From: Bacteroidota bacterium
GTDB taxonomy: Bacteria; Bacteroidota; Ignavibacteria; UBA10030; SZUA-254
Assembly: GCA_030019075.1 (NCBI GenBank)
Contig: JASEHD010000016.1
Span: forward strand, 1 to 35,439
Length of the DNA: 35,439 bases
Reading direction: 5' to 3'
Made by a program: the position numbers and the translations under genes. The notes under the pieces were generated by a model. That model searched no databases. It was not told the origin of the DNA and saw only the letters and a program-made list of their open reading frames with translations. Positions 1 to 35,439 of this stretch are shown here, piece by piece (position 1 is the stretch's first letter; each line of letters opens with the position of its first letter).

Positions 1-367
1 CAGATGTTTCAGTTGTAATCGTCTTTTTGTTCAGAAATTGGATGCGGCGTGCTTTGATCTCAACAATATTCCGATTTCCACCGTCTTCATTTTTGAAAAG
101 GTGGCTTTGAAGTTCACCGTCTACAAGCACTGCACTCCCTTTCCTTAGCCTGTGTAGACAGCTTTCTGCAAGTTTATTCCATGCTACTATCCCAACATAA
201 CACGCCTCCTCTTGCCAATGGTTATTCACGTCTCGATATTTTCTGTTCGAGGCAATCGTAAAATTCATAACAGGCGTGCCATTGCTGGTTTGTCGGTACG
301 CTGGATCCCTTGTTAGGTTGCCGCTAATAATGATATTGTTTAGTTCAGGCATTTTAAGGTCAGCCAT
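1..367 (-). CDS. ssb: Single-stranded DNA-binding protein, 3' end outside window
   Basis: Translation from the ATG at 367 gives about 122 residues reading into the left edge. It has the OB-fold pattern of bacterial SSB: NNIIISGNLTRDPAYR near the N-terminus, then VMNFTIASNRKY, a W..EACYVGIVAWNKLAE block, and the basic strand GSAVLVDGELQSH. SSB binds single-stranded DNA during replication, repair and recombination. The disordered C-terminal tail with the acidic tip would lie outside the window. A second in-frame ATG (residue 6) is possible. The gene follows rpsF by 41 bp; rpsF-ssb-rpsR-rplI is a common bacterial order, so rpsR may lie just beyond the edge (inference). Confidence 0.93.
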   Translation of the reverse strand, partial: MADLKMPELNNIIISGNLTRDPAYRQTSNGTPVMNFTIASNRKYRDVNNHWQEEACYVGIVAWNKLAESCLHRLRKGSAVLVDGELQSHLFKNEDGGNRNIVEIKARRIQFLNKKTITTETS

Positions 368-408
368 AATAATTCCTTCGGTGATTGACTATTGTGAAAA
401 TAAATTAT

Positions 409-837
409 TCAGCTTACTGACCCACCAGTGATCGGAATATCGTCATCTTCAAAGATCGGCTCGCGAGTAACTGGATCGACATCGATTACCACATCAACTG
501 TTGGAATTACCGGTACTATCCGACTTGATTTTAACGCTTTCTCATCGAGATGGATTGTTAAAAAGCGGAGTATATTTTCATCAAGTAAAAAACTTCTTTC
601 TAATTGAGGAATAAGTTCACCAGATGAGGTAAACTCAATATTCACATAAAAGCCATTGTTTTTTTTCAGGATAGGATAGGCGAGTCGTCTTCTACCCCAC
701 TTATCTATTTGTTTGATCTCACCGCCATTCCTCGTGATTGTCTCACTGGCATGGGTGATTATTGTTTCGACCTGTGGATCCTCCAATGAGGCATTAACTA
801 TGAAAGTTGTTTCGTATGTTTGTTTTTGTTGATTCAT
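409..837 (-). CDS. rpsF: 30S ribosomal protein S6
   Basis: A 142-residue S6 family protein: the N-terminal YETTFIVNASLED strand, the KQIDKWGRRRLAYPILKKNNGFYVNIEF core (residues about 43-70) and the ERSFLLDENILRFLTIHLDE helix/strand are all recognisable. S6 pairs with S18 on the platform of the small subunit. It is longer than the usual roughly 95-130 residues because of an acidic tail (about residues 108-142, with EDDD). AAGGGA about 8 nt before the ATG serves as the ribosome binding site. It lies 80 bp after pth and 41 bp before ssb, in the same operon. Confidence 0.96.
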   Translation of the reverse strand: MNQQKQTYETTFIVNASLEDPQVETIITHASETITRNGGEIKQIDKWGRRRLAYPILKKNNGFYVNIEFTSSGELIPQLERSFLLDENILRFLTIHLDEKALKSSRIVPVIPTVDVVIDVDPVTREPIFEDDDIPITGGSVS

Positions 838-843
838 TTTGTT

Positions 844-913
844 CCCTTCGGACGTTTTTATTTAGATTCCTGAATAATCATTCCGATTCAATCGGAATGA
901 ACTCTGGGAAGGG
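844..913 (-). promoter_or_regulatory. Candidate rpsF leader structure (possible S6:S18 autoregulatory site)
   Basis: Between pth and rpsF the minus strand can form an outer helix CCCTTC (908-913) with GAAGGG (844-849), enclosing a strong inner hairpin whose 10-bp arms are TCATTCCGAT/ATCGGAATGA (878-900). The 3' strand of the outer helix is preceded by CC, giving a CCG next to the helix just upstream of the rpsF ATG. S6:S18 leader motifs in other bacteria present an unpaired CCG beside a helix. The inner hairpin has no U-tract, so it is not a good terminator. The match to the known motif is inference from memory. Confidence 0.35.
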
Positions 914-917
914 TTAA

Positions 918-1496
918 TTAAATTGTTTTTCGATTAAAACGGTTTATCGCCGTTTGAAAATTTTCTGTAGCGGCGACTATGGATGCGTCGCGTGCTTTTA
1001 TTATCATTTGCTGTACTACTTCTATCTCCTCGTCAATGAACGGGGAGAGCACAAAATCAGCAAGTGCATCTTTTCTTTTTGGCATCCATTCACTTGCGAT
1101 TCCACATCTAAGCCGCGGAATATCTTCTGATTGTAAATGGTAGATAATTGAATATAGACCGTTATGTCCACCTGAGCTTCCGCGCTCTCTTATCCTGATT
1201 GTTCCAAGTGGTAAATTAAAATCGTCGATAACCACAAGGGCTTGATTCAAATTTATGTGATATGTTTCCAGAAACTCTTTTACGATAATACCTGAATTAT
1301 TCATATAAGATAGCGGTTTCACTAAAATTATTCTTGCACCGCCAACTTCTTTTATACCACTTATGTAACATTCCCTTCCCCCAATAAATCGAAGGTTGAG
1401 TTTTTCAGCAACAGAATTTACGACTGCAAATCCGAGGTTATGTCGGGTATTTTCGTATTCATACCCCGGATTACCAAGTCCGATGATAGCAAACAT
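918..1496 (-). CDS. pth: Peptidyl-tRNA hydrolase
   Basis: A 192-residue Pth-family protein of normal length. It cleaves the ester bond of peptidyl-tRNAs dropped from ribosomes and recycles the tRNA. Visible motifs are GLGNPG (6-11), the RHN with catalytic His19, YMNNSG with the tRNA-contacting Asn66, DDFNLPLG containing the catalytic-network Asp91, and SSGGHNGL with His111/Asn112. The C-terminal substrate lid (DFVLSPF) is present. It starts 20 bp after rplY; the rplY-pth pairing is common in bacteria. Confidence 0.96.
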   Translation of the reverse strand: MFAIIGLGNPGYEYENTRHNLGFAVVNSVAEKLNLRFIGGRECYISGIKEVGGARIILVKPLSYMNNSGIIVKEFLETYHINLNQALVVIDDFNLPLGTIRIRERGSSGGHNGLYSIIYHLQSEDIPRLRCGIASEWMPKRKDALADFVLSPFIDEEIEVVQQMIIKARDASIVAATENFQTAINRFNRKTI

Positions 1497-1516
1497 GGCT
1501 TGGCTTTTCAGTCAAA

Positions 1517-2227
1517 TTATTTTTTTTCCTCTTTCGCGGGTGATGCAGATTTTGTTCCCGCTTCTGCTTTCTTTTCACCTTCTACTTCGGCGCCTTCTTC
1601 AACTTTCTTTCCTTTACCAATCACTTCCGGTTCGATAGTTTCCTCAGCTCCAGTCACTGCGGGTGTTGGCTCTTTTTCTGTGATTGGTGGTAAAATACCT
1701 ACGATTGAAGTGCTTTCACTTTCAAGGATTGTTACATTTTCAATTTTTAAATCTGAAACGTGAGTAAAGTTGTTAATTTTTAAATTCTCTACATTAATCT
1801 CGATATGCTCAGGGATATATTTCGGTAGACATGAAATTTTTAAGCGGTGAATCAACTGTTGAAGTATACCGCCCTCGCGAACACCAATCGGAGTTCCGCC
1901 TACAATTGTAATCGGAACTTCCATTGTAATTGTTTCATTTTCCCGTAAACCCTGAAGATCGAAATGAATGGGTCTGTCCGTTACGGGATCAAATTGAACA
2001 TCTCTGAGAATACAATTTTTTTCAGCTCCATTATTCAATCTAAGATTGACTATATGAGTTTCGGGAGTGTAGACTAAGGGTTTAAGATTTTTTTCTGTTA
2101 CTGTTATTGGGATAGCATCTTCTCCGTGTAAATAAAATATTCCGGGAATATTTCCATTACGTCTTATCGCACGGGAATGTTTGCCAAATTGCGTACGTAC
2201 TTCTGCTTCTAAAATAAATTCTCGCAT
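1517..2227 (-). CDS. rplY: 50S ribosomal protein L25 (Ctc/TL5 type)
   Basis: A 236-residue long-form L25. The N-terminal 5S rRNA-binding domain (residues 1 to about 92) includes RTQFGKHSRAIRRNGNIPG and the RDVQFDPVTDRPIHFDL strand. A second TL5-type beta domain follows (about 95-185: EVPITIVGGTPIGVREGG and PEHIEINVENL). A low-complexity tail of Glu, Lys and Ala (about 190-236) ends the protein. It binds 5S rRNA in the central protuberance. It lies 14 bp after prs and 20 bp before pth. Confidence 0.95.
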   Translation of the reverse strand: MREFILEAEVRTQFGKHSRAIRRNGNIPGIFYLHGEDAIPITVTEKNLKPLVYTPETHIVNLRLNNGAEKNCILRDVQFDPVTDRPIHFDLQGLRENETITMEVPITIVGGTPIGVREGGILQQLIHRLKISCLPKYIPEHIEINVENLKINNFTHVSDLKIENVTILESESTSIVGILPPITEKEPTPAVTGAEETIEPEVIGKGKKVEEGAEVEGEKKAEAGTKSASPAKEEKK

Positions 2228-2241
2228 AGTTGATCCTTTAG

Positions 2242-3189
2242 TTATCCTTTATCAATGTCAAATAACGAGCTGATTGATTGATTATTGTATGCTCGTTTAA
2301 TAGCTTCGCCGAATAAATCGGCAACCGAAAGCACTTCGATTTTATCAACCGGGTGATTCAATGTTTTAAGTGGTATAGAATCTGTCACATAAACCTTTGT
2401 AACATCGGTAGCGGCAATCCGCTCAAATGAATTTCCAGAAAATATCGGATGTGTGCAAGCACCGATGATATTTTTTGCTCCAGCTTTTTTTAAAGTTTGA
2501 ACCGCATTGCAAAAAGTACCCGCAGTATCTATTAAATCGTCTACGATTAAGATATTACGTCCTTCAGCACTGCCGATGATGTTCATTACTTCAACTTCAT
2601 TCGGTTTAGGTCGTCTTTTATCAATTAAAATAAGACCAGCGTTTAGGCGTTTTGCGAATGCGCGAGCCATCTTAATACCACCAACATCGGGCGATACAAC
2701 AGATAAATCCGGAATATTTTTTTGGGCAAAGAACGATGTATAAACCGCAGATGAATACAAATGATCTACAGGTATATCGAAGAATCCTTGAATCTGAGGA
2801 GCGTGTAAATCCATCGTGATTATTCGATCAGCACCTGCTTCAGTAATCAAGTTCGCCGCTAATTTTGCGGTGATAGAAACTCTCGGCTGATCTTTCCGAT
2901 CCTGTCGTGCATATCCAAAGTACGGAATGATCGCTGTTATTCTTCGGGCAGATGCTCTTCTTGCGGCATCTATTAAAATCAACAATTCCATCAAATTATC
3001 AGCAGGTGGATTCGTCGATTGAAAAATAAAAACGTCGTCACCGCGGATGTTTTCATTGTACTTCACCCAAATCTCCCCGTCACTAAAATTCTCGATCTCT
3101 ACTTTTCCGAGTGGAATGCCAATTATCTCGGAAACTTTTTCAGCAAGTTTTGTATTAGATCGACCTGAAAATAGTTTAAGTTTAGACAT
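2242..3189 (-). CDS. prs: Ribose-phosphate pyrophosphokinase (PRPP synthetase)
   Basis: A 315-residue class I PRPP synthetase that makes PRPP from ribose 5-phosphate and ATP for purine, pyrimidine, histidine and tryptophan synthesis. Motifs: KLFSGRSNTKLA at the N-terminus, FSDGE (35-39), the catalytic flexible-loop region GYARQDRKDQPR (92-103), TMDLHAPQIQGFF, and the PRPP-binding loop VDDLIDTAGT (216-225). Length and order match the family. It is the first gene of prs-rplY-pth-rpsF-ssb, and a good promoter lies about 80 nt upstream. Confidence 0.97.
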   Translation of the reverse strand: MSKLKLFSGRSNTKLAEKVSEIIGIPLGKVEIENFSDGEIWVKYNENIRGDDVFIFQSTNPPADNLMELLILIDAARRASARRITAIIPYFGYARQDRKDQPRVSITAKLAANLITEAGADRIITMDLHAPQIQGFFDIPVDHLYSSAVYTSFFAQKNIPDLSVVSPDVGGIKMARAFAKRLNAGLILIDKRRPKPNEVEVMNIIGSAEGRNILIVDDLIDTAGTFCNAVQTLKKAGAKNIIGACTHPIFSGNSFERIAATDVTKVYVTDSIPLKTLNHPVDKIEVLSVADLFGEAIKRAYNNQSISSLFDIDKG

Positions 3190-3275
3190 TCAGAATTTTA
3201 TAAGGGTTAGTGAAATATCCTAAAAATTGCCCAATTGTTAAATTATTGATGTTCTCGGTAAAATTTATGGTAATA

Positions 3276-3304
3276 AATATACGTAAAATTCGTAATCCTT
3301 GCAA
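3276..3304 (-). promoter_or_regulatory. Promoter of the prs-rplY-pth-rpsF-ssb operon
   Basis: On the minus strand, TTGCAA (3299-3304), a 17-nt spacer and TATATT (3276-3281) are followed by TA, so the extended -10 reads TATATTTA. This fits both a sigma-70-like promoter and the Bacteroidota TTTG/TAnnTTTG pattern. The predicted transcript would start near 3269, leaving a leader of about 80 nt before prs. Confidence 0.6.
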
Positions 3305-3309
3305 GGATT
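3294..3309. repeat. Perfect 16-bp palindrome over the prs -35 box
   Basis: AATCCTTGCAAGGATT is self-complementary over all 16 bases, and its centre (TTGCAA) is the predicted -35 hexamer. Such a placement would suit a dimeric repressor, but no regulator is encoded next to it. Chance cannot be ruled out. Confidence 0.5.
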
Positions 3310-3336
3310 TTTATAATTGAAGAGGGGGGAGATAAA

Positions 3337-3364
3337 AAAGCCCAACCCATCTGAGTTGGGCTTT
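3337..3364 (-). terminator. Rho-independent terminator after the Ycf48-like gene
   Basis: AAAGCCCAAC and GTTGGGCTTT pair perfectly around an 8-nt loop. On the minus strand the stem runs into a T6 tract within about 10 nt. It lies 18 bp past the stop at 3382 and upstream of prs, so it closes the two-gene T9SS operon. Confidence 0.88.
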
Positions 3365-3381
3365 AACTTTAGGTGCAACTT

Positions 3382-6300
3382 TTATTTTATTATGAGCATC
3401 TTCTTAACTTGAACGAAATTTTTATTTTCTGATTGTGCATGCATTCTATAGAAATATAGACCCGACCCTATATTGCTTTTAGTCCCGAGCATGTTAGCAT
3501 TCACTTCAACTGAATATGTTCCAGCATCGTATAATTTGTGATTAATTATCGATGAAACCTCCTGGCCTAAAACATTATAGATCTGCAGCGAAACAAAAGC
3601 GTCGATTGGTAAATCGAAGTCGATTTTAGTTATTGGATTGAATGGGTTCGGATAATTCTGTTTGAGTGAAAATTCCGTTGGTATGTTTTTGATTTCACTC
3701 AATGTTAAAGTAATTCTTTTAATCGATGGATCGGTGATGATAATCGAGTTATTGGTTTTTGGAGATAGTTGTTTACCATTCGAGCTGTTTGTCATTACAA
3801 CTGTTTGCTCTGTGTTTTGTGTTATTTCCCAAGAGACTTTAATCGGATAAGAAGACGATTGAATCATTATTGTCAGTGGTTCCGATTTATCTTGTAATAA
3901 TTCGACCATGCGATTTGTTGAGAAACGTGCGTCGAACAATCCTTCAGGCGGCAGAGGAGGAAGTTCAAATCTGTCAATTGAGAATGACGATCTTGGCGAT
4001 TTGCCAAAATGTAATGATTGAGTATTCCCCTCGTTATCTATTAGTGAGATTGTGTTCAATTGTTTAAGATATTCATCTCGTTCAAATGAAGAAGCTTTTA
4101 CAGCAAATCCTCCATCGCTAAGAACAAGCTGCCCGGGTTGATTAACTTTTACCCAATATCCTTTAGCAGGACGCAGCGTATCAATTGGAGCATAAGAGCC
4201 GGAATATCCGAAATAATCACTGCGAACGATATTGCCTGGCACTTGAATTATTGATGCTGTAGAGATGGAAGAGCTAATAGAACCAATCATATTCCAACCT
4301 TCTTGAACATTGTTTGTGCTGACTGTTAAAGGTATTCCATCCAACGGAATATTATTAACTGCAGGAAATTTTAACCAATATCCCCTGCCATGTGTTAATG
4401 TGTTTGCTATGTAATAATTTTGATTGTATCCAAACGCAAAAGAGATTGCATTTGGAAAGAGAGTCGTTTTTTTATTGTCACCGATTAGGTCAACCGGAAT
4501 AGACATCATATTCCAACCAGCGTTGAAAGTGTAAAATGCGGAAACAGTATATGCTATCTGAAATGACGTGATAGCAGGATTGGTGATGACGTATGAATTT
4601 TGCATTTTCATATTTATAGAAAACTGAGCGCTCTGGGTAGCAGCATCGCGAAGAGTAAATGTTCCTAATGGTAAGTTCGCATTATTCCATCGTAGAGTGA
4701 ACGGATAGCCCCCGGGTCCTGGTTGGAGTGAACCTGTGAAAATAACTTCCGTATGAGTGAAGCTGATAATGTCGCGAATGTCTACCTGCGTCCCATTCGT
4801 AGGAGGTATCAGCCAGCGCACATCATATGTGCCTGCCGGTGGTTTTGGACTAAGTGTAATTTCTCCTAAACGTAGATCGATACCATCGGTAGCTCCAGGA
4901 ATAGTCCCATAGTAGAGTGTGTCTGTTATTGAACCATTGTCGCGTATAATGAGAGAATCGATAAAGTGGAAAGGATGTCTCCATGTGTAATCAGATCGTC
5001 CTAAAAACCAATTTGAAAATTTTGATACTGAATCAAGGTTAATGGCTACAACGTCACTATCGAGATAGTCGGTAACACCCATATTAACAATAACACCGTT
5101 TGAATCTCTAAAGAGACCTAAATCATAAATTGGTATCGTAGATTCGGAAGTATCATATCGTAACGACATAAATGCCCTGTAATTACTTCCACCGATCGGC
5201 GTAATTGAATAATAACGCTTAACAAATGCCGATTCTGGAAGTAATGGAGCAAGGGAGTTCGGATATACAGTCATGAGAATAGTGTCCGGGAGCGTGCCAG
5301 TTGGATAAAATTGTAAATAAGTTACAGGACTTTCGAATCGATATTGTATGGTTGCCCCAGGTCTGATAGTACGTTTGACAGTCCCTGCTAATATTATTCC
5401 ATTCCCTTGTATTCCATGACCGTCAGGATTCAGAATGCTCAATGTATCAACTGATCTTAAAGAAATGTTGGAAAATGTTCTAAGATTATTTTTTATTTCG
5501 ATGTTATCGATTGATTGTATTTTTGCACTATCGCCGATGAGAAGGTTGAAGAAGGATCCTCGTAATTGTCCTTTGTTCATAATGTTAACAGTGGATTGAC
5601 CGGGGATGAATTTTCCAGATGCACTTATTAAAAAATTTCCGCCAACAATAAGCTCTAAAGTTGATGCTGGTTCGAGTAAGAGAGTGCCTTCGATGCGGAT
5701 ATTTCCACTGACAACAAGTTGTGCAAGTCCACTTCCAAAAGTAAGTTTTGTGTTGGGTGCTATGTACAATGCACCAATATTTACTTGCTGGTTTAGGGTA
5801 CGATATGCTGGCTTATTAACAGTAAAAGGAATAATGACGCTATCCCCATTTTCCGGTACTCCGCTCGGGTGCCAATTTGCCGGAGAGCTCCAAAGTGTAT
5901 CAAATTGACCTGTCCAAATCCGGGTTGGTGAGGGCGATGCACTAGAAGTCAATATTGTTCCGCCGATCCCGGTTGCAAATAGAGATCCTCCTCCCGTCCC
6001 TGATTTGATGAGTTGAATCTCCCAGAGTGTATTCAGTGTTCCGCTCCGTTGAAAATTCCAGTTTATCCCCCCATCTGTTGTGTTCAAGATCTCACCGTCA
6101 TCTCCAGCCGCCCAACCAACATTCCTGGATAAGAATGTAGTACCATAAAAACTTGAAATAGAGCTAACCATCTGAGGTGTCCAGTTAGTTCCTCCATCAG
6201 TAGTGGAAACGATGGCTCCAAAATCACCCGTTGCATAAACTGTATTTTGATCAATAATATCGAGAGAGTAGAGCGTCTGATATGTGTTGCTTATCTGAGG

Positions 6301-7749
6301 AATCCACGTCTGTCCACCATTTGTGGTTTTCAGGATTTCACCCCCGTAACCGACTGTCCATCCAATAGAGGTATTAAAGAATTTAACTTTCATTAAAGGA
6401 TTATATGTGTTCGAAGTTTGAGCCACCCAAGTAAGTCCACCATTATTTGTGGCTAAGATAGTTCCAAAATCGCCTACTGCCCAACCTGTGGATGCGTTTA
6501 CAAAATAAATAGAATAAAGAGATAATTCCTCGGTGCGGCTATTTTGTCTTGACCATGAATAACCACCGTTTGTAGTTTTCATAACGACTGCACTGTCACC
6601 GACCACCCATGCGATGTTATTATCTAACATGAATACACCGTATAAAAATAAAGTTGGTGAAACCCCGCTTGGATATTGAGTCCAAGTATTTCCACCGTTC
6701 ATCGTGCGTATAATAGTTCCTTCTTCGCCCACCGCTAAGCCATTCGTTCCGGATGAAAAATGAATGCCATAAAGAATATTTTTAACTCCTGTCGAAATCG
6801 AAAACCAATTGGTTCCCCCATTTGTTGTTTTTATAATAGTTCCAAAATCACCGATTGCCCAGCCAACACTCGGCGAAGCGAAACGCACTGAATAAATATC
6901 GTTATATGTTCCGCTTGATTGCTCAACCCACGTATTACCCCCATCGGTGGTAGCAACTGTGGCACCCCAACTGCCCACAGCCCAACCCCTCGAAGGTGTA
7001 ATAAAATGCATGCTGTATAAACTGAAATCTGTACCGCTGGCTTGCGATTGCCATGAGTTCCCACCATCGGTCGATTTTATAAGAAGCCCGAATGATCCAA
7101 CAGCATATCCTACTGTTGGTGATATGAATTGGACGGTGTAGAGATTTTGATTTGTTCCAGTTGTTTTCAATTCCCACGTTGTACCGCCGTTTGTTGTTGC
7201 AAGAACTTTACCGTTTGTTCCAACAATCCATCCGAGGTTCGGACTATAGAAATAAACATTATAAAGAGTTGCATTTGTTATAGGTGTTGAGTAAGTCCAA
7301 TCGGTGCCACCATTTGTTGTTTTATAAATAGTCCCCTGAGCACCTATGATAAATCCGGTCGACGTGGAAATAAAATGAATACCAAAAAGATCCTTCGTCG
7401 TAGGACTGTTGTGAATGAGCCATGTCGTTCCCGCGTCAGTGGTCTTCAATATTCTTCCTCCTTCACCGATTGCCCAACCGATAGTGCTAGTCGTAAACTG
7501 TGTGGCGTATAGTGGCTCAGTAACACTTGCTGCGTTCTGGGTAACTCGCCAGGTCTGTCCGCCATTTGTAGATTTCATGATCGTTCCATAATCACCCACG
7601 CAGAAAACTGTATCCTGATTAATGGACCAGATACTATTTAAAATATTTCCTTGTGGCAGTGGATTAACCCATTGCCAAGAGGTTTGTTGGGTATACAATG
7701 CAGAAGCAGAAATACCACAAATTACTATGTATAAAAGTAGTCGTCGCAT
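3382..7749 (-). CDS. Secreted Ycf48-like repeat protein with T9SS type A sorting domain
   Basis: A 1455-residue exported protein of unknown role. An N-terminal signal peptide (about 1-20) is followed by thirteen repeats of the Ycf48/BNR type, each with a GWAVGxxGTIxxTTNGGxxW-like core (about residues 25-590), expected to form one or two beta-propellers. A beta-rich region (about 600-930) follows, then a cassette from about 932: a TDGIDLRLGE...PPAGTYDVRW module, two GWNM...GYW(L/V)K modules (about 1077-1215), a second ELPPLPPEGLFDARF module (about 1240-1350) and the type A sorting domain from NYPNPFNP (1365) to the basic end VKKMLIIK. T9SS cargo keep this domain until secretion across the outer membrane. 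The gene lies 20 bp after the M14 peptidase gene, in the same operon. Confidence 0.9.
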   Translation of the reverse strand: MRRLLLYIVICGISASALYTQQTSWQWVNPLPQGNILNSIWSINQDTVFCVGDYGTIMKSTNGGQTWRVTQNAASVTEPLYATQFTTSTIGWAIGEGGRILKTTDAGTTWLIHNSPTTKDLFGIHFISTSTGFIIGAQGTIYKTTNGGTDWTYSTPITNATLYNVYFYSPNLGWIVGTNGKVLATTNGGTTWELKTTGTNQNLYTVQFISPTVGYAVGSFGLLIKSTDGGNSWQSQASGTDFSLYSMHFITPSRGWAVGSWGATVATTDGGNTWVEQSSGTYNDIYSVRFASPSVGWAIGDFGTIIKTTNGGTNWFSISTGVKNILYGIHFSSGTNGLAVGEEGTIIRTMNGGNTWTQYPSGVSPTLFLYGVFMLDNNIAWVVGDSAVVMKTTNGGYSWSRQNSRTEELSLYSIYFVNASTGWAVGDFGTILATNNGGLTWVAQTSNTYNPLMKVKFFNTSIGWTVGYGGEILKTTNGGQTWIPQISNTYQTLYSLDIIDQNTVYATGDFGAIVSTTDGGTNWTPQMVSSISSFYGTTFLSRNVGWAAGDDGEILNTTDGGINWNFQRSGTLNTLWEIQLIKSGTGGGSLFATGIGGTILTSSASPSPTRIWTGQFDTLWSSPANWHPSGVPENGDSVIIPFTVNKPAYRTLNQQVNIGALYIAPNTKLTFGSGLAQLVVSGNIRIEGTLLLEPASTLELIVGGNFLISASGKFIPGQSTVNIMNKGQLRGSFFNLLIGDSAKIQSIDNIEIKNNLRTFSNISLRSVDTLSILNPDGHGIQGNGIILAGTVKRTIRPGATIQYRFESPVTYLQFYPTGTLPDTILMTVYPNSLAPLLPESAFVKRYYSITPIGGSNYRAFMSLRYDTSESTIPIYDLGLFRDSNGVIVNMGVTDYLDSDVVAINLDSVSKFSNWFLGRSDYTWRHPFHFIDSLIIRDNGSITDTLYYGTIPGATDGIDLRLGEITLSPKPPAGTYDVRWLIPPTNGTQVDIRDIISFTHTEVIFTGSLQPGPGGYPFTLRWNNANLPLGTFTLRDAATQSAQFSINMKMQNSYVITNPAITSFQIAYTVSAFYTFNAGWNMMSIPVDLIGDNKKTTLFPNAISFAFGYNQNYYIANTLTHGRGYWLKFPAVNNIPLDGIPLTVSTNNVQEGWNMIGSISSSISTASIIQVPGNIVRSDYFGYSGSYAPIDTLRPAKGYWVKVNQPGQLVLSDGGFAVKASSFERDEYLKQLNTISLIDNEGNTQSLHFGKSPRSSFSIDRFELPPLPPEGLFDARFSTNRMVELLQDKSEPLTIMIQSSSYPIKVSWEITQNTEQTVVMTNSSNGKQLSPKTNNSIIITDPSIKRITLTLSEIKNIPTEFSLKQNYPNPFNPITKIDFDLPIDAFVSLQIYNVLGQEVSSIINHKLYDAGTYSVEVNANMLGTKSNIGSGLYFYRMHAQSENKNFVQVKKMLIIK

Positions 7750-7769
7750 AATTATGTCCCTTGTAAAAA

Positions 7770-10700
7770 TTACCTGATGATTATCATTTTTCTTTGTAAT
7801 TGAACTGTTTGTTCATCTTCTATTGATTTTACCGTTAACCGATAGAAGAAAAGCCCCGATGGCAGTTTGCTTCCGTCAATATTTGTGGAGTATCTGCCTT
7901 CGTCATAATATCTATTGGTTAATATTGATGAAACTTCTTGACCGAGTGTGTTAAATATTTTTAGAGTAACAATAGATGGAGTTGGTAAATCGAAACTAAT
8001 TGTAGTAGCTGGATTAAATGGGTTTGGGTAATTCTGATATAGTGCAAAATCTCTCGGAACAGATTCTGAGGGAAGATTTCTCAAAATTAGAGATTTGATA
8101 TTTGGATCAGTAATTAACATTGAACCTTTCATTGTAAGGGATTGTACCCCAGCTTCTGCCTTATCATTCACAATTGCTAATTCGTATGACGTATTATCCG
8201 ACTTCAATCTATTCCATTCTACCGTAACTGGATAAATAGATGATTGAATTTGAATTTTTATCTCATTAGAAGCATCGCTTGAGTTAAAGATATGAACATT
8301 CCGTTGTGATTCAAAACGAACATCGAAGGCATCATGCAGCGGCAGAGGCGGTAATTCGTTCCCTTCCAGAGCAGAAGCTTCCAATTCTTGATATTTATCG
8401 AAGTAGAGTGTTGCTTTACGTCCGACCGCATTTGAAATTGTAACGGTACTGAAAGAATTCATTTCATGAATTGTTAAATCTTTGCGTGTGACTGAACCAA
8501 CTGCAGGGTAGGTTGAATAACTAAGCTGCCGGGGACCTTTCATCCAGAATCCCTCACCGGGTGTTAAAGTGGTTGGCTCAAGATATGTCCCTCGATACAC
8601 AAAAAGCTTGCACGGCGGTGGATTGCATTGCATTTGATTCACTGGTGTAGCATAACTTAAGCCAGCTATTAATGCCCAACCCGCTGGAATTTGTAATGTA
8701 CCTCGAACTATCGGTGTGCCAGTGAATGTAATCGTATCATCTGAAATAAATTTTAACCAATAAGATTGCAGGTACTCAAGTGCGTCTACGATAACATAAC
8801 TACCTTGGTAGGCGAAAGCTTCTGATTTAGCTTGCGGATATAAAAAGTTCCTTGCTCGATTTTCGGTTATTACTGGTACTGATATGATGTTCCAGCCACT
8901 ATCTACAATTTGTTGTAATGTATCCACAATGCTGTGAGTTATTTCGATAGATTGAATTGACGTATTGGTAATTACCAAGCTGGTATCTGTCCACATGTTG
9001 ATGTTTATTAGTGTTCCGTGAGTTAGTCCATCGCGCAGTTTCCAGCCACCATCAAGAAATCTTGCTGGATTCCATCTTAATGTTATAGGATATCCACCTG
9101 ATCCCGGTTGAAACTCGGCAGTGAATGTATTTGACTTGTGAGTTGAAGATAATGTCTGTTTCATGTCGGTGTTCACTCCGTCTGTGCTGTTAATAGACCA
9201 ACGCGCATCAAACGTTCCAGAAGATGGTTTAGGTGGTAATTCAGACTCACCTAAGAATTCATCAATTCCATCCGTTGCAGCAGAAGCTTCACCAAATATC
9301 AAAATATTTGATTCTCCACCATTATCACTAATAATAAATTCCGACTGTTGAGCAATATTGAGGTAGGCAAGTACGCGGATATCGTCAAGATACCAGCCAT
9401 CTCGATTATCAGCTCCGTCGCTCGAAAGACGAAAACGTAATAATAACTGATTACCAACGTAAGGTGTTAGGTCGATTTCCTCTTCTATCCAGTTTAAACC
9501 CGGAGTGTATCCATCATATCCCCAGGTACCAGCGGATTGAACACCGCGGGTGGAGCCAACGTGTGAAAGTTTACTTTTTAAAGATGTCCAATTTGTACCG
9601 CCATTCGTTGAAACTTCTACCCTGGCAAAATCATAAGATGGCTCGATAGCCCATTTCGTCCAATAGCGGAGAATGCAATAATTATATTCGGTTAAATTTA
9701 GAGTTGAAGCAAGCGTGAGAAGAGCGTTCACATTCGAAGCATGGTTTCCGGTTGGACTATCAGTGAAAGAATATGGAGGTGTATGTGCATTTGTTGTTGT
9801 ACTCCAGCCACCGGATGCAATCCAATTTCCAATCCCGGTGGAAGCACTATCTGCTAATAAAACAATCGATTTTCCAATAAAAATTGCAGAAGTATCAGAA
9901 TATTTATATCCGCCTTGGGCGGTAATTTCAAAATACAAATTTACACGAGAACCTATTAGACTATTCGCACCAACGGTACCGGAAAATGAGACGATGGAAT
10001 CAGTTCTCGCAAGTAAATTCTCAAGCGTAACTTTATCAGGTGAAAAAACAATATGAGGTGAAGATGAAGAGATCGCTATCTCAAGGTTTGATGCATCGCC
10101 AAGTCCTTTATTCCGCACGGTAGTATTTAATATGAATTGTTCGCCCGGTTCAAGATATCCATCACTATCTTCATCTATGATTTCGTTATGTTTAATTGTT
10201 GTGTATTGACCAGCAACATAAGAATAATAAATATTTGCATTCAAATTTTCTATGGCAAGTGGGAAAATTTGATTTGAGGGGGGCCAAAATGATGGGCCAA
10301 CCTCCGGTGTCATGGCAAATGTTTTATAAATATTTCCACCGTACATAAAATCATCTGAATTACCGCGTGTAGAATAGTTCACGGTTTGAAGATCTGTTCC
10401 TGTTGCATATCGATTGATACCAACCATGTCGAAAGCAAATTCACGATAGATAAGTGAATCGCTGCTCTCAGCAGATAGGTATCCCCATGGATAAATTAGG
10501 AGATTACCATAGGTATGATAATTGAAACATGTTTTTACATTATTATAATATAAAAACTGATATATGGTGGCAACCTCTGGCTCGGAAAATGGAGCTACCC
10601 CACGGTATGTTTCCCATGCTGGATTAGTACTCGAACCGCCGTTCGGTGAATCCCACATATAATAAGGTCCAAAATTACGATTCAGGTCAACGCCATAAAT

Positions 10701-11432
10701 ACCACCGCCGTTATTTCGTCGATTTTTCCTCCACATTCCACCGCCCGATGGATTTGTTGTTTGATTATAAACATAGCCGTCGGGATTTATAACTGGCATA
10801 AACCACATCTGTCGGTTATTAACTAAATAAGTTGCATCAGAGTTAGAACCATAATTCTCGAGGAGCCACCACATATAATAGATGACAGTCATCATACCTT
10901 GTGGTTCTCGTGCGTGTGTGAGCGCAGTGTATAAAGCTTCCGGTTCGTCTGTTTCATAATTATTCGGATTGTCCGATATCTTTGCAATCCAAATTGCTCG
11001 ACCTTGTACTGATGTTCCAATACTCTCTTTTGCCGTTATGATGTTTGGGTAAAGAAGTTTCATTGAATCAAGTTGTGATTTTACTTCTTCATAAGTATAG
11101 TACCCTCCCATGCTGCCGTATCCAAAGCCAAGTGCATCTACAGGAAATTTGGATAAGCTTTGTTGATTGATGACGCTGAGATCATCGTGGATGATAGTAT
11201 ATGAAATTCCTTGTGAAATTAATTGCTGAAGATCGTGTTGGTTTGCAACGAATTCCATCCAGCCGCCAACTTTTCCTGAAGACCCTTCATAATCAATTCC
11301 GGCACTCCAAATTTTGTTCAAAGCGGTCCTATCTGGCACAAAGATTTTTATCTGGGAATATTTTTCTTGTGATTCTGCGACGAGAGAAGATATGGCAATG
11401 ATGATTGCAATTAGGGTAGTAAAGACTTTCAT
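7770..11432 (-). CDS. Secreted zinc carboxypeptidase (M14) with T9SS type A sorting domain
   Basis: A 1220-residue exported metallopeptidase. Signal peptide at about 1-19; M14 catalytic domain at about 110-400. The zinc ligands are His173 and Glu176 (THAREPQG) and His306 (FNYHTYGN); GVDLNRNFG has the substrate-binding Asn/Arg (251-252), and Glu377 in MTPEVG is the expected catalytic base. All active-site residues are present, so it should be active. After it come a CARDB-like region (about 415-520), a jelly-roll domain of the kind found in immune-inhibitor-A/MAM proteins (about 530-690), then a cassette from about 697 homologous to that of the next gene, ending in NYPNPFNP (1134) and QRKMIIIR. 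The cassette is 524 residues in both proteins. First gene of the operon. Confidence 0.93.
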   Translation of the reverse strand: MKVFTTLIAIIIAISSLVAESQEKYSQIKIFVPDRTALNKIWSAGIDYEGSSGKVGGWMEFVANQHDLQQLISQGISYTIIHDDLSVINQQSLSKFPVDALGFGYGSMGGYYTYEEVKSQLDSMKLLYPNIITAKESIGTSVQGRAIWIAKISDNPNNYETDEPEALYTALTHAREPQGMMTVIYYMWWLLENYGSNSDATYLVNNRQMWFMPVINPDGYVYNQTTNPSGGGMWRKNRRNNGGGIYGVDLNRNFGPYYMWDSPNGGSSTNPAWETYRGVAPFSEPEVATIYQFLYYNNVKTCFNYHTYGNLLIYPWGYLSAESSDSLIYREFAFDMVGINRYATGTDLQTVNYSTRGNSDDFMYGGNIYKTFAMTPEVGPSFWPPSNQIFPLAIENLNANIYYSYVAGQYTTIKHNEIIDEDSDGYLEPGEQFILNTTVRNKGLGDASNLEIAISSSSPHIVFSPDKVTLENLLARTDSIVSFSGTVGANSLIGSRVNLYFEITAQGGYKYSDTSAIFIGKSIVLLADSASTGIGNWIASGGWSTTTNAHTPPYSFTDSPTGNHASNVNALLTLASTLNLTEYNYCILRYWTKWAIEPSYDFARVEVSTNGGTNWTSLKSKLSHVGSTRGVQSAGTWGYDGYTPGLNWIEEEIDLTPYVGNQLLLRFRLSSDGADNRDGWYLDDIRVLAYLNIAQQSEFIISDNGGESNILIFGEASAATDGIDEFLGESELPPKPSSGTFDARWSINSTDGVNTDMKQTLSSTHKSNTFTAEFQPGSGGYPITLRWNPARFLDGGWKLRDGLTHGTLININMWTDTSLVITNTSIQSIEITHSIVDTLQQIVDSGWNIISVPVITENRARNFLYPQAKSEAFAYQGSYVIVDALEYLQSYWLKFISDDTITFTGTPIVRGTLQIPAGWALIAGLSYATPVNQMQCNPPPCKLFVYRGTYLEPTTLTPGEGFWMKGPRQLSYSTYPAVGSVTRKDLTIHEMNSFSTVTISNAVGRKATLYFDKYQELEASALEGNELPPLPLHDAFDVRFESQRNVHIFNSSDASNEIKIQIQSSIYPVTVEWNRLKSDNTSYELAIVNDKAEAGVQSLTMKGSMLITDPNIKSLILRNLPSESVPRDFALYQNYPNPFNPATTISFDLPTPSIVTLKIFNTLGQEVSSILTNRYYDEGRYSTNIDGSKLPSGLFFYRLTVKSIEDEQTVQLQRKMIIIR

Positions 11433-11477
11433 AATAATGGTAGAGGGATATATTAAATGATAAATTTCGTTTTATTA

Positions 11478-11506
11478 AATATAAAGATTGTCACGTTGAA
11501 TCTCAA
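11478..11506 (-). promoter_or_regulatory. Promoter of the M14 peptidase-Ycf48-like operon
   Basis: Minus strand: TTGAGA (11501-11506), 17-nt spacer, TATATT (11478-11483), extended to TATATTTA. It lies 46 bp upstream of the M14 start codon. No clear Shine-Dalgarno precedes that start, which is common in Bacteroidota-like genomes. Confidence 0.6.
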
Positions 11507-11564
11507 GGGTTTTCTTATTTAATGTGAGAATAGGCAAAAACAACAAAATATCCACTACAAAATA

Positions 11565-11592
11565 AAAAAGTCGGCTCGTGGACCGACTTTTT
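11565..11592 (-). terminator. Terminator hairpin, copy 1
   Basis: AAAAAGTCGG and CCGACTTTTT pair perfectly around the loop CTCGTGGA. The stem carries A and T tracts at both ends and so could work in both directions. It sits 30 bp past the stop of the gene at 11622. Stem, loop and flanking A-tract are the same as in the hairpin at 15036-15065. Confidence 0.88.
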
Positions 11593-11621
11593 ATGAGTAT
11601 TTTTATGTTTTTTAAATATGA

Positions 11622-14600
11622 TCACCGCAAAAGTAACATCTTGCGGACTTGTGTAAACGATTTACTCGGTTGGTTTATACTTGTTGCTTCAAGCCGATAA
11701 AAGTATACGCCACTCGCAACGGAACCACCGTAATTATTAAAAGAATTCCATCGTACTATCTTAACTCCGGGGTCCTGAATTTCATCTACAAGTTTAATTA
11801 CTTCCTGACCGAGAACGTTATAGATCGTTAATTTTACGCGTGATACTACTGGTAAAGAGTATTCAATTTTTGTTATTGGATTAAATGGATTTGGATAATT
11901 TTGGTGTAACGAGAAAGTTATCGGTAACTTATCCTCTAAAACGTCAACTATTATTGAATTAACAATAAGTAAATCTCCCGGCATATTTGGTTTTGTTGTA
12001 GTGATGCGGAATATTGTACCATTTTCTGGGAGTGGTTGGTTGTATGTTCCCGATGGAGGTGTGGCACCGATATCGCCATTCCAATTAACAAAAACCATTC
12101 GTGCCATAACTTCTGTTTCACGATTACCATCGTATGTTCCAGCGATCATCTCCGCCTCAGCCGCCAAGTAGCCAGATTGGCCTGGTGATGTATTTGCTGG
12201 GCGCTGCCAGTATATCCAATCGGTATATGGATCGTTATCACCACCAGAAACAGTATGATCATATGTTCCAGCGAATTTTGCATTTGGTACACCCATATTA
12301 AATGTTACGCTGCTATCATCATCTAATAACCAAGGAACCATTCTATAATCATCAGTAATGTCATCGGGGGTTCCGATACCGATGTTCCACAATTCAAAAG
12401 GAACGTGGAAGAAATTTGTCATTGAGTTATAAGAATCATAAGCCCAACTTCCGGTTGCTGTAAACCTAATTTCAAAATCGTACGGAATAATTTCAGTCCA
12501 TAATGGGCCCCCACGTGTTGTTCTATATAAAAACGATTGATAATCCGGACGGTAACCATTATCAGCAGTATGAATCAACCATCGAGCAGGTCCAACCTGT
12601 TGTGAATCGGTCGGTCGTTTGGATGGGAAATTTGTAAAATCTGCTGCAGCACCTTCACTTGGTATCAGAGAGCCGCCTGCATTTGCAACAACTTCAAAGT
12701 TTGAGAAATCTGGTTCAGGTGCATCCATCTTCCATAAGATTCCATCAATCACAGGATGTGGATATAATTCATCTGGGGAGATGGGAGAGTTTGTAAGTTT
12801 AACCACATCGGTTGTTGAATCTTTAATCTGAAATACAGTTAGATTTGTATTTATATCTTTATAAAAAGATATTGCATATGTGTGTCCGTTCAATAACATT
12901 GGATCAGCAATGATTGGGATTAAGTAATCGGCTTTGCCTTGAATTGGAATTACCTGTAAAGTATCTCCCCAAAGTGTACCTGGATTCCAATTTATAATTG
13001 GCACATCAGAATACATCATCTTAAAATGATTATCAAAATTTATTGTGTAAGCAAACTTAAATGAATCTCCCGATGCCGGTGCTGTTAAAATCAAATAGAA
13101 TGAAGTATCTGAAAATGTGCCGCCAGGGATAATCGTATTTGAGTTCAATGGTGTAGTATTTTGTACACACGTAATCGAAATTTCACTGATGTCATTAACC
13201 TGATCCGGGTTTTCGATGTCGAATGTTAAATGAACGCGTTCATAATTATTTACTTTTTTATCTTGCTGTCCGTTTTCCCAGATAACTCTCCAATTATCCA
13301 ACAGCGGTAAAGGTCTGATAGCAATCCGAGAGTATGCACCATTGAATGTATCAGTAGGTCCAGTGTATTGTACAATCAAATCTCCCTTGTATGGATACTT
13401 GCGATTTTCTCTTTGCTGTGTATTTCCCCAAATATTATCTCCAGCAATTTTATCTTGATGTAAACCATCGTCGTATAAGGCGATATAGAAGTCAGATTCG
13501 GTTCCATATTCAGGTGTGAAATGTAATTTGGCACTGGATGCCGATTGGAAATCTGTCAAGTCCACGACCGTGGTTATTTCAGTTGTTGTTGAACTTGTAG
13601 CTCTAGTATAGATTGAGCACTTGGGATAATGAAATCCTTGATCGTAGAGTCTTTGTGCAATTGTATCAGTTGCGCGAAGATTTTTAATTGCATCAAGCCG
13701 ATCTGTTCCTTTTCCACCTACGCAAGATAATATTACGACTTGTGTATCACCGACGGCTAAGTTGAATGGACCTGTGCAAAGCATCATTCGTTTATCATCC
13801 GGACGTGGATCAAGTTCAGAAGATGGAGCGGTAAGCGGATCAGCGGGATATGTAAAACGACTCGACTTAGGATCGCCGTTCTTTTCGAGTCCTCGCATTA
13901 AATTGTATAATTCTCTATCATTGTCGGGATCACCTTCAGCACCACGGACGTTAATGTATCTAACAGTTGAACTAAGCCCAAGGACTTTTTTCCCCGGAAC
14001 AATCCGCTGTACGAATCCGCCAATTGTTAGCTCAAGATATTTTGCAGTATCGGTTGGTTCTCCATCAACAACCGGACCTTGGGAAAAATCTGCCCCAAAT
14101 GCTGAACCACCTAAACTAACTGGATCAGTATTATCAGCGTTGTATGTGAATGCCATGCTTGTAAGTGTATCGGTAGCGATCAAATCGTTACTCGCTTTAT
14201 CAACATCAGGATCAAACCAACCTGAGATATAGACATCCGATAGATTTTTTGTTCCCTTATTGATAATCTTCCAATACATAAAGAATACATCGCTGTAACC
14301 AGTGATGTTAACTTGTATTGATGCTTGTTGAACTTCAAGCCCCAGTGGATCTTTTTGTGAATCATCAGGTAAGCGGTGAAGAGAGGTATCCATATCATTA
14401 TAAACACACCAACTCATCAAATCACCGATGACTAGTGGATTCCCGACATTATCTACTGGTGCACCATATTGTTTGGGCCAATTTAAATAATCATCGATAT
14501 CGTCGCCGTTACCGGGAGGTGTTCCATCGCTTCCATCTTTATATAACGCGAAAAGTTTATTATCAGCAGCCCCGGCATTTGTTCCTACAGCCCCTGGTTG

Positions 14601-14951
14601 ATATTCAGAATCGAAATCAATCACGCTTACCTTCGGTATACCATCAACCATTGCACCTATTTGTAAACCGGCAGCGAAAATTATATAGGTTCCCGTACCG
14701 CGGGGAAATTCACCGCCAGATCCACCTCCTGTAGGTAATCGACCTGCAATATCCTGAGCATACGGACCATAATTAGTCATTTCAAATGCCCAATTATTTC
14801 CCGTCATCGTGAATTGATTTTGAACAGTTGGTTTTAAGAAACTCTGAAGCGTGGATGATCTTTTAGCTATCCTTCCCCCATTGGCGAAATTGAAAGATTG
14901 AACGAGGATGATTGATGTTAGTATTAACAATTTAAAAAATCGTTGCTGCAT
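11622..14951 (-). CDS. Large secreted protein of unknown function with T9SS type A sorting domain
   Basis: A 1109-residue protein with a signal peptide (about 1-26) and a sorting domain beginning at NYPNPFNP (residue 1018) and ending VRKMLLLR, so it should be exported by T9SS and cell-surface attached or released. The middle is beta-rich and Asp/Gly-rich; I recognise no enzymatic motif. Notable stretches are NNWAFEMTNYGPYAQD near the start, a probable beta-sandwich with FFMYWKIINKGTKNLSDVYIS, and DIDDYLNW. The start is supported by AAAGGAG about 8 nt upstream. It lacks the GWN/YWLK and FDxRW modules of the two neighbouring T9SS proteins and has its own promoter and terminator. Confidence 0.85.
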   Translation of the reverse strand: MQQRFFKLLILTSIILVQSFNFANGGRIAKRSSTLQSFLKPTVQNQFTMTGNNWAFEMTNYGPYAQDIAGRLPTGGGSGGEFPRGTGTYIIFAAGLQIGAMVDGIPKVSVIDFDSEYQPGAVGTNAGAADNKLFALYKDGSDGTPPGNGDDIDDYLNWPKQYGAPVDNVGNPLVIGDLMSWCVYNDMDTSLHRLPDDSQKDPLGLEVQQASIQVNITGYSDVFFMYWKIINKGTKNLSDVYISGWFDPDVDKASNDLIATDTLTSMAFTYNADNTDPVSLGGSAFGADFSQGPVVDGEPTDTAKYLELTIGGFVQRIVPGKKVLGLSSTVRYINVRGAEGDPDNDRELYNLMRGLEKNGDPKSSRFTYPADPLTAPSSELDPRPDDKRMMLCTGPFNLAVGDTQVVILSCVGGKGTDRLDAIKNLRATDTIAQRLYDQGFHYPKCSIYTRATSSTTTEITTVVDLTDFQSASSAKLHFTPEYGTESDFYIALYDDGLHQDKIAGDNIWGNTQQRENRKYPYKGDLIVQYTGPTDTFNGAYSRIAIRPLPLLDNWRVIWENGQQDKKVNNYERVHLTFDIENPDQVNDISEISITCVQNTTPLNSNTIIPGGTFSDTSFYLILTAPASGDSFKFAYTINFDNHFKMMYSDVPIINWNPGTLWGDTLQVIPIQGKADYLIPIIADPMLLNGHTYAISFYKDINTNLTVFQIKDSTTDVVKLTNSPISPDELYPHPVIDGILWKMDAPEPDFSNFEVVANAGGSLIPSEGAAADFTNFPSKRPTDSQQVGPARWLIHTADNGYRPDYQSFLYRTTRGGPLWTEIIPYDFEIRFTATGSWAYDSYNSMTNFFHVPFELWNIGIGTPDDITDDYRMVPWLLDDDSSVTFNMGVPNAKFAGTYDHTVSGGDNDPYTDWIYWQRPANTSPGQSGYLAAEAEMIAGTYDGNRETEVMARMVFVNWNGDIGATPPSGTYNQPLPENGTIFRITTTKPNMPGDLLIVNSIIVDVLEDKLPITFSLHQNYPNPFNPITKIEYSLPVVSRVKLTIYNVLGQEVIKLVDEIQDPGVKIVRWNSFNNYGGSVASGVYFYRLEATSINQPSKSFTQVRKMLLLR

Positions 14952-15001
14952 AGATAACTCTCCTTTATAAATGATTAACGATTAACACTATCATTGAGTT
15001 A

Positions 15002-15030
15002 AATGTAATGAGAAAGGATCAGAAAAGCAA
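15002..15030 (-). promoter_or_regulatory. Promoter of the 1109-residue T9SS protein gene
   Basis: Minus strand: TTGCTT (15025-15030), 17-nt spacer, TACATT (15002-15007), extended to TACATTTA. It starts 5 bp past the upstream terminator hairpin and gives a leader of about 45 nt with an AAAGGAG ribosome binding site. Confidence 0.55.
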
Positions 15031-15035
15031 AAAAT

Positions 15036-15065
15036 AAAAAAGTCGGCTCGTGGACCGACTTTTTT
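15036..15065 (-). terminator. Terminator hairpin after sodA, copy 2
   Basis: AAAAAAGTCGG and CCGACTTTTTT pair perfectly around CTCGTGGA. It follows the superoxide dismutase stop by about 40 bp. It is the same hairpin, loop included and in the same orientation, as at 11565-11592. Confidence 0.88.
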
Positions 15066-15075
15066 ACTGATAAAC

Positions 15076-15096
15076 CGAAATCTGAAATCCAAAATC
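15076..15096. repeat. Heptamer tandem repeat (3 units)
   Basis: Three consecutive 7-mers, CGAAATC, TGAAATC and CAAAATC, lie between the sodA stop and its terminator. They belong to the family of degenerate 7-bp repeats seen elsewhere in the window. Confidence 0.6.
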
Positions 15097-15104
15097 GGCT
15101 ATAC

Positions 15105-15737
15105 TTATTTCCCTAATACATACTTCTTATATCTTTCATTGATCCTGCCCCAATGCAGATTCGCCATGAAGTTATCAATGTAAGCGGCGCGTTTTGCACC
15201 ATCTTTGTGGTAATACGCATGTTCAAACACATCGAGTGCAATCACAGGAATGCCGCCCCAGATTGCACCGTACTGGTGTTCATCAACAAGGATGTTCAAC
15301 AATCTATCAGACCATAGACGGTCAAAGACTAGAAGTCCCCATCCGCTTAGCTTTGCCGAAATCGCTGTGGCTTTGAAATCTTCTTTCCACTTATCGAACG
15401 AGCCAAACTCTTTCTCAATTGCTGAAAGAACTTCCGGTCCTTTCTTCGGGTCGCCATCACCGCCTAAAACTTCCCAATACAAATCGTGCAGCATTGCACC
15501 CGAGTGATTCCATGTAAATCGGCGTTTAAGCTCACCAACTTCACTGTAGTTTCCATTGGCTTTCGAGCGGTCGGCTGTTTCCAATCCTTTCTCGATTGTG
15601 TTCAGTGCGGTAACGTACCCTTTGTGGTGTGTGTTGTAATGCCAGTCCGTTGTCTCAGTGGAAGCGACATTCTTTAAAAGTGACTTTGCTTCTTCATCTG
15701 AATACGGACGCGGTTTGAATTTCCATTCGTATGACAT
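15105..15737 (-). CDS. sodA: Superoxide dismutase, Fe/Mn family
   Basis: A 210-residue cytoplasmic superoxide dismutase converting superoxide to oxygen and hydrogen peroxide. Metal ligands expected by family alignment: His33 (WHYNTHHKGY), His84 (AMLHDLYWEV), Asp169 and His173 (ALDVFEHAYY). The FTWNHSGAMLHDLYW form is nearer the archaeal-type branch than E. coli SodB, and metal preference (Fe or Mn) cannot be read with certainty, so the symbol is a convention. AAAGGAAG precedes the ATG. The gene is a single transcription unit; the mobile-element-like sequence at 15779-15999 sits just upstream, so part of its promoter may lie in that element. Confidence 0.95.
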   Translation of the reverse strand: MSYEWKFKPRPYSDEEAKSLLKNVASTETTDWHYNTHHKGYVTALNTIEKGLETADRSKANGNYSEVGELKRRFTWNHSGAMLHDLYWEVLGGDGDPKKGPEVLSAIEKEFGSFDKWKEDFKATAISAKLSGWGLLVFDRLWSDRLLNILVDEHQYGAIWGGIPVIALDVFEHAYYHKDGAKRAAYIDNFMANLHWGRINERYKKYVLGK

Positions 15738-15778
15738 ATTCTTCCTTTCTTTTTATTATTAAATTAAAATGCTATTAC

Positions 15779-15999
15779 TTATTAACTGAAGTTACGCAAA
15801 AGTGTGATTGAAGTATAAAATCCGAAATCCTAAATTCGAAATCCGAAACAAAAACAAATGTTCAAAATTATAAAATATCTCAAAAACCTTCATTTTCGAT
15901 GTTTTGGGCATTTGAATTTCGAATTTGTTTAGTGTTTCGATATTCGTATTTCGGATTTTTATACAACAAATCGTCATCGTGCGTTAGATCAGTTATTAA
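15779..15999. mobile_element. MITE-like element 1 (221 bp) between sodA and sufT
   Basis: The ends are imperfect 21-bp inverted repeats. The left end begins TTATTAACTGAAGTTACGCA; the right end, reverse-complemented, reads TTAATAACTGATCTAACGCA. The left end differs from that of the element at 30102-30281 at only 2 of 21 positions. The interior is AT-rich, with 7-bp repeats on both arms (15818-15845 and about 15908-15960) that can fold back on each other. There is no coding capacity beyond a 61-codon frame made of the repeats. It fills the gap between the sufT stop and the sodA leader. Confidence 0.6.
15818..15845. repeat. Heptamer tandem repeat (4 units) inside element 1
   Basis: AAATCCG, AAATCCT, AAATTCG and AAATCCG follow each other with exact 7-bp period. 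A degraded, roughly complementary array lies at about 15908-15960. Confidence 0.7.
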
Positions 16000-16004
16000 C
16001 ATAT

Positions 16005-16340
16005 TCAGAATAAACCAAGTTCCAATCTCGCCGCTTCCGTCATCTTACTTGGCTCCCAAGCCGGTTCCCATACAACATTCACTTTCGCATCAGTTACTCC
16101 TTGGACCGTTTTAACTTTTTGTTCAATCTCAGCAGGCAACGATTGTATCGCAGGGCAATATGGAGATGTTAAAGTCATCATAATTTCAACTTCACCACTA
16201 TCGCTTATGTTTACCCCGTATATCAATCCCATCTCGTAAATATTGACCGGAATCTCGGGATCGTAACAGGTTCGTAAAGCTTCGATAATCTGTGCTTCAA
16301 TAACTGTTTTTTCAACTGAGCTTAATTGTTGCTTTTCCAT
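16005..16340 (-). CDS. sufT: SufT-like Fe-S assembly protein (MIP18/DUF59 family)
   Basis: A 111-residue MIP18-family protein with the signature DPEIPVNIYEMGLIY (27-41) and TSPYCPA with Cys62, ending in a VVWEPAW strand. Family members (SufT, PaaD-like, eukaryotic CIAO2) help mature or deliver Fe-S clusters. As the last gene of the suf operon, 6 bp after sufU, a late maturation role is the natural reading. Confidence 0.9.
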   Translation of the reverse strand: MEKQQLSSVEKTVIEAQIIEALRTCYDPEIPVNIYEMGLIYGVNISDSGEVEIMMTLTSPYCPAIQSLPAEIEQKVKTVQGVTDAKVNVVWEPAWEPSKMTEAARLELGLF

Positions 16341-16346
16341 ACGATT

Positions 16347-16799
16347 TTATTCTGTCGATACACGGTATTCTTTTGATGTAAGTGCCGAATGTAAAGTGTG
16401 CCATGCAAGTGTCGCACATTTTACTCTTGCAGGATATTCAGATACACCGGAGAATGCTGCTAATTTCCCAAGATTCTCGAAATCCTCCATCGGATCAGAT
16501 TCACCTCTCACAAGTGTATGAAATTTTTTAAACAGTTCTTCTGCTTCCTGAATTGATTTACCTTTCACAGCCGAGCTCATCACAGATGCGGACGCTTTTG
16601 AAATGGCACATCCAGCACCTTCAAAACTTATATCTTCGATAACTCCATCTTTCAGCTTTATAAAAAGTGTGAAATGATCCCCGCAGAGCGGATTGTATCC
16701 GTCAACTTTTCTATCCGCATTCTCCATACGCCGGTAGTTGCGTGGACTTTTATTATGATCAAGAATTACTTCTTGGTATAACTCTCTAAGTGCTGTCAT
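16347..16799 (-). CDS. sufU: SufU-type Fe-S scaffold / sulfur acceptor
   Basis: A 150-residue SufU/NifU N-domain-like protein. The zinc/cluster ligands are Cys39 and Asp41 (NPLCGDHF), Cys64 (EGAGCAIS) and Cys128 (RVKCATLAW). The insertion between the second and third Cys (about residues 80-120) marks SufU rather than IscU. In SUF systems SufU is a zinc-bound acceptor taking persulfide sulfur from SufS. Its start codon overlaps the sufS stop by 1 base, implying translational coupling with its partner. Confidence 0.94.
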   Translation of the reverse strand: MTALRELYQEVILDHNKSPRNYRRMENADRKVDGYNPLCGDHFTLFIKLKDGVIEDISFEGAGCAISKASASVMSSAVKGKSIQEAEELFKKFHTLVRGESDPMEDFENLGKLAAFSGVSEYPARVKCATLAWHTLHSALTSKEYRVSTE

Positions 16800-18061
16800 T
16801 AACTGAATACCTTAATAACTCTATGAATTCCTTTAATAAGTGCATCTACTTCTTCTTTAGTGTTGTAGAAAGCAAACGAAGCCCGAGTTGTTGCAGGGAC
16901 TTCGAAACACTTCATAAGCGGCTGGGCGCAATGATGACCCGTTCTAACTGCAATACCATCGTCATCCAAAATCGTTCCGACATCGTGTGGATGAATATTC
17001 TCTAACACAAAAGATATAACGCTTGACTTCTTTTTCGCTGTTCCAATAATTCTTAAACCTTTGATAGATGAAAGTGAGTCGGTGGCATATTTCATTAATT
17101 CGGTTTCATGTTGAACTGCTGCTTCAAAATCCATTTGGTTGATATAATCAATAGTAGCACCCATCCCAACACCGCCGGCTATGTTTGGTGTACCGGCTTC
17201 AAACTTATGCGGCAGGTCGTTGTAAATAGTCTTTTCGAACGAAACCGATTTTATCATATCTCCACCACCTTGATATGGCGGCATAGATTCGAGATGATTT
17301 ATTTTTCCATACAACACACCCACACCCGTCGGTCCATACATTTTGTGTCCGGAAAATGCGTAAAAATCACAATCCAAATCTTGAACATCAACATGCATGT
17401 GTGGAGTAGTTTGAGCTCCGTCAATAAGTACTGGAACGCCAAATCTATGTGCAATTTCGATCATCTCCTTTACTGGATTGATTGTGCCGAGCACATTAGA
17501 GATGTGAACGATTGAGACCATCTTAGTTTTTTCATTAAACATTTTTTCGTATTTGTCAATGAAAAGCTCACCATTATCGTTGATAGGAATAACTCGGATG
17601 AGAATTCCTTTTTCGTCACGAACCAATTGCCAAGGAACAATATTTGAATGATGTTCCATGGCAGAGATAATGATTTCATCACCTTCTTTACAATTGTATC
17701 GGGTGAAACTTTGTGCAACAAGATTTATGGCTTCAGTTGTCCCTCTCACAAAAATTGTTTCTTGCCGATGAGCAGCGTTGATATGTTTTTGTATTTTATC
17801 GCGTGCAGATTCGTACGACTGAGTTGCCAGCTCGCTTAAGTAATGAATGCCCCGATGAATGTTGGAATTTTCCTCCATGTAATAACGGTTCATTGCATCA
17901 ATCACCATTTGCGGCTTCTGAGTCGTTGCTGCATTATCGAGATAAACCAAGGGTTTACCGCCAATGCTTTGTTTCAGAATTGGGAAATCTTCCCTGATTC
18001 TTTTAACATCGAATGGCTGGATACCGATTGGTGAGTTTATTAATTTTGTTGTCGGCTGCAT
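16799..18061 (-). CDS. sufS: Cysteine desulfurase SufS (class II)
   Basis: A 420-residue PLP enzyme that removes sulfur from cysteine for cluster assembly. The PLP lysine is Lys240 in SGHKMYGPTG, and the persulfide cysteine is Cys378 in RTGHHCAQP, the class II signature. YLDNAATTQKP (40-50) and the EHHSNIVPWQ motif are also present. It abuts sufD with no gap and overlaps sufU by one base. The SufS-SufU pairing replaces the SufE pairing of E. coli. Confidence 0.97.
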   Translation of the reverse strand: MQPTTKLINSPIGIQPFDVKRIREDFPILKQSIGGKPLVYLDNAATTQKPQMVIDAMNRYYMEENSNIHRGIHYLSELATQSYESARDKIQKHINAAHRQETIFVRGTTEAINLVAQSFTRYNCKEGDEIIISAMEHHSNIVPWQLVRDEKGILIRVIPINDNGELFIDKYEKMFNEKTKMVSIVHISNVLGTINPVKEMIEIAHRFGVPVLIDGAQTTPHMHVDVQDLDCDFYAFSGHKMYGPTGVGVLYGKINHLESMPPYQGGGDMIKSVSFEKTIYNDLPHKFEAGTPNIAGGVGMGATIDYINQMDFEAAVQHETELMKYATDSLSSIKGLRIIGTAKKKSSVISFVLENIHPHDVGTILDDDGIAVRTGHHCAQPLMKCFEVPATTRASFAFYNTKEEVDALIKGIHRVIKVFS

Positions 18062-19405
18062 CTAAAGTTTTTCTAATTCTCGTCCTTGCTTGAGACGTGA
18101 GTGTAAAATACGATGAAGATATTCACGAATCTGTTCACAGCACAATTTTTCGATGATGTCGTCTGCAAATGCGTATGTCAGAAGGTCACGTGCAATTTCC
18201 TCACTAATTCCTCGTGAGCGAAGGTAAAACAAAGCATCAGCATCGATGTAACCGATTGCAGCACCATGTGTACATTTTACGTCATCGGCAAATATTTCGA
18301 GCTGTGGCTTTGTGTCCATCGCTGCTTCATCCGAGAGGAGAAGCGTTTTGTTTGTCTGCTTCGCATCGGTTTTCTGTGCATCTTTCCGCACATAAATCTT
18401 TCCGTTGAAAACCCCCTTCGATTTTCCATCAAGAATTGCTTTATACAATTCATGACTCGCACAATGCGGTTTCGAGTGATCAATTGTTGTGTGATTATCA
18501 ATGAGCTGTTGACCTGTTGCCAACGACAAACCGTTTAACGTACATTCGATTCCTTCATCTTCGAGGATAGATATAATATTGTTTCGAACGATTGCCCCGC
18601 CAATCATTATCGAGTTCTGTGTAACCTTGCTCCCTTTAGATTGATGGATATATGTTGTGCCGATGTGATATGCTTTTGCGCTTTCGCTCTGCAGTTTCGT
18701 GTGTTCGATGATAGAATTCTCGCCTGCTGCTATCTCTGTAACAGCATTATTGAAGTAGATATTATCCGATAGATGGACAAAATGTTCAACAACTGACACT
18801 TTACTATGCTGCCCAACGATAATCAAATTTCTTGGATGAGTAATAAATGGCGTTTGATCTTCGCTTGAAATATAGACGATGTAAATCGGTTCTTCAATGG
18901 TTGTGTCATCTGGAACGAAGATAAAAGCACCATCGTGGATGAAGCTCGTATTCAATGAGGTGAAGACATTTTTATCATATTTGGATATATGTGCGATGTT
19001 ATCCCGAATTAATTTAAAATTGTTCTGGAGGGTTTCAGAAAGGCATCCGACTTTGATATCTTTGTTAGTAATGTTGTTAATCGAATATTCATCAGAATAA
19101 TATCCATTTATAAAAACCAATCGTGTTTCAGCAATGCCCTTAATGATTACTTTCTCGATCTGCTCTTTTCTTACCGCTTCTATCTTTTTATTGAAGTGCG
19201 TTTTGAATTTAGTTTTTATTATCGGCTGGATATTTGTAAATCTCCACTCCTCATCTTTGGCTGTCGGGAATCCAAGCTTTGAAAATTGTTCAATTGCGCC
19301 TCGACGGATTTCGTGGAAGGGAGTTTTCGATTCTCCATTCAGAGTTTTTTCAAATGCTTCGAATTGTTCTATGTATTGTTTAATATTTTCGAAAGATTGA
19401 TTCAT
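18062..19405 (-). CDS. sufD: Fe-S assembly scaffold protein SufD
   Basis: A 447-residue SufB/SufD-family beta-helix protein, partner of SufB and SufC in the SufBC2D scaffold. The C-terminal core has SKPHCASHELYKAILDGKSK (311-330) and DDVKCTHGAA with Cys378/His380; the His matches E. coli SufD His360 involved in cluster building. The N-terminal region (1 to about 120) is divergent, as is usual for SufD. It overlaps sufC by one base. Confidence 0.95.
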   Translation of the reverse strand: MNQSFENIKQYIEQFEAFEKTLNGESKTPFHEIRRGAIEQFSKLGFPTAKDEEWRFTNIQPIIKTKFKTHFNKKIEAVRKEQIEKVIIKGIAETRLVFINGYYSDEYSINNITNKDIKVGCLSETLQNNFKLIRDNIAHISKYDKNVFTSLNTSFIHDGAFIFVPDDTTIEEPIYIVYISSEDQTPFITHPRNLIIVGQHSKVSVVEHFVHLSDNIYFNNAVTEIAAGENSIIEHTKLQSESAKAYHIGTTYIHQSKGSKVTQNSIMIGGAIVRNNIISILEDEGIECTLNGLSLATGQQLIDNHTTIDHSKPHCASHELYKAILDGKSKGVFNGKIYVRKDAQKTDAKQTNKTLLLSDEAAMDTKPQLEIFADDVKCTHGAAIGYIDADALFYLRSRGISEEIARDLLTYAFADDIIEKLCCEQIREYLHRILHSRLKQGRELEKL

Positions 19406-20142
19406 TATCTCACCCAGTCGTATCCTCTTACTTCAAGTTCTTGTGCAAGCTCTTTACCACCCGATTTTACAATCTGACCATCTGCGAGAACATGAACAAA
19501 ATCAGGGACTATGTAATTCAACAATCTTTGATAATGTGTTACAACAATGGTCGCGTTGTCCGGTCTTTTCAATTTATTTACACCATCGGCAACGATCCTT
19601 AGTGCATCAATATCCAGTCCTGAATCCGTCTCATCAAGAATAGCAAGCTTCGGTTCGAGGACTGCCATCTGGAAAATCTCATTCCGCTTCTTCTCTCCTC
19701 CTGAGAAACCTTCATTCACAGGGCGATTCAACAAGTCTTGATCAATTTCAACGAGTTTCATTTTCTGTTTCATGTGTAAGAGAAATTCGACTGCATCAAA
19801 CTCTTCAAGTCCACGATGTTTGCGGATTGAATTAAGAGCAGCTTTCAGGAAGTAAGTGTTGCTTACACCCGGTATTTCAACAGGATATTGAAATGCAAGA
19901 AAAATTCCTTCACGCGCTCTTTCTTCCGGCTGCATCTCAAGGAGATTTTTTCCGTTGTAAATTAATTCACCTTCCGTAACATCATATGTATCTCTGCCAG
20001 CGAGAACGTGCGCTAATGTACTTTTTCCCGAGCCATTCGGTCCCATGATTGCATGTAACTCACCGGCATTGACTTTTAAATTAATTCCTTTTAAAATCTC
20101 GTTTCCGTTTATTGCCGCATATAAATTTTTTATCTCTAACAT
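19405..20142 (-). CDS. sufC: Fe-S assembly ATPase SufC
   Basis: A 245-residue ABC-type ATPase of the SufBC2D complex. Walker A is GPNGSGKST (34-42), the signature is FSGGE (146-150), and Walker B with catalytic Glu is LAILDETDSGLD (about 167-178). The EGIFLAFQYPVEIPGV Q-loop is typical of SufC. ATP hydrolysis drives the conformational change in SufB/SufD. It follows sufB by 35 bp. Confidence 0.97.
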   Translation of the reverse strand: MLEIKNLYAAINGNEILKGINLKVNAGELHAIMGPNGSGKSTLAHVLAGRDTYDVTEGELIYNGKNLLEMQPEERAREGIFLAFQYPVEIPGVSNTYFLKAALNSIRKHRGLEEFDAVEFLLHMKQKMKLVEIDQDLLNRPVNEGFSGGEKKRNEIFQMAVLEPKLAILDETDSGLDIDALRIVADGVNKLKRPDNATIVVTHYQRLLNYIVPDFVHVLADGQIVKSGGKELAQELEVRGYDWVR

Positions 20143-20177
20143 TTTTATCCTTTGTCATTGCTTGGTTATTGATTCAT

Positions 20178-21617
20178 TTATCCAACGCTTCCCTCTAAAC
20201 TAATTCCTAACAGCTTCTGAGCTTCCACAGCAAACTCCATCGGCAGCTCACGGAAAACTTCTTTACAAAAACCATTGACGATAAGATTGACAGCATCCTC
20301 GTTTGAAAGTCCCCGTTGTTTACAATAAAATATTTGATCATCACCAATTTTCGATGTCGTTGCCTCATGTTCGACTTTGGAAGAAGTGTTTTTCACTTCC
20401 ATATACGGAAACGTATGAGCGCCGCACTTATCGCCAAGCAGGAGGGAATCACATTGTGAAAAATTCCGTGCATTCTTCGCATTCTTTTGAATCTTGACTA
20501 AGCCACGGTAAGAGTTCTGTCCAAATCCCGCCGAGATACCTTTCGATACAATTGTGCTTTTAGTGTTTTTACCAATGTGAATCATCTTCGTGCCTGTGTC
20601 AGCTTGCTGATAGTTAGCCGTAACAGCTACAGAATAAAATTCTCCTACAGAGTTATCTCCCTGTAAGATGCAACCGGGATATTTCCATGTGATTGCTGAA
20701 CCGGTCTCAACTTGCGTCCAGGAAATTTTCGAGTTTATACCTGCACACTTACCGCGTTTTGTTACAAAATTATAAATTCCACCCTTACCTTCTTTGTCGC
20801 CGGGATACCAGTTTTGTACTGTAGAATATTTTATTTGTGCGTTATCGAGAGCTAATAATTCAACAACTGCAGCGTGGAGCTGGTTTTCATCCCGCATTGG
20901 TGCCGTGCATCCTTCGAGGTAGCTGACGTAGGCCCCCTCATCCGCAACGATCAGAGTTCTCTCAAATTGTCCTGTCTGTGCTGCATTTATTCTGAAATAA
21001 GTCGAAAGCTCCATCGGACAGCGAACACCTTTTGGTATGTAGCAGAATGATCCATCACTAAAAACAGCAGAATTAAGTGCTGCGAAGAAATTATCATTTG
21101 CAGGAACCACAGAACCTAAATATTTTTTCACAAGTTCAGGATGTTCTTGAACAGCTTCCGAGAACGAACAGAAAATAATCCCGACCTCTTTTAACTTCCC
21201 TTTAAATGTCGTGGCAACTGATACACTATCGAAGACAGCATCCACAGCCACACCGGCAAATTGTTTTTGCTCTTCGAGTGGAATTCCAAGCTTCTCATAG
21301 GTTTTCAAGATTTCGGGATCAACTTCGTCAAGACTTTTTAGTTTATTTTGTTTAGGTGCTGAATAATATATGATGTCTTGATAATCAATTGGCGGATACT
21401 TCACATTCTGCCATGTCGGTTCTACCATAGTTTGCCAGTGATGGAATGCTTTCAATCGCCATTCGAGCAGCCAATCAGGTTCTTTTTTCCTTGCAGAAAT
21501 ATACCGAATGGTATCATCATTCAATCCGCGTGGTGCAGTTTCCGATTCTATGTCGGTAACGAAGCCCCACTTGTATTCACTTTGCGCTAACCGCTCAAAT
21601 TTTTCAGTACTGTTCAT
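20178..21617 (-). CDS. sufB: Fe-S assembly scaffold protein SufB
   Basis: A 479-residue SufB, the main cluster-assembly scaffold. Diagnostic segments are [20 protein letters not shown] (191-210), [25 protein letters not shown] with Cys398 (the likely counterpart of E. coli Cys405) and [20 protein letters not shown] (415-434). Length matches the family. Its ATG overlaps the stop of the preceding unknown gene in an ATGA, so the two are probably translationally coupled. Confidence 0.97.
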
Positions 21618-21910
21618 GCCGTTGTTTTCTTCTCAATCCTTGGTAAAGCAAACTCTGGATAATCCAGTACCCATGTTTGTTCGTTTATCTTTTTAAGTAT
21701 TCCGTTTTGCACGAAAGTTTTAATAACCTCTTGAACAACTTTTTCAGCTATTTGATATCTCCCATCCAATTTGTGTTCTTGAAGATACCACATGATTCCG
21801 TAATGAATATCTCTAAAGAATAAATTTGAGTTGTGGATGACTGGAAATTTCGATTTCAGAAATTTAAGAAATTCAGCTTGATGACTAATGACAAAATCTA
21901 TTTCTTTCAT
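21614..21910 (-). CDS. Conserved-looking unknown protein embedded in the suf operon
   Basis: A 98-residue protein I do not recognise. It has no cysteine, no signal peptide and no membrane segment. Predicted character is alpha-helical with a C-terminal turn ([19 protein letters not shown]), which could be a small winged-helix fold; this is a guess from the pattern. Four histidines (10, 26, 36, 46) are spread through the N-terminal half. It starts 18 bp after iscS and overlaps sufB by 4 bases (ATGA), so it is very likely translated and made in step with SufB. Position suggests an accessory role in Fe-S assembly. Confidence 0.8.
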
Positions 21911-21928
21911 ATAACTATAAAAATATTG

Positions 21929-23119
21929 TTAAACATTTACGACCCTTTTTTGTTTATAATATGATGGCGAAAGCTCTCGAAGTTTCTTCACACTTTCAAC
22001 CACGCGATTGATTACATAATCAACTTCTTCTTCGGTAGTAAATTTTCCCAATCCAAAACGGATGGCTGAGTGATGTCGTTCTTTAGAAACTCTAATTGCT
22101 TTCAGTACATAAGACGGTTCCAGATCTACGGTACTGCAGGCAGAGCCAGTTGAAACTGCAACATCTTTCATGCTCATCATGAGTGCGTTATCTTCCACAT
22201 TCAGGAAGCTGACATTCAGATTATTCGGTAATCGCTGTGTGGGATGTCCATTGAGATAAACTTCGTCAAGCTGGGACTGAAATTCATTCCACATTTTATC
22301 ACGAAGATTCTTCATCCGCTTTGTTTCAACATCCATCAAACCAACTACTAACTCGACCGCTTTTGCTAAACCAGCAATTCCCGGAACATTAAGAGTACCA
22401 GAACGAATTCCTCGTTCATGTCCACCACCATCCATCTGCATCGTCAACTTTACTTTTGGATTTATGCTTCGAACATACAAAACGCCAACACCTTTTGGTC
22501 CATAAACCTTGTGGGCAGAAAGCGACATGAGATCTATATTCATCGTTTGAACGTTTATCGGAAATTTACCGATAGCTTGGACGGCATCCGTATGAAAGAA
22601 GACGCCGCGACCATGGCATAATTTCCCGATTGCACCAACATCTTGAATCGTACCAATCTCATTGTTTGCTGTCATGATAGAAACTAAAATCGTCTTTGAT
22701 GTTATAATTTCAGACAAGTGATTTAAATTTATTAGTCCGTATTCATCAACTGGCAGATAAGTTACCTGATATCCATACTTCTCTAATTTTTTAGATGTAT
22801 CAAGGACCGATTTGTGCTCAGTTGCGGCGGTGACGATATGATTTCCCTTTTGCTTCCAAGCTTCAGCGATTCCTTTGATGGCTAAATTGTTTGCCTCGGT
22901 TGCCCCGCTTGTGAAAATTATTTCTCTCGGTTCAGCACCGATTGCCTTAGCGATTATATTTCGCGCCGACTCAACAGCTTCTTCTGCAATCCAACCGAAT
23001 TGGTGCTGCCGGCTCGCAGGGTTACCAAATTTTTCGGTAAAGTATGGCAACATTGCCTCGACCACTTGTGGATCCACAGGAGTAGTTGCGTGATAGTCCA
23101 TGTAAATCGGGAGATTCAT
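21929..23119 (-). CDS. iscS: Cysteine desulfurase IscS/NifS type (class I)
   Basis: A 396-residue PLP-dependent cysteine desulfurase. YMDYHATTPVDPQV (6-19), ATEHKSVLD, the PLP lysine Lys204 in SAHKVYGPKG and the class I persulfide loop STGSACSTVDLEPSYVL (323-339, Cys328) are present. This is a second desulfurase in the same operon as class II SufS. Its start codon shares one base with the rrf2 stop (TGATG). It may feed SufBCD or provide sulfur for tRNA thiolation; which one cannot be read from sequence. Confidence 0.96.
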   Translation of the reverse strand: MNLPIYMDYHATTPVDPQVVEAMLPYFTEKFGNPASRQHQFGWIAEEAVESARNIIAKAIGAEPREIIFTSGATEANNLAIKGIAEAWKQKGNHIVTAATEHKSVLDTSKKLEKYGYQVTYLPVDEYGLINLNHLSEIITSKTILVSIMTANNEIGTIQDVGAIGKLCHGRGVFFHTDAVQAIGKFPINVQTMNIDLMSLSAHKVYGPKGVGVLYVRSINPKVKLTMQMDGGGHERGIRSGTLNVPGIAGLAKAVELVVGLMDVETKRMKNLRDKMWNEFQSQLDEVYLNGHPTQRLPNNLNVSFLNVEDNALMMSMKDVAVSTGSACSTVDLEPSYVLKAIRVSKERHHSAIRFGLGKFTTEEEVDYVINRVVESVKKLRELSPSYYKQKRVVNV

Positions 23120-23526
23120 CAGAACATTTCCATTACAGTTAATTCATCAAGAACTTTATTGAGGTTGCTTTGTAATTTAATCAACGGATTTTTTATAGTA
23201 CAAGTTGTATGGATGCTGCACTCCTCTAAAGAGCTAGACTCACATTGAACTATCGTTACAGCAGGTTTACCTTCAATCGTATGAATAATATCTGCAACTT
23301 TCATCTCTGCAGGATTGTGAACAAGCATGTATCCACCGTTAACACCTTGATAAGAAGTTATAAAACCTTGCTTGGAAAGTTTTTGCATGATCTTTGCAAG
23401 AAGCTCATAAGGTAATTGATACCTGTCAGCAATTTCTTTTGTTGTATAAATCTTTCCCTTACCACCAGACACCATATGTCTGATAGCAATGAGAGCATAC
23501 TCTACTTTTTTTGATAGTTGAAACAT
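23119..23526 (-). CDS. Rrf2-family regulator (IscR-like) of the suf operon
   Basis: A 135-residue Rrf2-type winged-helix repressor. The N-terminal DNA-binding domain (1 to about 70) has SKKVEYALIAI, the recognition region QLPYELLAKIMQKLSKQGFI and the GVNGGYML wing. Cys95, Cys103 and Cys109 (C-X7-C-X5-C) with a nearby His106 form a plausible Fe-S ligand set; E. coli IscR uses C-X5-C-X5-C plus His107. It is the first gene of the operon, and its promoter contains an IscR type 1-like operator, so negative autoregulation by cluster status is the natural model. Confidence 0.92.
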   Translation of the reverse strand: MFQLSKKVEYALIAIRHMVSGGKGKIYTTKEIADRYQLPYELLAKIMQKLSKQGFITSYQGVNGGYMLVHNPAEMKVADIIHTIEGKPAVTIVQCESSSLEECSIHTTCTIKNPLIKLQSNLNKVLDELTVMEMF

Positions 23527-23539
23527 AATTTATTTTTTG

Positions 23540-23568
23540 GATATACGACTATTCCAGTCCTATTTCAC
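23540..23568 (-). promoter_or_regulatory. Promoter of the rrf2-iscS-suf operon
   Basis: Minus strand: GTGAAA (23563-23568), 17-nt spacer, TATATC (23540-23545). The expected start of transcription is only about 7 nt before the rrf2 ATG, so the mRNA would be nearly leaderless; no Shine-Dalgarno is present, which is consistent. The region up to the next terminator is only about 50 bp, which limits alternatives. Confidence 0.55.
23543..23563. promoter_or_regulatory. IscR type 1-like operator in the suf promoter
   Basis: The plus strand reads ATA-C-GACT-ATTCC-AGTC-C-TAT, a perfect palindrome outside the 5-nt centre. The core GACT-N5-AGTC is that of the E. coli IscR type 1 consensus (ATASYYGACTRWWWYAGTCRRSTAT); the outer ATA/TAT boxes are two bases nearer to the core on each side. 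It lies between the -35 and -10 boxes of the operon that begins with the Rrf2 gene. Confidence 0.75.
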
Positions 23569-23576
23569 TGTAAAAA

Positions 23577-23598
23577 AAGATTCCGTTATCGGAATCTT
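23577..23598 (-). terminator. Terminator after the zinc-ribbon gene
   Basis: AAGATTCCG and CGGAATCTT pair perfectly around a 4-nt loop. On the minus strand the stem ends in a run of seven T. It lies 27 bp past the stop at 23625 and isolates that gene from the suf promoter. Confidence 0.85.
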
Positions 23599-23624
23599 AT
23601 AAGTATCTTACTTAGTTTAAAATT

Positions 23625-23849
23625 TTAATTCATACTTATTTTCATGCGCTTGTTCTCTGTTGTACTCGGTCCGTGTAAACTAACTTCAACTTTATCGAGG
23701 TCAATATGTACCACTTCTTCACAGTATGCGCAAATCTTAGTAATTTGTCGATCAAAATTAATTGGATTACCGCAACAAGGACAACTTGTAATAACTAATC
23801 CAATTACCTTAGCTTTTGCTTTCACTTTATTTAAACCTTTTGTTAACAT
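23625..23849 (-). CDS. Small zinc-ribbon protein of unknown function
   Basis: From the ATG at 23849 this encodes 74 residues: a basic N-terminus (NKVKAKAKVIG), a four-Cys zinc ribbon with Cys23/Cys26 (SCPCCG) and Cys40/Cys43 (ICAYCEE), spacing C-X2-C-X13-C-X2-C with one extra Cys25, and a short hydrophilic tail. A longer frame starting at 23930 exists, but its first 27 residues overlap the predicted promoter and look non-coding. The protein could be a nucleic-acid or protein adaptor; no family is recognised. It has its own promoter and terminator and lies between the suf operon and bshA. Confidence 0.7.
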   Translation of the reverse strand: MLTKGLNKVKAKAKVIGLVITSCPCCGNPINFDRQITKICAYCEEVVHIDLDKVEVSLHGPSTTENKRMKISMN

Positions 23850-23895
23850 ACAATATTTATTGAATTTGAGGATTTTTGAGAGTTTGGTGTCTGTA

Positions 23896-23924
23896 AATAT
23901 AAACAAAAATTTCCCAAAAACAAT
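23896..23924 (-). promoter_or_regulatory. Probable promoter of the zinc-ribbon gene
   Basis: Minus strand: ATTGTT (23919-23924), 17-nt spacer, TATATT (23896-23901), extended to TATATTTA. It predicts a start near 23889 and a leader of about 40 nt, supporting the shorter start at 23849. Confidence 0.45.
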
Positions 23925-24012
23925 GCCCAAAGCAAATTAATTTTTATTTACGTGAGTAAAAACACAATAATCCTGAAAAATAAGCCATTTAAGCAACAAT
24001 AATGTGTTCTAT

Positions 24013-24041
24013 TTGAAAATATTTCTTGCCATTAGTATGAT
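24013..24041 (+). promoter_or_regulatory. Promoter of bshA
   Basis: TTGAAA (24013-24018), 17-nt spacer, TATGAT (24036-24041). It predicts a leader of about 22 nt before the bshA ATG at 24070. Confidence 0.6.
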
Positions 24042-24069
24042 TAATTGTTAATTTTGTTCTAATTGATAT

Positions 24070-25203
24070 ATGAATATAGGAATAGTATGTTATCCGACTT
24101 ATGGTGGCAGCGGAGTTGTTGCCGCAGAATTAGGCAGAGCATTAGCCGAGCGAGGCCATCGCATCCATTTCATAAGCTATGCACTACCATTTAGATTGGA
24201 TGGATTCATAGACAATATCGTTTACCACGAAGTCGAAATTTCAAAATATCCTCTTTTCGATTTTCCGCTTTATACACCTGCACTTGCAAGCAAGATAGTC
24301 GAAGTTGCTCGATTCGAAAAATTAGATATTATTCACGCTCATTATGCAATACCTCATGCAACAAGCGCATATCTTGCCAAACAAATCCTTGGCGATCCGA
24401 AAATTAAAATCATCACGACGCTCCATGGCACTGATATAACGCTCGTCGGGCTTGAGCCGAGTTTTTTACCTGTCATGAAATTTAGCATTGAACAAAGTGA
24501 TGGAGTAACTGCTGTCTCAAGATTCCTCAGAGAAAAAACTCTTGTTAATTATCAGATAAAAAAAGATATTCAAGTTATCCCAAATTTTGTGGATGTTAAT
24601 AAATATCAGCGGATATTTGTCAGTGGGGTTCGTAAGCATCTTGCCCCGGGCGATGAAAAAATATTAATTCATGTTTCAAATTTTCGTATGGTTAAGAGAG
24701 TACAAGATGTGATTCAAATTTTCAATTTAGTGCGACAAAAAATACGGTCGAAATTGGTACTTGTCGGCGATGGTCCCGAGCGTTCAAGTTGTGAACAGTT
24801 AGCACATGAATTAAATATATTTGAGGATGTGATTTTCCTCGGTAAGCAAATTGAGTTAGTACCAGTCCTGTCCGCGGCAGATATTTTCCTTATACCGAGT
24901 CAGTCCGAAAGCTTTGGGCTTTCCGCTCTAGAAGCGATGGCGTGCGAGCTTCCAGTTGTTTCATCGAGCGTTGGAGGCCTTCCTGAATTAATAGTCCATG
25001 GCGAAACTGGTTTCATTGCTGAAATCGGCGATGTCGGACGGATGGCTAAATATACTATTGAGCTTCTTACAAACGATAGTAAGTATAAACTATTTGCCGC
25101 TGCATCACGACGCAGAGCCGTAGAAATGTTTAATACGGAAAAAATAGTAGATCAGTATGAAGGTTACTATGCGCAGGTTCTTTCAGGAATGATGATAGCG
25201 TAA
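24070..25203 (+). CDS. bshA: N-acetyl-alpha-D-glucosaminyl L-malate synthase BshA
   Basis: A 377-residue GT4 glycosyltransferase catalysing the first step of bacillithiol synthesis: UDP-GlcNAc plus L-malate to GlcNAc-malate. The N-terminus MNIGIVCYPTYGGSGVVAAE is characteristic of BshA. DIIHAHYAIPHATSAYLA, TTLHGTDITLVG (116-127) and the nucleotide-sugar motif SESFGLSALEAMA (279-291, Glu280/Glu288) follow. Bacillithiol is the low-molecular-weight thiol of Firmicutes and many FCB bacteria, used for redox buffering and, in some species, Fe-S delivery, which suits the neighbouring suf operon. No bshB or bshC is in the window. Confidence 0.95.
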   Translation: MNIGIVCYPTYGGSGVVAAELGRALAERGHRIHFISYALPFRLDGFIDNIVYHEVEISKYPLFDFPLYTPALASKIVEVARFEKLDIIHAHYAIPHATSAYLAKQILGDPKIKIITTLHGTDITLVGLEPSFLPVMKFSIEQSDGVTAVSRFLREKTLVNYQIKKDIQVIPNFVDVNKYQRIFVSGVRKHLAPGDEKILIHVSNFRMVKRVQDVIQIFNLVRQKIRSKLVLVGDGPERSSCEQLAHELNIFEDVIFLGKQIELVPVLSAADIFLIPSQSESFGLSALEAMACELPVVSSSVGGLPELIVHGETGFIAEIGDVGRMAKYTIELLTNDSKYKLFAAASRRRAVEMFNTEKIVDQYEGYYAQVLSGMMIA

Positions 25204-25218
25204 GCATCCTTAGATTTA

Positions 25219-26376
25219 ATGAAAACAATGAACTTTGTCATTTTTTTTTCAGTCTTCTTCGCACTTTATGGATTGTTGAACTATTACATACTTGTAAGAG
25301 GTTTGCAATCGATTTCCCCAAACTCACCACTGCGTTTATACTATGTGGTTATTTTTTTGTTTATATCGCTATCATTTATTTTAGGCAGAACAATTGAAAA
25401 CTATTGGCTTTCTCCCGTTAGTAATGTTTTAATCTGGATTGGTTCTTTCTGGTTTGCTGCAATGCTCTATTTTTTTATCTCACTTATTCTTTTAGATTTT
25501 GTACGTTTGATGAATTCGCTGTTCCCGATTTTCCCAAAAGTTATATTAAATAATTATGTGTATATAAAGGGATTACTTGCAATAGTTATTTCCGTTTTTG
25601 TCTTTTCTATTATTGGTGTAGGTTATTGGAATGCACGTTCTCCTATTGTAAAGGAAATTAATATAAAAATTCCTAAAGGTAATATTTCTGAGAAATCTAT
25701 TAATCTCGTTATCGCTTCTGATATTCATCTCGGGACAATTGTGGGTAAAGAACGGTTCGATAAAATTGTTGCAACAATCAATAGCTTAAAAGCAGATATA
25801 GTACTTTTACCGGGAGATATTGTTGACGAGGATATCGGACCAGTAATTCGGGATGAATTAGGTGAAAGTCTTAAAGGTATTCATTCAAAATATGGTGTTT
25901 TTGCAGTTACCGGTAATCATGAATATATAGGCGGTGTGGAGAGGGCATGCCGGTATTTGATTGAGAACAACGTAAGAGTGTTGCGTGATGAAAGTGTGTT
26001 AATAAATAATTCAATTTATTTAATCGGCAGGGAAGATCGAAGTATCGATAGGTTTGCTAACAAACATCGAAAATCACTTAGTGATTTATTATTGAAAGTG
26101 GATAAACGACGACCTATCATACTTATGGATCACCAGCCGTTTCAAGTTGAGGAAAGTGTAATAAATGGAGTTGATGTACAGATTTCGGGACATACACACC
26201 ATGGACAGCTCTGGCCCCTTAATTACATCACAGAAGCAGTATACGAGTTAAGTTGGGGTTACAAAAAAGATGGAGACAGACATATTTATGTTTCATGCGG
26301 TGTCGGTACGTGGGGACCTCCTGTCAGATTGGGAAATAGACCTGAGATTGTCAGGATGAAGTTAGAATTTAATTGA
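25219..26376 (+). CDS. Membrane-anchored metallophosphoesterase (YkuE-like)
   Basis: A 385-residue protein with about four N-terminal membrane segments (roughly 6-26, 41-58, 72-95, 117-135) followed by a calcineurin-like phosphoesterase domain (about 160-385). Metal-binding motifs are complete: ASDIHLG (Asp168, His170), LLPGDIVDED (Asp200), TGNHEY (Asn233, His234), MDHQP (His305) and SGHTHHGQLWP (His325, His327). The GHTHHGQ form is typical of the YkuE/YaeI group, some of which act on lipid-linked phosphates. The substrate is not known. It lies 15 bp after bshA, probably in the same transcript. Confidence 0.9.
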   Translation: MKTMNFVIFFSVFFALYGLLNYYILVRGLQSISPNSPLRLYYVVIFLFISLSFILGRTIENYWLSPVSNVLIWIGSFWFAAMLYFFISLILLDFVRLMNSLFPIFPKVILNNYVYIKGLLAIVISVFVFSIIGVGYWNARSPIVKEINIKIPKGNISEKSINLVIASDIHLGTIVGKERFDKIVATINSLKADIVLLPGDIVDEDIGPVIRDELGESLKGIHSKYGVFAVTGNHEYIGGVERACRYLIENNVRVLRDESVLINNSIYLIGREDRSIDRFANKHRKSLSDLLLKVDKRRPIILMDHQPFQVEESVINGVDVQISGHTHHGQLWPLNYITEAVYELSWGYKKDGDRHIYVSCGVGTWGPPVRLGNRPEIVRMKLEFN

Positions 26377-26404
26377 ATTTATTTTCTCAAAATTTTATTA
26401 ATGC

Positions 26405-26433
26405 TTGATTCCTACTTAGAAAACTTGTATTTT
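26405..26433 (+). promoter_or_regulatory. Possible promoter of the small basic protein / folP unit
   Basis: TTGATT (26405-26410), 17-nt spacer, TATTTT (26428-26433). The -10 is weaker than those of other promoters in the window. A leader of about 35 nt would precede the ATG at 26475. Confidence 0.4.
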
Positions 26434-26474
26434 CTTCAAAGGGAAAAATATTTAAAATTCAAAAAGGAAATAAT

Positions 26475-26594
26475 ATGAACAAAAAAATAAGAAACGTCGG
26501 CAAGAAACATCGCAAAAAAGTTCAGCGGATGAAGGCAAAAGAAAAAGCGATTCGATTGGCAGCAAAAAATCAGCCGGTGAAAGCAACAACATAG
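26475..26594 (+). CDS. Very small, highly basic protein (39 aa)
   Basis: A 39-residue frame with an AAGGA box 8 nt before its ATG and a hairpin right after its stop. The sequence is mostly Lys/Arg with small residues (KKIRNVGKKHRKKVQRMKAK, then a short Ala/Asn tail). Composition resembles small ribosome-associated proteins such as the AURKAIP1/COX24-like or THX families, but I cannot assign it to either. The good binding site, own promoter candidate and own terminator argue that it is a real gene. Confidence 0.6.
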   Translation: MNKKIRNVGKKHRKKVQRMKAKEKAIRLAAKNQPVKATT

Positions 26595-26598
26595 TGAT

Positions 26599-26623
26599 AA
26601 GGGTATTCGATGGGTACCCTTTT
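26599..26623 (+). terminator. Probable terminator after the small basic gene
   Basis: AAGGGTA and TACCCTT pair around a 9-nt loop and are followed by TTC. The U-tract is short, so termination may be partial and allow read-through into folP, which begins at 26639. Confidence 0.55.
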
Positions 26624-26638
26624 CATTAAATACAGACC

Positions 26639-27484
26639 ATGATACAAACTATTTCAAAGGTGTATAAATTCGGCTCTGCTCAGTATGATTTAGGTGCCCG
26701 CACTTTTATAATGGGTGTTCTGAATGTTACTCCTGATTCTTTTTCTGATGGCGGAAAATATTTTAATATCGAGGCAGCGCTGAAACGAGGACTCGAGATG
26801 GTTGAAGAAGGAGCTGATTTTATTGATGTTGGCGGTGAATCAACTCGGCCAGGTGCTGATGTTGTACCGCTAACTGAAGAAATAAATCGAGTGATTCCTG
26901 TAATCGAAAGGTTAGCTAAAACCAGTCAAGTTCCGATTTCAATTGATACATATAAGTCTGAAGTAGCTGAACAGGCACTCAATGCCGGGGCGGTAATCGT
27001 AAATGATATTTCGGGCTTACATTTTGACCAGCGAATGGCTGATGTGGTTAGTAGAAATAAAGCAACAATCATTTTAATGCATATAAAAGGCACACCTAAA
27101 ACGATGCAAACCGATCTAAGGTACGAAAATCTAATTGAAGAAGTTTGTGCTTATTTGAAAGAAGGTATTCGACTTGCTCAAGATGCTAAGATTGACCAGA
27201 TCATTGTAGACCCCGGTATTGGTTTCGGTAAAACAGTCGAACATAATCTTGAGATAATTAGATGTCTCAAAGATTTTAAAAGGTTTGACTATCCTGTATT
27301 AGTTGGTCCTTCACGTAAATCTTTCATCGGGAAAATTTTAGATCTCCCACCCGATCAGAGATTGGAAGGAACTGCCGCTGCTGTTGCTGTTTCAATAATG
27401 AACGGGGCTAATATTGTCCGCGTTCACGATGTTCAACAAATGAAAAGGATAACTCAAATGGTGGATGCAATACGACATGCATGA
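26639..27484 (+). CDS. folP: Dihydropteroate synthase
   Basis: A 281-residue TIM-barrel enzyme joining p-aminobenzoate to dihydropterin pyrophosphate in folate synthesis. The two family signatures are present: IMGVLNVTPDSFSDGG (24-39) and DVGGESTRPGA (63-73). INDIS-type and GPSRKSFIG (about residue 221) motifs and the C-terminal RVHDV are also seen. Length is typical and the start fits. It lies 36 bp before cdaA; folP-cdaA linkage is common in the Bacteroidota/Chlorobiota group. Confidence 0.96.
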   Translation: MIQTISKVYKFGSAQYDLGARTFIMGVLNVTPDSFSDGGKYFNIEAALKRGLEMVEEGADFIDVGGESTRPGADVVPLTEEINRVIPVIERLAKTSQVPISIDTYKSEVAEQALNAGAVIVNDISGLHFDQRMADVVSRNKATIILMHIKGTPKTMQTDLRYENLIEEVCAYLKEGIRLAQDAKIDQIIVDPGIGFGKTVEHNLEIIRCLKDFKRFDYPVLVGPSRKSFIGKILDLPPDQRLEGTAAAVAVSIMNGANIVRVHDVQQMKRITQMVDAIRHA

Positions 27485-27520
27485 GATTTTATTTTATAAT
27501 TTTGAATTTTTACTTGATTA

Positions 27521-28336
27521 ATGGAACTATTTAAAATCGGTTTTCTCAGCGTTACAATTATCGATGTGGTCGACATCTTTCTGGTGTCTTTTATATTCTA
27601 TAAACTCTACTCGGTAATGCGCGGCACAATCGCTGCACAGATTTTTGTTGGCTTGATTCTCATCCTTGCGTTTTCGTTTGTTGCACAAGCAGCGAACCTG
27701 AAAGCGATGAACTGGATTTTACGTACTCTGACAGATATTTGGGTAATCGCATTTATAATATTGTTTCAACCGGAGCTAAGAAGATTACTTGTTCTTCTTG
27801 GACGAAATAGACTAATTCGCGCGTTCATACGCATCGATGTCGAAGAATCAGTCGAAGAGGTTGTTGGAGCAGCATCGGAGCTTGCCCGCAAACATCATGG
27901 AATGCTTGTAGTAATAGTTCGTTCAACCGGTTTGCGGACGTTTGTTGAAACCGGTACAACACTACAAGCCCGCGTAAGTAAAGCTTTACTTGTTTCGATA
28001 TTTAATCCTAAATCTCCACTTCACGATGGTGCGGTTGTAATTCATGATAGAATCATCGAAGCCGCTCGCGTTACATTGCCACTTTCTCAAACGGCAAATA
28101 TTGGAGATACAATTTTGGGGATGCGGCATCGCGCGGCTTTAGGAATATCTGAGCAAGCTGACGTTGTCGCTCTGCTCGTTTCCGAAGAGACAGGTAAAAT
28201 TTCTATCGCTGACACCGGAATTCTCATTCGGAATTTAACAACACAAGAATTAAGGCACGAGCTGTATACCCGATTATCCCTTCATCCTATCAAATCGGCA
28301 AAATCTATTTGGAGATTTTTAAAGTTAAATGGTTAA
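27521..28336 (+). CDS. cdaA: Diadenylate cyclase CdaA (c-di-AMP synthase)
   Basis: A 271-residue protein with three N-terminal membrane helices (about 10-28, 36-55, 63-83) and a DisA_N (DAC) domain (about 100-250). The catalytic motifs LHDGAVVI (Asp169-Gly170-Ala171) and GMRHRAALG (Arg202-His203-Arg204) are intact. It makes c-di-AMP from two ATP at the membrane; c-di-AMP controls potassium and osmotic balance and cell-wall homeostasis. The cdaR-glmM partners of Firmicutes are absent here; folP and pcm are the neighbours. Its stop overlaps pcm by 8 bases. Confidence 0.95.
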   Translation: MELFKIGFLSVTIIDVVDIFLVSFIFYKLYSVMRGTIAAQIFVGLILILAFSFVAQAANLKAMNWILRTLTDIWVIAFIILFQPELRRLLVLLGRNRLIRAFIRIDVEESVEEVVGAASELARKHHGMLVVIVRSTGLRTFVETGTTLQARVSKALLVSIFNPKSPLHDGAVVIHDRIIEAARVTLPLSQTANIGDTILGMRHRAALGISEQADVVALLVSEETGKISIADTGILIRNLTTQELRHELYTRLSLHPIKSAKSIWRFLKLNG

Positions 28337-29018
28337 AGGAGACTCGCTACATCATAAGAAAAAAAATATTGCTCGATCCAGTTCAAGTCGTGTAGATTTT
28401 GAGAGAGATGAGATGATCGACCTTATTCGTCAGCGTGGTGTATCGGATGAAAGATTGCTGCAAGCGATGGGTGTGATTGATCGTAGAGAGTTTGTTCAAA
28501 AAGCTTTTCTCCCCCGCGCCTATGATGATTCTGCGCTTCCGATTGGACATTCGCAAACTATTTCTCAGCCATATACAGTAGCTTTTATGACAGAAGCATT
28601 AGAGGTGAAAGCAGGCGATAAGGTTTTAGAGATTGGCACTGGCTCCGGGTATCAAGCTGCCATCCTTGCTGAGATGGGTGTGCGGGTTTACACAATCGAA
28701 CGTAATATGGATCTCCTCAATTCTGCTCGGCAGCATCTCGATAAACTCGGATATGATGTAGTATCAAAATGCGGTGATGGAACAATCGGCTGGAAAGAAT
28801 TTGCACCCTATGATGGAATCATTGTTACTGCAGGGGCTCCTGAAGTTCCACAACCATTACTAAATCAGTTAAAGCATGGTGGACGGCTCGTAATACCGAT
28901 CGGTGATATGGAAATTCAAAATCTTCATATTATCAAACGTTTGAATGACAAATTCGAGACAAAAATTGCACACGGTTTCAAGTTTGTTCCTCTTGTCGGT
29001 AAAAAAGGGTGGAAGTGA
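28329..29018 (+). CDS. pcm: Protein-L-isoaspartate O-methyltransferase
   Basis: A 229-residue SAM-dependent methyltransferase repairing isoaspartyl residues in damaged proteins. It has LPIGHSQTISQPYTVAFMTE (70-89), the SAM-binding motif I VLEIGTGSGYQAA (99-111), TIERN and the C-terminal FVPLVGKKGW. The first roughly 22 residues are Ser/Lys-rich and likely disordered. It overlaps cdaA by 8 bases (ATGGTTAA), so the two are probably translationally coupled. Confidence 0.95.
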   Translation: MVKGDSLHHKKKNIARSSSSRVDFERDEMIDLIRQRGVSDERLLQAMGVIDRREFVQKAFLPRAYDDSALPIGHSQTISQPYTVAFMTEALEVKAGDKVLEIGTGSGYQAAILAEMGVRVYTIERNMDLLNSARQHLDKLGYDVVSKCGDGTIGWKEFAPYDGIIVTAGAPEVPQPLLNQLKHGGRLVIPIGDMEIQNLHIIKRLNDKFETKIAHGFKFVPLVGKKGWK

Positions 29019-29024
29019 AAATAA

Positions 29025-29052
29025 ATGTCGGATTTCAGATGTCGGATTTCAG
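29025..29052. repeat. Two perfect 14-bp direct repeats before miaA
   Basis: ATGTCGGATTTCAG occurs twice in tandem (29025-29038, 29039-29052), each unit being two heptamers. It starts 6 bp after the pcm stop and belongs to the same degenerate 7-bp family as the other intergenic repeats. Confidence 0.8.
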
Positions 29053-29095
29053 TCAAACTGAGGCGGATCAGATTTTTCTGTAAGTGCTGTTAGCG

Positions 29096-30070
29096 ATGGA
29101 AACTTATAACGACAAACATCTAACATCTGGCATCAAACATCAACACCTGCTTGTTCTCGTCGGTCCAACCGCTTCTGGTAAAACTCCGATCTCACTTCTG
29201 ATTGCCGAGCGAATTGGTGCTGAGATTATCTCTGCCGATTCACGACAGATTTATAAATTGATGGATATTGGAACGGCGAAACCATCAATGGCTGATCGCA
29301 ACAAAATAAAACATCATTTTGTTGATGAACTTCTACCGAACCAAGATTTTAATGCCGGTGACTACGGTAAAAAAGGTAGATTGATTATTGATAAGATATT
29401 TCGAAAAGGGAAAGTCCCGCTTGTTGTTGGCGGCTCAGGACTTTATGTCCAGTCTCTCATAGATGGATTTTTTGAAGGACCATCGGCAGATAATGAAATA
29501 CGTAAAGAGTTATATCACAGATTAAAGGTGGATGGAGCAGAGGAGCTCTTGAATGAATTGCGAAAAGTTGATCCTGCATCCGCAGCTAAAATGCTTCCAA
29601 GTAACACACGCAGAATCGTCCGAGCGTTGGAAGTTTTTAAAGTAACAGGTGTTCCAATATCCTCATTTCATAAAACCAAAATTGCCTTAAATTTTTCTCC
29701 TGTATTAGTCGGGTTACAATGGGATCGTGCAAAATTATATGATCGAATCAACCAGCGTGTTGATAAAATGCTCGAGCAAAGTTTAGTTGATGAGGTGAAA
29801 CGACTACAGTCTAATGGTTATTCATCGCAATTGAATGCACTTCAAACAGTTGGCTACAAAGAAGTTTTCGATTACCTTGAGGAGAGAATAAGTCTTAAAA
29901 GAATGTCAGAGCTAATAAAACAAAATTCAAGACGATATGCTAAACGACAATTGACATGGTTTAGGCGAGACAAACGGATAAAGTGGTTTGATGTGAATAG
30001 TGAAATAGATTTCGCTTCGGTTACGTCTTCAATTTGTGAATATTTCTACAAGGTAAAACAACATCGTTAG
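29096..30070 (+). CDS. miaA: tRNA dimethylallyltransferase MiaA
   Basis: MiaA adds a dimethylallyl group to A37 of tRNAs reading UNN codons. Numbering from the ATG at 29096 (324 residues): P-loop VGPTASGKT at about 22-30, ADSRQIYKLMDIGTAKPS, GGSGLYVQSLIDG, ALEV and the C-terminal RRYAKRQLTWFRR. A GTG at 29084 is a possible alternative start in the same frame. The first roughly 18 residues (including SGIKHQH) are coded partly by 7-bp repeats and make an extension compared with typical MiaA, which begins a few residues before the P-loop. Confidence 0.93.
   Translation: METYNDKHLTSGIKHQHLLVLVGPTASGKTPISLLIAERIGAEIISADSRQIYKLMDIGTAKPSMADRNKIKHHFVDELLPNQDFNAGDYGKKGRLIIDKIFRKGKVPLVVGGSGLYVQSLIDGFFEGPSADNEIRKELYHRLKVDGAEELLNELRKVDPASAAKMLPSNTRRIVRALEVFKVTGVPISSFHKTKIALNFSPVLVGLQWDRAKLYDRINQRVDKMLEQSLVDEVKRLQSNGYSSQLNALQTVGYKEVFDYLEERISLKRMSELIKQNSRRYAKRQLTWFRRDKRIKWFDVNSEIDFASVTSSICEYFYKVKQHR
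29115..29142. repeat. Heptamer repeat within the miaA 5' coding end
   Basis: AACATCT, AACATCT, GGCATCA and AACATCA follow each other with exact 7-bp period inside the frame of miaA just before the P-loop codons. This is 62 bp from the 14-bp repeats upstream. Confidence 0.65.
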
Positions 30071-30101
30071 CTTTGAATTTAGACGTGGTTTTGTTATCTT
30101 A

Positions 30102-30281
30102 ATTATTAACTGGTGTTACGCAATACTTGAGAAAAGAGGCTGTCATGCCCGCATGTTTTAAGCGGGCATCCAGAATCTCGTTTACTACGCTCTGGATTCT
30201 CGATAAAAGCTTTCGGAAATGACATATCGATGGTTCTTTGTCTGATTCCAATATCAATTTTGCGTAACATCAGTTATTAAT
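30102..30281. mobile_element. MITE-like element 2 (180 bp) upstream of tRNA-Pro
   Basis: 22-bp terminal inverted repeats, 20 of 22 matched: left ATTATTAACTGGTGTTACGC..., right arm (reverse complement) ATTAATAACTGATGTTACGC.... The interior has a separate palindromic module (30141-30224). No reading frame. The right end stops 2 bases before the first base of tRNA-Pro, so the tRNA promoter must lie in or be supplied by the element. No convincing target-site duplication was seen. Confidence 0.7.
30141..30224. repeat. Nested palindromic module inside element 2
   Basis: Outer arms TGTCAT/ATGACA (30141-30146, 30219-30224) enclose a GCCCGC/GCGGGC hairpin and a TCCAGA/TCTGGA hairpin. The form (TGTCATGCCCGC...CCAGAATC...ATGACA) resembles palindromic intergenic repeats common in environmental genomes. 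It is unlike the interior of element 1. Confidence 0.65.
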
Positions 30282-30283
30282 CA

Positions 30284-30358
30284 CGGGGCGTGGCTCAGCC
30301 CGGCTAGAGCGCTTGGTTCGGGACCAAGAGGTCGGCGGTTCAAATCCGCCCGCCCCGA
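30284..30358 (+). tRNA. tRNA-Pro (anticodon CGG)
   Basis: A complete cloverleaf: acceptor CGGGGCG/CGCCCCG with discriminator A, D stem GCTC/GAGC, anticodon stem CTTGG/CCAAG with loop TTCGGGA (anticodon CGG, reading CCG), variable AGGTC and T arm GGCGG-TTCAAAT-CCGCC. The 3' CCA is not encoded, since ACAACA follows acceptor base 30357. No terminator is evident. The rest of the gap from 30359 to 30501 holds only AT-rich sequence with no gene. Confidence 0.97.
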
Positions 30359-30501
30359 CAACATGGATGTGAATTTGAGAGATATTAGAATTGTTTTTCG
30401 GAAATTTGAATCATAATCTTGAATCATAAATCTTACGTTGTTCTTATCCGCCATATTTACAAATAATAAACTTTACATTTATTTGTTACACACCCCTGAA
30501 A

Positions 30502-30909
30502 ATGAACATCCTTATCGTCGAAGATAATTTAGCTCATCTAAAAATAACAGAGTATATTCTCAAAAAGAATGGTCTACCTGCAAAATATTTTGTTGTTAGG
30601 GATGGTCAGGAGGTTTTGGATTATCTTTATAGAAAAAATGGTTTTGCCGATGTCGAAAAATATCCGCTTCCGAATCTTATCCTACTCGATCTCAACCTCC
30701 CGAAACGTGATGGCAGGGAAGTGTTAAAACTTATCAAAGAAGATCCAAACCTCGAAACAATTCCTATCGTTATCGTTAGTACATCTGATAGAGAAGAAGA
30801 TATTAACTATGCATACCAATTGGGCGTTGTTGGTTACATCAGCAAGTCGATTGGGTTTGATAAGTTTAGCGAAGAGCTCGGATCGGTTGTTAAATTCGCA
30901 CGTTCGTAA
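30502..30909 (+). CDS. Stand-alone response regulator receiver protein
   Basis: A 135-residue single CheY-like receiver domain without an output domain. It has the acidic pocket Glu7-Asp8, the phospho-acceptor Asp63 in LLDLNLPKRDG, Thr94 in VSTSD and Lys115 in ISKS. The YLYRKNGFADVEKYPLPNLIL insert is typical of the Rcp1/phytochrome-type receivers. No histidine kinase is nearby, so its partner must be encoded elsewhere. It may relay a phosphoryl group or act by protein binding. Confidence 0.93.
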   Translation: MNILIVEDNLAHLKITEYILKKNGLPAKYFVVRDGQEVLDYLYRKNGFADVEKYPLPNLILLDLNLPKRDGREVLKLIKEDPNLETIPIVIVSTSDREEDINYAYQLGVVGYISKSIGFDKFSEELGSVVKFARS

Positions 30910-30942
30910 TCTAAAACAGAAGATATCCTTTCTACATGAAAT

Positions 30943-30974
30943 ATTTTTCAAAGAGGGGGAAATTTTTGAAAAAT
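30943..30974. repeat. 10-bp inverted repeat between the receiver gene and the next promoter
   Basis: ATTTTTCAAA (30943-30952) and TTTGAAAAAT (30965-30974) pair perfectly around a 12-nt loop. It ends 4 bases before the -35 box at 30979. It may be a weak terminator for the receiver gene or an operator. Confidence 0.5.
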
Positions 30975-30978
30975 TCGC

Positions 30979-31009
30979 TTGACATGAAATATAAAATTCC
31001 TTATATTTG
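30979..31009 (+). promoter_or_regulatory. Strong promoter of the secreted BNR-repeat protein gene
   Basis: TTGACA (30979-30984), exactly 17 nt, TATATT (31002-31007), extended to TATATTTG. The -35 is a perfect sigma-70 hexamer and the -10 matches the Bacteroidota TAnnTTTG exactly. It predicts a leader of about 90 nt before the ATG at 31108. Confidence 0.75.
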
Positions 31010-31014
31010 GCTAA

Positions 31015-31068
31015 CCCCGATGGGGCAGATAGGGTGGGAAGGTTGCTCTATTTCTATTCTATTCGGGG
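31015..31068 (+). promoter_or_regulatory. Leader with two mutually exclusive hairpins
   Basis: CCCC (31015-31018) can pair with GGGG at 31022-31025 over a 3-nt loop, or as CCCCGA with TCGGGG at 31063-31068, just upstream of an alternative ATG at 31078. The two pairings exclude each other. This is seen in sequence only; no known riboswitch is recognised. Confidence 0.25.
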
Positions 31069-31107
31069 GAGTTGTTTATGTTCCATTTTTTAAAAGGACA
31101 AGAAACA

Positions 31108-33021
31108 ATGAGGGTTTTTTTCAGACATAATTTATTTGTAATGCTTACACTTCTTCTATGTGCAGCGATTGCACAATTGCATCTCTACGCCCAAGACACC
31201 TCCTGCGGTATCGTTTGGTATCCGGCGATACAGCTATCGGACGATACGATAAGTTCTGTTTGTCCACAAATTGCTGTATCAGGAGATGACACAGTGCATG
31301 TGACGTGGAAGACTAACAGTGGTATTCAGACGATGAAGCTTCCCTATGTGAAGATTGTCTCAGGTACGGTGGTTGACACTAAAGATTTACTACAAGATAA
31401 TACTGAATTCCCAGTTTATGTGGCATATCCCGTAATCATTGCTCGCAATGACCGTGTATGGATTTTCTTTACACGAACATCCGATAGGCCGCTTTGGATG
31501 ATTTCAAGTAATGACGGCGGTAGCACGTGGAGTTCCGTTTCAGCAATAGCTCCTGATCCAACTGGGAGAGTTTATTCACCAAGTGAAAACGATCAATTAA
31601 TTGCACTCCTTTATCCTCCTCACAGTGCTCAACCATTAAAAATTCTTCGTTCGACAAATCTAGGTTTAACGTGGACTCGCACCGATGAAGATCTCGATAA
31701 TTATACCAAGATTACTTTGACACAGAATTCGCTTCACCTTGTCCAGCACAAATGGCTTGACCCATCGGTAGAAGTTGAATATCGTCAATCCACTGATTTA
31801 GGAACAAGCTGGAAGAGTGAGAAAATTATTTCTGAAGTAGATGGATGGTATTCTGATCAGCCGTCTATAGCTGCTGATAGGAATAAAATAGGTGATCAAC
31901 TTTTAGTTGCCTGGAGAGAAGAGAAGTATGGGTGGTATGGCCTTGCGGGTGGCAGCATAATAAGTCGTACGACAATACCAGGCAAAATGGAATGGCTTCC
32001 TGAGGTTTGTTTAACAGATGAACCCGCTGGCAGCAGTCCAGAAGTAGCGTTAAAGGGAGGTAAACGAGCTGTGGTATATGGGTATGAGGGATTGCCAGTT
32101 GGTTTTCATGTGCTCGTACGTTCAACTAATAATTCTTTGACTAATTTTTGTCCTGCAGTAGATATGAGACCTGATTCACATAATGGAGGTCAACGAGTTG
32201 CTGTTTCATCAGATGCAGTTCATGTTGTTTGGTCAGGGAAGGTTTATACAAATCATACATGGCGTATATTTTACCGTAGAGGAGAATTTATTAAAGCAAA
32301 TGCTATTTTTTCAACCTCTATTGATTCAATGGCACTGGGTACAACCGAGATTGGAAGAACAATTTCAGATACCGTCAGTGTAATGAATACAGGCAGTGAT
32401 ACAATGATAGTAGGGACAGCAATAAGCGATAACGAGAATTTCTCTGTAACTCCACAAGATACAATCGTACTCCCTTTTTCAGAAATAGAATTTACGGTGA
32501 ATTTTATTCCAAAGAGCTACGGTACACATACAGGAAAAATCATATTTTATCACAACAGTAAAACCTCCCCTGATTGTTTTGATGTAACGGGAACTGCCGA
32601 ATGGCGGAAAGAAACTATCAGCTACCAGCATGGAGAATGGAATATGGTATCAGTACCAGTGAAGCCCGGTCCAACTCAATCGTTACCATCAATGTTTAGT
32701 TATGAAGGCAGTTATATTCCTCGAGATGCAATGGAATTTGGTAAAGGATATTGGTCAAAGCCCGCCGCCCAAGAGATAACATACCAGGGTGCAGATGTAT
32801 GGAGCGATACATTTATAGTAAGAGCTGGCTGGAATATGATTGGCTCATTGACGGGTGAATTATTACGAGACAATATCACGACAATTCCGGATAGTTTGAT
32901 ATTATCGAAATTTTATTGGTACGACGGCTCACAGTATGTGGATTCGGATACGATAAAACCGGGAAGAAGTTACTGGATTAAGGTAAAACAAGACGGGAAA
33001 ATTATTCTGATGGCAAAATGA
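31108..33021 (+). CDS. Secreted BNR-repeat protein without a T9SS sorting domain
   Basis: A 637-residue protein from the ATG at 31108, chosen because AAAAGGA lies 9 nt upstream and a normal signal peptide follows (about 1-28, FVMLTLLLCAAIA core). Earlier TTG (31072) and ATG (31078) starts would add a 10-12 residue pre-extension. Asp-box motifs SSNDGGSTW (133-141), STNLGLTW (182-189) and STDLGTSW (228-235) indicate a sialidase-like beta-propeller. Next comes an Ig-like ASH/choice-of-anchor-D type domain (about 410-510), then a GWNMVSVPV...GYWSK / GWNMIGS...SYWIKVKQ module as in the two tandem T9SS proteins. It stops at KIILMAK with no NYPNPFNP domain. No catalytic sialidase residues are recognised; function unknown. 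Confidence 0.85.
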   Translation: MRVFFRHNLFVMLTLLLCAAIAQLHLYAQDTSCGIVWYPAIQLSDDTISSVCPQIAVSGDDTVHVTWKTNSGIQTMKLPYVKIVSGTVVDTKDLLQDNTEFPVYVAYPVIIARNDRVWIFFTRTSDRPLWMISSNDGGSTWSSVSAIAPDPTGRVYSPSENDQLIALLYPPHSAQPLKILRSTNLGLTWTRTDEDLDNYTKITLTQNSLHLVQHKWLDPSVEVEYRQSTDLGTSWKSEKIISEVDGWYSDQPSIAADRNKIGDQLLVAWREEKYGWYGLAGGSIISRTTIPGKMEWLPEVCLTDEPAGSSPEVALKGGKRAVVYGYEGLPVGFHVLVRSTNNSLTNFCPAVDMRPDSHNGGQRVAVSSDAVHVVWSGKVYTNHTWRIFYRRGEFIKANAIFSTSIDSMALGTTEIGRTISDTVSVMNTGSDTMIVGTAISDNENFSVTPQDTIVLPFSEIEFTVNFIPKSYGTHTGKIIFYHNSKTSPDCFDVTGTAEWRKETISYQHGEWNMVSVPVKPGPTQSLPSMFSYEGSYIPRDAMEFGKGYWSKPAAQEITYQGADVWSDTFIVRAGWNMIGSLTGELLRDNITTIPDSLILSKFYWYDGSQYVDSDTIKPGRSYWIKVKQDGKIILMAK

Positions 33022-33147
33022 GGCTGTTGAGCGAAGCGAAATCCCGCAGAACGAAGTGAAGCGGGAGGTGAAAGTGAAGGAGGATGGGAAATTGGTGATG
33101 AGAGCGAAGTGATATTCACAGCAGATTAAGCGGATTAAGGGATTGAT

Positions 33148-33168
33148 GATTTAGGATATATGATTTTG
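33148..33168. repeat. Heptamer tandem repeat (3 units)
   Basis: GATTTAG, GATATAT and GATTTTG follow each other with a 7-bp period. Confidence 0.5.
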
Positions 33169-33385
33169 AACAAACGAACAACAACGAACAAAAAAGAAAG
33201 GAGAGACATCAAACTTGAGTAGATATTCATCGTGCAGCACCGACCCCGCCATTCGGCGGGCAAGCCTGCCAGAGTTCTGTTGTGTTCTGCAGAACAGGTT
33301 GGTACCCCCGAAACGAGTTCGGGGTGACGTTGTCAAAAAGCCAGAGGCAATGGAGTTATTCTAAGTTTCCCCATTGCCCCTCAGC

Positions 33386-33427
33386 GGTGCATGGGGGTAG
33401 TGCAGAACAACTGCACCCCTATGCACC
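33386..33427 (+). repeat. Long imperfect hairpin before the last gene
   Basis: GGTGCATGGGGGTAGTGCAG (33386-33405) pairs with CTGCACCCCTATGCACC (33411-33427) around AACAA; one mismatch and a few unpaired bases interrupt the stem. It ends 23 bp before the ribosome binding site of the downstream gene. No T-tract follows, so it is not a normal terminator. Confidence 0.65.
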
Positions 33428-33464
33428 TGAAATATACAAAAATCTTTGATAAGGAGTAATTTTT

Positions 33465-35439
33465 ATGATAAACTTTATAAACATATTAAACCGGGTTATT
33501 GCAACAAGTGTTATAATATTAATTATCTCAACAATAGCAATATCTCAAACGTGGACATCATTACAGGGTCCACCCAAAGCACGCGATGTAAAAGACATCG
33601 CAGTAACTAATGATGGACAGACACTGTATGCGTGCGACAAGTCTGTTCTTTTTAAATCAACTAACGGCGGCACATTGTGGACTGCTACACAAGTAGAACT
33701 TGCTTCACCGCTTGTTGTTGTGTGCAAGCCGAACGACGCAAACAATGTTGTCGTTGGCATACAGAATTACATTAAGCTTAACACTAACGGTGGTTCCATC
33801 ACTGATTGGCAAGATGCTCTCACCAACGCCGGCACTCCCCTACGTCTTGCTGTGTCGCCGATAACCAATGCGAGTGATACAATGTATTTAGGTAGAAAAT
33901 ATTCGGCAGGTAGTTATTCTGTATATTTTAGCAGTAATGGTGGTGCTGATTGGTTTAATCGTTTCCCAAGTAGTTATGTTACCGATATTTACGACATCGC
34001 ACCATATCCAGTATTGAATACCAATTATAAGCACGTTTGGGTATGTGGCAGCGATACTGGTAATTATGCTGAAGGTACATCATTACCTAACAAACGTGGA
34101 GTGTTTTTCTCAAGGAACGCTGGAGAAAACTGGACATCAAAAGGAATGGATAGTTACAATCTGCGGGCTATTGCAATAAAGGATGCATCGCCACCAAATA
34201 TCTTTGTTGGAACAGCAGGAACACCAGCGAAATTCTTTGTGTCTATCGATACGGGCTTAACGTGGATAGAACGTACAAGCTTTAGAACTTTTAATGCAAC
34301 GGTAATCCGTGCAATAAGAGTCAGGAATAATAGTGACCTTTGGTTAGCATCGGATAAAGGACTATATCGTTCATTTGATAATGGCACCACATGGGCAAAC
34401 TTACCTATGCCGAATAATGATAACAATATATTATCATTGGTAATTGCGAAAAATGGTCAGGATTTGATCTACACAACTACTCAGAATTCAATTTACAAAA
34501 CAACAAATGCAGGAACATCGTGGAGTAGAGTAGACAGTGGTCTTGGTCGTATGCCGGTATCATCTGTTGCTGTGAGTAGTAATAACTATTGGACAGTATC
34601 GGATAAATATGATTCTCTCGGCAGGTTCGATGGCTCGAAATGGTCAATAGTTGAGCTTCATAATTTCCGTGGTAACAAAATCATACAACACCCAGATCAA
34701 ACAACATATATATATGCTACGGGTTATTCTGGCTCAGGTGTAAACCAGCGCGGCTTGTTTTATCGTAGTGTTGATAGCGGAAAGAATTACACTTCCCTAT
34801 ACACAACATCGCCATGGTCAGGTAATATATTTAATGGTATTACATTCGAACCAAACAACACTTCCTTCATTTATCTTTATGGCTATGATGTTACCGGGGC
34901 TAGCAATCCAAATTTCTATAAAATCCCTTTATATGGTGCTGGCACAAAAGAGCCATTTTCTGTTGGTGGTTCGTCTCCTCTAAACACTGTCAATGATGTT
35001 ATCGCAGTCGCTGGAACACAAATCGTTTATTATGGTTTGGATAATATTGGTGTTTACAGATCATTGTCTGGACCATCGAATGGGAACTCAGTATCTCACC
35101 AAATGACAGTACGAAGTCCTACTCTAAATGCCTCTGTCTCTACGACTACATTGTATGTAGTGGGACCATCAGGGCTCTGGCGGTGGCATGAAAATACTAT
35201 TTGGTATCCGAAACGAAACGATAATCTAAAAAAGGTAATTATGCGTCCTGGGTATACAAATTCGAAAAACCATATTGCAGTATTAGCGAATGATGGAAAC
35301 ACTATATGGTATACAGGTAACGCTGAAGCAGTGTCGCCGACATGGGTAGACGGTACGGGTGGTATTCCTAAGCTTATCTACGATATCAGTAACGTGCCAG
35401 GGGACACGACAATGGTAATAGCTGCAACAGATTGTGGGG
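33465..35439 (+). CDS. Secreted beta-propeller/BNR-repeat protein, 3' end outside window
   Basis: An open frame of 658 codons from ATG 33465 to the window edge, with AAGGAG 8 nt upstream. A signal peptide (about 1-29, with VIILIISTIAISQ) is followed by repeated Asp-box-like blocks: STNGGTLW, SSNGGADW, SRNAGENW, SIDTGLTW, SFDNGTTW, TTNAGTSW and SVDSGKNY, each after a Y/L-rich strand. This is typical of sortilin/Ycf48-like propellers found in surface and secreted proteins. The C-terminus, where a sorting domain would be, is not in the window. No catalytic motif is seen. Confidence 0.85.
   Translation, partial: MINFINILNRVIATSVIILIISTIAISQTWTSLQGPPKARDVKDIAVTNDGQTLYACDKSVLFKSTNGGTLWTATQVELASPLVVVCKPNDANNVVVGIQNYIKLNTNGGSITDWQDALTNAGTPLRLAVSPITNASDTMYLGRKYSAGSYSVYFSSNGGADWFNRFPSSYVTDIYDIAPYPVLNTNYKHVWVCGSDTGNYAEGTSLPNKRGVFFSRNAGENWTSKGMDSYNLRAIAIKDASPPNIFVGTAGTPAKFFVSIDTGLTWIERTSFRTFNATVIRAIRVRNNSDLWLASDKGLYRSFDNGTTWANLPMPNNDNNILSLVIAKNGQDLIYTTTQNSIYKTTNAGTSWSRVDSGLGRMPVSSVAVSSNNYWTVSDKYDSLGRFDGSKWSIVELHNFRGNKIIQHPDQTTYIYATGYSGSGVNQRGLFYRSVDSGKNYTSLYTTSPWSGNIFNGITFEPNNTSFIYLYGYDVTGASNPNFYKIPLYGAGTKEPFSVGGSSPLNTVNDVIAVAGTQIVYYGLDNIGVYRSLSGPSNGNSVSHQMTVRSPTLNASVSTTTLYVVGPSGLWRWHENTIWYPKRNDNLKKVIMRPGYTNSKNHIAVLANDGNTIWYTGNAEAVSPTWVDGTGGIPKLIYDISNVPGDTTMVIAATDCG

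Follow-up and report, generated by a model that had tools for sequence, protein, structure and literature searches.

The domain that precedes the C-terminal sorting domain (CTD) of gingipains has an Ig-superfamily fold. In studied T9SS systems, the cleavage site of the sortase PorU lies in the flexible linker that joins the folded CTD to the domain in front of it (PMC11969387). In RgpB, a point mutation that breaks the contact of the CTD with the preceding domain stops secretion (PMC11285876), and in Flavobacterium johnsoniae a HaloTag placed immediately upstream of a CTD is still exported (PMC12618676). The domain described here occupies the same place as the gingipain domain of RgpB (PMC11285876), i. 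e. it is a folded beta domain between the functional part and the CTD, but it has neither a PDB sequence match nor a structural match of useful significance to it. With the T9SS type A sorting domain itself (PF18962 / TIGR04183, an Ig-like CTD) it shares an extracellular, C-terminal position and a beta structure, and the two are usually immediate neighbours; however, the CTD is the sorting signal and was scored separately, whereas the present domain precedes it. Similar in kind are also secreted accessory modules with a beta-sandwich fold, among them the CBMs; they are all-beta, lie on the C-terminal side of secreted hydrolases and are shuffled among unrelated proteins. In contrast to CBMs, the present domain has no CBM match in Pfam or NCBIfam and its partners have no common substrate.

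The window, i. e. the whole stretch of 35,439 nucleotides that was analysed, contains two adjacent genes with this domain, both on the reverse strand. Gene 1 (3382-7749, -) is an intact ORF of 1455 aa for a Ycf48/BNR-like protein and gene 2 (7770-11432, -) an intact ORF of 1220 aa for an M14 carboxypeptidase. Both proteins start like signal peptides; by eye, their N-termini, MRRLLLYIVICGISASALYTQ and MKVFTTLIAIIIAISSLVAES, are leader-like. This start is followed in gene 1 by seven stretches of Ycf48/PSII_BNR repeats and in gene 2 by Peptidase_M14 and an InhA-like MAM domain, and in both genes by a cassette and the sorting tail. The type A tails were located by family search at 3391..3666 (-) in protein 1 (NYPNPFNP...) and at 7776..8039 (-) in protein 2. 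The latter scores 31.5 bits with PF18962 and is thus above the cut-off of 27; the former reaches 22 bits alone and 29.5 bits with its neighbours in frame. By their C-terminal sorting domains, both host proteins are T9SS type A cargo. A third adjacent T9SS cargo protein of 1109 aa (11622-14951, -) does not carry the domain and hence is a natural control, which indicates that the sorting tail does not require the domain.

The cassette consists of a long copy of the domain, a GWN/GYWxK module and a short copy, after which the type A tail follows. The distance from long to short copy is ~300 aa and strikingly constant (about 292-311 aa in most cassettes). In the Ycf48/BNR-like protein, the long-type copy lies at 4537..4965 (-; ATDGIDLRLGEITLSPKPPAGTYDVRW ... 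YPFTLRW ... VITNPAI; E 4.3e-54) and the short-type copy at 3688..4062 (-; ELPPLPPEGLFDARF ... YPIKVSW ... IITDPSI; E 1.1e-13). In the carboxypeptidase, the long-type copy lies at 8922..9350 (-; ATDGIDEFLGESELPPKPSSGTFDARW ... YPITLRW ... VITNTSI; E 5.1e-55) and the short-type copy at 8064..8456 (-; ELPPLPLHDAFDVRF ... YPVTVEW ... LITDPNI; E 9.8e-10). Both short-type copies directly precede the sorting tail. The E values are from a search of the whole genome with a profile built from long (mid-cassette) copies only. Between the copies, the module reads GWN...GYWLK / GWN...GYWVK in protein 1 (approximately 4101..4527, -) and GWN...SYWLK / GWA...GFWMK in protein 2 (approximately 8460..8915, -). 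It forms an internal two-fold repeat and has no Pfam match in either protein. Modules of the GWN/GYW type occur in other bacterial and archaeal surface proteins, ahead of C-terminal anchors.

A preliminary description of this DNA had proposed that the same domain occurs four times in the two genes. The profile of long copies bears this out, as it recovers all four (E 5e-55 to 1e-9). For the two copies at the C-terminal end, the scores are 54.0 and 40.3 bits, whereas the maxima among 2000 shuffles of each were 7.8 and 8.2, and a profile-profile comparison of long with short copies gives a probability of 98.6 across 114 columns. The four copies are thus confirmed, on sequence grounds, as real and homologous, well above chance. 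The strand described as YPI-x-(V/L)-x-W and the (I)ITDPSI-like strand at the end are found in each copy in the forms given above. Two details need correction. The motif given as ATDGID-x-LGE is present mid-cassette but with two residues in the gap (ATDGID-x2-LGE), and the copies do not lie twice on each side of the GWN/YWK pair; instead each gene has one copy per side. Two findings had been named as counterevidence, namely that the domain matches one already characterised or that its copies fail to align; neither was made at the level of sequence.

For the anatomy of the domain, 148 distinct copies from the retrieved loci were sorted into a long and a short type. Long copies are typically ~135 aa (range about 127-174 aa) and short copies ~110-120 aa (range about 99-126 aa); exceptions in the short set are two second copies of 134-139 aa, which are long-like. 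Both types keep the core L-P-P-x-P-P-x-G-x-F-D-x-R-F and, further on, YP(4)W. In this core, conservation amounts to 84% for P37, 91% for F45, 86% for D46 and 93% for R48 in long copies, and to 98% for P37, 95% for D46 and 95% for R48 in short copies. The elements A-T-x-G-x-D and G-E (D28 97%, E33 93%) and Q79 (83%) are restricted to the long type, as are W91 at 100% and M117 at 95%. Hence the core that had been assigned to all copies is common to them in its LPPxPPxGxFDxRF and YP(4)W parts, whereas the acidic ATDGID..LGE is absent from the C-terminal copies. A tree of the cassette copies, based on a short alignment in which many forks are not resolved, separates long from short with just three label changes; the two types are thus two old lineages.

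Single and long copies, cassettes outside the tail and nine diverged and short members matched no Pfam family above the gathering score and no NCBIfam family above the curated cut-off; the scans gave just sorting-tail or chance-level matches. Profile searches of PDB sequences returned chance matches alone, the domain was not found in the phage and plasmid collections, and the open literature yielded no description of it and no experiment on any member. For the long copy of the carboxypeptidase (8922-9350) with 35 relatives, AlphaFold2, run on monomers as for all models, predicts an all-beta domain of about ten strands in which a long helix is absent (pLDDT 96.7, pTM 0.90). Foldseek with this single-domain model found 0 matches at E <= 0.001 among 350,542 PDB chains (best E 1.1; probabilities <= 0.14 within the top 50), and no significant match among these chains places the domain in the Ig-like, FN3 or CBM folds. 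The best structural match overall, the viral predicted protein I1ZBD4 from BFVD (TM 0.55 on the query, Foldseek probability 0.89), has an E of 0.14 and 10% identity and may be due to chance. The earlier statement that no named family covers the domain thus holds. Judging from the model, the domain is possibly a new fold, or possibly a known fold with shifted strands; as the model is confident and has no convincing solved relative, the domain is a good candidate for crystallography. It represents a family absent from the searched libraries but of a familiar kind, namely an accessory domain of beta structure that T9SS cargo carries outside the cell. A fold prediction for the whole cassette reached a pLDDT of 83.9. 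Its Foldseek matches (S-layer protein, RbmA, GbpA and GH2 Ig domains) were rejected as homologs, since they are unspecific matches of beta-sandwich arrays with very low TM-scores.

By its position, the domain is tied to the T9SS sorting tail. Among the 94 last copies whose protein C-terminus is covered by sequence, 66 end at most 30 aa from a T9SS tail, while 9.3 are expected under uniform placement. The median gap from last copy to tail is 12.5 aa, and 88 of the 92 terminal copies carry a tail; a few copies sit hundreds of residues ahead of it. The preliminary description did not mention this tie. The source genome encodes a full-length PorU sortase (NF033707, 987 bits; cut-off 420) and at least 150 T9SS tails. 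It contains about 31 copies of the domain according to the whole-genome profile search, in about 25 ORFs. The domain therefore marks a minority of the T9SS cargo and does not reflect a general need.

In related bacteria, dozens of surface proteins that are unrelated to each other carry the domain just ahead of their export tag. Their N-terminal parts are very diverse and include peptidases, propellers, lectin-like domains and Ig repeats. Family searches identified M14 with MAM, Ycf48/BNR, S8, Kelch, SBBP, LamG, CBM20 and HYDIN-type Ig as partners; an M28-like peptidase (locus L002) was recognised by eye. Small proteins of ~280-310 aa consist of a leader, one copy and a T9SS tail, which indicates that the domain can stand alone. 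Three of them are encoded beside larger domain carriers (L019:6490-7332, L031:4568-5488 and L032:4782-5708).

In the family of the source genome, each of the 15 sampled genomes, the source genome included, has 14-44 copies. One further family of the order, f51, reaches 15-23 copies in four of its five genomes; elsewhere in the order the number is 0-2. In the phylum sample, 64 of 296 genomes carry the domain; within the KSB1 phylum, matches were obtained for 14 of 82 genomes. A scan of genome contigs yielded 24 named relatives, which are from Ignavibacteria, Melioribacteraceae, a 'Chlorobiaceae' MAG, Bacteroidetes MAGs and KSB1. The domain is one of the commoner nameless components of the secretome throughout an uncultured Ignavibacteria-like lineage, and it extends to other families of the phylum and to KSB1. 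Naming it would provide a C-terminal annotation for many T9SS proteins that are now unlabelled there.

In families f6, f7, f9 and f10 of the class, at least 15 genomes have about 2-4 copies each, mostly in one cluster of T9SS surface proteins of ~2400 aa, ~1050 aa and/or ~280 aa. The gene content was determined by family search for the cluster L066:172-16514. It encodes a protein of 2414 aa with Chlamydia-PMP-type repeats, a NIDO-type protein of 920 aa, a cohesin-like protein of 425 aa, a protein of 1044 aa with the full cassette and one of 281 aa with a single copy. The NIDO-type and cohesin-like proteins stand between the other three, and the cluster lies directly upstream of lipA (lipoyl synthase). 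Domain-bearing members of this cluster recur close together in at least 15 genomes of the class, including L065.

Taken as a family, the domain is probably a general-purpose piece that mounts proteins for display on the cell surface. Specifically, we propose, with about even confidence, that it is an unnamed, independently folding all-beta family of T9SS cargo that serves as a membrane-proximal base and mounts or spaces the cargo after removal of the tail. The cargo would cross the outer membrane by means of its T9SS tail, and PorU would cut the short linker that separates the domain from the tail and attach the freshly exposed C-terminus to a glycolipid of the surface. Left as the membrane-proximal base, the domain would keep the catalytic or binding part at a distance from the surface. 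The cassette of long copy, GWN module and short copy would be a longer mounting piece, shuffled as a unit among unrelated proteins. This mechanism is moderately supported; cleavage by PorU and anchoring to the glycolipid are transferred from Porphyromonas and Prevotella and would apply here by analogy. The position of the domain fits what is known from the studied systems, both the cutting of the linker by PorU and the contact of the RgpB CTD with the preceding domain. Also in its favour are the PorU sortase and the many tails of the genome, the unrelated partners, the constant spacing within cassettes, the small stand-alone proteins and the confident model. Once named, the domain would allow a simple test of what separates cargo from sorting tail on the surface. 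Against this reading speak the use of the domain on a minority of the cargo and the few copies far ahead of the tail. Moreover, LPPxPPxGxFDxRF and, in the long type, D28 and E33 are so strongly conserved that the domain could have a specific ligand or partner and not be a passive spacer.

Alternatively, copies on different cargo might associate with one another, or with a partner that they share, and thereby build an outer layer or matrix, which we consider possible but rather improbable. In favour of this, one family has undergone a lineage-specific expansion to 14-44 copies per genome, the 2-4 copies of at least 15 class genomes lie mostly in one conserved cluster of large proteins, and several stand-alone copies are encoded beside cassette proteins. 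However, duplication can also account for shared domains within a cluster. Unlikely to a similar degree is a CBM-like or calcium-dependent function, in which sugar or metal would be bound by the acidic and proline-rich region and the cargo thus directed to a substrate or to the cell's own polysaccharide. An all-beta domain on secreted hydrolases, the nearly invariant D28, E33 and W91 of the long copies and the CBM20 or LamG domains on some partners speak for it. Yet peptidases, propellers and Ig arrays share no substrate, the short type retains the fold core without the acidic loop, and in the comparison with PDB no CBM family gave a structural match of useful significance. Conservation of metal ligands was likewise not found across all members, as the acidic loop is confined to long copies; this weakens calcium binding as the common function, and for the shared core it weakens the idea of calcium or sugar binding raised in the preliminary description.

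It seems very doubtful that the domain is a new beta fold that acts as a self-associating base, in which short and long copies on dozens of cargo proteins join by their LPPxPPxGxFDxRF face into a surface layer, with the cluster of giant proteins as the ancestral scaffold. Equally improbable is an extended secretion or sorting signal, by which the domain would aid recognition, folding or passage of the cargo. It does abut the tail, and in RgpB the contact of the CTD with the preceding domain matters (PMC11285876), but most T9SS tails of the genome, like that of the neighbouring cargo at 11622-14951, come without it, and the exported HaloTag-CTD fusion (PMC12618676) also argues against this; a required signal is therefore unlikely. 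As an essential secretion signal the domain was rejected, since most T9SS cargo lacks it.

The carboxypeptidase gene and a cassette gene for ~1450-1520 aa are also adjacent in the relatives L012/G384, L014/G394 and G386, as judged from ORF length and neighbourhood, with the M14 domain confirmed in L012. ASH/HYDIN Ig or BNR/Sortilin-type repeats also occur in two further large proteins, which the window encodes at 31072-35438 (+); the second of these extends beyond the window end.
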